Assembly: GCF_016865485.1 (NCBI RefSeq)
Contig: NZ_AP024452.1
Location: 3,122,501 to 3,186,500, forward strand
Length of the DNA stretch: 64,000 bases
Source of the DNA: Luteitalea sp. TBR-22
GTDB lineage: Bacteria > Acidobacteriota > Vicinamibacteria > Vicinamibacterales > Vicinamibacteraceae
Direction of reading: 5' to 3'
Both the position numbers and the translations under genes were made by a program. Under the pieces are notes generated by a model, which was not told where the DNA came from, searched no databases, and saw nothing but the letters and a program-made list of their open reading frames with translations. This document shows, piece after piece, positions 1 through 64,000 of this stretch; within the stretch, counting starts at the first letter, position 1; every line of letters begins with the position of its first letter.

Positions 1-37
1 CCGTCGAGCCGGATCAGGGGATGGGACACGGCGTGTC

Positions 38-2638
38 TCACTCGTACCTCAAGCCGCTGAGTGCACGGTCGCTCACGATCCGGCACGCCGGTACCAGCGC
101 CGCCACCACGCCAGCAAACAGGAGCACGCCTGCGGCAATGGCGCGCACGGAGAGATCGCCGCTGCGGATGCCGAACAACTGCTGTTCGAGGAGGCGGGCC
201 GCCGGGATGCTGGCGAGCAACCCCACGGTGACGCCGGCCGTGGTGAGCCAGAGTCCGGGACGCAACAGCCAGGCGCGCAGCGACCACGTCCGCGCGCCGA
301 GGGCGAGGCGGATGCCGACTTCCCGGCGACGCGCCACCATCTCGCTGGCGAGCAGGCCATACAGGCCGACGACCGCCAGCAGCGCCGCAGCGAGCGCACA
401 GGTGGCCATGACGCGGGTCAGCACGCGCGCCTGCCGACTCCCGGCATCCACGGCCTCGTCCAGCGGGGCGAGCAGGCCGAGGGGATGGTCGGGGATCGCC
501 CGCTGCAGGGAGGCGCGCAGGCGACGCACCGCGTCCGGGGTGCCGTCGGTGCGGGCTGCGACGTGCACGAGCGGCCAGTAGGCGCGTGACCAGGGCCGGT
601 AGACCTCGGGGACGGCCGTCTCGTCGCGGAACGTCTGCCGGACGTCACCGACGACGCCGACGACCTCCGACCACGCCGGCGTGTCGTCCTTCCACCTGAG
701 CCAGAGACGCTGTCCCACCGGGTCGACGCTGCCGAAGTGGCGGCGGGCAAAAGCCGACGACACCACTACCTCCGACCGCGCGCTTCCCGGCCCCTCGTCG
801 ACGAACACCCGACCGGACACGAGCGGGATGTCCATTGCGCGGAAATAGTCGGGCGTCGCCGAGCGCACCGAGATGTCGGTCCGCCCGGGGGCGACGTCGG
901 CCTCGCCGTAGATGAGGACCGAGCCGGACTGGGTGCCGCCCTGAAGGGGGAAGCGGTCGACCGCCCCGGCGGCCACGACGCCCGGCGTGCCGTTCACCGC
1001 GTCGAGGATGCGCCGCACCACGGCGTCGATCTCGGCCTTGGGCTGTTCCCAATCGAGGTCGTAACGGATCGCGACCACGTGCGTGGCATCGTAGCCGCGG
1101 GGTCGACGAAGCATCTCCTGCAGACTCCCGGAGAACAGCAGCGCGAGGACGAGCAGTACCGTACTGCAGGCGACCTGCGTGCCGACGAGCAGCCGCCGCA
1201 CGCGCCGGCGGCTCGGCGGCTCGGTCGCGGCATGAAGCGCCGCTCCGGGGCGCGCGGGCCGCGTGAGCACGTGCCAGGCCGGCCACACGGCGAGGACGAG
1301 CGTGGTCACCAGCACCACGCCCAGTCCGGCCCCGACCGTGCGCGCCCCCATCGTCACGCCGGTCAGGCCGGTCACGTCCTCGGCCAGTGCCCGCTCCAGC
1401 CACCGCAGCACGAGGCTGGCGACGTACCAGGCCAGCGGCATGGCCGCGACGGCGATCAGGAACGCCTCGTGGAAGGCCAACCGCAACATCGCCCACGGCC
1501 CGGCGCCGAGGGCCAGCCGCACCGACGACTCATGGTCGCGGGCCATCGCCCGCACGAACAGCAGCCCGCCGACGTTGACGCAGACCACCAGGTACACCAC
1601 GAGCGCCGCGCCCAGGACCATCAGCAGCGGGGAGCGCACGTCGCGCGCCTCATGGGACTGGAGGCTGGTGAGCCGCACATCGAGGTTCCGATCGTGCGTG
1701 GGGTACGTCTCGCCGAAGCGGCGGGCCGCGGCACGGGCCTCCTGCTCGACGCTCGCAAGGGTCGCGCCGGGCGCGAGGCGACCGATGACCATGAGCCAGT
1801 TACCGCCGCGCGGGGCGCGCTGGTACTCCGGACCCGACGGGGCGAAGACGTCGATGTCGGCAGGGTAGGCAAATTCCGGAGGGAGGATGCCGACGATCTG
1901 GTACGGCGCACCGCGCAGGGTGACGGTGGCGCCGACCACCGACTCGCTGCCGCCGAAGAGCCGCTGCCAGCCGCGGTTGCTGAGCATCAGGACGGACGCC
2001 CCGTCGCGCTGCTCCTCGTCGCTGAACACCCGCCCCCTCGCGGCCGTCATCCCCAGCACGTCGCGGAAGGGCCCCACCGCGCGGATGGCCTGGACGAACC
2101 TCGCCTCGGTGCCGCGCCCCAGCACGAGCTGCTCGCCGTAGACCCCAATCACGCCACGCAGCCCGCCGACCTCGCGCCCGTAGTCGGCCGTGCGCGCCGG
2201 GTTGCCGCCGACCTTCTGCCCGGCGAGCGACTCGTCGAGCACCACGAGCCGGTCGGCGCCCGGGACGGGCAGGGGAGCCAGCAACACCCGATCGACGAGC
2301 GTGGAGGTGGCCAGCAGCACACCGGCGCCGAGGGCGAGGGTGAGCACGGCGGTGGCCAACAGCAGGGGACGTCGGCGGAGCCCACGGGCGGCCTGTCGCG
2401 TCTCGCGCGCCCACGTCGACAGCCAGGGGAGAGTGTCCTGCTCGACGCTGGCGGCCACCCACGGGCCTGGGAGACCGAGTCGTCGGCGCGCCTCACGCCG
2501 AGCGACCTCAGGCGCCCAGCCGGCAGCCTCGAGCTCGGCCGCGTGCTGCTCGCGGTGGAAGGTGACCTCGTCGACCAGTTCCTGCTCGATCCGGGCGCGC
2601 CGGGTCGTCGAGTTGATGAGCCGCTTCAGCCAACCCAT
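38..2638 (-). CDS. ADOP-type FtsX/MacB-like ABC permease
   Basis: An 866-residue inner-membrane permease without an ATPase domain. Residues about 1-75 form a charged helical prefix (ELVDEVTFHREQH), followed by a first membrane helix near 92-112, a MacB-type periplasmic domain to about 320, an FtsX helix block at about 340-460, a second periplasmic domain, and a final FtsX block ending near 860. This duplicated permease layout with a prefix domain is the ADOP family that is expanded in Acidobacteria. Members are presumed to work with a separately encoded ATPase in export or resistance, but substrates are mostly unknown. The gene starts 4 bp after padR, so the two are almost certainly co-transcribed and PadR-controlled. 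No ABC ATPase gene lies beside it in this window. Family assignment is firm; function is not. Confidence 0.9.
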   Translation of the reverse strand: MGWLKRLINSTTRRARIEQELVDEVTFHREQHAAELEAAGWAPEVARREARRRLGLPGPWVAASVEQDTLPWLSTWARETRQAARGLRRRPLLLATAVLTLALGAGVLLATSTLVDRVLLAPLPVPGADRLVVLDESLAGQKVGGNPARTADYGREVGGLRGVIGVYGEQLVLGRGTEARFVQAIRAVGPFRDVLGMTAARGRVFSDEEQRDGASVLMLSNRGWQRLFGGSESVVGATVTLRGAPYQIVGILPPEFAYPADIDVFAPSGPEYQRAPRGGNWLMVIGRLAPGATLASVEQEARAAARRFGETYPTHDRNLDVRLTSLQSHEARDVRSPLLMVLGAALVVYLVVCVNVGGLLFVRAMARDHESSVRLALGAGPWAMLRLAFHEAFLIAVAAMPLAWYVASLVLRWLERALAEDVTGLTGVTMGARTVGAGLGVVLVTTLVLAVWPAWHVLTRPARPGAALHAATEPPSRRRVRRLLVGTQVACSTVLLVLALLFSGSLQEMLRRPRGYDATHVVAIRYDLDWEQPKAEIDAVVRRILDAVNGTPGVVAAGAVDRFPLQGGTQSGSVLIYGEADVAPGRTDISVRSATPDYFRAMDIPLVSGRVFVDEGPGSARSEVVVSSAFARRHFGSVDPVGQRLWLRWKDDTPAWSEVVGVVGDVRQTFRDETAVPEVYRPWSRAYWPLVHVAARTDGTPDAVRRLRASLQRAIPDHPLGLLAPLDEAVDAGSRQARVLTRVMATCALAAALLAVVGLYGLLASEMVARRREVGIRLALGARTWSLRAWLLRPGLWLTTAGVTVGLLASIPAARLLEQQLFGIRSGDLSVRAIAAGVLLFAGVVAALVPACRIVSDRALSGLRYE

Positions 2639-2642
2639 GACC

Positions 2643-2975
2643 TTACTCGGCGAACCTGAGGACGTGGCGCACGCCCTGGAGGAGCTTCTGCCACTTGGCT
2701 TCCTCCTCGTCCAACTGGCGCCGGCCGGTCGGCGTGAGGGCGTACACCCGGGCCTTGCGCTGACTCTCGGTGACGCTCCAGGACGACTTCACCCAGCCCT
2801 CCTGTTCCAGCCGGCGGAGGGCCGGATAGAGCGAGCCCTCCTCGACTCGGAGCAGGGCATTGGAGGTGTTCTGGATGTGCTGCGCGATCGCATAGCCATG
2901 GCGGGGCCCGGCGTCGAGGGTCTTGAGGATCAGCAGCGTGAGCGTGCCCTGAAGGGCGTCGGTGCGTGGCGGCAT
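2643..2975 (-). CDS. PadR-family transcriptional regulator
   Basis: A 110-residue winged-helix repressor. The N-terminal 75 residues carry the PadR fold (LQGTLTLLILKTLDAG, HGYAIAQHIQ, then EEGSLYPALRRLEQEGW, the recognition region). The C-terminal 35 residues form the short dimerisation helix of the small PadR class. It precedes the ADOP permease by 4 bp, a pairing repeated many times in acidobacterial genomes, and probably represses that operon until an effector binds. The ATG lies 10 bp from a 34-bp dyad (2986-3019) that is the obvious candidate operator, implying autoregulation. The effector cannot be read from sequence. Confidence 0.93.
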   Translation of the reverse strand: MPPRTDALQGTLTLLILKTLDAGPRHGYAIAQHIQNTSNALLRVEEGSLYPALRRLEQEGWVKSSWSVTESQRKARVYALTPTGRRQLDEEEAKWQKLLQGVRHVLRFAE

Positions 2976-2985
2976 CGGATACCTC

Positions 2986-3019
2986 GAATTCGATACATCG
3001 ACATCGATGCCTCGAATTC
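2986..3019. promoter_or_regulatory. Candidate PadR operator (34-bp imperfect dyad)
   Basis: Between divergent padR and xerD lies an inverted repeat in which 28 of 34 positions are symmetric. The outer arms are GAATTCGA / TCGAATTC and the inner arms CATCGA / TCGATG. CCTCGAATTC also recurs directly at 2982-2991 and 3010-3019. Position and symmetry suit a dimeric PadR regulator, so binding here would autoregulate padR and the permease. Whether xerD is also affected is unknown. Confidence 0.6.
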
Positions 3020-3107
3020 TATGCCTAGAGACGCAGGGATGTCACCAGCAGTTCCATGGCCGTCGTGCGCGCCCGTCCTGCGGCGGTTTCCCCGGTATGC
3101 TGGCGAT

Positions 3108-4019
3108 GTGGATGGAGACGTACAGCACGCCAGCAACGCCCGGATTGATGCGTATCTCGATCACCTGCGGGTCGTGCGGCGGTTGCAGCCGCTGTCGGTG
3201 GAGAGCTACAGCCGCGACCTCGTGCAGCTGGCGCGGTATGCGGCCGGCACCGGCAAGGCGCCCGAATCCCTGACGCTTCAGGACCTCGAAGCGTTCGTGC
3301 GCGGCCTGATGGCCGAGGGCTACTCGCCGCGCTCCGTGGCACGCATGGTGGCCGGCGTGCGGGGCTTCTACAAGCACCTGCTGGTGTCGCGGGTCATCGC
3401 CACCAATCCGGCCGACGACCTGCGTCCGCCGCGTGCCTGGCGGGAGCTGCCAAGGTACCTGTCACTCGACGAGGTGGACGCGCTGCTGGCGGCGCCCGAT
3501 CTCTCCACTCCTCGAGGCCTCCGCGACCGAGCCATGCTGGATCTGCTGTACGCCACGGGGTTGCGCGTCTCCGAACTCGTGACGCTGCGCCCCTCCGACC
3601 TGAACCTGGAGGTCGGCTTCCTGACGTGTATCGGCAAGGGCGACAAACAGCGCATCGTCCCGGTGGGGGAGCAGGCGATCCGCTCGCTGCGGACCTACCT
3701 GGAAGAGGGAAGACGAGGGTTGTTGAAGGGGCAGGGATCGCCCTGGTTGTTCCCAGGCGGGCGGGGACCGGCGGCACTCACGCGGGTGGGATTCTGGAAG
3801 GCCCTGAAGGCGTACGCGATGAAGGCGGGCGTGACGCGCGATGTGTCACCGCACGTGCTGCGGCACTCGTTCGCCACGCACCTCCTGGATCGCGGGGCTG
3901 ACTTGAGGGCAATCCAGATGATGCTGGGGCACGCCGCGCTGTCGACGACGCAGATTTACACCCATGTGCTCGAGGCGCGCCTGAAGCGTTTGTACGAGTC
4001 GCACCACCCGCGCGCATAG
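3108..4019 (+). CDS. xerD: Tyrosine recombinase XerD
   Basis: A 303-residue site-specific recombinase that resolves chromosome dimers at dif. The N-terminal SAM-like core-binding domain (about 10-100) is followed by the catalytic domain. The active-site set is complete: R153 (ATGLRVSEL), K177, H249 and R252 (HVLRHSFATHLL), H275 and nucleophile Y284 (TQIYTHV). Every one is offset by exactly five from the E. coli XerD positions (R148, K172, H244, R247, H270, Y279). The GTG at 3108 is chosen because it gives this family length. In-frame ATGs at 3021 and 3039 would add 23-29 atypical residues and overlap or abut the padR dyad. It stands alone, with no partner XerC and no transposon context, so a housekeeping role is more likely than an integrase. 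Confidence 0.9.
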   Translation: MDGDVQHASNARIDAYLDHLRVVRRLQPLSVESYSRDLVQLARYAAGTGKAPESLTLQDLEAFVRGLMAEGYSPRSVARMVAGVRGFYKHLLVSRVIATNPADDLRPPRAWRELPRYLSLDEVDALLAAPDLSTPRGLRDRAMLDLLYATGLRVSELVTLRPSDLNLEVGFLTCIGKGDKQRIVPVGEQAIRSLRTYLEEGRRGLLKGQGSPWLFPGGRGPAALTRVGFWKALKAYAMKAGVTRDVSPHVLRHSFATHLLDRGADLRAIQMMLGHAALSTTQIYTHVLEARLKRLYESHHPRA

Positions 4020-4054
4020 CCCACGCAAATGCCTGGCAGACAGCCGTTTGGCGC

Positions 4055-4076
4055 TCTTGTCGGCCGGCCGACAAGA
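4055..4076. terminator. Perfect 22-bp palindrome between convergent genes
   Basis: TCTTGTCGGCC is followed directly by its exact reverse complement. It sits in the 62-bp gap between the stops of xerD and lptFG, which converge here. A stem this strong could end transcription in both directions, although there is no run of T after it. A shorter relative (TGTCGGC CA GCCGACA, 9192-9207) occurs inside parB, so it may instead be a dispersed repeat. Confidence 0.45.
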
Positions 4077-4081
4077 CGTGC

Positions 4082-6535
4082 TCAGGTGCGGGCCGACACG
4101 ACCAGATAGGCAGCCACCGCGACGAAGAGGATGTTCGGCGCCCATGCCGCAATCGGCGGGGCCAGGACACCGGCGCTGCCCACGGCGGCAAACAGGCTCT
4201 GGGTGGTCCAGTAGAGGATCGCGAGCACGATGCCAATCCCGATCCCGAACAGCGTGCCCTTCCTCCCGGTCGTCACGCCGAACGGGATGGCAATCATCGT
4301 CATGATCAGCGTGATGAACGGGAAGGCCATCTTCCGGTGCATGGCCACCTGCAAGGGCACGGTGTTGTAGCCGGCCTTCTCGAGTTCGGCGATGTGGTCA
4401 CGAAGCTGTCCGAGCTTGAGACGCTCGGCCATCACGGCTTCGGGTTCCTCGACGCCGAAATAGTCGGCCGTCTCGAGAGTGACGGTGCGGGTGGGGAAGA
4501 CCTCGAAGTCGGTCACGGCGTTGCGGTCGCCGAACGTGCGGGTCCACCCGAGATCGGATCGCCAGGTCGTGCTGCTCATGTTGGTCGACACGCGGGCGTA
4601 GGTCCGCCCCGTGACGTTCCAGCCGCGCGTCCCGAACGTGTAGACGGTGAGGTCCTCGAGCCTGCCGGCGCGGGCATCGAACCGCCCGTAGTGATACAGC
4701 TCGCCGCTGCTGCCCGCCATCCACTGCCGCGAAGCCAGGCCGTAGCGGCTCCTGGTCGGCGTCCCGCTCCTGATGGTGTCGCGCAGTTCCTCGGCACGCC
4801 TGTTGGAGGCTGCCAGGATGCTCTGCTCCATGCCGAACAGCACCCCGCTCCACATCAACCCGAAGGCCAGCATGGGAATCGCGGCGCGGTACAACGAGAC
4901 CCCGCATGCCTGCATCACTGTCAGCTCACTGGTCCGGGTGAGCAGGCCCACGGTGACCAGCGTGCCGACAAGTGCGGCCATGGCCGTGATGTAGTACGTG
5001 TACTGCGGTGTCGAATACGCGAAGAAACTCAGCAGCGTCTGCCCGGTCGTCTTGCCCTTGAAGAGGTATTCGCTGTAGTCGGTGAAGATGGCGATGTAGA
5101 ACACCGCCAGCATGCCCAGGAAGGTGACCCCGAAGACCCGAAGGTAGATGCGGCTCAGGTACCGATCCAGGATGTTGAACGTCGGCAGGATGCCTTGAGG
5201 CACCTTGATGACGACCACCGTGCCGCTTCGGCGTGGGGCAGCCGCCGACGCCTGCGCAGGCTGCCGGGGGGCGGCATCCTCGACGGTGACCGCCCGCCCG
5301 CGGGACGATACCGACGGGGCGCCGACGCGGCGCAGCAGGCCGCCAAGAGCCTGCGGCACGGGAATTCGGAGGCTGGGGGAGAACTCGTAGCCGCGCGTCT
5401 TCATCACCAGCAGGACGAGCCCGGCCCCACCCAGCAGCACGTTGGGTATCCAGAGCGCGAACTCCGCCGGCACCTTCTGGCCCTTGGCCAACGCCTCACC
5501 CATGTACATCAGCACGTAGTACACGAGCACCACGGCGATGCCGATCACGAAACCGGCGTTCTTGCCATCCTTCCGGTGTGACACGCCCAGGCCGAGGGCG
5601 ATGAGCCCGAACACCAGACAGGCCACCGGGATGGTGTACTTGCGCTGGATGGCCATGATCGGGTTGTGCGGCGACATGCCCTGTTCTCGCAACTGGCGGG
5701 CCTTTGTCCGCAGCTGCGGGATGGTCATCTCGTTGTCGCCGGGTGTCAGCCCCTGTCGGGGGAACACCGTCTCGGGATCGAGCGACACGGTCAGCGACTC
5801 GAACGACTGGAGCTCGTACTGCGCCGGGGTGTCGACTTTCGACCGGTGCATGATCCCGTCCTCGAGGATGAGATCCACGCGGCGCGTCTTCGGATCGAGC
5901 ACGAAGTGCCCCCGGTCGGCAGTCAGCAACTGCGGCTCGCCCGGGTTCCGGGTGTCGGAGAGGAAGACGCCCTTCCAGCCCCGGGTGTTGGCCGGCACGT
6001 CGCGCACGTACAGGACGAGGTTCGGGAACTCCTCGAAGAACACGCGAGGGCGGACGTCGCTCTCGGCCTTGGCCTGGATGATGCGGAACGTGATGTCGCG
6101 GAACGTCTGGTTGGCCCGCGGCATGGCCTCGATCATGGTGTAGGCGGTGGCGGCGGTCGCCAGCACCGCCATCAGGCCGACGGGCCTCAGGATCCGGTAG
6201 AGGCTCACGCCACAGGCCTGCATGGCCACCGCCTCGCGGTCCGCTGACAGCCGGCCCAGCGCCATCAGCAGACCGACGAGCAGACTGATGGGGATGGTCA
6301 AGGCCAACGACGAGGGGAGCAGCGTCAGGAGGATGCGCCCGATCGTCGGCAGGTTCACGCCCTTGGCGATCAGCTTCTCGGCGACGTCCATGATCGTCGG
6401 GATCTGGAGCAGGAACGTCAGGATGAGGAGCGTCAGCCCGAACGGCGCGAGCGTCTCGCGGATGATGTAGCGGTCGAGCGTGCGGAGCATGCTGGGAGAT
6501 CGTGGGGCAGGGCGCGAATGCCGCGCCGTGCTCAT
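4082..6535 (-). CDS. Fused LptF-LptG LPS-export permease
   Basis: This 817-residue protein contains two complete YjgP/YjgQ permeases in one chain. Domain 1 (about 16-400) starts MLRTLDRYIIRETLAPF and domain 2 (about 447-817) restarts NILDRYLSRIYLRVFGV. Each carries the same signature after its second helix (MQACGVSLYRIL and MQACGVSLYRAA), a periplasmic beta-jellyroll, and three C-terminal helices. In other bacteria LptF and LptG are separate and pair with an LptB dimer to extract lipopolysaccharide from the inner membrane. Here they are joined by a roughly 45-residue Pro/Ala/Arg-rich linker. LptB and LptC/A are encoded at 28.5-31.3 kb. An internal ATG at 6490 is an equally plausible start. 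The gene follows the antiporter by 38 bp. Confidence 0.9.
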   Translation of the reverse strand: MSTARHSRPAPRSPSMLRTLDRYIIRETLAPFGLTLLILTFLLQIPTIMDVAEKLIAKGVNLPTIGRILLTLLPSSLALTIPISLLVGLLMALGRLSADREAVAMQACGVSLYRILRPVGLMAVLATAATAYTMIEAMPRANQTFRDITFRIIQAKAESDVRPRVFFEEFPNLVLYVRDVPANTRGWKGVFLSDTRNPGEPQLLTADRGHFVLDPKTRRVDLILEDGIMHRSKVDTPAQYELQSFESLTVSLDPETVFPRQGLTPGDNEMTIPQLRTKARQLREQGMSPHNPIMAIQRKYTIPVACLVFGLIALGLGVSHRKDGKNAGFVIGIAVVLVYYVLMYMGEALAKGQKVPAEFALWIPNVLLGGAGLVLLVMKTRGYEFSPSLRIPVPQALGGLLRRVGAPSVSSRGRAVTVEDAAPRQPAQASAAAPRRSGTVVVIKVPQGILPTFNILDRYLSRIYLRVFGVTFLGMLAVFYIAIFTDYSEYLFKGKTTGQTLLSFFAYSTPQYTYYITAMAALVGTLVTVGLLTRTSELTVMQACGVSLYRAAIPMLAFGLMWSGVLFGMEQSILAASNRRAEELRDTIRSGTPTRSRYGLASRQWMAGSSGELYHYGRFDARAGRLEDLTVYTFGTRGWNVTGRTYARVSTNMSSTTWRSDLGWTRTFGDRNAVTDFEVFPTRTVTLETADYFGVEEPEAVMAERLKLGQLRDHIAELEKAGYNTVPLQVAMHRKMAFPFITLIMTMIAIPFGVTTGRKGTLFGIGIGIVLAILYWTTQSLFAAVGSAGVLAPPIAAWAPNILFVAVAAYLVVSART

Positions 6536-6573
6536 CAGACGATCATTTCAGAAGTCGCGGTCGGTTCCAACCA

Positions 6574-8538
6574 TCATGACGCGGCGCTGGCGAGGGCCGA
6601 AAGCGCGCGGCGCTGGTCCGGGGTGCCGGCAATGGCCAGCAGGTCGTGCGGCTCGAGGGCCGTCTCGGCGCCAGGGTTGGGCTGCATCTGCCCGTCGCGC
6701 ATGAGGCCCACGACCGTCGCCCCGGTCCGTGCCCGGATGCCCAGGTCGCCGAGACTCGCGCCCGCCAGCTGGCTGCCGGGGTGGACCTCGACCCACGCGA
6801 AATCGAACAGCTGACTTGCCGCCCCGAGTTGCACCAGCGTCTGGTAGTCGCTGTCGTCGCCGAACAGCGGCGCGTACATCTCCTGGCGGAGTTGCGTGCT
6901 CACACGGTGCACCTCGGCGACACCGTAGTCGAGATGCAGGAGCGACTGGCGCACCATCTCCAGCCCGGCCTCGAGTTCCGGCTGGACCACCTCGGTGATA
7001 CCCCGTGCCTGCAACTGCTTCAACTGCTCGGCTCCCTCGGCCCGCGCGACGATCCGGACGACGGGGGAGAGGCGCCGCACCGCGTCGATGATGGCTTCGG
7101 TGACGCTCACGACCGGCACCGTCACCAGCACGAGCCGCGCGTGGGCGACGTGTGCCGCCTCGAGCACGACCGCCTGAGTCGCGTCACCGAACACCACGGT
7201 CAGCCCGTCCTCCCGGGCCTGTTCGAATCGGCGATAGTCCAACTCGAGCAGTACCGCAGGCAACTGCAGGCGGCGCAGGAAGGTCGTCGTGAAGCGGCCC
7301 ACGCGACCGCCGCCCACGATGACCACGTGGTCGCGCACGCCGGCGGCTGGCATGTTGATGGTGTGAACCGGCTCGGTGTCGGACCGCCGTCGCCACCAGG
7401 CGTAGACCGGCGAGGTGAGTCCGGACACCAGCGGCGTCAGGACCATGCTGAGGACGGCCGTGTTCAGGAGCAGCGCGAACGCCGAGGCATCGAGGCCCCC
7501 GGCGGCCAGGCCGACCTTGCCGAGCACGAACGAGAACTCGCCGATCTGCCAGAGGCCGAGCGCGACGGCCAGCGGGACGACGTTCCGGTAGCCGAATGCG
7601 TACGACACGCCGCCCAGGATGAACGCCTTTCCGATCAGGATCGCCATCAGCAACAGCGCCACCGGCCCGGCCATCGTGAGCAACTGTCGCGGGTCGATCA
7701 GCATGCCTACCGAGGCGAAGAACAGCATGCCGAACACGTCGCGGAGCGGAATGATGTCGCTCAGCGCCTGGTGCGCGTAATCGGATTCGCTGAGGACCAG
7801 GCCGGCGACGAAGGCGCCGAAGGCGAAGGACAGGCCGAACAGGTACGTGACGTAGCCGATGCCGAGGCCGATCGCCGTGATGGCGAGCAGGAACAGCTCC
7901 CGTGACTGGCGGACGGCGATGAACTGCATCAGCCGCGGCAGGAACCTGGTGCCCACCACGACCATCAGCGCGAGGAAGATCACGGCCTTCACGCCCGCCG
8001 CGGCAACGGCTCGCAGACCCGCTTCCGGCTGCGAGAGGGTCGGCAGCAGGATCATCAGGGGCACCACCAGGAGGTCCTGGGCGATCAGGATGCCCACCAT
8101 CACGCGGCTCGAGAGGGTGCCGAGCTGCCCCTGAGCCATCAGGGTCTTCAGGATGACCATGGTGCTGCTCAGCGAGATGGCGGCCCCCAGCCACAGGGAC
8201 GGCCGCCAGTCCCACCCGAGCACGGACCCGACGCCGAAGCCGAGCAGTATCACCAATGCCATCTGGATCGGGGTTCCGATCAGGGCGATGGCGCGCACCG
8301 GCTGCAGTTGCTTGAGCGAGAACTCCAGGCCCAGCGCGAACAGGAGCAAAGCGACGCCGACCTCGGCCAGCAGCTCGATGTCGTGTGTGTTGGTGATCGC
8401 CTGGCCGATGGAATGGGGGCCGATCACCACGCCCGCGAGGATGTAGCCGAGGATCAGCGGCTGCTTGAGGAACTGCGCAGCGAGTCCGCCGGCGAGGCTG
8501 GCGACGATGACGATGGCGAGGTCGGCGGCGATGCCCAT
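6574..8538 (-). CDS. CPA2-family K+/H+ antiporter with RCK domain (YbaL/KefB-like)
   Basis: A 654-residue inner-membrane cation:proton antiporter. Residues 1-395 hold about 12 helices of the Na/H exchanger fold. Residues about 400-515 are a TrkA-N/RCK Rossmann domain ([11 protein letters not shown], then [12 protein letters not shown]) that would bind a nucleotide. Residues about 565-650 resemble TrkA-C ([21 protein letters not shown]). The family exchanges K+ or Na+ for protons and is gated by nucleotide or thiol ligands. No KefF-like ancillary protein is nearby, and the domain order fits YbaL best. It starts with ATG and precedes lptFG on the same strand, but a functional link to LPS export is not implied. 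Confidence 0.88.
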
Positions 8539-8832
8539 GAGCGCTCGGGCAGCATGGTAACGGAGGTGGGCGCGGCGTGCCGACCGGCGGCCGTCATTCG
8601 TTAGGTCGAATCACCTTAGAGCATCCACACACACCTTCAACAGGGATATTGTCGGACGCAAATGCAATGAGTCCGATAATACACATTATGTTAACTACAG
8701 GGTCTGAACCATTGAAGCCGGGTACTGCGTTGCGTCGTTTCGTTGGATGCCGCCCCCGCGTGCCCCGGCTGCCCTGTCGCTCCACCGAGGGCGTACTGAC
8801 GCTCGAGCCGACTGGAATCTGAAGGCTGGGGC
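8539..8832. other. 294-bp non-coding gap with AT-richer core and a stem-loop
   Basis: No convincing gene lies here. Between about 8600 and 8720 the base composition is clearly less GC-rich than the flanks. The core contains an 11-bp stem at 8647-8657 / 8671-8681 (TATTGTCGGAC pairs with GTCCGATAATA, one G-U pair) around a 13-nt loop. Short ORFs exist on both strands but lack ribosome sites and family character. It lies downstream of parB and upstream of the antiporter, so a parB terminator, an antiporter promoter or a small RNA are all possible. Confidence 0.4.
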
Positions 8833-9729
8833 CTATTCGTCCTGAGCCGACGGCGCGTCGCTCTCCGCCCCTTCACCCGGGCGCTCGACCGCGAGTGATC
8901 GCTGCGCCTTCAGATCGTCAAGGATGCGCTCGAGGGTCTCGATGACCTCTTCAGGCTCGACGTCGGTCTTCTTGAAACTGAGCTGGAAGGCGAACTGCCT
9001 GGTCGGCGCCTTGTAGCTGAACGTGAACGGCTTGGGCCGGGCCCCGCCACGCCGGGCGGTCTTGCTCTTGACCTGCTCGCGGAGCTCCTGGCGCGTCATG
9101 CCACCGCTTCGCGACATCTGCTCGACCAGGGCTGCCATCTTCTCCGGTTCGCCTTGCCTAACTACCTGTAAAAGCAACGACTTGGAGGAAATGTCGGCCA
9201 GCCGACAAAGCTGCTTGATGTGCTCGGGCATCTGGTTCAGCGAGAGCGACTCGGTGATCACCGTGCGGCTCTTGCCAAGCTTCTGCGCGAGGGTCTCGTG
9301 TGTGTACCCGGCCTTCTGGCACAGGGCGTGGAGTGCTTCGGCCTCCTCGAACGGCGTGAGGTCCTTGCGCTGGATGTTCTCGACCAGCGCGATCTCGAGG
9401 ATCCCCACGTCATCCACATCGCGGATGACCACGGGCAACTCCTCGATCCCGGCGCGGACGGCCGCCTGGTAGCGACGCTCCCCGGCGACGATCTGGAAGC
9501 GGGACCCGCGCTGCCGGACCACGATCGGCTCGATGAGGCCCTGTTCCTTCACCGACGAGATCAGCTCGGTGAGGTCCCCCATCACTTGCCGAGGCTGGTT
9601 GGGATTCGGGTCGATCTGCTCGATCGGAATCATGCGGCCCACGGGCGCACCAGCCGAAGCCGTGAGCGTCTCGACGTAATGCGCGTCATGGCGCATGCGC
9701 ACCGATTCCGGCAATCCGCGCTTAGACAC
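8833..9729 (-). CDS. parB: Chromosome partitioning protein ParB
   Basis: A 298-residue centromere-binding CTPase. The ParB/Srx domain carries GERRYQA at residues 83-89 and ENIQR at 117-121, the two conserved CTP-binding boxes. A helix-turn-helix follows (TLAQKLGKSRTVITESLSL), then a Lys/Arg-rich linker and a C-terminal dimerisation segment. The N-terminal LPES-like stretch before PIEQIDPNPNQPR is the usual ParA-contact region. It starts with GTG and overlaps the parA stop by 8 bp, so the pair is translationally coupled. ParB loads at parS and spreads to drive origin segregation. I saw no copy of the canonical parS palindrome in this window. Confidence 0.95.
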   Translation of the reverse strand: MSKRGLPESVRMRHDAHYVETLTASAGAPVGRMIPIEQIDPNPNQPRQVMGDLTELISSVKEQGLIEPIVVRQRGSRFQIVAGERRYQAAVRAGIEELPVVIRDVDDVGILEIALVENIQRKDLTPFEEAEALHALCQKAGYTHETLAQKLGKSRTVITESLSLNQMPEHIKQLCRLADISSKSLLLQVVRQGEPEKMAALVEQMSRSGGMTRQELREQVKSKTARRGGARPKPFTFSYKAPTRQFAFQLSFKKTDVEPEEVIETLERILDDLKAQRSLAVERPGEGAESDAPSAQDE

Positions 9730-10480
9730 GGCTGAGAACCTCCTCGCTGACGCTGTAGTACTCCGACGCGCCCGACGACTCCGGGGCGAAGCTGAAGATC
9801 GCTTCCTTGTACGCCGGGCTCTCCTCGAGCCGCACGCTCTTCGTGATCACGGTCTTGAACACCTTGGGGCCGAACACTTTCTGGATCTGGTCACGGATGT
9901 CGCGCGCAAGGCTCGTGCGCTTGTCGTGCATCGTGATGAGCACGCCCAGCACCTGCAGCGACGGGTTCGCCCGCACCTGGACCTTGCTCACGGTTTCAAG
10001 CAGGTCGTCGGTGCCTTCGAGGGCGAAGTAGGAGGACTGGATGGGCACCACGAGGTGCGACGCCGCCACCAGGGCATTCACCGTCAACAGCCCGAGCGTC
10101 GGCGGGCAGTCGATCACGATGTAGGGGTACTCCGCCTCGAGCGGGGCGAGCTTTTCCTTCAGCCGGAAATGCGCGTCGAGTTCTCCCACGAGCTTGGCTT
10201 CGAGCTTCGCGAGCGCGATGCGAGCCGGAGCGATGCTCAGGTGCGGCTGGTTCGTTGGCCGGATCACCGAGGGCAGAGTGGCCCCGCCCTCCCCCGTCAA
10301 CGCCTCGAACATGTTCGGCCCCACGGCCGCCATGTCGAGGAACGACATCGTGCTGTTGGCCTGGGGATCGAGGTCGACGAGCAGCGTCGGCCGTCCCCGG
10401 AGGGCCAGGGCGGCAGCGAGGTTGATGGCGGTCGTGGTCTTTCCGACGCCGCCCTTCTGGTTGGCAATGGCCAGGATCAT
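9722..10480 (-). CDS. parA: Chromosome partitioning ATPase ParA
   Basis: A 252-residue deviant-Walker ATPase that moves ParB-bound origins over the nucleoid. The deviant Walker A motif KGGVGKTT is at residues 9-16, Walker A-prime DLDPQ at 36-40, and Walker B is in VIDCPPTLGLL. The ATG at 10480 is chosen because it places MILAIANQKGG at the N-terminus, as in all chromosomal ParA proteins. An upstream frame extension to 10570 has no family similarity. The gene lies 86 bp after bfn and overlaps parB. The short N-terminus without a DNA-binding domain marks it as chromosomal type Ib-like rather than plasmid type Ia. Confidence 0.95.
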   Translation of the reverse strand: MILAIANQKGGVGKTTTAINLAAALALRGRPTLLVDLDPQANSTMSFLDMAAVGPNMFEALTGEGGATLPSVIRPTNQPHLSIAPARIALAKLEAKLVGELDAHFRLKEKLAPLEAEYPYIVIDCPPTLGLLTVNALVAASHLVVPIQSSYFALEGTDDLLETVSKVQVRANPSLQVLGVLITMHDKRTSLARDIRDQIQKVFGPKVFKTVITKSVRLEESPAYKEAIFSFAPESSGASEYYSVSEEVLSRV

Positions 10481-10566
10481 CTTGCGGCAAGTGGTCGTCG
10501 ACGGTCGGCAATGAGGCGGCGGTCGAACGGAAGCGCCCCCGCGCATTCTACGGGATGCCCGCCCAT

Positions 10567-11049
10567 TCACATCTTGTACTTGCCCATGTCCTCGGGATCG
10601 AGGCTCTCCAGCCAGTGCTGCAGACGCTCGGTGTCCTGCGGCGTCGGCGCCTCGAGCGGCCGGGCGTCCGACAGGACGTGCTCGGACACGTACACCGGCG
10701 CACGCGTGCGGAGGGCCAGCGCCAGGGCATCCGATGGCCGGGCGTCGATGGCCACGACCTCGCCCTGCACCGCGAGCGAGACCAGCGCGTAGAACGTGCC
10801 TTCGCGCACGTCCGTGATGTGCACTTCCGTCACCGTGCCGCCGAGCGCATCGATCACGTGCTTCAGCAGGTCATGCGTCATCGGCCGCGCCGACGCGCTG
10901 TTTTCCAGCTGAAGGGCCACGGCATGGGCCTCGAACATCCCGATCCAGATGGGGAGCGTCCGCTCCCCATCCTCGTCGCGCAGCACGAGGATCGGCATGT
11001 TGGTCACCGGGTCCATCATCAGTCCCTTGATCAGCATCCGCACGCTCAT
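10567..11049 (-). CDS. Bifunctional nuclease family (DUF151) protein
   Basis: A 160-residue protein of the BFN/DUF151 family. Characteristic segments are LPIWIGMFEAHAVALQLE, RPMTHDLLKHVIDALGG and ARPSDALALALRTRAPVYV. Plant and thermophile members have been reported to show DNase/RNase activity in vitro; the role in most bacteria is unknown. It overlaps miaB by 4 bp (ATGA), so it is translated as a coupled partner of the tRNA-modifying enzyme. This miaB-bfn order is frequently conserved. Family is firm; biological function is uncertain. Confidence 0.88.
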   Translation of the reverse strand: MSVRMLIKGLMMDPVTNMPILVLRDEDGERTLPIWIGMFEAHAVALQLENSASARPMTHDLLKHVIDALGGTVTEVHITDVREGTFYALVSLAVQGEVVAIDARPSDALALALRTRAPVYVSEHVLSDARPLEAPTPQDTERLQHWLESLDPEDMGKYKM

Positions 11050-12372
11050 GAGACCTCCACGTCGACCAGTTCACCGCGCACGCTGTTGGGACCGGCGGCC
11101 GTGATGCGAACCCGAGCCAGCCGGCCCAGCAGCCCAGGCTCGCCAGGGAAGTTGACCACCGTGTTCCCGCTCGTCCGCCCCGACAGCTCATGGTCCCGGC
11201 GACGACTGGTGGCATCGACCAGCACGGTCTCGACCTTGCCGACCGACTGCTGGTGCAGCTCCGACTGGATGGCGCGCTGCAAGGCCTGCAGTTCGACGAT
11301 GCGTCGCGTCTTCTCGTCCTCGGGCACGTCGTCTGGCATCCGCTTGATGGCCAACGTTCGCGGCCGCGGCGAGTACTTGAACGAGAACATGCTGTGGAAG
11401 CGGACGGCCGCCGTGAGGCTGAGGGTGTCCTCGAAGTCGGCAGCGGTCTCCCCCGGGAAGCCGACGATCATGTCGGTGCTGAGACAGATGCCGGGCACCG
11501 CCTCGCGCACCTCCTGGATGATCTCCAGGTATCGCTCACGCGAGTACCGCCGACGCATGGCCGCCAGCACCCTTGTGGAGCCGGACTGGACCGGCAGATG
11601 CAGGTGCCGACACACCTTCGGCAGGGTCCGGTACGCCTCGAGCAAGCGCGGGGTCACGTGACGCGGATGGGGACTGGCAAAGCGGATGCGCTCCACGCCG
11701 GGCACGTCGTGGACCTTCGCCAGCAGCCCCGCGAAATCGCAGTCGGCATCGTCTGGGGCCTGGTAGTGGTTGACGATCTGCCCCAGCAGCTGGATTTCGC
11801 GGTGCCCGCGCGCGGCGGCTTCGCGCACCTCGGCCAGGATCTCGGCCGACGGCCGCATCCGTTCGTGACCGCGCGTGTAAGGCACGACGCAGAAGGCGCA
11901 GAACTCGTTGCAGCCCTCGATGATGTTCACGTAGGCCTTGACCGAATCGGCGCGGCGCGCGATTCCCAGCGGGAACGAGACGTCCTCGTGGGGATTGATG
12001 TCCACCTGCGGCCCCACCGTCTCTTCGAGGGCGCGGGTCACGAGCATCGGGAGCTGCTTGACGCGTTGGGTGCCGACCACCACGTCGATGAGACGCGACC
12101 GCTTCAGGAGCGCGGCCCCCTCCTGTTGGGCGACGCAGCCGGTGACGGCAATCACCGGGCTGTTGCCGACGGCCTGCGCGGCCTCACGGAACTCGCCGAG
12201 GCGCGTGAACAGCTTCTCTTCCGCGCGCTCACGCACGCTGCAGGTGTTGATGACGATCACGTCGGCGTCTGCGGGATCGGCGGTGGCCTCGAATCCCGCG
12301 GACTCGAGCAGGCCGGCCAGCCGTTCGCCGTCGTGCATGTTCATCTGGCATCCGTAGGCCTCGACCAGGTAC

Positions 12373-12383
<11 letters not shown>
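11046..12383 (-). CDS. miaB: tRNA-2-methylthio-N6-isopentenyladenosine synthase MiaB
   Basis: A 445-residue radical-SAM methylthiotransferase that adds a 2-methylthio group to i6A37 of tRNAs reading UNN codons. All six cluster ligands are present. C12, C48 and C83 in the N-terminal UPF0004 domain (YGCQMN, NTCSV, TGCVAQ) bind the auxiliary 4Fe-4S cluster. C158, C162 and C165 (EGCNEFCAFC) bind the radical-SAM cluster. The C-terminus (residues about 375-445) is a TRAM RNA-binding domain. The start is GTG and overlaps the recN stop by 11 bp. RGHERMRP after the CxxxCxxC motif is typical of MiaB rather than RimO or MtaB. Confidence 0.95.
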
Positions 12384-14106
<1,723 letters not shown>

Positions 14107-14181
14107 GGACGAGGGGACGCAGGTCGACCGCTGGGACTGACGGGCCCGCCGAATGACCAGAACTGCAACGATATCATGGAG

Positions 14182-14211
14182 TTGACCCCTGTTTTCGGGG
14201 CGTGGTACGCT
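14182..14211 (+). promoter_or_regulatory. Candidate sigma-70 promoter of the tol-pal operon
   Basis: TTGACC at 14182-14187 and TACGCT at 14206-14211 are separated by 18 bp. They lie in the divergent recN/tolQ gap about 50 bp before the tolQ start. No better -35/-10 pair is visible in this gap. Confidence 0.5.
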
Positions 14212-14254
14212 TGCATGTTCGCGCCTTCCCAGCGGCGCATCCATCATGCATAGC

Positions 14255-14259
14255 GGAGG
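14255..14259 (+). promoter_or_regulatory. Shine-Dalgarno that fixes the tolQ TTG start
   Basis: GGAGG is followed after 5 nt by TTG at 14265. The next in-frame ATG-like codons are far downstream, inside the coding region, so this site decides the start. Confidence 0.75.
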
Positions 14260-14264
14260 CCTGT

Positions 14265-15017
14265 TTGCAGACGCTCTGGGTGTGCGCTCTTGCCCTGCAG
14301 GAGCTGGCCGGGCCCGCGGCGGAGACCGCGGAATCGGCGACTGACGTCATTTCCCTCGTCACCCGGACCGGGCTCATCGAGCAGCTCGTCCTCGCCCTTC
14401 TCGTCCTTTTTTCGGTCGTGTCCTGGGGCATCGTCGCCTACAAGGCATGGGCGTTCCGCAAGGCCGACGCGCAGACGCGCCAGTTTCTGGACGTCTTCCG
14501 CCGCAGCAGCAAGTTCTCCGAGGTCCAGGCGGTGTGCCGGTCGCTCGGCGAGAGCCCGCTCGTGGGGCTGTTCCAGGCCGGCTACGGCGAGCTCAACGCG
14601 CAGTTGCGTGGGACGGGCGACAAGCCGGCAGCGGGCGTGCCTCGTCCAACGCTCAAGAGTCTCGAGGCCGTGGACCGCGCGCTCCTGCGCGCCAGCGGCA
14701 CCGAGTTGGCCAAGCTCGAGGAGCGCGTGGGATTCCTGGCGACGACGGCGAGCATCACGCCCTTCATCGGACTCTTCGGGACGGTGTGGGGGATCATGAC
14801 GGCGTTCCAGGCGATTGGCGCGGTGGGATCCTCCAACCTGGCCGTGGTAGCGCCGGGCATTGCCTCGGCCCTGATCGCGACGGCTGCCGGCCTGTTCGCG
14901 GCCATCCCGGCCGTCTACTTCTACAACCACTTCACCGCCAAGGTACGCGGGTTCGCATCGGCGATGGAGGACTTCTCGCTGGAGTTCCTCAACATCTCCG
15001 AGCGCAACTTCACCTAG
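14265..15017 (+). CDS. tolQ: Tol-Pal proton channel subunit TolQ
   Basis: A 250-residue MotA/TolQ/ExbB proton-channel protein of the inner membrane. Membrane helices lie at about 37-57, 150-170 and 195-215, the usual three. The conserved channel segments are TASITPFIGLFGTVWGIMTAF and GIASALIATAAGLFAAIPAV. With TolR it converts proton-motive force into outer-membrane constriction at the division site. The TTG start is supported by a GGAGG 5 nt upstream. It is the first gene of a six-gene tol-pal operon, 21 bp before tolR. The full operon context makes TolQ far more likely than ExbB. Confidence 0.92.
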   Translation: MQTLWVCALALQELAGPAAETAESATDVISLVTRTGLIEQLVLALLVLFSVVSWGIVAYKAWAFRKADAQTRQFLDVFRRSSKFSEVQAVCRSLGESPLVGLFQAGYGELNAQLRGTGDKPAAGVPRPTLKSLEAVDRALLRASGTELAKLEERVGFLATTASITPFIGLFGTVWGIMTAFQAIGAVGSSNLAVVAPGIASALIATAAGLFAAIPAVYFYNHFTAKVRGFASAMEDFSLEFLNISERNFT

Positions 15018-15038
15018 GCCCCGTCCCGGACAGACCAC

Positions 15039-15503
<465 letters not shown>

Positions 15504-15510
15504 CAGACGC

Positions 15511-16314
15511 GTGGCTGCCCCGACGCCCTCCTTCGCGCTTGCCGGCGGGCCGTCCCTGCGACGGACCTCCGGCCCCGACGGCTTCAAGCGGATGGTGCTG
15601 CTGTCGCTGGCGGCGCACGCCGCGCTGATCCTGCTGGTGGCCCTGATGCCGTCCTCGTGGCGCACCCATCGCGACGAGCCGAAGAACGTGATGACGATCA
15701 GCCTCGGTGGCGCGCCCGGGCCGCGCGCCGGCGGGTTGACGACGATGTCGGGCCGTCCCGTGCAGCAGGCCGTCGAGCCGAAGCCCGAGGCCAAACCGCT
15801 CCCGGTCACTCCTCCCGCGGCCAAGCCGCCCGAGATGACCGAGCCGACCAGGACGGCACCGAAGGCCACCCCGAAGCCGGTCACCCCCCCGCAGACGACG
15901 ACCGAGCAGGCCCGGGGCCGGACGCCGACCACCGGCGCGCGCGTCAGCGAGGGACAGGCCAAGGCCGACACCGGCGTCGTGAGCGACAGCATCGGCCTCT
16001 CGACCGGCGGTGGTGGTGCCGGCGGGCAGATCAACCTGGGCAACTTCTGCTGCCCGGGCTACGTGTCCGAGATGCTGCAGATCATCCAGCGGAACTTCCG
16101 ACAGCAGCAGGGCACGACCGGCTCGACGGTGATGCGCTTCGTGATCGATCGCCAGGGCACGCTCAGCGAGATCTCGGTGGCGCGCACCAGCCGCAACTTC
16201 CTGCTCGACCAGGCGGCCCAGCGAGCGCTGGTGCTCACCAAGCTGCCGCCACTGCCGCGCGAGTACACGAACCCGACGCTGACGGTGAACCTGGAATTCA
16301 ACTTCACCCCATGA
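15511..16314 (+). CDS. TolA-like energy transducer (TonB-family C-terminus)
   Basis: A 267-residue inner-membrane-anchored transducer in the tolA position. It has one helix at about 27-46, a Pro/Thr/Lys-rich periplasmic linker (about 85-150; KPEAKPLPVTPPAAKPPE), and a C-terminal TonB/TolA fold at about 175-267 (GSTVMRFVIDRQGTLSEI, AAQRALVLTKLPPLP). It is shorter than E. coli TolA (421) and lacks a long helical domain II. Two adjacent cysteines, C180-C181 (NFCCPGYVSEM), stand at the start of the C-terminal domain and are not a usual TolA or TonB feature. The GTG start lies 7 bp after tolR, and the end overlaps tolB by ATGA. The role as TolA is inferred from position. Confidence 0.82.
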   Translation: MAAPTPSFALAGGPSLRRTSGPDGFKRMVLLSLAAHAALILLVALMPSSWRTHRDEPKNVMTISLGGAPGPRAGGLTTMSGRPVQQAVEPKPEAKPLPVTPPAAKPPEMTEPTRTAPKATPKPVTPPQTTTEQARGRTPTTGARVSEGQAKADTGVVSDSIGLSTGGGGAGGQINLGNFCCPGYVSEMLQIIQRNFRQQQGTTGSTVMRFVIDRQGTLSEISVARTSRNFLLDQAAQRALVLTKLPPLPREYTNPTLTVNLEFNFTP

Positions 16315-17741
16315 CGAAGACCGCTCCCCGCTTCCTCCTGACCGCGGCCCTCGGGGCCCTCGCCTCCACGGTGCTGGTGCTCGCCGCGCCGGACGTGCGG
16401 CAGGCCCCGACGACGCCGCCCGCGCAGCCGCCCGCCTCGCAGGCGCCACCCGCGGGCACGCCGCCGGCCACGCAGCAGCCCACCGAGATCTCCACGGCGA
16501 TCTCGCTGAGCGGCGGCGCCGCGCCACGGCTCGCCGTGCCGTCGTTCATCGCCGGCGCCGACCTGAAAGGGCCGGCCGAGACCATCGCGCAGGTGCTCTG
16601 GGACGATCTCCGGTTCGAGCGCGAGTTCGACCTGATCCCTCGCGCCGCCTACGCGCCGATCACGCCCGCGACGTCGATGGAGACGGTGCCCTTCGCGCAG
16701 TGGAAGGAACTCGGCGCCAACTACGTGCTGATCGGCACGGTGCGCCAGAATGCCTCGAGCCTGACCGTGCAGGCACGCCTGTTCGACGTGTCGTCGCAGC
16801 GCAGCATGTGGGCCAAGGAGTACACGGCGTCGGCCAACAACCCGCGTGCGTTCGCCCACACCATCGCCGACGAACTGCACAAGGACACGCGCTCGCTCGC
16901 CGGCGTGGCGCGCACCAAGCTGGCCTTCGCCAGCGACCGCGATGGCGAGGCGGCGCGCGGCACGGTCGAGCAGCGCAGCATCAAGGAGATCTACATCGCC
17001 GACTACGACGGCGAGAGCCAGCGGCGGGTGACCGTCAACCGGTCGCTCGCGATCAACCCGAGTTGGTCGGCCGACGGGCGAGCCATCGCCTACACGTCGT
17101 ACCGGCGCGGCTATCCGGACATCTACGTGTCCTACATCTACCAGGGCAAGATGGACCAGCCGGCCAACGGCACCGAGACGGTGCACAACTTCCTCCCGGC
17201 GTTCGCCCCCGACGGCTCGAAGATCGCGTTCATGACCAACCGCGACGGCAACATGGAGATCTACGTCGTCAACCGCGACGGATCGAACCTGCGCCGGGTC
17301 ACCCGTCACCCCGGCAATGACTCGACGCCGACCTGGTCGCCGGCCGGCAACCAGATCGCCTTCACGTCGGACCGGTCCGGATCGCCGCAGATCTACATCG
17401 TCGATGCCGACGGCATCGGCCAGCCGCGCCGGATCACCAACGAATCGTGGGCCGACCGCGCCACCTGGTCGCCGGCCCCCTACAACGAGATCGCGTACGC
17501 CGGCCGCAACGGCCCCGGATTCGACATCAAGATCTTCGGCCTCGAGCAGGGCCAGATCCGTACGATCACCGACAGCACCGGCAGCAACGAGAGCCCCTCG
17601 TGGGCGCCCAACGGGCGGCACCTCGCGTTCGCCTCGACGCGCGCCGGCCGGACGCAGATTTTCACCATCGCCCGCGACGGCAACGACCTGCGCCAGGTCA
17701 CCAAGTCGGGCAACAACGTGCAGCCCAGCTGGTCCCGCTGA
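16311..17741 (+). CDS. tolB: Tol-Pal periplasmic beta-propeller TolB
   Basis: A 476-residue secreted protein. A Sec signal peptide (MTKTAPRFLLTAALGALASTVLVLAAP) is followed by a Pro/Ala/Gln-rich spacer, the TolB N-terminal domain (residues about 65-200; LWDDLRFEREFDLIPRAAY), and a six-bladed propeller of PD40/WD40-like repeats (ADGRAIAYTSYRRGYPDIYV, PDGSKIAFMTNRDGNMEIYV, PAGNQIAFTSDRSGSPQIYI). TolB links Pal in the outer membrane to TolA. The ATG overlaps the stop of the TonB-like gene, so translation is coupled. Confidence 0.95.
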   Translation: MTKTAPRFLLTAALGALASTVLVLAAPDVRQAPTTPPAQPPASQAPPAGTPPATQQPTEISTAISLSGGAAPRLAVPSFIAGADLKGPAETIAQVLWDDLRFEREFDLIPRAAYAPITPATSMETVPFAQWKELGANYVLIGTVRQNASSLTVQARLFDVSSQRSMWAKEYTASANNPRAFAHTIADELHKDTRSLAGVARTKLAFASDRDGEAARGTVEQRSIKEIYIADYDGESQRRVTVNRSLAINPSWSADGRAIAYTSYRRGYPDIYVSYIYQGKMDQPANGTETVHNFLPAFAPDGSKIAFMTNRDGNMEIYVVNRDGSNLRRVTRHPGNDSTPTWSPAGNQIAFTSDRSGSPQIYIVDADGIGQPRRITNESWADRATWSPAPYNEIAYAGRNGPGFDIKIFGLEQGQIRTITDSTGSNESPSWAPNGRHLAFASTRAGRTQIFTIARDGNDLRQVTKSGNNVQPSWSR

Positions 17742-17779
17742 TTCCGATGCGGCCCCACGCCCACAAGGAGACGTCCCGC

Positions 17780-18382
17780 ATGTCCGTTCGCCTCGTCCGC
17801 CTCATCGCCGTCTGCCTGGTGATGGTCGCCACCACCACGGCCTGCAGTCGCAAGAAGCCGCCCGTGGCGCGCCCGACGCCGCCCCCGCCGTCGGCCAGCA
17901 CCACCGTGGGCAACGCCCCGCCGCCGCCCCCTGCCCCGCTGCCGGAGCCCGAGCCGCCAGTGGCCTCGGTGCCGGCCGAGCCGGCGATCGCCGGCAGCAA
18001 CGTGGTGGACTACAACGCCCGGTCGCTCGACGAACTGAATCGCGAGTCGCCCCTGCAGCCCGTCTTCTACGGCTACGACAGCGCCGACGTCGCCGGCGAC
18101 ATGCAGGCGACCCTCCAGAAGAACGCCGACATCCTCAAGCAGTACCCGAGCTGGGTGGTGACCATCGAGGGCCACTGCGACGAGCGTGGGACCGCCGAGT
18201 ACAATCTCACGCTGGGTGACCGGCGCGCGCAGGCGGCGCGTGCCTATCTGATCTCGCTCGGGATCCCGGCCGAACGCCTCAAGACGGTGTCCTACGGCAG
18301 TGAGTTCCCGTTCGACCCGGGCTCCACCGAAGAGGCGTACGCGAAGAACCGGCGTGCGCATTTCGTGGTGACCAGCAAGTAA
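17780..18382 (+). CDS. pal: Peptidoglycan-associated lipoprotein Pal
   Basis: A 200-residue outer-membrane lipoprotein. The signal peptide ends in the lipobox TTAC with Cys22 as the lipidated residue. A proline-rich linker (about 25-75) leads to the OmpA-like peptidoglycan-binding domain (about 90-200; VFYGYDSADV, TIEGHCDERGTAEYN, LGDRRAQAARAYL, YGSEFPFDPG). An AAGGAG ribosome site at 17765-17770 lies 9 nt before the ATG. A frame open far upstream is a shadow of tolB. It anchors the outer membrane to the cell wall at division sites. Confidence 0.96.
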   Translation: MSVRLVRLIAVCLVMVATTTACSRKKPPVARPTPPPPSASTTVGNAPPPPPAPLPEPEPPVASVPAEPAIAGSNVVDYNARSLDELNRESPLQPVFYGYDSADVAGDMQATLQKNADILKQYPSWVVTIEGHCDERGTAEYNLTLGDRRAQAARAYLISLGIPAERLKTVSYGSEFPFDPGSTEEAYAKNRRAHFVVTSK

Positions 18383-18403
18383 GGCCGTACCCAGGAAGGC
18401 ATC

Positions 18404-19315
18404 ATGACGCGCATCGTGATCGGCGCCCTGACCGGCGTCCTGCTCATGGGGCTGGCCCTGCCGGCCCACGCCGCCAACCGCGAGCACCAGCAGTTGATGG
18501 CCGACATCCGCATGCTGCAGGAGCAGAACCAGCAGCTGCAGCTCGTGCTCGCGACCCTCGGCGACACGCTCAAGGCGCTGAACGCGAAACTGGACGATCA
18601 GGCCACGACCTCACGCAAGCAGTTCGCCGATCAGAAGCTGCTGATCGACAACCTGAGTGGCGACCTGCGCGTCGTGCGCGAGCGGCTCGACGAGAACAAC
18701 ACGCGGGTCGGGACGCTCGGGCAGGAACTCAACTCGTTGCGGGATGCGGTCAACGCGCTGCCCGCGCAGATCGTTCCCGCGCCCGTCACGATGGTGCCCG
18801 GCCCGAACGGCACGATGGTGCCCGCGCCGGCCCCGACGACGACTGCCCCCGGGGCCACCGCTCCGAGCGCCGCGCCCACCCAGCCGGCGCCGGCGCCGGT
18901 CGTGCCGACGGGCCCGGCCGGAGGCCTCTCTCCCCAGCGCATGTTCGACACCGCGCAGGCCGACTACGCCGCCGGCCAGTGGCCGCTGGCGATCTCGGGC
19001 TTCGAGCAGTTCATCCGCTCCTTCCCCTCCAGCGACAAGGCCGACGACGCGCAGTTCTACATCGGCGAGTCGTACCAGCTCGATGGCAAGTTCAAGGAGG
19101 CGGTCGGCGCCTACGAGAAGGTGATCGCCGATTACCCGAGCGGCGACCGTGTGCCGCAGGCGCTGTACAAGCGCGGCGTCGCACTGAGCCTGCTCGGCGA
19201 CAACGATCGCGCCCGTGAGTCGTTCCAGCAGGTGATCAGGAATTACCCGCAGAGCGAGGTCGCCGTCCTGGCCAAGCAGGTGCTCGACGGCCTCAACCGG
19301 CGCCCGCGGGAGTAA
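18404..19315 (+). CDS. cpoB: Tol-Pal accessory protein CpoB/YbgF
   Basis: A 303-residue periplasmic protein. A signal peptide is cleaved near AHA-A (residue 23). A coiled coil runs to about 110 (MLQEQNQQLQLVLATLGDTL), then a Pro/Thr-rich linker (about 125-175), then three TPR units at about 180-300 (RMFDTAQADYAAGQWPLAIS, AQFYIGESYQLDGKFKEAVG, YKRGVALSLLGDNDRARES). CpoB coordinates Tol with cell-wall synthesis. It is the last gene of the operon, and its stop codon overlaps the left arm of a repeat element. Confidence 0.92.
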   Translation: MTRIVIGALTGVLLMGLALPAHAANREHQQLMADIRMLQEQNQQLQLVLATLGDTLKALNAKLDDQATTSRKQFADQKLLIDNLSGDLRVVRERLDENNTRVGTLGQELNSLRDAVNALPAQIVPAPVTMVPGPNGTMVPAPAPTTTAPGATAPSAAPTQPAPAPVVPTGPAGGLSPQRMFDTAQADYAAGQWPLAISGFEQFIRSFPSSDKADDAQFYIGESYQLDGKFKEAVGAYEKVIADYPSGDRVPQALYKRGVALSLLGDNDRARESFQQVIRNYPQSEVAVLAKQVLDGLNRRPRE

Positions 19316-19436
19316 TTTGAAATTGGAAATTTGAAATTGATCGGCGGCCGGCCTCTCGGCCTTGCCGCTCGGGATGTTGCGAGGGGCAGCGGCGAAGCCC
19401 CGCCCCCCGAGAATTTCGAATTTCAGATTTCGAATT
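19314..19436. repeat. MITE-like element with 26-bp imperfect terminal inverted repeats
   Basis: Two AT-rich arms flank a GC-rich core of about 70 bp. The left arm (19314-19339) contains AATTTGAAATTG twice, 14 bp apart. The right arm (19411-19436), read as reverse complement, matches the left at 21 of 26 positions. The left arm supplies the last two bases of the cpoB stop codon. The core has several GC hairpins and no ORF of note. The layout resembles a miniature inverted-repeat element or a REP-like cassette. Confidence 0.5.
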
Positions 19437-19506
19437 GCCGGTGTCAGAGACTGGGCGCGCACGTCGTCACTCTCGCGCCCATCGAGACATGGAGGCACAA
19501 CTGGTA

Positions 19507-19551
19507 CCCCCACGGGGTCGTGGGGGCGTGAGGGACCCGGGATGCCCGGGT
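19507..19551. terminator. Two consecutive GC-rich hairpins ahead of ssb
   Basis: CCCCCAC (19507-19513) pairs with GTGGGGG (19520-19526), and ACCCGGG (19535-19541) pairs with CCCGGGT (19545-19551) around an ATG loop. They lie between cpoB and ssb with no T-run. Either they attenuate read-through from the tol operon or they lie in the ssb leader, only 19 nt before its start. Confidence 0.35.
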
Positions 19552-19570
19552 GGAGAGAGAGCAGGCAGGC

Positions 19571-20062
19571 ATGGGTAGCGTCAACAAGGCGATCCTGGTC
19601 GGAAATCTCGGGCGGGACGCGGAACTCAAGTTCACCGGCAACGGCTTCGCGATCGCGCGCTTCAGCATCGCGACCACGGATCGGCGCAAGGACAGCAAGA
19701 CGGGCGACTGGGTCGAGAAGACCGAGTGGCACCGCATCGTGCTGCTCGGCAAGCAGGCCGAGTCGCTGCAGGATTACCTGAAGAAGGGCAAGCAGGTCTA
19801 CGTCGAGGGCCGCATCGAGACCCGCTCCTGGGACGACAAGGACGGGCAGAAGCGGTACACGACCGAGATCGTGGCCGACCGCATCCAGTTGCTGGGTGGT
19901 GGCGGCGGTGGTCGCGGCGGTGGCGGCGGCCGCAGCGAGGACGACTACGACTACGGCGGCAGCTACGGTGGCGGGGCCGGCGCGGGTACCGCGTCGCCGG
20001 GTGGCAGCGCCGGCGGGTTCGAGCCGGTCGGCGGCGACAGCGACGACGACATTCCCTTCTAG
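19571..20062 (+). CDS. ssb: Single-stranded DNA-binding protein SSB
   Basis: A 163-residue homotetrameric ssDNA-binding protein. The OB fold covers residues 1-110 (SVNKAILVGNLGRDAELKF, TEWHRIVLLGKQAE, GKQVYVEGRIETRSW). It is followed by a Gly-rich disordered linker and the acidic tip DSDDDIPF, which docks partner repair and replication proteins. The ATG at 19571 is preferred because SSB begins MxSVNKAIL; a start 21 bp earlier adds an atypical MEREQAG. It stands alone behind a block of hairpins. Confidence 0.96.
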   Translation: MGSVNKAILVGNLGRDAELKFTGNGFAIARFSIATTDRRKDSKTGDWVEKTEWHRIVLLGKQAESLQDYLKKGKQVYVEGRIETRSWDDKDGQKRYTTEIVADRIQLLGGGGGGRGGGGGRSEDDYDYGGSYGGGAGAGTASPGGSAGGFEPVGGDSDDDIPF

Positions 20063-20103
20063 CGTGCGAGCGATGCTCGCACCCTGGACGGAAGGCCGCG
20101 ATG

Positions 20104-20141
20104 CCGAATGCCGCAATGCCTTAAGGTGTTGCGGCATTCGG
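20104..20141. terminator. 13-bp perfect stem-loop after ssb
   Basis: CCGAATGCCGCAA (20104-20116) pairs exactly with TTGCGGCATTCGG (20129-20141) around a 12-nt loop. GATG and CATC extend the stem after a 2-nt bulge. It lies 42 bp past the ssb stop and could terminate it, but it lacks a T-run. Related GATGCCG/GAATGCCG units recur at 39176-39215, so it may be a dispersed repeat. Confidence 0.5.
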
Positions 20142-20167
20142 TGCATCTGCGGCATTGCCGGCATTCC

Positions 20168-21148
20168 ATGACCCGCCCCCTCGGCGCCACAGGCCTCCAC
20201 GTCTCCCCCATCACGTTCGGCGCGATGCGCATCGCGGGCGACCGCCCGGACGGCGCGTCGTCGGCGCTGCTGCAGGCGCTCGAGCGCGGGATCACGTCGA
20301 TCGACACGGCGCGCAACTACGGTGACAGCGAGGCGGTGATCGCCCGCACGCTGCGCGCGTGGCGCGGGCCGCGGCCCCTCATCGCGACCAAGGTCAAGCC
20401 GCGCGACATCTCGAACTGGCGCTTCTACGTGCCCATGGACGTCCAGTTCACGCCAGGCAGCATCGTCACCTCGGTCGAGGAGAGCCTCCGCACGCTCGGC
20501 GTCGACTGCCTCGACCTCGTGCAGTTGCACCAGTGGTACTACCGCTGGAGCCACGAGACCGCGTGGCTCGAGACGCTGCACGCCCTGCGCGAAGCCGGCA
20601 AGGTGCGCCACATCGGGGTCAGCGCCCAGGACCACGAGCATGACGGCGTGTTGAAGCTGGTCGACGACTGCCGCGTCGACGCCGTGCAGGTGGTGCTCAA
20701 CGCGTTCGAGTCGCGGCCCCTGGTCAGCGTCGTGCCGCTGGCCGACGAACGCGGCGTCGGCGTCATCGCGCGATGCGTCTTCGACCACTCGGGCGCGCTG
20801 GCCGGCGCGGCCACGCGCGAGACGCTGGCGCGCGACGTCAAGCTCGCGCACGCCTCGCCCGAGGTCGTGGCCGAGTATCTCCGTCGCATCGACCGCCTTC
20901 GCGAGGACGCGCGCGAGCACGGCATGGACCTCGTGGAACTGTCCATCCGCTTCGGGCTGACTCACCCCGGGGTGTCGACCCTGGCCATCTCGCTCGCCGA
21001 CGCCGGGCAGGTGGATGCGGCGCTGGCCGCGGCGGCCAGGGGGCCGCTTCCCGAGACGCTGTTCGACCGCGTGTGCCGCGAGCACGTCTGGGTGAAGAAC
21101 TTCTACTACTTCTCCCGCGCCACCGTTGACGGCAACGCGCCGGTGTGA
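20168..21148 (+). CDS. Aldo/keto reductase
   Basis: A 326-residue NADPH-dependent oxidoreductase of the AKR TIM-barrel fold. The family tetrad is visible: Asp and Tyr in SIDTARNYGDSE, Lys in LIATKVKPRD, His in LVQLHQWYY. The N-terminus (RPLGATGLHVSPITFGAM) is the standard AKR opening. The second half contains IGVSAQDHEHDGVLKL, which is normal for the superfamily. The ATG at 20168 sets the canonical start; the upstream frame runs through the hairpin. The substrate cannot be assigned, and no neighbouring pathway genes help. Confidence 0.88.
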   Translation: MTRPLGATGLHVSPITFGAMRIAGDRPDGASSALLQALERGITSIDTARNYGDSEAVIARTLRAWRGPRPLIATKVKPRDISNWRFYVPMDVQFTPGSIVTSVEESLRTLGVDCLDLVQLHQWYYRWSHETAWLETLHALREAGKVRHIGVSAQDHEHDGVLKLVDDCRVDAVQVVLNAFESRPLVSVVPLADERGVGVIARCVFDHSGALAGAATRETLARDVKLAHASPEVVAEYLRRIDRLREDAREHGMDLVELSIRFGLTHPGVSTLAISLADAGQVDAALAAAARGPLPETLFDRVCREHVWVKNFYYFSRATVDGNAPV

Positions 21149-21195
21149 GCCGTCGGAGGCGCCTCGCGCCTCGAACGACCGCGGCGCCTCCCCGT

Positions 21196-21221
21196 CCGTC
21201 GCCCAAGGGCGACGGCTACCC
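21196..21221. repeat. Palindromic 26-bp dispersed repeat, copy A
   Basis: CCGTCGCCC AA GGGCGACGG is a 9-bp stem followed by CTACCC. The whole 26 bp recurs exactly in reverse complement at 24538-24563, 3.3 kb away. It is intergenic in both places. Confidence 0.6.
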
Positions 21222-21345
21222 CTGCGGCGTGTCCGTCCTGCGGCCTGTTGTCCGGCTGCCCCTGCGGCGTGTCCGTCCTGCGACCTGTTGTCCGGCTACC
21301 CCTGCGGTCCGTCCGGCGGTCTGCCCATCCGGCTGCCCCTGAGGC
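21214..21345. repeat. 40-bp tandem repeat, two full and about 1.5 degenerate copies
   Basis: Units begin GGCTACCCCTGCGG at 21214, 21254, 21294 and 21331. The first two are 40 bp long and differ only at a few bases; the later ones are degenerate or shortened. The array sits in the 251-bp gap between the convergent aldo/keto reductase and vapC genes. No ORF of known family covers it. Confidence 0.65.
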
Positions 21346-21399
21346 AGGCGCAGCTGCCGGGCTTGGCCGGGCAGGCATCGATCCCCAGAGCGCCGACGG

Positions 21400-21789
21400 T
21401 CAGCGCGCCGGGGTGAGGTCGGTGTGCGCGAAGTCCTCGCCCTTGAAGAGCACCGACTCTCCCCGGCTCGCAGCCAGCGCATAGGTGAAGCAGTCGCCGA
21501 AGTTCAACGCCGCCTTGTGACGTCCCCGTCCGAAGCGACTGAACGCCGCACGCGCCAGGCGCGCCTGTTCGACATCCACTGGAGCCAGGGTGATGCCGGC
21601 CTTGTCGATGAACGTGTCGAGTTCGCGGACGCCGGCGAGCCCGTACCTCGCCTCGATGACGACGGACGCCTCGACGAACGACGCCACCGAGACGACTCGC
21701 TCGGCGGCGGCTTCGATGGCCTCGTTCAACGCCCGCCGCTCCGGTTCGTCCTGCAGGATGGCGAGCAGCGCCGAGGTGTCGATCACCAT
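21400..21789 (-). CDS. vapC: VapC-family PIN-domain toxin
   Basis: A 129-residue PIN-domain ribonuclease. The acidic active site is complete: D4 (VIDTSALLAIL), E40 (SFVEASVV), D99 (NFGDCFTYAL) and D119. VapC toxins cleave tRNA or rRNA when freed from VapB. The ATG at 21789 shares a base with the vapB stop, so the pair is co-translated. The frame extends 26 codons upstream inside vapB, but MVIDTSALLAIL is the typical PIN N-terminus. Confidence 0.92.
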   Translation of the reverse strand: MVIDTSALLAILQDEPERRALNEAIEAAAERVVSVASFVEASVVIEARYGLAGVRELDTFIDKAGITLAPVDVEQARLARAAFSRFGRGRHKAALNFGDCFTYALAASRGESVLFKGEDFAHTDLTPAR

Positions 21790-22043
21790 CAGCGCGGCAA
21801 CCCCGCGTCGTCGTATCCCAGGATCTCGTCGGCGGGCCGCCGGTCGCGCACCGGCAGGCTGGCGCACCGCACGGCGATCGCATCCAGGGTGTCGGCGAGC
21901 CGCCTGCCGCTCCGCTCCGCGCGCACGCGAGCGATGCGGTCCTCGAGCGCCCTGGTCACGGCCTCGGTCTTGGTCTCCCCGGTGAGCCGGGCCAGGGTCG
22001 CGGCCAGACGTTCGGCCTCGGCATTGCGGATGTTCAGCGCCAT
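21789..22043 (-). CDS. vapB: VapB-like antitoxin (PSK family)
   Basis: An 84-residue antitoxin of the VapB/PSK family. The N-terminal half (MALNIRNAEAERLAATLARL, then TGETKTEAVTRAL) is the family DNA-binding and dimerisation module. The C-terminal part (ADEILGYDDAGLPR) is the usual toxin-wrapping tail. The ATG at 22043 is preferred to one at 22067 because the latter would place the operator dyad inside the coding region. It is autoregulated through the adjacent inverted repeat and lies directly after the PTS EI gene. Confidence 0.88.
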   Translation of the reverse strand: MALNIRNAEAERLAATLARLTGETKTEAVTRALEDRIARVRAERSGRRLADTLDAIAVRCASLPVRDRRPADEILGYDDAGLPR

Positions 22044-22045
22044 GT

Positions 22046-22080
22046 TGTTACCTGTGTAGATCGACATCTACACTGTAACA
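22046..22080. promoter_or_regulatory. vapBC operator: nested inverted repeat
   Basis: GTGTAGAT (22054-22061) and ATCTACAC (22066-22073) are separated by 4 bp, and flanked by an outer pair, TGTTAC (22046-22051) and GTAACA (22075-22080). The dyad fills the gap between the EI stop and vapB, as expected for VapBC autorepression. Confidence 0.7.
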
Positions 22081-23778
22081 TCAGACCGCCGGCGAGGTGT
22101 CGATCGCAGCGATGTCGCCGTCGTACAGCGCCCGGAGTGCGGCGTCGCGGGCTTCGGCGATCGAACATCCGGCGAGGGCCTCGCGTGCCTGGCGCAGCGA
22201 AGTGGCGGCCATGCTGAACTCGCGCAGGCCGAGTCCGAGCAGCACCTGCACGAGGATGGTGTCGGAGGCCATCTCGCCGCACACCGCCACGCGGCGTCCA
22301 TGACGTCGGGCCCCGCGCACGACCATCCGGATGAGGCGCAGCACGGCCGGGTGCCGCGGGTCGTACAGGTGCTGCACGCGGACGTCGCTGCGGTCGGCGG
22401 CCAGCGTGTACTGCGTCAGGTCGTTGGTGCCGATGCTGAGGAAGGCGGCGTGGCGCGCCAGCCCTCCCGCATCGAGCGCCGCCGCCGGCACCTCGACCAT
22501 CGCGCCCGCCGGCGGGGCCGGCAGGCCGAGTCGCTCGGCCTGTGCGTGCAGCATCGCCACCGCGCGGGCCATCTCGTCGGCGCTGGTCACGAACGGGAAC
22601 ATGATGCGCAGTTGCCGGCCGTCACCGGCGCGGATCAGCGCGCGCAACTGCCGCTCGAGGACTTCGGGGCGCGCCAGGCCGAGGCGCAGGCCACGCATCC
22701 CGAGCCGCTCGCGCGGCTCGACCTCCATCTGCTCGGGCAACCCGACTTCCTCGGGCGTGATGTCGAACGTCCGGATGGTGACCTCGCGCGGGCCCGCGTG
22801 GTCGAGCACGGCCCGGTACACGTCGACCTGGGCCTGCTCGCTCACCTGGCCGATCGGCTGTCCGCCGAGCAGCAGCTCCGAGCGGACGAGCCCGAGCCCC
22901 TCGGCGCCCTCCCGCCACGCGAACGGCACGTCCTCGGCCCGCTCGATGTTGGCAAACAGCAGGACCGGCACGTCGTCGGCGGTGCGCGCCGGCCCCGACA
23001 GCGATTCAGCAGGCACCGCCACGGCGTGCAGCCGGTGCCGCGTCGCCTCGACGACCGATGGCGGCGGGTCGACGGCAATCACGCCGGTCGTGCCGTCCAC
23101 CAGCAGCGTCGCCCCCGGAGGCACCATCCGGGTGGCCTCCTGCAGGCCGACGACCGCCGGCACGCCCATCGACCGGGCCAGGATGGCGGTGTGTGCCGTG
23201 CGCGTCCCGGCGTCGGTGGCGAGCGCCGCGAGCCGGGACCAGTCCAGCTGCGCGGCGACCGACACCGGCAGGTCGTCGGCGACGAACACGCAGGGCTCGT
23301 TGAACCGGGCCAGCTGCGCGTTGAGCCAGCTCGCGTCGCCATCGACCTTCTGCAGGTTGGCGCGGATCCGGCCGAGCACGTCGGTGAGGTCGCCGTGGCG
23401 CTCCTGCAGGTACGGATCCTCGATGGCGCGCAGGCGCTGCACGAGCTCCTCGCCGGCCTCGACGACCGCCCACTCGGCGTTGACGCGCCGGGCGCGGATC
23501 AGCGCCTCGGCCCGCTCTCGCAGCAGCGGGTCGGACAGCATCAGGATCTGCACGTCGAACATCCCGGCGAGCTCGCTGCCCAGCACGTGTCTGGTGCGGT
23601 CGCGGATGTCCTCGAGCTGCGTGCGCGTCCGTGCCGACGCGGCCGCCAGCCGCGCCTGCTCCGACGGGACGTCCTCCTCGGCGATCCGGTAGCGGACGTC
23701 GTGGGCGCGCAGGCGGGCGACGACGGCAGGGCCGATGGCCTCGCCGGGAGCGACGGCGATGCCGGTGAGCATCAGCAC
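22081..23778 (-). CDS. ptsI: PTS enzyme I (phosphoenolpyruvate-protein phosphotransferase)
   Basis: A 565-residue cytosolic enzyme that autophosphorylates from PEP and passes the phosphate to HPr. Phospho-histidine H196 is in GTRTAHTAILARS. The PEP-binding TIM barrel carries FLSIGTNDLTQYTLAADR and the catalytic Cys500 in AVCGEMASD. The start is GTG, 1 bp after the HPr stop; an ATG two codons further in is an alternative. There is no GAF domain, so it is not the EI-Ntr (PtsP) form. It ends the run hprK-rapZ-EIIA-HPr-EI, which has no EIIB or EIIC gene, implying a regulatory phosphorelay. Confidence 0.93.
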   Translation of the reverse strand: MLMLTGIAVAPGEAIGPAVVARLRAHDVRYRIAEEDVPSEQARLAAASARTRTQLEDIRDRTRHVLGSELAGMFDVQILMLSDPLLRERAEALIRARRVNAEWAVVEAGEELVQRLRAIEDPYLQERHGDLTDVLGRIRANLQKVDGDASWLNAQLARFNEPCVFVADDLPVSVAAQLDWSRLAALATDAGTRTAHTAILARSMGVPAVVGLQEATRMVPPGATLLVDGTTGVIAVDPPPSVVEATRHRLHAVAVPAESLSGPARTADDVPVLLFANIERAEDVPFAWREGAEGLGLVRSELLLGGQPIGQVSEQAQVDVYRAVLDHAGPREVTIRTFDITPEEVGLPEQMEVEPRERLGMRGLRLGLARPEVLERQLRALIRAGDGRQLRIMFPFVTSADEMARAVAMLHAQAERLGLPAPPAGAMVEVPAAALDAGGLARHAAFLSIGTNDLTQYTLAADRSDVRVQHLYDPRHPAVLRLIRMVVRGARRHGRRVAVCGEMASDTILVQVLLGLGLREFSMAATSLRQAREALAGCSIAEARDAALRALYDGDIAAIDTSPAV

Positions 23779-23779
23779 G

Positions 23780-24046
23780 TCACGACTCCCCGAAGCCTTC
23801 CGCCACCAGCGCCGCCAGCGCGTCGGCCGCCGCTTCCGCGTCGCCGCCCTCGGTGCGGATCACGATGGTCGTGCCGCGGGCGGCCCCGAGCAGCAGCAGG
23901 CCCAGGATGCTCTTGCCGTCGAGTTCCCGCGATCCCTTCGCGACACGGACCGTCGCCGCGTACTGCGACGCGAGGCGCACGAAGCGCGCCGCGGCGCGGG
24001 CGTGAAGCCCGAGCTGGTTGACGATGACCACTTCACGCGTCACCAT
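23780..24046 (-). CDS. ptsH: Phosphocarrier protein HPr
   Basis: An 88-residue phosphocarrier. H15 (QLGLHARAAARFV) takes phosphate from EI. S46 (DGKSILGLLLLGA) is the regulatory serine phosphorylated by HPr kinase, whose gene lies 1.4 kb upstream in the same operon. Both sites being intact argues that His and Ser phosphorylation compete here. The gene is 4 bp downstream of EIIA and 1 bp upstream of EI. Its C-terminal GGDAEAAADALAALVAEGFGE is the normal closing helix. Confidence 0.95.
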   Translation of the reverse strand: MVTREVVIVNQLGLHARAAARFVRLASQYAATVRVAKGSRELDGKSILGLLLLGAARGTTIVIRTEGGDAEAAADALAALVAEGFGES

Positions 24047-24050
24047 CGAC

Positions 24051-24485
24051 TTACGATCCCGCGTCGGGACGCATCAGGTCCGACGCGACGCGGATGGCCT
24101 CGCGCGCGTGCTCGCGCACCAGGCGCGCGATGCCGAGCAGCCCGTGGTTGGCCGGGTCGAGGTTGGCCAGCTTCACCAGCATCGGCAGGTTGACGCCGGT
24201 GATCACCTCCACCCTGTCGTCCTCCAGGAAGGTGATGCCGAGGTTGCTCGGCGTCCCCCCGAACATGTCGGTCAGCACGAGCACGCCCGACGGTCCCTGC
24301 ACGCGGGCGATGGCCGCCGCGATCTGGTCGCTGGCCGCGTTCGGCTCGTCGTGCCACCCCAGCGACACGGCCTCGAAGCGCACCAGTTCACCGGCGATCA
24401 TCTCGGCGGCGTTCACCAGTTCGTGCGCGAGCTGCCCGTGCGTGACCACGACCACGCCGAGTCGGGACTGTGCGGAATCTGCCAT
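24051..24485 (-). CDS. PTS mannose-family EIIA domain protein
   Basis: A 144-residue single-domain EIIA of the mannose (EIIA-Man) family. The phosphorylated histidine is H16 (VVVTHGQLAHELV). The conserved loop LVLTDMFGGTPSNLG is present. No EIIB, EIIC or EIID gene lies in the window, so its phosphorylation probably signals rather than transports, as proposed for similar orphan EIIA-Man proteins in delta-proteobacteria and Acidobacteria. It lies 95 bp after rapZ; that gap carries a palindromic repeat. Confidence 0.9.
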   Translation of the reverse strand: MADSAQSRLGVVVVTHGQLAHELVNAAEMIAGELVRFEAVSLGWHDEPNAASDQIAAAIARVQGPSGVLVLTDMFGGTPSNLGITFLEDDRVEVITGVNLPMLVKLANLDPANHGLLGIARLVREHAREAIRVASDLMRPDAGS

Positions 24486-24537
24486 TCGTCGTCTCGCATG
24501 CCTGCCGGCCAGGGCCGGCAGCTACACCTCGGAGGTC

Positions 24538-24563
24538 GGGTAGCCGTCGCCCTTGGGCGACGG
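24538..24563. repeat. Palindromic 26-bp dispersed repeat, copy B
   Basis: An exact reverse complement of 21196-21221, with a 9-bp stem around TT. It occupies the only sizeable gap (95 bp) between rapZ and the EIIA gene and could form a hairpin in the operon mRNA there, giving differential expression of the PTS genes. Confidence 0.6.
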
Positions 24564-24580
24564 TGACGCCAGCCGCCCAG

Positions 24581-25447
24581 CTATTCCTGCGCGATGTCGC
24601 GATGGCGCACGCGCAGGCGGATGCCCTCGATGCTGCCCATGCGGCGCTTCAACTCCTCGGCGATCGCCACCGAGCGGTGCTTGCCGCCCGTGCAGCCGAT
24701 CGCCACCGTGACGTAACTCTTCCCCTCGGTCGCGTAGCGCGGCAGCAGGAACTCGAGGAGGTCGCCCACCCTGGCCAGGAACGTGGCGTAGTCCTCGTAC
24801 TGCTCGAGGAAGCCCCGCACCTCGGCGTCGCGCCCGGTGTGCGGGCGCAGTTCCGGGACGAAGTGCGGGTTGGGCAGGAAGCGCGCGTCGAACACGAGGT
24901 CGGCATCGAGCGGCACGCCGTGCTTGAAACCGAAGCTCAGGAACGTCACCACGGGGCCCGCGCTCGTGCCGGTGTCGCGCGAGGCCGCCATGAAGGCGTG
25001 CCGCAACTCGTGCACGGTCATGTCCGAGGTGTCGATGATCTGGTCGGCCATCCCCCGGATGGCCGCCAGGTGCTCGCGCTCCCGACGGATGCCCTCGCTC
25101 ACCGACTCGTGTTCGGCCAGCGGATGCGGGCGGCGCGTCTCGCTGAACCGGCGCACCAGCGCCGCATCGCTGGCGTCGAGGAAGATCAGTCGCGGCTCGA
25201 GCCCCGGCATCTGCCGGAGCTTCTCGTACGCCTCCGGGAAGTGACGCAGCAGCGATCGCTCCCGGATGTCGACCACGACCGCCGCCCGGGTGATCTCGCC
25301 GCCGGCCCGCTGCGTGAGCTCGGCGAAGGTCGGAATCAACGCGACAGGCAGGTTGTCGACACAGAAGTACCCCAGATCCTCCAGCGCGCGGATCGCCTGC
25401 GTCTTGCCCGACCCCGACAAGCCCGTGAGGACGATGAAGCGGCTCAT
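24581..25447 (-). CDS. rapZ: RNase adapter / nucleotide-binding protein RapZ (YvcJ)
   Basis: A 288-residue P-loop protein. Walker A GLSGSGKT is at residues 9-16. The C-terminal domain carries GCTGGKHRSVAIAEEL, the family signature of the amino-sugar-binding site. In E. coli RapZ guides RNase E to GlmZ and tunes amino-sugar synthesis; in Gram-positives YvcJ affects competence. The ATG at 25447 overlaps hprK by 4 bp (ATGA); an upstream frame extension is a shadow of hprK. Neighbourhood with PTS genes and rpoN is widely conserved, as in the E. coli rpoN operon. Confidence 0.94.
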   Translation of the reverse strand: MSRFIVLTGLSGSGKTQAIRALEDLGYFCVDNLPVALIPTFAELTQRAGGEITRAAVVVDIRERSLLRHFPEAYEKLRQMPGLEPRLIFLDASDAALVRRFSETRRPHPLAEHESVSEGIRREREHLAAIRGMADQIIDTSDMTVHELRHAFMAASRDTGTSAGPVVTFLSFGFKHGVPLDADLVFDARFLPNPHFVPELRPHTGRDAEVRGFLEQYEDYATFLARVGDLLEFLLPRYATEGKSYVTVAIGCTGGKHRSVAIAEELKRRMGSIEGIRLRVRHRDIAQE

Positions 25448-26409
25448 GACTCTCCTGCCTGCAACTCGGCCTCCAGGCGCGCGGCCAGACGTTGCGCGGC
25501 CGAGATCCCGCGCGCGAGCAGCAGGTGGCGCCGCGCCGCCACCTCGACGAGGATCCCGATATTGCGCCCCGGGCCGACCGGCAGCGTCACCACCGGCACC
25601 GGCACGCCCAGCAGCGGCTCGGTCGCCTCGTCCAGGCCCAGCCGCTCGTACTCGGTGTGGCTGTCCCAGCGGACGAGCCGCACGATGAACTCGACCTGCA
25701 TGCTGTGGCGCGTCGACGCCACGCCGAACAGGTCCTGCACGTTCATGATGCCCAGCCCACGCACCTCCATGTGGTGCCGGGTCAGCGGTGGCGACGTGCC
25801 GATCAACGCCGACCCACGCCGCGTGATCTCGACCGCGTCGTCGGCCACCAGGCGGTGACCGCGCACGACCAGGTCCAGCGCGCACTCGCTCTTGCCGATG
25901 CCGCTCTCCCCGAGCAGCAGCACCCCGAGTCCGAGGATGTCGACGAGCACGCCGTGCAGCGTGGTGACCGGCGCCAGCCCCTCTTCCAGCACGCCGGTCA
26001 GCGCCACCAGCGTCTCCGACGTGAGCACGTCGGTGGACAGCACCGGCACGCCCCGAGCGTCGGCCTCGGCAATCAGCACCGCGTCGACCGGCAAGCCGGC
26101 CGTCACGACAATGCAGGGGAGGCCGGGACGAAGCACGTCACGGAGCCGGCGCCGGCGTACGTCGTCGTCCAGGCTCGCCAGGTACTGGACCTCTGACCGG
26201 CCGAACAGCAACACGCGGCCGTCCTCCAGGTACTGGGGCTGGCCGGTGAGGGCGAGTCCCGTCTTCTGGAGGGAGACCCGCGTGATGCGCCGCGCCAGGC
26301 CCGACGCGCCGGCGCGCACCGACAGGTCCCCGAGCGGCGTCCCGGCGCAACGCGCCAGGAGGTCGCGGACGGTGAGGCTCTGCGGGCCGGACTCGGGAAT
26401 GGCGACCAT
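25444..26409 (-). CDS. hprK: HPr kinase/phosphorylase
   Basis: A 321-residue bifunctional enzyme that phosphorylates or dephosphorylates Ser46 of HPr according to metabolite levels. The N-terminal domain (1-145) is followed by the kinase core: H152, Walker A GESGIGKS at 167-174, D190-D191, and the family signature GLGIMNVQDLFG at about 218-229. The ATG at 26409 is chosen from domain extent; an upstream 97-codon extension lies inside hpf in another frame. It is coupled to rapZ by a 4-bp overlap and follows hpf by 16 bp. The presence of S46 in HPr confirms a substrate. Confidence 0.95.
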   Translation of the reverse strand: MVAIPESGPQSLTVRDLLARCAGTPLGDLSVRAGASGLARRITRVSLQKTGLALTGQPQYLEDGRVLLFGRSEVQYLASLDDDVRRRRLRDVLRPGLPCIVVTAGLPVDAVLIAEADARGVPVLSTDVLTSETLVALTGVLEEGLAPVTTLHGVLVDILGLGVLLLGESGIGKSECALDLVVRGHRLVADDAVEITRRGSALIGTSPPLTRHHMEVRGLGIMNVQDLFGVASTRHSMQVEFIVRLVRWDSHTEYERLGLDEATEPLLGVPVPVVTLPVGPGRNIGILVEVAARRHLLLARGISAAQRLAARLEAELQAGES

Positions 26410-26425
26410 GGACGGCCCGCCCGGA

Positions 26426-26998
26426 TCAGGCGTCGGGATCGACGAGGCCGACGTGCCCGTCGGCCCGACGCACGAGCACCTGCACGCGATCGAGCTCTGC
26501 GTCACGGAAGACGAGCACCGAGCCGGCCGGGGCGTCGACCCGCAACAGCGCGTCCTCGAGCCGCATCGGCTTGGGGCTCGAGCGTCGCACGCGGACCACC
26601 CTCGGCGCCGCGGTGGCGACCGCCCTGGCCACGCGCGCCCTCGGCGCCTTGACCTCGACGACGACCACCGGCTCGGGGGCCGCCGCCCTGGCCGCCGCAC
26701 CGCGCCGGCGCGCCTCCCACTTCCCCTTCACCTTGCTGGCCTGCGCCTCGATCTTCGTGATGGCGTCGAGGGCCGAGGCCTGCGCCGTCGCCGCCAGGCC
26801 GTGCCCGCTCAGGTCGTGGTCGCCTCTCGTGCGGACGCGCACGTCGGCCTTCACCCGGTCCTTCTGGACCTGGAGCGCGACCTGCGCCGTGGTGATGCTG
26901 TCGTGGAGGTGGCGATCCAGCTTCTCGAGCCGCCTGGTGACGGCTTGTCGGAGGGCCGGGGTGATGGTGAGGTTGCGCCCTGTGAGCGCGAGCCGCAT
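26426..26998 (-). CDS. hpf: Ribosome hibernation promoting factor, long form
   Basis: A 190-residue protein. The N-terminal HPF/RaiA domain (MRLALTGRNLTITPALRQAV, then LEKLDRHLHDSITTAQVAL) occupies the ribosomal decoding region. An Ala/Arg/Val-rich linker (about 100-140) joins a C-terminal domain (KPMRLEDALLRVDAPAGSVL) that dimerises 70S ribosomes into 100S particles in long HPFs. It follows rpoN by 23 bp, the standard rpoN-hpf order of Proteobacteria. A much longer upstream frame is an antisense-like shadow of rpoN. Confidence 0.9.
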   Translation of the reverse strand: MRLALTGRNLTITPALRQAVTRRLEKLDRHLHDSITTAQVALQVQKDRVKADVRVRTRGDHDLSGHGLAATAQASALDAITKIEAQASKVKGKWEARRRGAAARAAAPEPVVVVEVKAPRARVARAVATAAPRVVRVRRSSPKPMRLEDALLRVDAPAGSVLVFRDAELDRVQVLVRRADGHVGLVDPDA

Positions 26999-27021
26999 GT
27001 TGCGGTCCTTTCGCGGAGTTG

Positions 27022-28467
27022 CTAGTACAGCACCTTGCGCTGGTTCGACGTCGGGATGCGAAGTTCCTCGCGGTACTTCGCGATGGTCCTGCGCGCGAGC
27101 ACGAGCCCCTCGCGCTGCAGGATGCTGACGATCTTCGAGTCGCTGAGCGGCTTGCGGCCGTCCTCGGCCTCGATGATCTTGCGGATCCGCTGCTTGATCG
27201 TCACCGACGAGACGCTCTCGCCGAACGAGCTGCTGATGCCGCTGTGGAAGAAGTACTTCATCTCGAACACGCCCTGCGGCGTGTGCATGTACTTGTTGTT
27301 GACCACCCGGCTGACCGTGCTCTCGTGCATGCCGATGTCCTCGGCGACGTCGCGGAGCACCAGCGGGCGCAGGTGCTCGATCCCGTGATCCAGGAACTCC
27401 TTCTGGAACTGGATGATCGAGTTGGCGACCTTGATGATGGTCTTCTGCCGCTGGTCCACCGACTTGAGCAGCCACAGCGCCGACCGGAACTTCTCCTTCA
27501 CGTAGGCGCGCGTCTCGGCCGCCGACTCGTCGTTCTTGTTGTCGAGGAGCCGCTTGTACACGGGGCTGATCCGCAGTTGCGGCAGCCCGTCGTCGTTCAG
27601 CACGGCGACGTACTGGTCCTCGACCTTGACGATGTAGACGTCCGGCATCACGTACTGCGAGGGGGCCGGGTTGAAGCGGCTGCCGGGCTTGGGATCGAGA
27701 TGCCTGATGATCTCGATGTGCTCCTTGAGCTGCTCGATCGGCATCGCCATCCGCTTGGCGATCTCGGGCACCTGGTGGTTCTGCAGCAGGCGCAGATGCT
27801 CGGTGACGATGACCTCGGCTGGCGTATCGGCGTGCCCGAGGTGGCGCAACTGCAGGGTCAGGCACTCCTGCAGGTCGCGCGCCGCGACCCCGACCGGATC
27901 CAGGTGCTGGAGGACGGAGAGGACCGCCTCGACCTGCGACGCCGACCAGCCGCCCATCTGCGCCAGTTCGTCCACCGACGCCATCAGATACCCGTCGTCG
28001 TTGAGGTTGCCGATGATGGCCTCGCCGATCTCGCGCTGGACCCCGCTGATGTCGGGGCGCATCGACAGCTGCCAGAGCAAATGATCGGCCAATGAGCCGG
28101 AGGTCGAGAGCGTGTTCTCGATCGGCGGCAGTTCCTTGACCTCCACCGGCATCCGCGATCGGTACCCGCCGTCGTCGAGGTACTCGCCGAAGAAGTAGGC
28201 GTAGTCCTGCTCGTCCCAGTTGGCGTCGGGCCGATCGGGCTTGGGCGCTTCCGGCGCCTCGGGCTCGGAGGTCTGTGCCTGGGGCTCCACCGCCTGCAGC
28301 TCCTCGGTGGGCACCTCCTCGAGCATCGGATTCTCGACGATTTCCTGAGTCAGGAGCTCAGCCAGCTCGAGCGTCGTCATCGGCAGGAGCTTGATCGCCT
28401 GCTGCAACGAGGGCGTCAGGACGAGCTTCTGCGAGAGGCGGGTCTGGAGCTTCTGCGTGATGGCCAT
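27022..28467 (-). CDS. rpoN: RNA polymerase sigma-54 factor RpoN
   Basis: A 481-residue sigma factor. Region I (LSQKLVLTPSLQQAIKLLPM) is glutamine/leucine-rich and contacts enhancer-binding activators. An acidic region II follows (about 60-110), then the core-binding domain (IIGNLNDDGYLMASVDELA). The DNA-binding domain ends with the RpoN box ARRTIAKYREELRIP, which reads the -24 element. It requires an AAA+ activator, none of which is encoded in this window. It sits between lptB and hpf, the classical lptB-rpoN-hpf order. Confidence 0.96.
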   Translation of the reverse strand: MAITQKLQTRLSQKLVLTPSLQQAIKLLPMTTLELAELLTQEIVENPMLEEVPTEELQAVEPQAQTSEPEAPEAPKPDRPDANWDEQDYAYFFGEYLDDGGYRSRMPVEVKELPPIENTLSTSGSLADHLLWQLSMRPDISGVQREIGEAIIGNLNDDGYLMASVDELAQMGGWSASQVEAVLSVLQHLDPVGVAARDLQECLTLQLRHLGHADTPAEVIVTEHLRLLQNHQVPEIAKRMAMPIEQLKEHIEIIRHLDPKPGSRFNPAPSQYVMPDVYIVKVEDQYVAVLNDDGLPQLRISPVYKRLLDNKNDESAAETRAYVKEKFRSALWLLKSVDQRQKTIIKVANSIIQFQKEFLDHGIEHLRPLVLRDVAEDIGMHESTVSRVVNNKYMHTPQGVFEMKYFFHSGISSSFGESVSSVTIKQRIRKIIEAEDGRKPLSDSKIVSILQREGLVLARRTIAKYREELRIPTSNQRKVLY

Positions 28468-28494
28468 GGTCTGGGCTACATGAACACGGAGGTC

Positions 28495-29220
28495 TCAATC
28501 GAGCCGGAAATCGGTCCCGAGGTAAATACGTTTGACCTCCTCGTCGGCCGCCAGTTCGCCCGGCGTTCCGCTCTTGAAGATGGTGCCCGCATGCACAATG
28601 TGCGCCCGATCGGTGATCTTCAGGGTCTCCCGCACATTATGGTCCGTAATCAGCACGCCGATGCCACGATTTTTCAGGTGGAAGATGATTTTCTGGATGT
28701 CGGACACCGCAATCGGGTCGATCCCGGCAAACGGCTCGTCCAGCAGGATGAACTTGGGATTGTTGACGAGCGCCCGCGTAATCTCTACCCGCCGGCGTTC
28801 CCCCCCCGACAGCGTGTAGGCCTTGGCGCGCGCCAGGTGCGACAGCGACAGCTCGGCCAGCAGTTCCCGACACCGGGCCCGGCGCTGTGTAGCATCCAAC
28901 GGCAGTGTCTCGAGAATGGCCAGCACGTTCTGCTCGACCGTGAGTCCGCGGAAGATCGAGGCCTCCTGCGGCAGGTAGGCCAGGCCCTTCCTCGCGCGGA
29001 CGTAAATCGGGTCCTGCGTCACGTCGGCGCCGTCGAGGGTGACCGTGCCGGAGTCGGGCCGGGTCAGGCCGACACACATGTAGAAGGTGGTGGTCTTGCC
29101 GGCGCCGTTGGGACCGAGCAGTCCTACCACCTCTCCCGACTGCACTTCGAGGCTGACGCCAGCCACGACGGTCCGCCCGCCGTAGGCCTTCGTGAGTCGA
29201 TCGGTCTGCAGGATCGCCAT
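28495..29220 (-). CDS. lptB: LPS export ATPase LptB
   Basis: A 241-residue ABC ATPase. Walker A GPNGAGKT is at 36-43, the Q-loop is in [16 protein letters not shown], the signature is LSGGERRR, Walker B is [11 protein letters not shown], and the H-loop is in [16 protein letters not shown] after the Q-loop and the DHNVRET motif are typical of LptB. As a dimer it powers extraction of LPS by LptFG, here the fused protein at 4.1-6.5 kb. Its ATG shares one base with the lptCA stop; the frame continues upstream within that gene as a shadow. Confidence 0.95.
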
Positions 29221-31337
29221 CAGGCCGGCTTGCTCAGGGCGGGGCACGTGCCGGCGGTGCGGCCCTGGGTACGGGTGGACTGGTTGCCGTCCACCGAGAT
29301 CACGTCCGAGGTCCGGTAGAACGTCAGGCGCCGGCCCGTCGTCTCGCGGCATTCGTTGGGGAACTGCTCCAGCACGACGACCGGCGTCCCGCCCATCACG
29401 TAGCGGCCGTCCTTTGTGAAGTAGGTCAGGCGCGCCCCCGTGGCGTGGCGGGTCGCCGTCTGCAGCGTGACCGCGTCGTAGGCCTCGAGGCGATCGAGTT
29501 CGCGACCGCCCTCGAGCAGGTACATCTCGATGCGGTTGCCGCGCAGGTCGCCGTCACGCGTGCTCACCAGGCGGGCCGTGTTGCGCAGGATCGCCTTGCG
29601 CTCCTTGTCCTGGTATTCCAGTTCGCCGGCCGTGCCCGTCGTCACGTTGCGCTCGACCTTCCCGGTCGCCGCGTCCTTCTCTTCCAGTTCCATCACCGTC
29701 CGCGCCTTGCCGACCGCCAGGAGGTTGCCCGACTCCTCGTCCAGCGTGATGGTGTCGCCCTTGATGGACGTCGCCCCCTGCCAGATCTGGGCATCGCCGG
29801 TGTAGACGGCCTTCTTGGTGCGCCGTTCCAGCTTGCTGGCCGTGACGTTGACCGGTTGGTCCTGCTTGAACATGCCGGGCCGCGCCGGCCCGTCGCCGCC
29901 GCCCTGCAGCACCGACCGCACGTCGGTCTCCGCGACGATGTCGTCGCCGCCGGCCAGGATGTTGATGATGCGCGACTGCACCGAGCCGCGCGTGTCGTCG
30001 ATGCGGGCGGTGAGCGCAGTGCCCTCGGCGCTCAGCGTGATGTCGCCCGATTCGGTGCGGTACACCAGGCGCGGCGCCGTTGCCGTGCGGCTCTCGTCCT
30101 TCACCACCACCGCGCCCACGAACGTCGCGCGGTCGATCGACTCGAGCGAACCGCGGGTCTGCAGGTCCAGCGTGTCGGTGGCCGTGATCGTCCGATCGAG
30201 GGCCGCCTGCCCGCGGCCGGCGGCGCGCGTCTCCTTGAAGGTCACGTTCTTGCTGAACGTCGCGCCCGTCAGGCCGCGCCCCGGCTGGCCGATGCCGTTG
30301 AGGGTATCGCCGCTGATGTTCCTGGCCGGCGTCGCGCCATCCTGCGGGACGCGCAACTGCACCGCCTCCTGCGCCGACAGTCCCGTCATCGTCGAGCCGT
30401 CGGCGTCGAGTTGCATGTCGATGAGCGAGGCCGCGAGGCTGCGCCCCGGGCCCTTGCCCTGCCCGCGGAACTGCACGGTCGCCCGCTCGGCCAGCGTGAC
30501 CTGCCGCAACGAACGTCCGTCGGGCTGGTACGCCAGGTTGATGTCGGTGGCCGACAGTTGCTGCAGCGACTGCGGCTCCGGCAACGACACCGACGACTGC
30601 CCGCGCAACTCGACGAGCTCGACGATGTCGGCGGCCGGTTGCATGAACACGGTGACGCTGTCGCCCGAGAGGACCTGCCCTTCGCGGTTCACCGTGGCCG
30701 CCGTGTCGAGCCGGATGTAGCGTTCGGCGCGCGCGAAACCCGCCGACCCGGCGCGCATGTGCGTCTCGCCCTGTCCCCTGCCGTCCGGCCTGATGTCGAT
30801 GCGTGCCTGCTCCAGCATCCACAGGACGTCGCGCGCGTTGTCGTAGGTGGCGCCGACCGACGACCCGGTCATCCGCTCGCGCGTGAACTGCACCTGGCCC
30901 GGGATGCGGATGATGCCGTCGGTGGAGTCGTAGGTCGCCTCGGGCCCGGTCATCGTCAGCTTGTCGGTGGTGACCAGCTTCAGGTTGCCGGTCAGGCGGA
31001 CCTGCGCGTTGTCCTTGGTCACCTCGGCTTCGTCGCCGCTGATCGTGAAGCCGCGGCGATCGTCGCGCGGTGGCACGGTGACGGTGACCGACTGGAACAC
31101 GGTGCGGCCGTCGGGATACGTGCGCAGCCCCTTGTGCTGCAGGTCCATGTCGCGCGCTTCGCCCTTCGTGCGCGTGATCAACCCGCCGCTCGACTCCACG
31201 ACCGCGTTGGGGTCGGTCCGCGGGTCGGTCACCTCGCCCGTGGTGATCGAGCGACCGCGCAGCTGCAGGCCCAGCCAGGTGGCAAAGCCGAGGGCGAAGG
31301 CCGCGAGCAGGTAGCGCAGGAGGCGGCGCGCGCGCAT
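29220..31337 (-). CDS. Fused LptC-LptA periplasmic LPS-transport protein
   Basis: A 705-residue protein with one N-terminal membrane anchor ([20 protein letters not shown], residues 5-24). Residues about 40-190 resemble LptC ([20 protein letters not shown]). Several OstA-type beta-jellyroll segments follow, and residues about 495-640 match LptA closely ([20 protein letters not shown], then [20 protein letters not shown]). E. coli LptC and LptA total about 375 residues, so this chain is nearly twice as long and could span much of the periplasm by itself. It lies between recJ and lptB with 1-bp overlaps on both sides. Fusion is clear from the unbroken frame; domain borders are approximate. Confidence 0.85.
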
Positions 31338-33070
31338 CAGGACACTCCCGGCGCGGCGTCCGGACAGCGCAGATCGGCGACGGTGAGCTCGATGGTCGTC
31401 TCGCCCCGGAACGTCTGCTTGTCGAGGGAGAACGCCAACTGCAGTGCCTGCCGGTGCTGCTCCCAGAGGCCGGCCTTCTCCGCGGCGCGCCAGGCCATGG
31501 CGGAGAACATCCGCCCGTCCTGCCGCAACTGCATCTTCAGGTGCCGTTCCTTGATGCGCCGCGGGGCGCCCACCAGCTCGACGCCGGCGCCGTCGAACAC
31601 CGGCTTGGGGTTGGCCAGCCCGAAGGGCGCCATCTGCTCGAGCCCGGCGATCAGCCGCGAGTCGATGCCCGAGAAGCGGAGCGCCGTGTCGATGCGCAGC
31701 CGCGGCATCAGGTCGGTGGGCTCGAGGCGCTCGAGTCCGTGGGCGTTGATGCGCTCGCGGAACTCCGGGATGCGCCCGGCGTCCATCGTCAGGCCGGCCG
31801 CCTGCTTGTGTCCCCCGTACCTGTGGAACAGGTCGGCGCAGGTGTCCAGCGCGCCGAGCATGTCGAAGGCCGGGATGGAGCGGCAGGACCCGTGCGCGAG
31901 GCCGTCCTCGACCGACAGCACGATGGTCGGCTTGTAGAACGCGTCCACCAGCTTGGAGGCGACGATGCCGATGACGCCGCGATGCCAGCCCTCGCCGGCG
32001 ACGACCAGGACGTTGTGGGCACCGACGTGGATGTCGGTCTCCACCTGCTTCCTCGCCTCGGCGACGATCTCGGCCTCGTAGGCCTGCCGCCGCGCGTTCT
32101 CCTCGCCGAGCTGCTCGGCGAGCCGCCGCACTTCCTCCAGTTGCGTCTCGTCGCTGGCCAGCAACAGGCGCGTCGCGAGGTCGGGCGTACTCATGCGGCC
32201 GGCGGCGTTGATGCGCGGCGCGATCACGAACGACACGTTGAAGCCGTCGATGGCCTTGTTCTGCAGGCCGGCCGACTCCAGCAGCGTCCGCAGGCCGACG
32301 GTGTGCGGGCCCTGCGAGAGCCGCTCGAGACCGAGCTTGGCGATGATGCGGTTCTCGCCGACCAGCGGCACCACGTCGGCGACCGTGCCGATCGCGGCCA
32401 GCTTCAGGAACGCCGGCAGCCACTTCTCGCGCCCGAAGCGCTGGCAGAGCGCCTGCACCACCTTGAACGCCACACCGACGCCGGCCAGGTGCTTGTCCGG
32501 ATACGTGCAGTCGGGCCGCTTGGGATTGATCACGGCCAGCGCCGCCGGGATCTCGGCCTCGGGCTCGTGATGGTCGGTGATGATCAGGTCGACACCGAGC
32601 TCCCGGGCGCGGCGGGCCGCCTCGGCGCTGCGGATGCCGCAGTCCACCGACACGATGACGCGCACCCCCTCGGCGTGCAGGCGCTCCACCGCGGGCACCT
32701 GCAGCCCGTAGCCGTCGCGCAGCCGCTCGGGAATGAAGTGCGTGACGTCGCCGCCGAGCAGTTCGAGGGCCCGGCGCAGGATCACGGTGGAGGTGACGCC
32801 GTCCACGTCGTAGTCGCCGTGGATGGCGATGCGTTCGCGCCGCTCGAGCGCCGCGCAGAGGCGCTCGACCGCCGGCCGCATGTCGGCGAGCCGGTACGGA
32901 TCGAAGAGCTGCGACAGTTCCGGGTGGAGGAACCGGTGCGCTGCCTCGGGGTCGCCGTGGCCGCGATGGCACAACAGGCGGGCGACGACCGGAGACACGT
33001 CGAGGGCCGCGGCCAGCGACTGCGCGGCCGTCTCGTCACACACGACGGGGTCCCAGATCAACGTGCGCAT
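31337..33070 (-). CDS. recJ: Single-stranded-DNA-specific exonuclease RecJ
   Basis: A 577-residue 5'-to-3' ssDNA exonuclease of the DHH family. Motifs include HGDYDVDGVTST (motif I), SVDCGIRS, and DLIITDHHEPE (DHH). The DHHA1 region carries VVAGEGWHRGVIGIVASKL and RYGGHKQAAG. The ATG at 33070 is chosen because MRTLIWDPV and the following helix match the family start. It acts in RecF-pathway recombination and mismatch or base-excision repair. It overlaps lptCA by 1 bp and lies 28 bp after accA. Confidence 0.94.
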   Translation of the reverse strand: MRTLIWDPVVCDETAAQSLAAALDVSPVVARLLCHRGHGDPEAAHRFLHPELSQLFDPYRLADMRPAVERLCAALERRERIAIHGDYDVDGVTSTVILRRALELLGGDVTHFIPERLRDGYGLQVPAVERLHAEGVRVIVSVDCGIRSAEAARRARELGVDLIITDHHEPEAEIPAALAVINPKRPDCTYPDKHLAGVGVAFKVVQALCQRFGREKWLPAFLKLAAIGTVADVVPLVGENRIIAKLGLERLSQGPHTVGLRTLLESAGLQNKAIDGFNVSFVIAPRINAAGRMSTPDLATRLLLASDETQLEEVRRLAEQLGEENARRQAYEAEIVAEARKQVETDIHVGAHNVLVVAGEGWHRGVIGIVASKLVDAFYKPTIVLSVEDGLAHGSCRSIPAFDMLGALDTCADLFHRYGGHKQAAGLTMDAGRIPEFRERINAHGLERLEPTDLMPRLRIDTALRFSGIDSRLIAGLEQMAPFGLANPKPVFDGAGVELVGAPRRIKERHLKMQLRQDGRMFSAMAWRAAEKAGLWEQHRQALQLAFSLDKQTFRGETTIELTVADLRCPDAAPGVS

Positions 33071-33098
33071 GGACAGGGGGTCCCGAGCGGGGACCCGA

Positions 33099-34070
33099 TC
33101 AGGAAGCCGACCCGGCGATCTCGGCGCCGACGCGGCCGATGCGGCGGAACTTCTCGTAGCGGCGGTCGAGCCGCTCGGCCGACGACCACCCCATCGCCTG
33201 CTGCAGGGCGGGCCAGAGGGCTTCGTCGAGCCGGCGTGCCGATTCGTCGTAGTCCTGGTGGGCGCCGCCGAGCGGCTCGGGGATGATGCCGTCGCAGATG
33301 CCACGCCCGACCAGGTCCGGGGCGGTCATCTTCAGCGCGTCGGCAGCCTCGACCTTCTTGGCCGCGTCGCGCCACAGGATCGCCGCGCAGCCCTCGGGCG
33401 GAATCACGCTGTAGACCGCGTACTCCTGCATCAGCACGGTGTCGCCGACCGCGATGCCGAGCGCGCCGCCGCTGCCGCCCTCGCCGGTGACCACGACGAC
33501 GATCGCCGTGTCGAGCACGGCCATCTCGCGCAGGTTCAGGGCGATCGCCTCGGCGATGCCCCGCTCTTCGGACTCCATGCCGGGGTAGGCGGCCGGGGTG
33601 TCCACCAGGCAGATGATCGGTCGCTTGAACTTGGCGGCCATCTGCATCGCCCGGAGGGCCTTGCGATAGCCCTCGGGGCGCGCGTAGCCGAAGTTGCGGG
33701 CGATCTTCTGCTTCGTGTCGCGGCCCTTCTGGTGGCCGACGATCAGCACCGGCTGGTCGTGGTACTGCGCAAAGCCGGCGACGATGGCCTGGTCGTCACC
33801 GAAGCGGCGGTCGCCGTGGATCTCGGTGAACCCGGGCCAGAGCCGGGCTGCGTAGTCGAGCAGGTAGGGGCGCTGCGGGTGGCGCGCCACCAGCACTCGC
33901 TGCCACGGCGTCAGCCGCGCGAAGATGTCCTGGCGCACCTGCCGGGCTCGCGCCTGCAGGCGGGCGATCTCGCCCGCGCGCTCCGGCGTCGAGGGCTGGC
34001 CGGTGAGGTGATCGATCTCCTTCAGGAGGGCGGCGACGGGCTCCTCGAACTCGAGGCTGTCCACGGGCAT
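33099..34070 (-). CDS. accA: Acetyl-CoA carboxylase carboxyltransferase subunit alpha
   Basis: A 323-residue subunit that, with AccD, transfers CO2 from carboxybiotin to acetyl-CoA, making malonyl-CoA for fatty-acid synthesis. Family segments are LEFEEPVAALLKEIDHL, GDRRFGDDQAIVAGFA, VDTPAAYPGMESEERG and GEGGSGGALGIAVGD (oxyanion-hole glycines). Length matches E. coli AccA (319). It lies 11 bp after dnaE, reproducing the dnaE-accA order of E. coli. accD and the biotin subunits are not in the window. Confidence 0.96.
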   Translation of the reverse strand: MPVDSLEFEEPVAALLKEIDHLTGQPSTPERAGEIARLQARARQVRQDIFARLTPWQRVLVARHPQRPYLLDYAARLWPGFTEIHGDRRFGDDQAIVAGFAQYHDQPVLIVGHQKGRDTKQKIARNFGYARPEGYRKALRAMQMAAKFKRPIICLVDTPAAYPGMESEERGIAEAIALNLREMAVLDTAIVVVVTGEGGSGGALGIAVGDTVLMQEYAVYSVIPPEGCAAILWRDAAKKVEAADALKMTAPDLVGRGICDGIIPEPLGGAHQDYDESARRLDEALWPALQQAMGWSSAERLDRRYEKFRRIGRVGAEIAGSAS

Positions 34071-34081
34071 GACGAGTCAGG

Positions 34082-37000
34082 TTACCGCAATTTGACGGCC
34101 CCGACGCCGCACACGCGTTCGAGGTCGGCCACCAGTTGCTCGGAGGCGCGCACCTGCACGGCCAGCAGGTCCAGCCGGACGCGCATCGGCCGCGGCAGGT
34201 CGCGCACCTCGAGATCGAGGCGCACGCGCTTGTCGCCGCGGTGGCGCATCAGGATGTCGGCCACGTCCTCGATGGTCCGGCGTGAGGGGGTGCGCAGGGC
34301 GATGGCGACCTCGCGCGAGAGCGTCTCGTTCAGCGACGAAAGCGGCTTGATCTCGCTGGCCAGGATCTTCGCGCTGTCGTCGCCGGCCTCCAGCTTGCCC
34401 CGCACCAGGACCATGCGGTCGTTCTCGATCAGGGGGGCGTGGTGGCGGAACGTCTCGGGGAAGGCCACCACCTCGAGCGCACCGTCGAGGTCTTCGAGCA
34501 TGAAGGCCGCCATGCGGTCGCCCTTCTTGGTCTTCACCTGCCGGACGCCACTGATGATGCCGCCCACCAGCACGTCGGCCATCGCCTCGGTGCACTGGCC
34601 GATCGGCCGGGCGCCGGCCTTGGCCAGGTCGTCCTGGTGCGCCGCCAGCGGGTGCCCCGAGAGGTACAGGCCGAGGGCCTCCTTCTCGAAGGCGAGCACC
34701 TGGGCCGAGGGCCAGGGCTCCGCATCGGGCAGGGCGAGGTCGGCCGCCGGCGTCTCGTCGCCGTCGTCGCCCCCGAGCAGGGCGGCGAACAACTGCGTCT
34801 GGCCCCGGTCGCGGTCCTTCTGCAGCCGGTTGCCCTGCTCCAGGGCCCTGTCGATCGCGGCGCAGAGGCGGGCCCGGCGTGAGGCGATCGGCTCGTGGGG
34901 CGGGGCGAGCGAGTCGAGCGCCCCGGCCTTGGCCAGGCTCTCGAGCACGCGCTTGTTCACCAGACGCAGGTCGGCGTGCTCGCACAGGGCGGCGAGCGAC
35001 TCGATGCGTCCCCCCTGCTCCTGCCGGACCCTGAGGATGGACAGGATCGCCCCCTCGCCGACGTTCTTGACGGCCGTCAACCCGAAGCGGACGCCCTCAG
35101 GCTCGACCGTGAAGGGCAACTGGCTGAGGTTGACGTCGGGCGGCAGGACCGGCACGCCCAGGTCGCGGCACTCGCCGAGGTACTGCGACAGCTTGTCGGT
35201 GTTCTGCGCCTCGATGGTCAGCAACGCCGCCATGAAGTAGCGCGGGTAGTTGGCCTTCAGGTAGCCGGTCTGGTACGCGAGCAGCGCGTAGGTGGTCGAG
35301 TGCGACTTGTTGAAGCCGTAGCCGGCGAAGTACGCCAGCAGGTCGAAGATCTCGCCGGCCTTCTTCTCCGACAGGCCGTTGGCGGTGGCGCCCGCCACGA
35401 ACCGGTCGCGCTGCGCCGCCATGACCTTGGGGTCCTTCTTCCCCATGGCCTTGCGGAGCAGGTCGGCCTCGCCCATCGTGAAGCCGCCGACGTCGCGCGC
35501 CACGCGCATGACCTGTTCCTGGTACGCGATGACCCCGTACGTGTCGCGCAGGATGGGCTCCATCTGCGGGACCATGTACGTGATCTCCTCGCGCCCGTGG
35601 CGACGGTTGACGAAGCTGTCGACCACGCCGGCGCCGAGCGGGCCGGGCCGGTACAGGGCATTGAGGGCGATGAGGTCGTCGAAGCGCGACGGCTTGGCCT
35701 TGCGCAGCACCTCGCGCATGCCCGAGGACTCGAACTGGAACACGCCGGCCGTCTGCCCCTCGGCAAACAGCTGGAACGTCCTGGCGTCGTCCATCGGGAT
35801 CGCGTCGATGTCGAGGACCTGCCCGGTCGTGCGCGTGATCTCCTTGAGCGCGTCGTCGATCAGCGTCAGCGTGCTGAGGCCGAGGAAGTCCATCTTGAGG
35901 AGCCCCATCCTCTCGATTTCCTTCATCGCCCACTGCGTGACGATTTCGTCGCGCGCCCCCTTGTACAGCGGCGCGAAGTCGGTGATCGCCCGCGGCGCGA
36001 TCACCACGCCGGCGGCGTGCACCGAGGCGTGCCGCGTCATCCCCTCGAGGCGCTGGCCGATGTCGAGCAGGTCCTTGACGCGCGGGTCGCTGTCGCGCAG
36101 CTGCTTGAGGAGCGGGTTCTCGACAAGTGCCTTCTCGAGCGTCATGTCGAGGGCCGGCGGGATCAGCTTGGCGACCTTGTCGACCTCGGCGTAGGTCATG
36201 TCCATGACGCGCCCGACGTCGCGCACCACGGCCTTGGCCTTCATCGTCCCGAACGTGATGATCTGGGCGACGTTCTCGCGCCCGTACTTGCGCGTGACGT
36301 AGTCGATCACCTCGCCGCGGCGTCGCTCGCAGAAGTCGATGTCGATGTCGGGCATCGACACGCGTTCCGGGTTCAGGAAGCGCTCGAAGATCAGGTCGAA
36401 CTCGATCGGGTCGACGTCGGTGATGCGCAGGCACCAGGCGACGACGCTGCCGGCCGCCGAGCCGCGGCCCGGCCCGACGGGGATGCCCTGCTCGCGGGCG
36501 TACCGGATGAAGTCCCAGACGATGAGGAAGTACCCGGTGTACCCCATCTTCTTGATCATCGCGATCTCGTAGTCGAGTCGCGTCTCGTACTCCTCGAGCG
36601 TGTGGCGCAGCGCGCCGCGCGACATCAGCTCGCGCAGGCGCGGCAGGCGCGCGGCGAAGCCCTCGCGCGTCATGCGCTCGAAGTGATCGTCGAGGGTCTC
36701 CCCTTCCGGGACGTCGAAGTTCGGGAGGTGGTAGACCTTCGAGTCGAGGTCGACGTGGCAGCGCTCGGCGATGCGCGCGGTGTTGGTCAGCGCGTCCGGA
36801 TACTCACCGAACCGCTCCCACATCTGCTCGGGGGTCTTCAGGTAGAACTCGTCGGAGCCGTACTTGAGGCGGTGTGCGTCGTTGACGGACTTCCCGGTGC
36901 CGATGCACAGCAGGATGTCGTGCGGCTTGTGGTCGCCGTGCCGCAGGTAGTGCACGTCGTTGGTGACGACCATCGGCAGGTCGAGCTCACGGGCCAGCGA

Positions 37001-37573
37001 CGGCAGACTGTCGTTGACGATCTTCTGCTCGCGCAGCCCCTGGTACTGCATCTCGAGGAAGAAGTTGCCCTTGCCGAGGATCTCGGCGTACTGCCCCGCA
37101 GCGGTGCGCGCCTTGTCGATCTTGTCCTTGTAGATGCCCTCGGCGACCTCGCCCTTCAGGCAGCTGCTCAGGCCGATGAGGCCGGCGCTGTGCTGCTGGA
37201 GCAACTCCTTGTCGATGCGGGGCTTGTAGTAGAAGCCCTCGGTGTAGCCCGAGGACACCAGCTTGATGAGGTTGTGGTAGCCGACGTTGTTCTCGGCCAG
37301 CAGCACCAGATGGTTCTGGGTCTCGCCGGGCACCCCGCTCCGGTCGCGGCGGTCGCCGGGCGCGACGTAGACCTCGCAGCCGAGGATCGGCCGCACGCCG
37401 TGCTTCTTGGCGGTGTCGTAGAAGACCACCGACGAGAACATGTTGCCGTGCTCGGTCACCGCCAGCGACGGCATGCCGAGGCGCGCGGCTTCCTTCATCA
37501 GCTCGTCGACGCGGCACGCGCCGTCGAGCAACGAGTACTCCGTGTGCAGGTGGAGGTGGACGAAGTCCTTCAC
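34082..37573 (-). CDS. dnaE: DNA polymerase III subunit alpha
   Basis: A 1163-residue replicative polymerase. The N-terminal PHP domain begins FVHLHLHTEYSLLDGACR. The palm holds the catalytic aspartates in MPDIDIDFCERRRGEVIDY near residue 411. Finger, beta-binding and C-terminal OB domains follow (KTKKGDRMAAFMLEDLDG). Length and domain order match DnaE1, not the error-prone DnaE2. The start is GTG, 7 bp after guaA. Several long frames on the opposite strand are GC-driven shadows. Confidence 0.97.
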   Translation of the reverse strand: MKDFVHLHLHTEYSLLDGACRVDELMKEAARLGMPSLAVTEHGNMFSSVVFYDTAKKHGVRPILGCEVYVAPGDRRDRSGVPGETQNHLVLLAENNVGYHNLIKLVSSGYTEGFYYKPRIDKELLQQHSAGLIGLSSCLKGEVAEGIYKDKIDKARTAAGQYAEILGKGNFFLEMQYQGLREQKIVNDSLPSLARELDLPMVVTNDVHYLRHGDHKPHDILLCIGTGKSVNDAHRLKYGSDEFYLKTPEQMWERFGEYPDALTNTARIAERCHVDLDSKVYHLPNFDVPEGETLDDHFERMTREGFAARLPRLRELMSRGALRHTLEEYETRLDYEIAMIKKMGYTGYFLIVWDFIRYAREQGIPVGPGRGSAAGSVVAWCLRITDVDPIEFDLIFERFLNPERVSMPDIDIDFCERRRGEVIDYVTRKYGRENVAQIITFGTMKAKAVVRDVGRVMDMTYAEVDKVAKLIPPALDMTLEKALVENPLLKQLRDSDPRVKDLLDIGQRLEGMTRHASVHAAGVVIAPRAITDFAPLYKGARDEIVTQWAMKEIERMGLLKMDFLGLSTLTLIDDALKEITRTTGQVLDIDAIPMDDARTFQLFAEGQTAGVFQFESSGMREVLRKAKPSRFDDLIALNALYRPGPLGAGVVDSFVNRRHGREEITYMVPQMEPILRDTYGVIAYQEQVMRVARDVGGFTMGEADLLRKAMGKKDPKVMAAQRDRFVAGATANGLSEKKAGEIFDLLAYFAGYGFNKSHSTTYALLAYQTGYLKANYPRYFMAALLTIEAQNTDKLSQYLGECRDLGVPVLPPDVNLSQLPFTVEPEGVRFGLTAVKNVGEGAILSILRVRQEQGGRIESLAALCEHADLRLVNKRVLESLAKAGALDSLAPPHEPIASRRARLCAAIDRALEQGNRLQKDRDRGQTQLFAALLGGDDGDETPAADLALPDAEPWPSAQVLAFEKEALGLYLSGHPLAAHQDDLAKAGARPIGQCTEAMADVLVGGIISGVRQVKTKKGDRMAAFMLEDLDGALEVVAFPETFRHHAPLIENDRMVLVRGKLEAGDDSAKILASEIKPLSSLNETLSREVAIALRTPSRRTIEDVADILMRHRGDKRVRLDLEVRDLPRPMRVRLDLLAVQVRASEQLVADLERVCGVGAVKLR

Positions 37574-37580
37574 GCGCGCG

Positions 37581-39167
<1,587 letters not shown>

Positions 39168-39236
39168 GGGGTTGACGGATGCCGATGCCGGAATGCCGAT
39201 GCCCGAATCTCGGGAACCGGCCTGCGCGGAGCCGCT

Positions 39237-39242
39237 ATTATA
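39237..39242 (-). promoter_or_regulatory. Candidate -10 element for guaA, overlapping a plus-strand -10
   Basis: The minus strand reads TATAAT at 39242-39237, about 70 bp before the guaA ATG. On the plus strand the same near-palindrome (GCTATTATAGC) reads TATTAT, only 6 bp before the GTG of the propeller gene. No strong -35 is visible on either strand. Confidence 0.4.
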
Positions 39243-39247
39243 GCCAA

Positions 39248-40528
39248 GTGCCTCGCACCCAGACCACTACATCTCGCGGTCTTTCGGGCATTTACCGCAT
39301 TTCCTTGGCACTGGCGCTGATCGCCGGCGCGGCCGCTCCTGCCGTCGCGCAGGCCGGCGGAGCGCCGCCGCCAGGCCCCGCTGCACCGGCCCAGGCGACC
39401 GGCCCGGCGGCGCCGACGAAGGCACCCGCCACGGCCGCGAAGGCCGAGGGCACGTCCGGCGCCCACGCCCTGCCCCTGTTCCCGTTACGCGTGCGCTGGA
39501 GTACCGAGCTCGACGGGCCACCGTCGGCCACGCTAGCCACCGACGGCACGCGGGTGTTCGTGCCGCTGGCCACCGGCGGCGTGATCGGCGTGACCGCCGA
39601 GACGGGGGCGCTGGTGTGGAAGGCCGAGGTATCGACCACCGTCGCCCCGGCCGTCGCCGATGGCCACGTCTACATCGTCGGGGGTGACGCCTTGCAGGCC
39701 CTCGAGGCCGCTACCGGGCGCGCCGCATGGCGGGTGCCGCTCTCGTCGGGCATCTCGGCCCCGCTCGTTGCCCGCTCGGGCTGGGTGATCGGCGCCCTCG
39801 ACACCGGCGAGGTCGTGGCCTGGCGCGGCGACGATGGGACCGAGGTCTGGCGGCAGAAGGTCGGCGCTCCGGTCGTCGCCGCGCCGGCGATCAACGGCGA
39901 GCGGCTCTACCTGCCGGGAGCGGACGGGCTGGTGCGGGCGCTGCAGATCAAGACCGGCGCGCCGATCTGGACCACCTCGCTTGGCGGCAGCATCGTCACC
40001 ATCGCGCCGCTCGGCGCCCGCGTCTACGTCGGCTCGACCGACAACTTCTTCTACTGCCTCGACGACGACAAGGGACGGGTGCGCTGGAGGTGGCGGGCGG
40101 GCGCCGACCCGGTGGGCGCCGCGATCGCCGACGACGATCGCGTGTTCTTCAGTTCGCTGGACACCATGGTGCGGGCCCTCGATCGCGGGCACGGCGCGCA
40201 GCGGTGGCGGCAGCCCCTGCCGTGGCGGCCGCGCACGGGCCCGCTCCGCGTCGGCAATACCCTGGTGGCGGCCGGTATCGCCCTCGATTTGCGCGGTTAT
40301 GCGCTGGACACCGGCAAGCCGGTCGGCGAGTTCGCGCTCACCGAGAATCGCCTCGAGGTGCTGGAGGGCCTGCCCGTGGTGATTACGCGCGCCGCGCTGC
40401 CGGGTGACTACCTGGTCGCAGCGATTGCCGACGGGCGGCTCGTGGCGCTCGAGCACGCGTTCGGCCTGCCGGCCAAGCCACTCACCGACATCCCCGGCGA
40501 GAAGATCGCCATCACGCCGCCGTCCTGA
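39248..40528 (+). CDS. PQQ-type beta-propeller repeat protein (BamB-like)
   Basis: A 426-residue exported protein. The GTG at 39248 gives an N-terminus with a signal-like helix ([19 protein letters not shown]) followed by a Pro/Ala-rich spacer. From residue about 80 it has seven or so PQQ/propeller repeats ([88 protein letters not shown]). It resembles BamB of the outer-membrane assembly machine, but it lacks a lipobox and PQQ-domain proteins are diverse, so the BamB role is only a possibility. It is divergent from guaA and converges on an aminotransferase with a 17-bp overlap. Confidence 0.75.
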
Positions 40529-41729
40529 TGACCCGCGCGAGGCGGGCAATCCCCTCCTCGATCCGCGACGCGGTCGCGGCCGAGAACGCCAACCGCATGG
40601 CGTTGGCGCCCGTGCCATCGACGAAGAACGGCGCACCGGCGACGTAGATCACCTGCGCCTCGATGGCGCTCGGCAGCAGCGCGCGGGCGTCGACGCCCTC
40701 CGGCAACTGCACCCACAGGAAGAATCCGCCGCGCGGCGGCCGCCACGACGCCAGATCGCCGACGTGGGTGGCAAGCGCCCGACTCATCGCGTCGCGCTTC
40801 TCCGCGTAGGCCTGTCGCAGGCGCGGCAGCTGCCGATCGAGCACGCCCCGCGTGATCGCCTCGAGCACGATGCGCTGGTCGAGGGAACTCGAACACAGGT
40901 CGGCCGACTGCTTGGCGACGTCGAGCCGCTCGATCACTGCCGCCGGCGCGACGATCCAGGCCGTGCGGAAGGTGGGCGCCAGCGTCTTGGACGTGCTCTG
41001 CAGGTAGATGACCTGCCCGTGTTCGTCGTCGGCCTTCATCGGCCGGGTGTCCTCGGGACGCGTGACGTCCGGGAACCACAGGTCGCCGTAGGGGTCGTCT
41101 TCGACGATGGGGACACCCGTGCGCTGGCTCCACGCCAGCAGCGCCGCGCGGCGCGACAGCGAGAGCAGCCCGCCGGTCGGATTCTGGAAGTTCGGGATCA
41201 CGTACAGGAACTTCACGCGCCGGCCGGCGGCCCGCTGCTCGGCGAGCACGGCATCGAGGTGATCGAGGTCGAGTCCCTCCTCGTCCTGCCGCACGCCGGC
41301 CAGGTGTGCGCCCGCGCTGCGGAACGCCGCGATGGCGCCGGTGAACGTCGGCAGTTCCACGAGCACGGCATCGCCGGGATCGACAAACAGGCGCGTCACC
41401 AGGTCGACGGCCTGCTGCGACCCGGTGGTCAGCAGGATCTCGTCGGCGGTGCAGGTGATGCCGCGGGCCCGCAGGCGGGGCACGAGGGCCTCGATCAGCG
41501 GCGTGAAGCCGCGCGTCGGCCCGTACTGGAGGGTCTCGCCGTCCTCGGCGCGCAGCAGGTCGTCGGCGATGTCGCGGTACGCCGCCCAGGCGAACGTCGT
41601 GGGATCGGGATAGCCGGGGGCGAACGAGATGAGGTCGGGCCGACCGGCGGCCAGGATCCCCATCTGTCGGATGGCCGACCCGGTCAGCTGGGCGCCCATC
41701 CGCGAGAACAGCGACTCCATGGCCGTCAT
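40512..41729 (-). CDS. PLP-dependent aminotransferase, class I/II (2-aminoadipate/MocR-like)
   Basis: A 405-residue fold-type I aminotransferase. K248 in LQSTSKTLAPTFRTAWI forms the Schiff base. Other conserved segments are YGPTRGFTPLIEAL, LLTTGSQQAVDLV, VIPNFQNPTGG and EDDPYGDLWF. This set is typical of 2-aminoadipate/aromatic aminotransferases (LysN/ARO8-like) that are related to the MocR catalytic domain, but the N-terminal GntR domain is absent. The substrate is uncertain. It overlaps the upstream membrane-protein gene by 4 bp (ATGA). An ATG three codons in is an alternative start. Confidence 0.87.
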   Translation of the reverse strand: MTAMESLFSRMGAQLTGSAIRQMGILAAGRPDLISFAPGYPDPTTFAWAAYRDIADDLLRAEDGETLQYGPTRGFTPLIEALVPRLRARGITCTADEILLTTGSQQAVDLVTRLFVDPGDAVLVELPTFTGAIAAFRSAGAHLAGVRQDEEGLDLDHLDAVLAEQRAAGRRVKFLYVIPNFQNPTGGLLSLSRRAALLAWSQRTGVPIVEDDPYGDLWFPDVTRPEDTRPMKADDEHGQVIYLQSTSKTLAPTFRTAWIVAPAAVIERLDVAKQSADLCSSSLDQRIVLEAITRGVLDRQLPRLRQAYAEKRDAMSRALATHVGDLASWRPPRGGFFLWVQLPEGVDARALLPSAIEAQVIYVAGAPFFVDGTGANAMRLAFSAATASRIEEGIARLARVIRTAA

Positions 41730-42730
41730 GCGGGCACTCCCTGGGACAGCGCCGGCGCCGCCGCGTCGTCGGCGGGAACCTCGTACAGGAACAGGTAGGC
41801 GCCTGCCGACGCGAGCCCGAGGTACTGGAAGACCAGTCCGCGCACCAACCAGGCCACCAGTTGCAGCGGCAGCACGGTGAGGCCGACGAACGGCACGAAC
41901 GAAATCAGGCCGAGCCCGGCGGTCGCGACGAGCGAGGCGAGGGTGGCGACGCCGACCAGGCCGGCGGTGACGAGGAAGACGCCGAGCGTGCGGTTGGTGT
42001 CGGTACGAAGAAGGCGCACGGCCTCACGCGCCGCCGTCCGCACCGAGACGTCGCTGGCCGCGATGATGATCTGCAGGACCAGGTAGCCGGTGTTGACGAT
42101 CGCCAGCCAGGCCACCAGCGCCGCGCTGCAGATCGCCGCGATCACGGTCCAGCCGACGAGGAAGCCTTCCTCGCCCACCGCGCGGTACCCTGCCACGACC
42201 ACGGCGAGGTAGAGGCCGCCCGACACGACGTAGGTCGCCAACAGGAAGGCGCCGAGGCGCAGGAAGCGCCGGCGGAGGCGTCGCGTGCCCGACAGGAACA
42301 CGTCGACGTCGGTGCGCGACGCGCGCCGGAGCAGGGCGAGCCGCACGGGATAGCGCTCGACCGGCCCGGCGTGCCGCTGCGCCTCGACCAGCACGGAGAG
42401 CGTGCCGCCCTTGAGGATGAACATCAGCGCCGAGCCTCCGGCCACGACCACGGCCAGGGCCGCCAGGAAACTGGCCAGCGCCACCGGATGCTCGAGCAGC
42501 GAGGTGGCGACGCCCGTCGCGCTGCGGCGCAGGTCGAGGTCGTCGCCGAGCACGTCCTGGACGTCCTGATTCAGCGCCAGCGCCACGAGGAAGGTGCCAC
42601 CGACGATTGGCACCGCCAGCAGGATCTTGAAGGTGGCCTCGGCGATGAACTGGACGACGACGACCGGCCAGTTGGCTGCCGCCAGCAAGGCGCCGCGCTT
42701 GATCGGGAGCTTGAGGGCCGGGATGGACAT
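41726..42730 (-). CDS. Polytopic membrane protein of unknown function
   Basis: A 334-residue protein I do not recognise. It has about six hydrophobic segments: near 15-45, 78-105, 160-185, 200-225, 245-285 and 290-320, with a charged loop RRLRRRFLRLG before the third. No catalytic motif is visible. The ATG at 42730 is preferred because upstream residues (MEGRVRLAV) look non-native. It overlaps the aminotransferase gene by ATGA, so the two are translated together, and it is divergent from the sensor kinase across 94 bp. An accessory or transport-like role is possible but unsupported. Confidence 0.7.
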   Translation of the reverse strand: MSIPALKLPIKRGALLAAANWPVVVVQFIAEATFKILLAVPIVGGTFLVALALNQDVQDVLGDDLDLRRSATGVATSLLEHPVALASFLAALAVVVAGGSALMFILKGGTLSVLVEAQRHAGPVERYPVRLALLRRASRTDVDVFLSGTRRLRRRFLRLGAFLLATYVVSGGLYLAVVVAGYRAVGEEGFLVGWTVIAAICSAALVAWLAIVNTGYLVLQIIIAASDVSVRTAAREAVRLLRTDTNRTLGVFLVTAGLVGVATLASLVATAGLGLISFVPFVGLTVLPLQLVAWLVRGLVFQYLGLASAGAYLFLYEVPADDAAAPALSQGVPA

Positions 42731-42824
42731 GACGGCGAGACGGACTCGCCCCTCCACTATAACGAAGCGACGACCGCCGGCCCCTCGTGCACGTCAGAAG
42801 GCCGAGTAAGATTCCCCCATCTTC

Positions 42825-45800
42825 ATGCCCGACGCGCCCACGCCGCCCCGGTCCCCCAGCCTCGTCCCACGCGTGCTGGCCGCCGGCGCGCTGGGCACGG
42901 TCGTGCTCCTGCTGGTCGGCACGGCGTGGCTGCTGTGGCGTCTCGGCACGGACGTGGACGCCACGGCGACGCGCGTCGAGCGCGACGTGCGCGCGCAGTT
43001 CGCCCGGCAGGCCGAGCGCCTGGCCCGGGCCGTCGACGACCTCCGTGCCCAACAGGCCATCGTGCCGGCGCTGGTCGCGCCGCGCCGCGACCCGCGCCCG
43101 CTGTTCGATGCCCTCGACCAGGTGACCAGCCGGAGCGGCCCCGACGTCGCGTTGTCCATCGCCGCGGCCGACGGCACCGCGATTGCCTGGGCGGGACGCC
43201 CCCAGGCCCTGCCGGTGGTGCGCCTCGACCGGGGGCCGTCGCTCGTGGTGGCGCCGGGTGCGCTCGGCCTGCGACTGGTGTACATCGAGCCCCTGCGCGG
43301 CACCGGTGCCGCCGTGCCCGTCATCGGACTGCTCGCGGCCGAGGAGAACCTGTCGGGCGGTTCCCGCGTGGACGCACGCGGCGCGCTCGAGGCCCAACTC
43401 GACACCCCGTTGCTGCCGGTCCTGCTTCGCCCGAGGTTCCTCGGCGATGCCAGCCCGCGCGGCGAGGCGCGCGTGCTCACCCTGCAGGCGCCCACCGGCG
43501 AGCCGCTCGCCGACGTGCTGGTGCCGTACGACGCGCTCCGGGCCCTTCGGCGGGCCTGGTGGCAACGTCTGGCGGGGGCCGGCGCGGCCTGCCTGGGAAC
43601 GGTGGCGATGGTGCTGGCTGGCGTGCTCGCGTGGGAGCGTCGCTGGCTGCCACCGCCACGATATCGGCTCTTCACGTTCCTGGCCGTCTTCAGCCTGGTC
43701 GTCGCCCGCCTCCTGTGGTGGTACGGCTGGATTCCCTTGCAGGACCTGCTGCCCAGTTGGTCCGACGCGGTCTATCAGGGGGACTGGCTCGCCTGGCTGC
43801 ATCGGACCCCGCTGGATCTCTGCCTCACGGCGTTCCTGCTACTCGCCACGGTGATGCTGGCCGTCGACCCGCTCCGCCGCGTGCGCCTGGCGATGCGACG
43901 CGTCCGTCGTCGGCCGACCGGGCCGCTCCCCCGCCGGCTGCGGTTCATCGGCGGCCAGTTGCTGGCCGGGCTGGTGATCGCCAGCCTGCTCGGCCTGCTC
44001 GCCCGTCTCGTGCAGGACACGGTCGATCACACCGAGCTCGACGTGTTGATGCTGGCGCTGCTGCCGCCGATCGAGCCGCGCCGCCTGCTGGTGCTGCTCG
44101 GCCTGCTCGGTCTCGGGGCGTCGGTCTTCTGGGGCAGCGTGCTGGCGCTGCGCATCGGCCTCATCCGCTGGCGGACGGCGACCCTGGGTCCGTGGCGGCG
44201 CCTCTGGTGGCCGCTGATTCTGTGGACGACGCCGCTGGTGCTGATGCTCGTCGTGCTGCGCTGGCGCGGCCTCGACCTCCCGATCTTCGCGCTGCTCGCG
44301 ATGGCGTCGTGTGCCGGCGCAGCGGCCCTGGCCAGCGCCCGCGGCATGTCGTGGTTCCGACGCGGGACACAGGCGCGTCGCCTGCTCTGGGCCTACGCGG
44401 CGCTGCTGCTCCCCGCGCTCCTGCTGTACCCCCTGCTGTTGCACGCGCTCGACCACGCGCGACGCAGCCTCGTCGCCACGCAGTACGCCCCCGAAGTGAT
44501 CACCCATCGGCGGGCGCTCGGGGAAGACCTCACGCGCGCCCTGGCGCAGATCGACGCGGTGCGCGGCCTGGCCGACCGGATTGCGGCACTGCCGCGCGAG
44601 CCGGGCCGCGTCCCCACCGACACCGCCTACGGCCTGTGGCAGCAGTCCGACCTCGCCGATCGCGGGTTGACGTCGGCCGTCGAGATCTATGCGCCGGAAG
44701 GTCCGCAGGTGAGCCGGTTCGGCTTCAACTTCCCGGAGTACGAGGCGACCGTGCCGCCGCAGTGGCGCAGCGAGGCATGCACCTGGACGGTGTTTGCCGA
44801 GGCCGGCCTGTTCGGCTCCGAGGAGCGCAGCATGTACCACGCCGAGCGCGCGGTGTGCGAGCGCGACGCGACCGGTCACACCCGCGTGCGGGGCGGCATC
44901 ATCGTCCACGTCATGCTGGACTACAGTTCCCTGCCGTTCCTGTCGACGCAGGGGCCGTACTACGACCTGCTGCGCGGGACGGCGTCGGGGGCCGGGACGT
45001 CGCCGCGCCGCGCGCCGTCGCGCGGCATCGACCTGATCGTCTACGGGTGGGGGCGGACGCCGATCTACAGCTCGGGCGAGCGCGTGTGGGATCTGCCGTC
45101 GGACGTGTTCGACCGGGCTTACCGCACACGCGAGCCGTTCTGGGCGACGCAGACGCGCGGCACCCGCGTGCACGACCTGTACGTGTCCAACGACCGCGCC
45201 GGCATCTACGTGATCAGCATGCCGCGGGTGACGCTGGTCGAGCACCTGGTCCACATCGCTGAGGTCGCGACGCTGGCCGGCGTCGCCCTGGTGCTGGTGC
45301 TGCTGGTCCATGCGGTGCTGCACCGCGTCAACCGCCGCGGGCCGCAGCCGGCGACGCTGCTGGTGCGCGAGGTGCGGGCGAGCTTCACGCGCAAGCTGTT
45401 CCTGGCCTTCGTGGCCACGTCGGTGATTCCCGTGCTGACGCTGGCGTTCGTCGTGCGGACGTTCGTGGCCTCACGGCTGCGCGCCGACGTCGAGGCCGAG
45501 GCGACGCGCACGGCGGCGGTGGCGCAGCGGGTCATCGAGGAGGCGCTCGCGCTGCAGCAACCGGCGCTGGTCACCGCGACCACGCTCACCGACGACGTGA
45601 TGGTGTGGATGAGTCGGGTGATCAAGCAGGACGTCAACATCTTCGACGGCCCGACCCTGCTGGCCACCAGCCAGCGCGACCTGTTCGCGCAGGGCCTGCT
45701 GCCCGAGCGCACGCCCGACACGGTCTACCGGGCGATCATGCTGCAGCGGCTGCCGACCTTCGTCGGCGAGGATCAGATCGGCCCGCTCGCCTACCAGCTG

Positions 45801-46853
45801 GCGGCCACGCCGATCCGCATCGGCACCCGCGAGGGCATCCTGACCGTGCCGATGACCCTGCGTCAGCGCGAGATCGAGCGCGAGATCGCCGAGCTCGATC
45901 GGTCGGTCAACCTCGGCGCCGTCGTCTTCATCCTGCTGGGCGCCTTCCTCGGCTACTCGATCTCGGGCCGCATCGGCGACCCCGTGCAACGGCTGACGCG
46001 CGCCAGCCGGCGCATCGCCGCAGGCGATCTCGACCAGCACGTCGTGGCCCGCACGGCCGACGAACTGCAGGGGCTGGTCGAGGCGTTCAACGGCATGGCC
46101 GCGGAGCTGTCGCGGCAGCGCGAGCAGCTGCAGCGCACCAACCGGCTCGAGGCGTGGGCCGAGATGGCACGGCAGGTCGCGCACGACATCAAGAACCCGC
46201 TGACGCCCATCCAGCTCTCGGCCGAGCACCTGCGGCGCGTGCACCTCGACCGCGGCACGCCGCTCTCGCCGGTGCTCGAGCAGTGCGTCGACACGATCCT
46301 CGTGCAGGTCCGCATGCTGCGGCAGATCTCGTCCGAGTTCGCCAGCTTCGCCTCCTCGCCCACCGCGCGCCCGCAGCCGGCGCCGATGGCGACCCTCGTC
46401 GAGGAGGTCCTGTCCGGCTACCGGATCGGGCTGCCCTCGAACGTGCGGGTCGAGGCCCACGTGCCCGACGACCTGCCGCTCGTGCTGATCGACAGGGCCC
46501 TGCTCGGTCGCGCGATGATCAACATCATCGAGAACGCGCTGCACGCCATGCCGTCGGGGGGCACGGTGACGGTGAGCGCGTCGCGGCCGGCGCCCGACTG
46601 GGTGCGCGTGTCGCTCACCGACACCGGCGTGGGCATGGACGCGGCGGCACTCGCACGCCTGTTCGAGCCCTACTTCTCGACCAAGGCGGCGGGCACCGGC
46701 CTCGGCCTCACGATTGCCAGGCGCAATGTGGAGTTGATGGGGGGCCGCATCGACGTGCAGAGCCAGAAGGGCGTCGGTACGACCGTCGCGCTCGACGTAC
46801 CCGTGGCCGGCCCGGATGGCCAGGCACGGACGCCGCGCCAGACGCCCGGCTAG
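42825..46853 (+). CDS. Large multi-pass sensor histidine kinase (NtrY-like)
   Basis: A 1342-residue kinase. The N-terminal helix (about 15-38) is followed by a first extracytoplasmic region to about 245, then a block of roughly eight helices to about 550, a second extracytoplasmic region (about 555-805), and two more helices. A third sensor segment (about 890-1030) leads to a HAMP domain near 1046-1095. The dimerisation/phosphoacceptor domain has H1120 in ARQVAHDIKNPLTPIQLSAE. The ATPase domain carries N (MINIIENALHA), DTGVGMD, LFEPYFSTK and GTGLGLTIA. The C-terminal third resembles NtrY. No response regulator gene is adjacent, so it is an orphan. Its size and double sensing layout are exceptional. 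Confidence 0.88.
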   Translation: MPDAPTPPRSPSLVPRVLAAGALGTVVLLLVGTAWLLWRLGTDVDATATRVERDVRAQFARQAERLARAVDDLRAQQAIVPALVAPRRDPRPLFDALDQVTSRSGPDVALSIAAADGTAIAWAGRPQALPVVRLDRGPSLVVAPGALGLRLVYIEPLRGTGAAVPVIGLLAAEENLSGGSRVDARGALEAQLDTPLLPVLLRPRFLGDASPRGEARVLTLQAPTGEPLADVLVPYDALRALRRAWWQRLAGAGAACLGTVAMVLAGVLAWERRWLPPPRYRLFTFLAVFSLVVARLLWWYGWIPLQDLLPSWSDAVYQGDWLAWLHRTPLDLCLTAFLLLATVMLAVDPLRRVRLAMRRVRRRPTGPLPRRLRFIGGQLLAGLVIASLLGLLARLVQDTVDHTELDVLMLALLPPIEPRRLLVLLGLLGLGASVFWGSVLALRIGLIRWRTATLGPWRRLWWPLILWTTPLVLMLVVLRWRGLDLPIFALLAMASCAGAAALASARGMSWFRRGTQARRLLWAYAALLLPALLLYPLLLHALDHARRSLVATQYAPEVITHRRALGEDLTRALAQIDAVRGLADRIAALPREPGRVPTDTAYGLWQQSDLADRGLTSAVEIYAPEGPQVSRFGFNFPEYEATVPPQWRSEACTWTVFAEAGLFGSEERSMYHAERAVCERDATGHTRVRGGIIVHVMLDYSSLPFLSTQGPYYDLLRGTASGAGTSPRRAPSRGIDLIVYGWGRTPIYSSGERVWDLPSDVFDRAYRTREPFWATQTRGTRVHDLYVSNDRAGIYVISMPRVTLVEHLVHIAEVATLAGVALVLVLLVHAVLHRVNRRGPQPATLLVREVRASFTRKLFLAFVATSVIPVLTLAFVVRTFVASRLRADVEAEATRTAAVAQRVIEEALALQQPALVTATTLTDDVMVWMSRVIKQDVNIFDGPTLLATSQRDLFAQGLLPERTPDTVYRAIMLQRLPTFVGEDQIGPLAYQLAATPIRIGTREGILTVPMTLRQREIEREIAELDRSVNLGAVVFILLGAFLGYSISGRIGDPVQRLTRASRRIAAGDLDQHVVARTADELQGLVEAFNGMAAELSRQREQLQRTNRLEAWAEMARQVAHDIKNPLTPIQLSAEHLRRVHLDRGTPLSPVLEQCVDTILVQVRMLRQISSEFASFASSPTARPQPAPMATLVEEVLSGYRIGLPSNVRVEAHVPDDLPLVLIDRALLGRAMINIIENALHAMPSGGTVTVSASRPAPDWVRVSLTDTGVGMDAAALARLFEPYFSTKAAGTGLGLTIARRNVELMGGRIDVQSQKGVGTTVALDVPVAGPDGQARTPRQTPG

Positions 46854-47671
46854 GCGTCGTGCGCGTCGGAACCGGCCGCCTGGCGGGCCGTGACCACCGG
46901 GGTGGCGACGGCCATGGCCTCATCGGCCGGGCGGGGGCGCCACCGCGAGAGCGCCCACCCGATGAATCCCGACACCAGGTAGGTGTAGGCAATCGCCACC
47001 AGCGCCCACTGCGGGTGGGTCGCAACCGCGGCGATCACGACGGCGACCACCATCAGGCCGTTGGCCGGACGTCGCTTGCCGAGGTTGAAGGTCTTGAAGG
47101 ACCGATACCGGAGGGTGCTCACCATCAGGGCCGCCGGCACGAGCAGGAGTGGCAACGCCAGGGCGGCCATCCACCCGGCCGGAAGCCCCTGCGGGAGCCA
47201 GAAGACCGTCGCGGCGGGAACCCCGGCAGCCGCGGGACTGGGCATGCCCACGAAGTACCGCTTGTCGGGGTTGGTGGTGGACTGGATGTTGAAGCGCGCC
47301 AGGCGGATGGCGGCCGCCGAGAGGTACAGGAAGCCGACCGCCCAGCCGAGCCGGCCGAAGGTGTACAGCCCCCAGGTGTACCCGAGCACGGCCGGGGCGA
47401 TCCCGAAGGAGATGACGTCGGCCAGCGAGTCGAACTCCCGGCCGAAGTCACTGGTGGCGCCCGTCATGCGGGCGATCCGCCCATCGAGCATGTCGAGGAC
47501 CACGGCGATGCCGATGAACGGCGCCGCCGTGGAGAACTCGCCTCGCATGGCGTAGATCACGCACGCGTAGCCACAGAACATGTTGGCCAGCGTGAACAGG
47601 CTGGGCAACAGGTACATCCCGCGGCGGAGGCGGCGCTGCTCGGGGTCGCGGCGCCGCAGCACGTTGATCAT
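46850..47671 (-). CDS. pssA: CDP-diacylglycerol-serine O-phosphatidyltransferase
   Basis: A 273-residue membrane CDP-alcohol phosphatidyltransferase that makes phosphatidylserine. The family signature DGxxARx8Gx3Dx3D is intact: D63-G64, A67-R68, G77, D81 and D85. About eight hydrophobic segments follow, with the type II features MPSPAAAG and LARFNIQ. The ATG at 47671 is chosen by length and the leader MINVLRRRDPEQRRLRRG, usual for this class. The gene lies 17 bp after psd, whose product decarboxylates its product to phosphatidylethanolamine. It converges on the sensor kinase with a 4-bp overlap. Confidence 0.94.
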   Translation of the reverse strand: MINVLRRRDPEQRRLRRGMYLLPSLFTLANMFCGYACVIYAMRGEFSTAAPFIGIAVVLDMLDGRIARMTGATSDFGREFDSLADVISFGIAPAVLGYTWGLYTFGRLGWAVGFLYLSAAAIRLARFNIQSTTNPDKRYFVGMPSPAAAGVPAATVFWLPQGLPAGWMAALALPLLLVPAALMVSTLRYRSFKTFNLGKRRPANGLMVVAVVIAAVATHPQWALVAIAYTYLVSGFIGWALSRWRPRPADEAMAVATPVVTARQAAGSDAHDA

Positions 47672-47688
47672 GACCGGGGATCTTACCC

Positions 47689-48321
47689 TCAGGCTTCCGG
47701 CCAGCGTGCAATCACGCTCTCGGCGCCTCGCACGACGTCGCCGGGCTTGACCTGGAGCACGCACCCCGGCGGGACGAACACGTCCATGCGCGACCCGAAC
47801 TTCATCAGGCCGAAGCGTTCCCCGGCCAGCAGTTGGTCGCCCACCTGGACCCGGCATACGACGCGGCGCGCCAGCACGCCGACCACCTGCCGGAAGACCA
47901 CGGTGCGGTCGCCATCCTTGATCCACACCTCGTTGCGCTCGTTCTCGGCCGCCGCCCGCTCGTCGTAGGCAGCCAGGAACTTGCCGGGCGTGTAGGCAAT
48001 CCGCGTGATCTCGCCGCCGAAGGGCGCGCGGTTGATGTGCACGTCCATGGGCGACAGGAAGATGCTGATCTGCTGCCACTCCCCCGGCGGGGCGACACCC
48101 GGCTCACCCGGCCCTGCCACCATCACCCGCCCGTCGGCCGGCGAGAGGACGAGGTCGGGATGCTGGGGCGGGTAGCGCTCGGGATCGCGGAAGAAGTACG
48201 CCATGAAGCCGGCCATGCCGAGCAGCGGCAAGCCGGCGGCGGGCTTCTTCTTGAGCAGGAGATACGCTGCGGGAGCTAGGAACCCGGCGATGAAGGGGTA
48301 TCCGGCGCGATCGAGCTTCAT
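47689..48321 (-). CDS. psd: Phosphatidylserine decarboxylase, short (archaeal-like) form
   Basis: A 210-residue proenzyme. Conserved segments are FFRDPERYPP, LSPADGRVMV (catalytic Asp/His region), IFLSPMDVHINRAP and the self-cleavage motif MKFGSRMDVF, where Ser becomes the pyruvoyl group. A hydrophobic N-terminus (YPFIAGFLAPAAYLLL) anchors it to the inner membrane. The ATG at 48321 (MKLDRAGYP) is preferred to one five codons upstream. The psd-pssA pair completes phosphatidylethanolamine synthesis. Confidence 0.93.
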   Translation of the reverse strand: MKLDRAGYPFIAGFLAPAAYLLLKKKPAAGLPLLGMAGFMAYFFRDPERYPPQHPDLVLSPADGRVMVAGPGEPGVAPPGEWQQISIFLSPMDVHINRAPFGGEITRIAYTPGKFLAAYDERAAAENERNEVWIKDGDRTVVFRQVVGVLARRVVCRVQVGDQLLAGERFGLMKFGSRMDVFVPPGCVLQVKPGDVVRGAESVIARWPEA

Positions 48322-48441
48322 GTTGTCAGGGTACACGGCCGCGGGGAGACGGCGGCACGCGAGGTGGCCCCGGGGCGGGAACCACGGTGCCCGCCGTGGA
48401 GACGGGCACCCGGAGAGGACCGAATCTATCGTCCGCCCGCG

Positions 48442-48699
48442 CTAGGCGTGGGCGAAGCTGGGGGCCGGACCGGTGGGCGGCGGGGCCTCGTATCGTCGGA
48501 CGATGTCCTCCATCCGATCCTTGAGCTGGAGCTTGCGCTTCTTGAGGCGGACTTCCTCGAGCTGCTCGCTCTCGGACAGGTGCGGGTTGGTGGACATGGA
48601 CCGAATCTGCTCGTCCAGCTCGTGGTGGAGTCGGTAGAGCTCGCGATACTCCGCGTCGGTCCGGAGCAGTTGCTCCTTCAGATCCTGCGCATCGGGCAT
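48442..48699 (-). CDS. YdcH/DUF465-family small protein
   Basis: An 85-residue helical protein of the YdcH (DUF465) family: AEYRELYRLHHELDEQIRSM, then LEEVRLKKRKLQLKDRMEDI, a two-helix coiled hairpin. Family function is unknown. A perfect AAGGAGG lies at 48705-48711, five nt before the ATG, predicting high translation. It is separated by 120 bp from psd and 74 bp from rimI. Confidence 0.82.
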   Translation of the reverse strand: MPDAQDLKEQLLRTDAEYRELYRLHHELDEQIRSMSTNPHLSESEQLEEVRLKKRKLQLKDRMEDIVRRYEAPPPTGPAPSFAHA

Positions 48700-48704
48700 T
48701 GCTG

Positions 48705-48711
48705 CCTCCTT
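48705..48711 (-). promoter_or_regulatory. Strong Shine-Dalgarno for the YdcH-like gene
   Basis: On the minus strand AAGGAGG is 5 nt from the ATG at 48699, the closest match to the anti-Shine-Dalgarno consensus I found in the window. Confidence 0.7.
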
Positions 48712-48773
48712 GCTGGCGGGGGAACCGTTCAGGGTCTTCCCCCGGGTTCAAGGGGCACTCTACCACCGTCCGA

Positions 48774-49295
48774 TCAGCCCCGCAACGCGGAATTCTCGGC
48801 CCCGGGCGTGAGGTTTTCCCCGTCCAGCCCATCCGCTCCAGAAGGCCTCGCGGCGGGGCGCCAATGCATCAACACGGCGTCCTCGCGCGGCGCCTGATAG
48901 TAGTCGCGACGACGCCCGTGATCGACGAACCCCTGACGGGCGTACAGGTGGCGGGCCGCGACGTTGGAGGCCCGGACCTCGAGGTGCACGCCGAGCGGAC
49001 ATGCGTCAGCCGCCACTGACAGGACGGCCCGCAAGAGCGCCCGTCCGACGCCGTGACGCCGGTCGTCGGGGTGCACGACGATGCGCAGCAACTCGCCCTC
49101 GCCTGCGACCACCCGCAGGATCGCCGCCCCGCGCGGCCGGCCGCCCGCCGCCGCGATCCACGCCCGCGTGAGCCCGTCCTGCAGCAGCGCCCGCACCGCA
49201 TCGACCGACCAGGGCACGTCGAAACTCGAGGCCTCGAGCGCCGCCACCTCCGTGCTGGCCTCCGGGCCGGCTTCGTGGATGGCCAGGCCGATCAC
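48774..49295 (-). CDS. rimI: Ribosomal protein S18 alanine N-acetyltransferase RimI
   Basis: A 173-residue GNAT acetyltransferase. The acetyl-CoA-binding motif is in VVHPDDRRHGVGRALLRAVL. The C-terminal part (LEVRASNVAARHLYARQGFVDHGRRRDYYQAPREDAVLM) has the RimI substrate-loop residues. The start is GTG and overlaps tsaB by 4 bp. The tsaB-rimI order is conserved in many phyla and supports RimI over a generic GNAT. The C-terminus carries about 25 extra residues. Confidence 0.88.
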   Translation of the reverse strand: MIGLAIHEAGPEASTEVAALEASSFDVPWSVDAVRALLQDGLTRAWIAAAGGRPRGAAILRVVAGEGELLRIVVHPDDRRHGVGRALLRAVLSVAADACPLGVHLEVRASNVAARHLYARQGFVDHGRRRDYYQAPREDAVLMHWRPAARPSGADGLDGENLTPGAENSALRG

Positions 49296-50011
49296 GTCAC
49301 GTCACCGCCGACGGGCAGGCCGGCGCGCTCCCGCGTGATCACCGCGTCGGGCCGTCGCACGTAGGCGGGCCTGAGCGCGGCGGGACCCACGGCCTCACCG
49401 GGCCGCCGCATGGCCGCCTCGGCGAGCACGGCCGCCAGCAGGGGCGCGGTGACCGGACGAAGGCGGGAGCCCAACGCCAGCTCGAGCGGCGCCGCCATCG
49501 CCGGCCAGGCGTCGCCCAGCACGACGATGTCGCCGTCGGTGGCCACCTGCCAGGTGGCGGCGGCCTCCTCCGGGGTGCCCACGAACGGCTCGACCACCGG
49601 GCGTGGGCCGTCGTCGCCAATCGCGTACAGGGCCGTGAACACCTCGCCGCGCATCCCGTGCATCCACGCGCCGACCCAGGGGGCGCCGCCGGCCCGGGCG
49701 GCGCCGGCCTCGCCCAGCAGGTCCAGGCTCGTGGCGGCAAACACCGGTCGCTCGAGCGCAACGGCCAGACCCTGCACCGTCGCCAGCCCGACGCGCAGTC
49801 CCGTGAAGCCGCCCGGTCCGACGACGACCGCGAGCAGGTCGACATCGGCCAGGGTGCAGCCGTGGTCGGCGAGGAGGTCCGTGAGGTCGCCTGGCAACCG
49901 CGCGGCGTGCCGGACGGCGGAGTCACCGGCGCGGGCCTCGAGGAGGTGGCCGTCCCTGGCGAGCGCGAGACTGCCGGCGCGGGTGGAGGAGTCGAGGGCG
50001 AGAACCAGCAT
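49292..50011 (-). CDS. tsaB: tRNA t6A biosynthesis protein TsaB
   Basis: A 239-residue actin-fold protein that partners TsaD and TsaE to make N6-threonylcarbamoyl-A37 in ANN-decoding tRNAs. The N-terminus (MLVLALDSSTRAGSLAL) and the segment VVVGPGGFTGLRVGLATVQGLA are diagnostic. The C-terminal half is typical in being variable. It overlaps rimI by a GTGA junction and is divergent from mutS across 73 bp. Confidence 0.93.
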   Translation of the reverse strand: MLVLALDSSTRAGSLALARDGHLLEARAGDSAVRHAARLPGDLTDLLADHGCTLADVDLLAVVVGPGGFTGLRVGLATVQGLAVALERPVFAATSLDLLGEAGAARAGGAPWVGAWMHGMRGEVFTALYAIGDDGPRPVVEPFVGTPEEAAATWQVATDGDIVVLGDAWPAMAAPLELALGSRLRPVTAPLLAAVLAEAAMRRPGEAVGPAALRPAYVRRPDAVITRERAGLPVGGDVT

Positions 50012-50084
50012 GCTAGACTGGCCGCGGTCCTCACGGCCCCGCTCATTCTACGGCCGCGCCTCCGGGCAGCGGACCTCCGCCTCC

Positions 50085-52733
50085 GTGTCCCACTCCATCC
50101 TGACAGCACCGCCCGCCTCCCTGACGCCGGCGATGCGCCAGTACCAGGACGCCAAGCGCCAGCATCCCGACGCCCTGCTGTTCTTCCGCATGGGCGACTT
50201 CTACGAGGTGTTCTACGAGGACGCCGTCGTCGCCGCGCGGGCGCTCGAGCTGACGCTCACCTCGCGCTCCAAGGATGCCGCCGGCACCGGCATCCCGATG
50301 TGCGGCGTGCCCTTCCACGCGGCCGACGGCTACGTCACGCGGCTGATCCGCCAGGGCTTCAGCGTCGCCATCTGCGACCAGGTCGAGGATCCGAAGACCG
50401 CCAAGGGCCTGGTCAAGCGCGAGGTCACCCGCGTGGTCACGCCCGGCACCCTGACCGACGCGGCGTACCTCGACGCGCGCGCCCCGGCGCTGCTCGCGGC
50501 GATTCTGCCGCCGGCCCGGGGCGGCACGACCTGGGGCGTCGCCTGGGCGGAGTTGTCGACCGGCGAGTTCGCGGCCACCGAGTTCGACGGCCCCGACGCG
50601 GCGGCCCTGCTGCGCGAGGAGCTCGGGGTGCTGGCGCCGCGCGAGCTGCTGCTGCCCAGCGAGGCCGACATCGAGCCGCTGCGCACCGACGGCACGCCGT
50701 TGCCGGCCATCACCCGGCGCGACGGCTGGCAGTTCGGCCTCGACGCCGCGCAGCGCGCCCTCACCGAGCAGCTGCAGACGTCGGGGCTCACCGGCTTCGG
50801 TCTCGACGGCCATCCCTGCGCGATCGGCGCCGCCGGCGCGCTCGTGCAGTACCTGCGCGACACGCAGAAGGCCGACCTCACGCACGTCCGCAGCGTGGCG
50901 TACCGCGAGACGCGCGATGGGCTGATCATCGACGCCACGACGCTGCGCCACCTCGAGGTGCTGGCCTCGACCGAGGGCGACCGGCAGGTGTCCCTGCTCG
51001 GCGTGCTCGACGAGACGGTCACGGCGATGGGGGCGCGGCTGCTGCGCGCCTGGCTGACCAAGCCGCTCGTCGCGCTCGACGCGATCCGCGACCGGCTCGA
51101 TGCCGTGGAGGATCTGGCCTTTCGCGCGGTGGAACGCGGGCAGATCCGCGAGACGCTGCGGCAGGTGTACGACGTGCAGCGACTGGTCGCCCGCGCCGCG
51201 CTCGGCACGGCCGGGCCGCGCGACCTGGTGGCCCTGGCCCGCTCGCTCGACGCCGTGCCGGGCCTGCGCGATGGCCTCGCCGGCCTGCAGGCACCGCTGC
51301 TGGCGCAGCTGTCGGCCGCACTCGACGACCTGCCGGCGTTGCGGGGACGCATCGCCGCGACGCTGGCCGACGAGCCGCCGATGCTGGCCCGCGACGGCGA
51401 CGTGATCCGCGACGGCGCCGACCCCGAGATCGACCGACTGCGCTCCCTGAGCCGCAGCGGAAAGAGCGACATCTCCGCGATGGAGGAGGCCGAGCGCCAG
51501 CGCACGGGCATCGCGTCGCTGAAGATCCGCTTCAACCGCGTCTTCGGCTACTACATCGAGGTCAGCAAGTCGAACCTCCACGCGGTGCCGGCCGACTACA
51601 TCCGCAAGCAGACGATTGCCGGTGGCGAGCGCTTCATCACGCCCGGGCTGAAGGCGTTCGAGGAGCAGGTGCTGCACGCCGACGAGCACCTGATCACCCT
51701 CGAGCTGGCGCTCTTCGAGTCGCTGCGCAAGGAGGTGGCGGCCCACGCCACCGCCCTGCAGGCCACCGCCACCGCCCTGGCGACGCTCGACGTGCTGGCG
51801 GCGTTTGCCGACGTGGCGGCCCGTCGGAACTACTCCAAGCCGCACCTCCACGAGGGCGACGACCTGTCGGTGGTCGAGGGCCGGCACCCGGTGGTCGAGA
51901 CGATGACCCGCGAGGCGTTCGTGCCCAACGACCTCTCGCTCGACGGCACGACGCAGCAGCTGCTGGTCATCACCGGCCCGAACATGGGCGGCAAGAGCAC
52001 CTACCTGCGGCAGACCGCGCTGCTCTGCCTGATGGCGCAGGCCGGGTCGTTCGTGCCGGCGCGACAGGCCAAGCTGCCGGTGGTCGACCGCATCTACGCG
52101 CGGGTCGGCGCCGCCGACAACATCGCCCGCGGCCAGTCGACGTTCATGGTGGAGATGCAGGAGACGGCCAGCATCCTCAACACCGCGACCTCGCGCAGCC
52201 TGGTGGTGCTCGACGAGATCGGACGGGGCACGTCCACCTTCGACGGCCTGAGCATCGCCTGGGCGGTGGCCGAGCACCTGGCGACCAACCCGAAGGCGCG
52301 TCCGAAGACCCTGTTCGCCACGCACTACCACGAACTGACGGACCTGGCCGACGCGCTGCCGGGCGTGGCCAACGCCCACCTGCTGGTCCGCGAGTGGCAG
52401 GACCAGATCGTGTTCCTCCGCAAGGTCGTGCCGGGGCGTTCCGATCGCAGTTACGGCATCCAGGTCGCCCGCCTCGCCGGCCTCCCCGGCAGCGTGATCC
52501 GCCGGGCCCGCGAGATTCTCAGCGGCCTCGAGCAGGACGAACTGGCGCGCGGCGGGCGACCGACCATCGCCGGGGCCGCGACGCGCGAGGGCCCGCAGCA
52601 GCAGCTCGGGCTGTTCCAGGCGCCGCCCGACGATCGACTGCGCGACCGGCTGCGCGAGATCGACGTCAACGCCCTGACGCCGCTGCAGGCGCTGACGCTG
52701 TTGGCGGAGTTGAAGGACGAGGCGGAGGCATGA
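50085..52733 (+). CDS. mutS: DNA mismatch recognition protein MutS
   Basis: An 882-residue mismatch sensor. The mismatch-wedge motif FYE is at residues 39-41 (MGDFYEVFYEDA). Connector, lever (LDETVTAMGARLLRAWLTKP) and clamp domains follow. The ATPase has Walker A GPNMGGKST near 631, Walker B VVLDEIGRGTSTFDG and the dimer contact ATHYHELTDL. The C-terminal helix-turn-helix ends ALTPLQALTLLAELK. The GTG at 50085 gives a leader ending LTPAMRQY like that of most MutS; ATG 50133 is possible. A very long upstream frame is an artefact. Confidence 0.96.
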   Translation: MSHSILTAPPASLTPAMRQYQDAKRQHPDALLFFRMGDFYEVFYEDAVVAARALELTLTSRSKDAAGTGIPMCGVPFHAADGYVTRLIRQGFSVAICDQVEDPKTAKGLVKREVTRVVTPGTLTDAAYLDARAPALLAAILPPARGGTTWGVAWAELSTGEFAATEFDGPDAAALLREELGVLAPRELLLPSEADIEPLRTDGTPLPAITRRDGWQFGLDAAQRALTEQLQTSGLTGFGLDGHPCAIGAAGALVQYLRDTQKADLTHVRSVAYRETRDGLIIDATTLRHLEVLASTEGDRQVSLLGVLDETVTAMGARLLRAWLTKPLVALDAIRDRLDAVEDLAFRAVERGQIRETLRQVYDVQRLVARAALGTAGPRDLVALARSLDAVPGLRDGLAGLQAPLLAQLSAALDDLPALRGRIAATLADEPPMLARDGDVIRDGADPEIDRLRSLSRSGKSDISAMEEAERQRTGIASLKIRFNRVFGYYIEVSKSNLHAVPADYIRKQTIAGGERFITPGLKAFEEQVLHADEHLITLELALFESLRKEVAAHATALQATATALATLDVLAAFADVAARRNYSKPHLHEGDDLSVVEGRHPVVETMTREAFVPNDLSLDGTTQQLLVITGPNMGGKSTYLRQTALLCLMAQAGSFVPARQAKLPVVDRIYARVGAADNIARGQSTFMVEMQETASILNTATSRSLVVLDEIGRGTSTFDGLSIAWAVAEHLATNPKARPKTLFATHYHELTDLADALPGVANAHLLVREWQDQIVFLRKVVPGRSDRSYGIQVARLAGLPGSVIRRAREILSGLEQDELARGGRPTIAGAATREGPQQQLGLFQAPPDDRLRDRLREIDVNALTPLQALTLLAELKDEAEA

Positions 52734-54301
52734 AGATGGGCCGGGCACCGGGCTCCGGGCACCGGGCACCGGCACGGCGTCTCTCGGCTCACGCGGCGCT
52801 GCTGCTGGCGCTGCTCGCGGCAGGCGTCGCCGGATGCCGCGACCGGTCGGCCCGTCAGACCGATGCCGTGATCGTCGGCATCGCCGTCGGCCCGACCAAC
52901 CTCGACCCACGCGTCGGCAGCGACGAGGCGAGCCAGCGCGTCCACCAGTTGGTCTACGCGTCGCTGGTGCGCCTCGACGACCAGTTGCAGGTGGTGCCCG
53001 AGGTCGCCGAGCGGCTCGAGATGCGTGACGCCACCACCTACGTGGCGCACCTGCGCGACGGCGTGCGCTTCCACGACGGGTCGGCGCTCGATGCCGCCGA
53101 CGTCGCCTACACGTTTCGCAGCTTCCTCGACAAGGGTTTCCTCTCGCCGCGCAAGGGCGCCTATGCGCAACTGCAGGCGGTGGACGTCGAGGACCCGCGC
53201 ACGGTGGTGTTCCGCCTGAAGGAGCCGTTCGCGTCGTTCCCCGTCAATCTCGTGATGGGGATCGTGCCGGAGGGCACTCCCGCCGGCGCGCCGGCGCGGA
53301 TCGGCGCGGGGCCGTACCGCTTCGTGCGCATGCAGGCCGAAGACCGCGTGGAACTAGCGCCGTACCGCGAGTACTTCGAGGGCGCGCCACGCAACGGCGG
53401 CATCGTGCTGCGCGTCATCCCCGACGACACGATGCGCGGCCTCGAACTGCGCACCGGGTCGATCGACCTGGTCGTCAACGACATCGCCCCCGACATCGCC
53501 CGGGCCCTCGAGCGCGAGGACCGACTGCAGGTGGTGACCGCGCCCGGCCTCGACTACGCGTACGTCGGCATGAACCTCCGCGACCCCGTGCTGCAGGACG
53601 TGCGGGTGCGACGGGCCCTCGGCCTGGCCGTCGACACGAACGCCATCATCGCCCACCTCCGGCGCGGCCTGGCCGTCCCCGCGACCGGCATCATCCCGCC
53701 GATGTCGTGGGCCCATCCGATCGACCTGCGGCCGGTGCCGTATGACCCGGCCGAGGCCGGCCGACTGCTCGACGCGGCTGGCTACCCCGACCCTGACGGC
53801 CCGGGTCCGCGTCCGCGCCTGCGCCTGACGCTCAAGACCTCGACCGCCGAGTTCGTGCGGTTGCAGGCCGCCGTCCTGCAGCAGGACCTCGCCCGGGTCG
53901 GCGTCGCCGTCGACGTCCGCACGCAGGAGTTCGCGACGCTGTACGCCGACGTGCTGAAGGGGCGTTTCCAGCTGTTCACGCTGCAGTGGGTGGGAGTGAC
54001 CGACCCGGACATGCTGCGGCGCGTGTTCCACTCGGCGCAGATGCCGCCGGCGGGCTTCAATCGCGGCTTCTTCAGCGACCCCGCGGTCGACACCCTGATC
54101 GACACGGCAACCACCAACCCCGACCCGGTGACGCGCAAGGCGCAGTACCTCGAGGTGCAGCGCCGCATCCACGCGGCGGCGCCGTACGTGAGCCTGTGGA
54201 CGAAGGTGAACGTCGCGGTGGCGCAGCCGTGGGTCCGCGGCGTGCACCTGACGCCGCAGGCGAGCTTCGCGACGCTGCGCAACGTCGAGAAGGTGCGCTG
54301 A
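52730..54301 (+). CDS. Peptide-type ABC solute-binding lipoprotein (SBP family 5)
   Basis: A 523-residue exported lipoprotein. The signal (LLLALLAAGVAGC) ends at Cys36. The mature part is a DppA/OppA-like SBP_bac_5 fold (LVYASLVRLDDQLQVVPEVA, LRDGVRFHDGSALDAADVAY, VRRALGLAVDTNAIIAHLRR). It binds peptides, nickel or similar ligands; specificity is unclear. No permease or ATPase genes follow, so it is an orphan receptor. The ATG overlaps the mutS stop by 4 bp. The signal peptide n-region is encoded by tandem CCGGGCACC-type repeats (52741-52776), giving GRAPGSGHRAPARR. Confidence 0.87.
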   Translation: MKMGRAPGSGHRAPARRLSAHAALLLALLAAGVAGCRDRSARQTDAVIVGIAVGPTNLDPRVGSDEASQRVHQLVYASLVRLDDQLQVVPEVAERLEMRDATTYVAHLRDGVRFHDGSALDAADVAYTFRSFLDKGFLSPRKGAYAQLQAVDVEDPRTVVFRLKEPFASFPVNLVMGIVPEGTPAGAPARIGAGPYRFVRMQAEDRVELAPYREYFEGAPRNGGIVLRVIPDDTMRGLELRTGSIDLVVNDIAPDIARALEREDRLQVVTAPGLDYAYVGMNLRDPVLQDVRVRRALGLAVDTNAIIAHLRRGLAVPATGIIPPMSWAHPIDLRPVPYDPAEAGRLLDAAGYPDPDGPGPRPRLRLTLKTSTAEFVRLQAAVLQQDLARVGVAVDVRTQEFATLYADVLKGRFQLFTLQWVGVTDPDMLRRVFHSAQMPPAGFNRGFFSDPAVDTLIDTATTNPDPVTRKAQYLEVQRRIHAAAPYVSLWTKVNVAVAQPWVRGVHLTPQASFATLRNVEKVR

Positions 54302-54323
54302 ACGGTCCGTCCGACATCCTCGC

Positions 54324-54389
54324 GCGTCGACATGAATGTCGACGCCTACGAACTGATCGATTCGTGGCGGTCGACCTTCAGGTCGACCG
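54324..54389. repeat. Intergenic module of three hairpins between convergent genes
   Basis: GCGTCGACAT pairs with ATGTCGACGC (54324-54345, 2-nt loop). A weak ACGAA/TTCGT stem follows. CGGTCGACC then pairs with GGTCGACCG (54368-54389, 4-nt loop). All lie in the 101-bp gap between the solute-binding protein and hydrolase stops. It could terminate both genes or be a REP-like dispersed element. Confidence 0.55.
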
Positions 54390-54402
54390 ACTGCCGATCC
54401 GC

Positions 54403-55233
54403 TCAGCGCGGCAACCACTCCGCCAGCAGATCGACGACGACACCGGGCGACTCGGCGTGGATCCAGTGACCGCCCTCGCGGTGATGCACGTGGACCCGGG
54501 CGCGCCCGTCGGCCGCCGCCCCCTGCAGGCGCTCCATGCGCGCCACGGCCTCGGCCGAGATCACCGACGACTGCGTGGCCTTGAGCACGTGGATGTCGTG
54601 CCCTGGCGCGCCGGGGTCGAGCACCGGCCAGAGCGACGTGCGGAAGAACTCGTGGAGCAACTGCTCCATCACGTCGAAGTCGAGTTTCCAGCGGAACGCG
54701 TCGGCCTCGTGCACCAGGTTCGTCGACATCCACTGCGCGACCTCGGTGCTGAAGCCGCCAGTCTCGATGCCCGCGATCGCCTCCTGCCGTGAGCGGAACT
54801 GCTGAGGCAGGCGCCTGACGATCCCGAGCATGTCCCAGGCACTGCCCGAGGGCGGCTTGGCCTCGGGCGTCGAGTCGATGACCCAGGTCTGCAGCGGACG
54901 ACGCGCCTCGCGGGCGGCGTACGCGAGCGCCACCTTGCCGCCGAAGGAGTGTCCCAGCACGGCGTCGGGCACGACGCCCAGCGGCGTTCCCCACGTGGTG
55001 ATGTCGCCGGCCAGCGCGTCGAGCGTGCCGCACTCCGGTCCTGGATGGGCATCGCCGTGATGCCGCATGTCGGCCAGCCAGCAGCACCAGTCCGGACGCC
55101 GTTCGACCAGCGTCCGGGCGACCGCCAGCCAGTTCCGGCCGCGTCCGTAGATGCCGTGGAGCATCAGCAGTTGCCGGGTGCCGGGGGCATCGCTCCCGAC
55201 CCGCTTCGCGACCATGGGCGACACGACACTCAT
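54403..55233 (-). CDS. Alpha/beta hydrolase (YbfF-like)
   Basis: A 276-residue esterase-fold protein. The nucleophile S96 is in VLGHSFGGKVALAYA, the oxyanion region in LLMLHGIYGRGRNWLAVA, and the His of the triad in HHREGGHWIHAES. DMRHHGDAHPGPE resembles the YbfF/ABHD11 group of short-chain acyl-ester hydrolases. The ATG at 55233 is preferred because the 11 codons upstream look non-native. It is divergent from the DUF72 gene and convergent with the binding protein. The substrate is unknown. Confidence 0.85.
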   Translation of the reverse strand: MSVVSPMVAKRVGSDAPGTRQLLMLHGIYGRGRNWLAVARTLVERRPDWCCWLADMRHHGDAHPGPECGTLDALAGDITTWGTPLGVVPDAVLGHSFGGKVALAYAAREARRPLQTWVIDSTPEAKPPSGSAWDMLGIVRRLPQQFRSRQEAIAGIETGGFSTEVAQWMSTNLVHEADAFRWKLDFDVMEQLLHEFFRTSLWPVLDPGAPGHDIHVLKATQSSVISAEAVARMERLQGAAADGRARVHVHHREGGHWIHAESPGVVVDLLAEWLPR

Positions 55234-55347
55234 GGCTACACGGTATCCTTGAACGGCGCACCGCACGAGTCCATGCCCCGCCTGCCCCGACGGGCCGACG
55301 GGGGTCGGTGGCCTGCCGCCTCAGCCCGTCGCCAACGCTCCTGCCCC

Positions 55348-56349
55348 GTGCCCGACGATCAACTCTCCCTGTTCGACCTGACGCCCCCCGCGCCGTCCCG
55401 CGCCGACGGCAGTGCCGAGTCGGAGGCTGACTGGCCAGCCGAGATCAAGGACCTCGGCGCCCGCATACCTCCCGGCGTCCGGTTCGGCACGAGCAGTTGG
55501 AGCTTCCCCGGGTGGGCGGGCCTCGTCTACCGCCGCCCGCGCACGCAGGCCGAGCTCGCCCGCGAGGGCCTGCGCGAATACGCGCGGTACCCGCTGTTCG
55601 GCACCGTGGGCATCGACCGCAGCTACTACGCGCCGTTGACGGCCGAGGACCTGCGGCGCTACGCGAGCCAGTTGCCGCCAGGCTTCCCCTGCTGCGCGAA
55701 GGTGCCGGCGATGTACGCCTCGCCGGTCCTGCCCGGGACCGGTCACGACAGCGCCGCCGTCCTCAATCCCGACTTCCTGTCCCCCGAAGGGTTCCTGGCC
55801 GATGTCGTCGAGCCCGCGTTGCTCCACTTCGCGCGGCACGTCGGCCCGTTCGTGCTGGAGATCCCGCCCGTCCCCCCCGATGCGCGCCTTGAGCCGCACG
55901 CCTTCGCCGACAAGCTCGGCCACTTCCTCGACGCGCTGCCCCGCAGCCTGCCGATGTCGGTGGAGTTGCGCGATCGGCGCCTGCTGACGCCCGAGTACGG
56001 CGCGGTGCTGCGCCAGTGTGGCGCCGCGCACGTGCTCAACTACTGGTCGGCGATGCCGTTCCCCGGCGAGCAGGCGGGCCTGGTGGACGTCGCCGCCGCC
56101 CCGTTCATGGTCGTGCGGCTGCTCCTGCGCCCCGGCACCCGCTACGAGGCGCGGCGCGACGCCTTCCGCCCCTTCAACCGAGTCGTGGAGCAGGACGACA
56201 GGTTGCGCCGCGACGTGACCCGGCTGATCACCGACGCTGCCGGCCGCCAGCAGCCGGTCTACGTGCTGGTGAACAACAAGGCCGAGGGTTCCGCCCCGCT
56301 CACCATCCGGGCGATCGCCGAGCAGGTCGTGGCGGCGCTGGAACTGTGA
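55348..56349 (+). CDS. DUF72 family protein
   Basis: A 333-residue TIM-barrel-like protein of the DUF72 (YecE) family. Landmarks are VRFGTSSWSFPGWAGLVYRR, FGTVGIDRSYYAPL, CCAKVPAMYASP, MSVELRDRRLLTPEY and YVLVNNKAEGSAPLTI. The last is the family C-terminus, and the whole is usually described as a putative nucleotide-processing or enzyme-like fold without proven activity. The GTG at 55348 (PDDQLSLFDL) is favoured; an ATG at 55273 adds 25 Arg-rich residues. It is divergent from the hydrolase gene. Confidence 0.85.
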   Translation: MPDDQLSLFDLTPPAPSRADGSAESEADWPAEIKDLGARIPPGVRFGTSSWSFPGWAGLVYRRPRTQAELAREGLREYARYPLFGTVGIDRSYYAPLTAEDLRRYASQLPPGFPCCAKVPAMYASPVLPGTGHDSAAVLNPDFLSPEGFLADVVEPALLHFARHVGPFVLEIPPVPPDARLEPHAFADKLGHFLDALPRSLPMSVELRDRRLLTPEYGAVLRQCGAAHVLNYWSAMPFPGEQAGLVDVAAAPFMVVRLLLRPGTRYEARRDAFRPFNRVVEQDDRLRRDVTRLITDAAGRQQPVYVLVNNKAEGSAPLTIRAIAEQVVAALEL

Positions 56350-56399
56350 GCGGGAACCTCCGGGCGCGTCCTTCCGTAGCGTGGGAAGGAGCCTTCGTC

Positions 56400-56525
56400 A
56401 TGCCGCTGCCGAGTTCCGCGCCCCTGCTCACCGCCGACGTTCCCGACCCCCTGCCGTGGTACCGTCTCGCGCGCCTGCTGGCCGCGGCGGCCATGGTCGG
56501 CGCCATCATCGGCGGGATGGGCTGA
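56400..56525 (+). CDS. Possible small membrane protein (41 residues)
   Basis: An ATG is preceded by AAGGAG at 56386-56391 with 8-nt spacing. The peptide starts MPLPSSAPLLTADVPDPLPW and ends in one hydrophobic helix (YRLARLLAAAAMVGAIIGGMG). It sits alone between DUF72 and the oxidoreductase. Size and ribosome site suggest a real small ORF, but there is no family to compare with. Confidence 0.4.
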   Translation: MPLPSSAPLLTADVPDPLPWYRLARLLAAAAMVGAIIGGMG

Positions 56526-56527
56526 CA

Positions 56528-57523
56528 TCAGGCCGTCAGGACGATCTTCCCGATGTGCGCGCTCGACTCCATCAGCGCGTGCGCCGCGGCGGCCTCGGCC
56601 AGCGGGAACGTCCGGAAGATCTGCGGGCGTACGGCACCCGCTTCCAGCCACGGCCACACGTGCTGTTCGAGCGCCGCCGCCAACCTGGCCTTCTCCGCGA
56701 CCGGACGGGGTCGCAACGTCGACCCGGTGAACGTCAGCCGGCGCCGCATGATCACGCCGACATCGATCGTCGCCTTCGCGCCCTGCAGCAAGGCAATCTG
56801 CACGAGACGGCCATCGTCGGCCAGCACCGACAGGTTCCGCCCCACGTACTCGCCGCCGACCATGTCGAGGATCACGTCGACCCCGCGGCCGCCGGTGGCC
56901 TCCCTGACGGCCTCGACGAAGTCCACCTGCCGATAGTCGAACGCGCGCGCCGCGCCGAGCGACTCGCAGGCCGCGCACTTGGCCGGTGAGCCCGCGGTGG
57001 CCAGCACGGTCGCCCCGTGGCGGACCGCCAACTGGATGGCCGTGGTGCCGATGCCACTCGTCCCACCATGCACCAGCAAGGACTCGCCCGGTCGGAGGGC
57101 GCCGCGTTCGAACACGTTGGTCCAGACCGTGAAGAACGTCTCCGGAACCGCTGCTGCCTCGACCATCGAAAGGCCGGCCGGCCGCGGCAGGCACTGCCCG
57201 GCCGGAGCGACGACGTAGCCCGCATAGCCACCGCCAGCCAGGAGCGCGCACACCTGGTCACCGTCCTGCCACCGCGACACGTCTGCGCCGCGGGCGACGA
57301 TGGTGCCGGCCACTTCGAGGCCCGGCAGGTCCGAGGTGCCGGGCGGCGGCGCATAGGCGCCCTTGCGTTGGAAGACGTCCGGCCTGTTGACGCCGGCGGC
57401 GGCGACGTGGATGAGGACTTCGCCCGGGCCGGGCACCGGGACGGGACGGTCGACGAGCGTGAGGACCTCGGGACCTCCGAACTCGCGAATCTCGACCGCT
57501 GGCATGCGGGCGGGGATGGACAT
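56528..57523 (-). CDS. NAD(P)H quinone oxidoreductase (zeta-crystallin/PIG3 type)
   Basis: A 331-residue medium-chain reductase without structural zinc. The GroES-like half contains VLIHVAAAGVNRPDVFQRKG. The NADPH-binding Rossmann half has LLVHGGTSGIGTTAIQLA. The PIG3-type details MVGGEYVGRNLSVLADDGR and STLRPRPVAEKARLA favour the TP53I3/quinone-reductase-like branch over alcohol dehydrogenases. It is divergent from the MATE gene. Electron acceptor unknown. Confidence 0.88.
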   Translation of the reverse strand: MSIPARMPAVEIREFGGPEVLTLVDRPVPVPGPGEVLIHVAAAGVNRPDVFQRKGAYAPPPGTSDLPGLEVAGTIVARGADVSRWQDGDQVCALLAGGGYAGYVVAPAGQCLPRPAGLSMVEAAAVPETFFTVWTNVFERGALRPGESLLVHGGTSGIGTTAIQLAVRHGATVLATAGSPAKCAACESLGAARAFDYRQVDFVEAVREATGGRGVDVILDMVGGEYVGRNLSVLADDGRLVQIALLQGAKATIDVGVIMRRRLTFTGSTLRPRPVAEKARLAAALEQHVWPWLEAGAVRPQIFRTFPLAEAAAAHALMESSAHIGKIVLTA

Positions 57524-57608
57524 GTCCGCAGCATATGTCGGGCGCGCGCCGATGCCGAGCCTGCCGGCCGCCGAGCGGCGCCGAGCGGTCGCCCGCTATG
57601 ATGGGCGG

Positions 57609-58979
57609 ATGTCTCCGCGCGGCTCCTTCCTGCGGGACGCGGTACAGCCGATGTTCCGACTGGCCGTCCCGGTCATCGCCGCCGAGTTGGGCTGGATGGC
57701 AATGGGCGTCGTCGACACGCTGATGGTCGGCCCGCTCGGGGCGGCAGCCCTCAGCGGGACGGGGATCGGCAGCACCCTGTTCATCGCGATCGGCATCTTC
57801 GGGATGGGCCTGCTGCTCGGGCTCGACACGGTGGTGTCGCAGGCGTTCGGGGCCGGCGACCGGCAGGAGTGCGACCGATGGCTGGTGTCGGGCGTGTGGC
57901 TGGCGGTCCTGTCGACGCCACCGCTGGCCGCGCTGCTCTGGCTGGTGTGGTGGGCCTTGCCCCGCATGGGGTTCCACCCCGACGTGCTGCCGCACGTGCG
58001 CGCCTACTTTCCCATCGTGGCGACGAGCCTGCCGCCGTTGCTGCTCTACGCAGCGCTCCGCCGCTACCTGCAGGCCCTCTCGCGGGTCGGCGTGATCGCC
58101 TTCACGCTGGCCACGGCCAACCTCGTGAACGTGGTGGTGAACTGGCTGCTGATCTACGGCATCGGCCCGATGCCGGCGCTCGGGGTCCGCGGCGCCGCCT
58201 GGGCGACGGTGGTCTCCAGGCTGTACATGGTCACCGTGCTCGCGTGGGTGACGTGGCAGGCGCATCGCGGCGCCGCCGCGACGCACGTGTCGTGGCGGCT
58301 GCCGGTCGCGCGCCTGCGGCGCCTGCTCGCCCTCGGCCTGCCGGCCGCCGCACACCTCACCTTCGAGGTCGGGGTGTTCAGCGCCGTGACGACGCTGGCC
58401 GGGCAGTTGACGCCGCCGATGCAGGCGGCGCACCACATCGCCCTGAACGTCGCGAGCGTCGTCTTCATGGTGCCGCTGGGCGTGTCGGCGGCCGCCGCCG
58501 TGCTGGTCGGGCAGCACGTGGGACGGCGCGACGGCCCTGCGGCGCGGCGCGCCGGATGGGCGGCGATCGTCCTCGTGCTGACGTTCATGACCTCGTCGGC
58601 GGCGGCGTTCTTCCTGGCGCCGGCGGCGATCATCGGCCTGTACACCCGCGAGGCCGCCGTCATCGCGATCGGCTCGCAACTGCTCGGCGTGGCCGCGACG
58701 TTCCAGTTGTTCGACGGCCTGCAGGTGGCCACGACGGGGGCGCTGCGCGGCCTCGGCGAGACGCGCGTGCCGATGCTGGTCAGCCTGGTCGGCTACTGGG
58801 TCACGGGGTTGCCGTTGGCCTGGTGGCTCTGCTTCCGCGGCGGGCAGGGCGTGATCGGCCTGTGGCTGGGGCTGGCGGTCTCGCTGTTCATGGTGGGCAC
58901 GGCGCTGCTGGTGCTGTGGCGCGTGCGGATCGGGGAGATGCTGCGGCGATTTCCCGCGACGGAGCACGCCACCTCATGA
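57609..58979 (+). CDS. MATE family multidrug/metabolite efflux transporter
   Basis: A 456-residue, 12-helix inner-membrane antiporter. The two MatE domains each begin with the family pattern (PVIAAELGWMAMGVVDTLMV and LPAAAHLTFEVGVFSAVTTL). DTLMVGPLG and FGAGDRQE are typical of NorM-like carriers. Substrates of MATE proteins are cations or organic metabolites; none can be assigned. The ATG at 57609 is chosen by the leader. Its stop overlaps the next gene by ATGA, linking it to the desulfhydrase and amidohydrolase, so it may export or import a metabolite handled by them. Confidence 0.88.
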   Translation: MSPRGSFLRDAVQPMFRLAVPVIAAELGWMAMGVVDTLMVGPLGAAALSGTGIGSTLFIAIGIFGMGLLLGLDTVVSQAFGAGDRQECDRWLVSGVWLAVLSTPPLAALLWLVWWALPRMGFHPDVLPHVRAYFPIVATSLPPLLLYAALRRYLQALSRVGVIAFTLATANLVNVVVNWLLIYGIGPMPALGVRGAAWATVVSRLYMVTVLAWVTWQAHRGAAATHVSWRLPVARLRRLLALGLPAAAHLTFEVGVFSAVTTLAGQLTPPMQAAHHIALNVASVVFMVPLGVSAAAAVLVGQHVGRRDGPAARRAGWAAIVLVLTFMTSSAAAFFLAPAAIIGLYTREAAVIAIGSQLLGVAATFQLFDGLQVATTGALRGLGETRVPMLVSLVGYWVTGLPLAWWLCFRGGQGVIGLWLGLAVSLFMVGTALLVLWRVRIGEMLRRFPATEHATS

Positions 58980-60010
58980 CGGTCCATGTCGAGCGCTTGC
59001 GCGCGGCCCTGGCGCCGTTGCCCCGCGTGTCCCTCGGCACCTGGCCGACGCCACTGGTGCGCCTGGAACGCCTGGGCGCGGCACTGGGTGTCGAGCTCTG
59101 GATGAAGCGCGACGAGTGCAGCGGCCTCGCGATGGGTGGCAACAAGGCGCGCAAGCTGGAGTTCGTGCTGGGCAGCGCACGGGCGGCGGGCGCCCGCTCG
59201 GTGGTCACAGCCGGGCCGGTCACCTCGAACCACACGATGATGACGGCGGCGGCCGCGCGTCGCCTCGGCCTCGACTGCCACGTGGTGCTCGGCGGCCGCG
59301 CGCCCGACACGCCGACCGGCAACCTTGCGCTGACGCATCTGTTCGGGGCGCACGTCCACGTCACGCCGATGGACACGGCCGATCCGTCCCGGGGCGACCT
59401 GGCCGCGGCGCAGCAGCTCTCGGCGCGCCTGGTGGCGGAGACCGGGGGCTGCTGGATCCCGCCGGGGGCCACCATGCCGTCCTCGGTGCCCGGGTACGCC
59501 TCGGCCATCCTCGAGTTGCTCGACCAGCTCGATGGCGAGTGGCCGTTCGACGAGGTGGTGGTCGCCTACGGGACCGGCTCGACGTCGGCGGGCCTGTATG
59601 CGGGCCTCGCGCTGGCCGGCATCCGGGCCACGGTGCGCGCGGTCGCCGTGTCGTCGCGCGCCGCGATGGCGCGCTTCGACGCCGCCTCCCCCAACGACCT
59701 CGTGCAGGCGGCCATCGACGTGTACCGCTGGCCGATCGAGCTGGCCGCGTCGCCGGCCCGCTGCGAGTGGATCCGGCCCGAGCGCGAGCCGGGGTACGGC
59801 TTGCCCACCGGCGCCAGCCAGGATGCGCTGCGTCGTCTGGCCCGCGAAGAGGGCTACCTGCTCGACCCGACGTACACGGCCAAGGCTGCGGCGGAGATGT
59901 TCGCCATGGCCCGCGACGGCCGCCTGCGCCGCGGCTCGCGCGTCCTGTTCATCCACACCGGCGGCCTGCCGACGACGGCGGCCGCGACGCACCAGGAGTC
60001 CCCGTCATGA
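58976..60010 (+). CDS. PLP enzyme of the D-cysteine desulfhydrase / ACC deaminase family
   Basis: A 344-residue fold-type II PLP enzyme. K57 (AMGGNKARKLEF) is the Schiff-base lysine. Segments VVTAGPVTSNHTMMTAAAAR, AYGTGSTSAGLYAGLAL and LFIHTGGLPTTAA match the family. Members cleave D-cysteine to pyruvate, sulfide and ammonia, or act on ACC or related amino acids; the choice cannot be made here. It overlaps the MATE gene and the amidohydrolase gene by ATGA. Confidence 0.87.
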   Translation: MTVHVERLRAALAPLPRVSLGTWPTPLVRLERLGAALGVELWMKRDECSGLAMGGNKARKLEFVLGSARAAGARSVVTAGPVTSNHTMMTAAAARRLGLDCHVVLGGRAPDTPTGNLALTHLFGAHVHVTPMDTADPSRGDLAAAQQLSARLVAETGGCWIPPGATMPSSVPGYASAILELLDQLDGEWPFDEVVVAYGTGSTSAGLYAGLALAGIRATVRAVAVSSRAAMARFDAASPNDLVQAAIDVYRWPIELAASPARCEWIRPEREPGYGLPTGASQDALRRLAREEGYLLDPTYTAKAAAEMFAMARDGRLRRGSRVLFIHTGGLPTTAAATHQESPS

Positions 60011-60966
60011 CCACGCTTCCGCCCCCCGGCCTGGGCGCCACCGGCGACGTGCCGCTGCGCGTCAACGACGTCCACTGTCACTTCTTCTCGCCGCGGTTCT
60101 TCGACGTGCTCGGGCGCCAGAAGGCCCTGCCCGGCGAGGCGCCCGGCCTCGAGGTGACGCGGCTGGTCGGCTGGGATCACCCCGGCTCGTCGGAGGCCCT
60201 GGCCGATCGCTGGGCGGAGGCGCTCACCTCCGCGGGCGTCGGGCGCGCGATGCTGATCGGCAGCGTCCCCGGCGAGGAGGAGCAGGTGGCGCGGGCGGTG
60301 GCGCGGCATCCCGACCGGTTCGTCGGCGCCTTCATGCTGGACCCGACGCAGGAGGGGGCCCTGACGCGCGCGACGTGGGCCCTCTCGCAGCCCGGCATGC
60401 GCGTCGTGTGCCTGTTCCCCGCGATGCACGGCTACCTGCCGTCCGATCCTCGGGTGCTGGGGCTGGTCGACCAGCTCGCCGCGACACCCGGCGCGGCGCT
60501 GTTCGTGCACTGCGGCGTGCTGACGGTGGGCATCCGCAAGAAGCTGGGCCTGCCGAGCGCCTTCGAGGCGCGTTTCGGCAATCCGCTGGAGTTGCAGGGA
60601 CTCGCGTTGCGGCACCCCTCGCTGCCGATCCTCGTGCCGCACTTCGGCGCGGGGTTCTTCCGTGAGCTGCTGATGCTCGGCGACACGTGCCCGAACGTGC
60701 TGGTGGACACCTCGTCGACCAACGCCTGGATGAAGTACAACCCGGGCCTCACGCTCCGGCACGTGTTCACGCAGGCGCTCGCCGTCCTCGGACCGGAACG
60801 CCTGCTGTTCGGCACCGACTCGTCCTTCTTCCCGCGGGGCTGGCACGCGGCGATCCGCGACGTGCAGCTCGGGGTCCTCGACGACATGGCGGTGGCCGAT
60901 GCCGACCGGCAGGCCATCTTCGGCGGCAACTTCGACCGGCTGTTCCCGCGGACGCGGACTACCTGA
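60007..60966 (+). CDS. Amidohydrolase-fold metal-dependent hydrolase
   Basis: A 319-residue TIM-barrel hydrolase of the amidohydrolase-2 (ACMSD-like) type. Metal ligands are H23 and H25 (VNDVHCHFFSPRFF), a His in LFVHCGV, a His in ILVPHFGAGF, and an Asp in LLFGTDSSFF. Such enzymes hydrolyse or decarboxylate small aromatics and lactones. It is the third gene of an ATGA-linked trio and converges on the FKBP gene with an 8-bp overlap. The actual substrate is unknown. Confidence 0.82.
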   Translation: MTTLPPPGLGATGDVPLRVNDVHCHFFSPRFFDVLGRQKALPGEAPGLEVTRLVGWDHPGSSEALADRWAEALTSAGVGRAMLIGSVPGEEEQVARAVARHPDRFVGAFMLDPTQEGALTRATWALSQPGMRVVCLFPAMHGYLPSDPRVLGLVDQLAATPGAALFVHCGVLTVGIRKKLGLPSAFEARFGNPLELQGLALRHPSLPILVPHFGAGFFRELLMLGDTCPNVLVDTSSTNAWMKYNPGLTLRHVFTQALAVLGPERLLFGTDSSFFPRGWHAAIRDVQLGVLDDMAVADADRQAIFGGNFDRLFPRTRTT

Positions 60967-61417
60967 CGTCGATCAGCTCGATCTCGAACACGAGCGTGGC
61001 GTCGGGCGGGATGACCGGCGACGATCCGTCGGCGCCGTAGGCCAGGCGCGACGGGATGACGAGCTGGCGGATGCCGCCTTCCTTCATGCCCGACACGCCG
61101 CGCTCCCATCCGGGGATGACCTGTCCGGCGCCGAGCACGAAGTCGAACGGACGTCCCGATGGCCGTGAGCCGTCGAAGCGCTGCCCTCGGTGGTCGGCCG
61201 TGGCGCTGTCGTAGAGCCAGCCTTCGTAGTGCACGATCAGGCGTCGGCCCTGCTCGGCGGGCTCGCCCGTGCCCGCCTTCACGTCGCGCACCTGCACCGT
61301 CTCCAGCGTGGTCCGGGCACGCGCCGCCTGCTCCGGCGTGTACTGCGCGGCCGGCGCGCCGCATCCCGACACCCACGCGGCCAGCGCGGCGCACGCCAGG
61401 GCATGACGGCGAGTCAT
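60959..61417 (-). CDS. FKBP-type peptidyl-prolyl isomerase lipoprotein
   Basis: A 152-residue chaperone. The lipobox VSGC (Cys19) predicts a membrane-anchored lipoprotein. The FKBP domain (residues about 50-152) has RLIVHYEGWLYDSATADHRG, FDFVLGAGQVIPGWERGVSG, MKEGGIRQLVIPSRLAYGAD and FEIELIDVR, the standard single-domain catalytic surface. The ATG at 61417 follows the UbiA-fusion stop with a 4-bp overlap, so it is co-transcribed with that gene. It probably assists folding of exported proteins. Confidence 0.92.
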   Translation of the reverse strand: MTRRHALACAALAAWVSGCGAPAAQYTPEQAARARTTLETVQVRDVKAGTGEPAEQGRRLIVHYEGWLYDSATADHRGQRFDGSRPSGRPFDFVLGAGQVIPGWERGVSGMKEGGIRQLVIPSRLAYGADGSSPVIPPDATLVFEIELIDVR

Positions 61418-63663
61418 CGCGTGCCTCCCGCGAGGGCGCTCGGCAGCCGGGGCTGGCGCAAGAGGTCGAGGAACACGTTCCACCGTCGCGCCGGATCGTC
61501 GGCGCCCCCGCCCTGCGCCGTCACGTACCCTTCGACCAGGTCCTGACCGAGGTTGTAGTTGATCACGTAGCTCCGGTACGTGTCGAAGAAGCGAATCCGC
61601 TGCTCGGCGCGCTCGTGCCCCATGAGGGCATAGCGTTGGAGCCAGGCGACGGCCTGCTCGCGGGTCATCGTGCCGTCGAGGTAACGCCGCGCCGCCTCGT
61701 TGCCCGCGTACGACAGGCGCCGGGCGAGACGCTGCACCTCGTGGTAGCGCGCCGCCTGCGCCGGGTCGAGACCCGCGAGCGGGAACAGCACTTCGCGCTC
61801 GAAGGCGAGCCGCTCGGCGTCGGGGAACGCCACATCGATGCCGAAGTTGGCGGTGCCTTCCGCGATCAGGCTCTGCGGCGAGAACAGCGGATAGACCGAC
61901 CACTCGATCCAGCCGCGCGTCCGCACGAGGTGCTGTTCGATGAGCACGTTGTACACGTGGTGCCCCGGGTACCCCTCGTGGCACGCCAGGTCGAGCGCGC
62001 GATCGATGAAGATCGGCAGGTCGGTGTTCACCTGGATCACGCTCGTGAAGTCGCCCTTGTACCAGTTGTAGCCCGACCACGGCTTGCCCTTCACGTACTC
62101 CAGGGTGAAGGACTCGCCGGCCGGCAAGGCGACGTGCGCCCGCGTGCGGCCGCGGCAGGCGGCGATGGCCGCGCGGAACACGGCATCGACCTTGTCGGGT
62201 GGGATGACGAAGCCGCGCCTGAACGACTCGTACCGGGACAGGACGTCGCCCTCACCCGGGAGTTCGCGAGCCAGGGTCTCGATCAGCCCGTCGAAGTGCT
62301 CGGCGCCGTGCGTCGGCGCCACGGCGTCGTAGAGCGCGGCCGACTCCTGATCGAAGGGCAGTCGCTGGCCGGCCGTCATCGCGACGCGCGTGGCCAGCGC
62401 ACGCGCCTGCGCCTTGAGCATCCCGAGTCGCCATGCGGCATCGGGGAGGTCCGGCGGCGGCTGCGCGTCCAGCGCCGCCCGCAGTCCGGCGACGTCGCGC
62501 GCGATCGCGTCGAGCGGCCGCGCCTCGGTCCTGGCTTGCGCCTGCAGATCGGCGGGGCCGTAGTACGCGTCGACGGCATCGGCGTCGTGGACGCCGAGCG
62601 CCAGTACGAGGCGCACGTAGGCGTGCGCGACTTCGTCCATGGTGGTCATCTCGGAGTAGGTCGGCGATGGGTGCGCGCCCAGGTGCCAGAGCGCCCGCAT
62701 CGACGACGGTTCCACGTCGAGCCAGGTGTACAGCCCCGGCATCTTCGTGAACAGCAACAGGCAGAAGGCCGCCAGGCTGACCCCGAGGTAGGCCATGAAC
62801 CCGCGGTGTCGGTACAGGCGCTCCGGGCGCTGCGCCGGGCTGTCGGCAAGCGTGCCGAGGTGCAGGTAGTACGCGAACAGCCCGGCAATCAACGGCGTGG
62901 TGAAGATCAGTTCCACGTGGTAACGCACGAGGAACACGCCGCCGAAGACGGCGCCGACGACCGCGTAGAAGAGGATCGACACCAGCAGCCGCTCCTCGGT
63001 GTAGTGCCGGAAGGATCGGCGATACGCGCCGGCCACCTCCCGATTGCCGATGTGCCGGTACTCGGCGTACCGCTTCACCGCCATCAGGAACGCTCCCGCC
63101 ATCCAGTACGCGATGCCCAGCGACACGGGCGGCACCACCGTCTCGACGAGCGCGAACCATCCGAGCAGCAGGCGGATCGGGTTGTTCACCGACTCGCTGA
63201 GGACGTCGAGGTACGGCCACTCCTTCGTGCGGATGGGCGGCACGTTGTAGAGCACGCCCATCACCCACAACCACAGCGCCGACCAGAAGAACGGGCGATT
63301 GAGGCTCCAGGCGAGCGAGAGGGCCACCACCGCCAACCCGATCCACTCCGCCCACGCGATCGGCAGCCACACGCGCCCCGACGGGATCGGCCGCGATCGC
63401 TTCAGGGGGTGGTGCCGGTCGCTCGGGGCGTCGAGGATCTCGTTGAGGACGTAGTTGCTCGAGGCCACCAGGCACGTGGCGAGCACGGCCAGCGCCAGCC
63501 GGCCCCAGGCGGCTCCAGCGAGGACGCCCGGCTGGTACGAGACCGCGAGCACGACGCCGAGCAGCATGAAGCCGTTCTTGAACCAGTGGTCGGGACGCGC
63601 GATGTCCACGTAGGCGCGCACTCGGGCCGACACGGACGATGCAGGAGGTCGTGGCTCGTTCAC
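61414..63663 (-). CDS. UbiA prenyltransferase fused to a DUF885-like metallopeptidase
   Basis: A 749-residue single chain. Residues about 1-330 are a polytopic UbiA prenyltransferase. The motif near 72-88 (NEILDAPSDRHHPLKRSRP) resembles the decaprenyl-phosphate phosphoribosyltransferase group (mycobacterial Rv3806c: NDxxDxxxDRxxPxKxxRP). The C-terminal 400 residues contain HExxPGHH (HEGYPGHHVYN, H562-E563-H568-H569) and a downstream E602 (AEGTANFG), the gluzincin pattern of DUF885 proteins. No stop or frameshift separates the halves; an in-frame Met after the last helix (MTTMDEVAHAYV) could give a separate C-terminal product. GTG start overlaps the upstream stop by 4 bp. Confidence 0.78.
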   Translation of the reverse strand: MNEPRPPASSVSARVRAYVDIARPDHWFKNGFMLLGVVLAVSYQPGVLAGAAWGRLALAVLATCLVASSNYVLNEILDAPSDRHHPLKRSRPIPSGRVWLPIAWAEWIGLAVVALSLAWSLNRPFFWSALWLWVMGVLYNVPPIRTKEWPYLDVLSESVNNPIRLLLGWFALVETVVPPVSLGIAYWMAGAFLMAVKRYAEYRHIGNREVAGAYRRSFRHYTEERLLVSILFYAVVGAVFGGVFLVRYHVELIFTTPLIAGLFAYYLHLGTLADSPAQRPERLYRHRGFMAYLGVSLAAFCLLLFTKMPGLYTWLDVEPSSMRALWHLGAHPSPTYSEMTTMDEVAHAYVRLVLALGVHDADAVDAYYGPADLQAQARTEARPLDAIARDVAGLRAALDAQPPPDLPDAAWRLGMLKAQARALATRVAMTAGQRLPFDQESAALYDAVAPTHGAEHFDGLIETLARELPGEGDVLSRYESFRRGFVIPPDKVDAVFRAAIAACRGRTRAHVALPAGESFTLEYVKGKPWSGYNWYKGDFTSVIQVNTDLPIFIDRALDLACHEGYPGHHVYNVLIEQHLVRTRGWIEWSVYPLFSPQSLIAEGTANFGIDVAFPDAERLAFEREVLFPLAGLDPAQAARYHEVQRLARRLSYAGNEAARRYLDGTMTREQAVAWLQRYALMGHERAEQRIRFFDTYRSYVINYNLGQDLVEGYVTAQGGGADDPARRWNVFLDLLRQPRLPSALAGGTR

Positions 63664-64000
63664 GGGACGTTGGTGCGACAGACGAAGTAGCCGGGGACGA
63701 TCGCCGCGGACGCGCCGCACGGCCTGGTGCCGATGCGTACCACCTCCGGCGCATGCCGGGCGAGCGTGCGCTCGTACTCGTCGATGCGCGACAGCGTGTC
63801 GGCGCCGACGATGACGCGTTCCTGCGTGATGAACGATACGTAGTAGGCGGTCCAGTAATCCGACCGGGCGTAGCGCAGCCCGCGGGCCTCCAGGGCTGGC
63901 CCGAGCAACTCCCGATTGGAAATCGAGGGGGTCCGCAGCTGCTCTCGCCAGAGCTGCACGTGGGGCCAGACGTTGAGGGCGGCCAGCGCCAGCAACGTCG
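63660..64000 (-). CDS. C-terminal part of a membrane protein, probably a glycosyltransferase
   Basis: The frame is open to the window edge, so only the last 112 or so residues are seen. They begin in a hydrophobic helix (LLALAALNVWPH) and continue in a soluble domain (RYARSDYWTAYYVSFITQER, VIVGADTLSRIDEYERTL). This resembles the C-terminal periplasmic domain of GT-C type (ArnT/PMT-like) integral-membrane glycosyltransferases, but the catalytic part is outside the window. It overlaps the UbiA gene by 4 bp, a pairing consistent with lipid-linked sugar synthesis. Confidence 0.5.
   Translation of the reverse strand, partial: TLLALAALNVWPHVQLWREQLRTPSISNRELLGPALEARGLRYARSDYWTAYYVSFITQERVIVGADTLSRIDEYERTLARHAPEVVRIGTRPCGASAAIVPGYFVCRTNVP

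Follow-up and report, generated by a model that had tools for sequence, protein, structure and literature searches.

In Escherichia coli the lpt-rpoN cluster has the order lptC-lptA-lptB-rpoN-hpf-ptsN-rapZ, and lptC (576 bp) and lptA (558 bp) are separate genes that by arithmetic encode 191 and 185 residues. The number of LptA units in the E. coli bridge is described as unknown in passages of one paper, in whose model one LptA is about 40 Å long and suffices to bridge about 15 nm (PMC10863985). Passages of a 2014 review speak of fusion proteins in which as many as four OstA domains are joined, and relay a suggestion that spanning the periplasm takes four of these domains (PMC3944529); neither an organism or phylum nor an anchor or an LptFG fusion is named there. 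Diderm Firmicutes, in the relevant part of another paper, possess just one LptF/G homologue, together with a pair of OstA proteins that are each about 200 residues long (PMC5007114). With respect to Acidobacteria, the genes lptF and lptG are described in passages of a 2022 paper as apparently absent (PMC8871954), and an 'LptF/LptG' permease is named in an Acidobacteria genome in a passage of PMC8787282. The literature searched, where subscription papers were largely beyond reach, yielded neither an LptF-LptG fusion nor an LptC-LptA fusion in Acidobacteria, and the exact fusion phrases gave no match there.

The stretch of DNA analysed here (the window) comprises 64,000 nucleotides of the Luteitalea sp. 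TBR-22 genome. Within it, a single gene that we designate lptCA fills the place of E. coli lptC and lptA, and the gene order around it is nearly that of the E. coli lpt-rpoN cluster. The features of the locus are as follows:

27022-28467, minus strand: presumably rpoN, as judged from its translation; downstream of lptB
28495-29220, minus strand: lptB, ATPase; 362 bits with TIGR04406; its ATG overlaps the lptCA stop (TGATG)
29220-31337, minus strand: lptCA fusion gene, 705 residues, membrane-anchored; ATG at 31337, TGA stop at 29222-29220
31257-31337, minus strand: residues 1-27, predicted transmembrane anchor at the N-terminus; modelled with low confidence as a helix at 2-27; the LptC profile begins at residue 15
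30798-31199, minus strand: LptC periplasmic domain, residues ~47-180; Pfam and NCBIfam matches; superposes on 6mit_C
29877-30797, minus strand: middle OstA-type repeats, residues ~181-487; model strands, profile-profile repeats, LptH 4uu4 superposed on 153-292
29517-29870, minus strand: LptA-like OstA domain, residues ~490-607; Pfam, NCBIfam and LptH sequence matches
29223-29516, minus strand: C-terminal further OstA-like part, residues ~608-705; Pfam match below cut-off and profile-profile match
31337-33304, minus strand: upstream frame from the open reading frame list that we take from its translation to be recJ; its stop overlaps the lptCA ATG (TGATG)

The extent of the recJ frame is counted from the first GTG, and the true start is probably later. 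Frames beyond rpoN are presumed from their translations to be hpf, hprK and rapZ, with the hprK-like frame standing where E. coli has ptsN. Shared with E. coli are thus the order, the LptC and OstA domains and the LptC anchor; in contrast to E. coli, the Luteitalea locus encodes one chain of 705 residues with additional OstA repeats between the LptC and LptA parts. An earlier note, made from the sequence alone, had placed a 705-residue protein at 29220-31337 and remarked that it exceeds LptC and LptA together. Both points hold, the chain being nearly twice the 191 plus 185 residues of the two E. coli proteins. The gene lies on the minus strand. The plus-strand reading of 29220-31337 is an antisense open frame and was discarded.

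The two ends of the protein were assigned by profile searches. Pfam LptC (PF06835) matches residues 15-180 with 36.1 bits against a cut-off of 21, and NCBIfam LptC (TIGR04409) scores 53.8 bits against 38. Pfam LptD_N/OstA (PF03968) scores 67.9 bits against a cut-off of 20.4, with its best stretch at residues 502-607; two OstA stretches are found at E 0.01 and three at E 1 (query lacking residue 1). NCBIfam LptA (TIGR03002) gives 66.3 bits, which is below its equivalog cut-off of 71.7, and the C-terminal part is for this reason called LptA-like rather than LptA. Nor is the product a stand-alone soluble periplasmic protein, as LptA is, since it is read in a single frame behind a predicted anchor. 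Among sequences of solved structures, the sole match with E < 0.001 is LptH (4uu4), against residues 491-592. Relatives were collected in alignment A4 (the window protein plus 37 others), in which all 38 rows match both NCBIfam LptA and NCBIfam LptC, and these matches are therefore not due to chance; the loci were found through the LptC model, so that the sample is biased for LptC. A single N-terminal anchor is predicted, helix 2-27 being the only helix in the structural model, where confidence is low. For 37 of 39 loci, a mean hydropathy of at least 1.5 was obtained in the top-scoring 19-residue window close to the LptC match, a figure biased upwards by the choice of the best window.

The middle of the protein is less readily recognised by Pfam. 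When fragments were searched, LptD_N gave 12.3 bits at about 180-340 and no OstA match was found at about 320-490; a fragment covering residues 600-705 gave 19.9 bits, just below the cut-off of 20.4. Six segments of A4 (45-185, 186-300, 300-400, 395-487, 490-610 and 585-700; each with 38 rows except 300-400, which has 35) were then compared profile against profile. Thirteen of the 15 segment pairs matched with probabilities of 87.2-98.4%, the highest being that of 585-700 with 395-487 (98.4%), and the two weak pairs (32.6% and 40.1%) both involve 300-400. Reversed-target controls (n=30) reached at most 7.7%. Neighbouring segments overlap by 1, 6 or 26 residues, and the aligned offsets differ from those the overlaps would give. 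Because the pairs score high and the reversed controls low, the middle of the lptCA product is, as far as profiles can tell, built from the OstA-type unit, and the chain carries several such units. The parts named in the earlier note, a single N-terminal anchor, an LptC-like part and extra OstA-like segments, are thereby recovered, the anchor as a prediction; its recognisable LptA domain is seen in the LptA and OstA profile matches, but falls short of the curated TIGR03002 cut-off.

The structure was modelled with AlphaFold2 from four sequences: the window protein, L003 (84% identical), and partial L004 and L005. The model has a mean pLDDT of 69.2 and a pTM of 0.62. Residues 47-480 form strands throughout (25 long strands, split ones merged) with ten-residue mean pLDDT values of 67-96, and pLDDT falls below 50 at residues 1-4, 16-40, 480-489, 548-556 and 559-705. 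Folded alone, the C-terminal 231 residues gave a mean pLDDT of 39.7. The β strands are accordingly predicted to be continuous over 47-480, and the C-terminal third is placed by sequence profiles. The note had proposed to model the protein and look for continuous jellyroll repeats; such a run of strands appears over 47-480, but the C-terminal third of the model is unreliable.

Foldseek with the model retrieved LptD chains, LptC (6mit_C, TM by target 0.71; 4b54_A, 0.80) and LptA (2r1a_C, 0.79). With VIA-align, a comparison that covers residues 51-499 well, LptH 4uu4 superposed on model residues 153-292 (Z 14.0, rmsd 2.0, 119 residues) and LptC 6mit_C on residues 44-239 (Z 13.5, rmsd 2.7, 145 residues). 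The LptH superposition crosses the end of the LptC domain at about residue 180, which fits an unbroken sheet in the model. MORN-repeat proteins reached Z values of up to 12.2 with the same model, and the fold match alone is for that reason not strong evidence. They were set aside, together with radial-spoke proteins (up to 10.7) and OspA (up to 7.4), as common β arrangements and not relatives. A separate measure is the alternation of hydrophobicity along strands: for the A4 average over 33 strands, none of 500 within-strand shuffles reached the observed value. By part, the observed value was reached by 2 of 500 shuffles in the middle, 12 of 500 in the LptC part and 24 of 500 in the LptA part, the alternation being weaker in the end parts than in the middle.

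Two estimates of length were made. LptH residues 30-170 (141 residues) cover 140 residues of the model; at this density, with 40 Å for every 141 residues, the stretch 47-690 gives an estimated bridge of about 18 nm. Strands are spaced 4.8 Å apart, so that the modelled part alone, with its 25 strands, is estimated at about 12 nm. By residue density the chain amounts to about 4.5 LptA lengths, enough for the periplasm. These lengths bear on whether the chain instead works as a multimer, end to end or side by side, in the manner of LptA fibres. LptA oligomers are indeed described in passages of PMC3944529 and PMC10863985, but one Luteitalea chain would already span about 18 nm by scaling and each chain has its own anchor, so that head-to-tail chaining would be expected to leave anchors in the middle of the periplasm; we regard such multimers as quite improbable. 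A bridge of one chain remains the preferred reading.

The source genome consists of one contig, with a completeness rating of 100%, and it was searched with four profiles for other lptC or lptA genes. PF06835 matches lptCA only; PF03968 matches lptCA and one 829-residue frame; PF13100 finds the same two frames, lptCA solely below cut-off; and the A4 profile, at E up to 10, finds lptCA and the same second frame and nothing else. The 829-residue frame encodes an 813-residue protein with LptD_2 and LptD_N domains, which is LptD. At profile sensitivity the complete genome thus contains no second lptC and no stand-alone lptA, which answers the check for a separate lptA proposed in the note; a short, diverged LptA below that sensitivity may be present elsewhere. 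LpxC is also present, and lipid A is therefore probably made. These genes are relevant to the cargo. An Lpt-like system occurs in Borrelia, which is without LPS (passages of PMC10353723), and the Luteitalea chain could by analogy carry another lipid or glycolipid; against this stand LpxC and LptD in the genome and an LptB whose score exceeds the cut-off of TIGR04406, the model for LptB of LPS export, and we hold a cargo other than LPS to be highly improbable. LPS is taken as the cargo below.

The distribution of the fusion was determined in 149 genomes drawn evenly from Acidobacteriota, and the counts apply to this phylum. PF06835 was found in 93 of the 149 genomes and PF03968 in 120, and the A4 fusion profile matched 142 at E 0.001, 131 of them strongly. 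The 11 weak matches (E > 1e-10) belong to six genomes of a divergent family, f29, and to G012, G041, G090, G110 and G116; they may represent LptD rather than the fusion, as is the case for G110. Among the matches listed (115 genomes), one frame spans the A4 model end to end in 91, and a further 20 have a match that extends to the end of the model in a frame of at least 750 residues and covers less of its start. G008 has a match to the start only, in an 811-residue frame, and G032 and G092 have partial matches (627 and 698 residues). Nine of the rows listed contain an in-frame stop, which in G023, G045 and G146 closes the match as its last codon, a natural stop; G056, G066, G089, G130 and G148 have unbroken frames of 668-894 residues despite the stop in the row. 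Fusion frames among the matches listed measure 607-963 residues from stop to stop, six of more than 1000 being set aside. In G108 (L059, contig C75), the ninth row with an in-frame stop, LptC lies in a 300-residue frame and the rest in another frame, before lptB; this arrangement suggests that the gene is broken or the assembly faulty, and it was left out of the alignments.

Thirty-nine loci, picked from the 93 PF06835 genomes at about one per family, were studied closely. In 37 of them LptB follows the fusion on the same strand, no more than about 430 bases away where the gene is unbroken; it does not adjoin in L052 and L076. In L052 (G085, contig C1) the fusion is at 365857 and lptB at 2089641 of the same contig. 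L076 (G110) was rejected as a fusion: it is LptD-like, with OstA at 32-126 and no LptB nearby, and was dropped from A4, though it is still in A3 and hence in the 39/39 Pfam count of that alignment. A RecJ homologue is present in 16 of the 39 locus stretches, some of which stop at contig ends.

Within f29, seven genomes lack an A4 match and six have weak ones. Five f29 genomes were inspected, and three of them have a protein of 553-579 residues that ends just before lptB:

L105, 2910-4646: f29 protein before lptB
L101, 3612-5333: f29 protein before lptB
L103, 3210-4868: f29 protein before lptB

Two of the three starts are TTG or GTG codons chosen by script. A hydrophobic start passes the threshold in two of the proteins and is seen in L105 by eye only. 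The C-terminal Pfam OstA match is 20.6 bits in one (cut-off 20.4), 17.0 in another, which is under the cut-off, and absent from the third. An f29 profile matches A4 with 93.1% probability over 132 columns, f29 404-537 aligning with A4 114-256; by this alignment the relationship is homology of repeats and does not run end to end. In G026 lptB is preceded by a frame that reads as a different protein, and a start with an anchor was looked for before lptB in G154 and was not found.

Conservation of a single frame is pertinent to the fate of the protein after export. Were the chain cut at that stage, LptC and a long LptA would act separately and might oligomerise. Residues 480-489, directly before the LptA part, have low model confidence and carry an 8-residue insertion in L004, and they could form an exposed linker. 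The frame is nevertheless kept from end to end in 91 of the 115 genomes listed, the long f29 protein likewise stands before lptB (three aligned), and cutting would presumably remove the reason to stay joined. Cleavage appears quite improbable, and an intact chain is assumed in what follows.

A second fusion is encoded in the same window:

4082-6535, minus strand: lptFG fusion gene, 817 residues; LptF half at residues 20-376, LptG half at 455-812

Nearby frames, read by eye, are presumably a KefB-type cation:proton antiporter (6574-8538, minus strand) and a ParB-type partition protein (8833-9729, minus strand). PF03739 matches twice inside the one frame at 4082-6535. The whole chain scores 340.4 bits with NCBIfam LptF (cut-off 230) and 352.4 with LptG (cut-off 240), above both cut-offs. 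The first half scores 226.1 bits with LptF versus 148.1 with LptG and the second 214.3 with LptG versus 126.8 with LptF; alone, the halves are just under the respective cut-offs (226.1 against 230; 214.3 against 240). Each half therefore fits its own model better, as in the LptB2FG pair, from which the Luteitalea protein differs in that LptF and LptG are fused. By topology the joined ends of LptF and LptG should both be cytoplasmic, and a linker of about 78 residues, the distance separating the two matches, is for this reason sufficient. Passages of PMC10094684 locate both LPS and the helix of LptC between helix 5 of LptF and helix 1 of LptG, and the linker, which leads into LptG helix 1, may hold this LPS/LptC-helix gate together.

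PF03739 matches are present in 148 of the 149 Acidobacteriota genomes, the exception being G029. Among the matches listed, LptFG is encoded in one frame of 743-948 residues in 96 of 98 genomes, and the other two frames (420 and 391 residues) are both ended by a contig end. In f29, 12 of 13 genomes have LptFG frames of 733-815 residues, and in the remaining genome there are two short frames, each on a different contig; five of the 13 are also among the 98. G015 has separate LptF_LptG frames of 783 and 781 residues on contigs C163 and C134, suggesting two LptFG fusions. As read from gene sequence, one-chain LptCA and one-chain LptFG are widespread in Acidobacteriota. The LptC-LptA fusion, which the earlier note had treated as a single oddity, is instead the usual form in the phylum and is accompanied by LptFG. 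The set represents a different economy from that of diderm Firmicutes.

Taken together, these results indicate that the lptCA product is most likely the covalent, anchored LPS bridge of the Acidobacteriota cell in one chain, as the sequence profiles and the model suggest, and that it probably replaces the separate proteins that other bacteria stack as a periplasmic LPS bridge. The N-terminal helix would anchor the chain beside the LptB2-LptFG transporter, from which the LptC domain would accept LPS. The OstA repeats would form one continuous V-shaped β groove in which the acyl chains slide, and the C-terminal LptA-like end would dock on the N-terminal jellyroll of outer-membrane LptD. We infer the full-length groove, LPS transport, LptD docking and one chain per bridge. 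The covalent slide proposed in the note accords with the single chain, the extra repeats, the missing stand-alone LptA and the strands over 47-480, but the C-terminal third has pLDDT values below 50 from residue 559. The idea of a covalent bridge fits the locus and is not new, as multi-OstA fusions are already in print (passages of PMC3944529); the phylum-wide layout and the LptFG chain were not found in the literature searched.

PF03739 in 148 of 149 genomes contradicts the absence of lptF and lptG stated in the passages of PMC8871954. A one-chain LptFG fixes which permease ends are tied together, and a one-chain bridge of fixed length offers a natural test, in which the number of repeats in the gene can be set against the width of the periplasm. 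More tentatively, and as a possibility that we rate below an even chance, the machine would consist of four core Lpt polypeptides (LptB, LptFG, LptCA and LptD), the gene would fix the length and stoichiometry of the bridge, and LptCA would be a covalent ruler. If so, the length of the ruler, which varies by species, would set or track periplasm width in place of LptA oligomerisation. We conclude that lptCA and LptFG together constitute a real variant of the Lpt machine that is conserved and widespread across Acidobacteriota and through which LPS would be transported.
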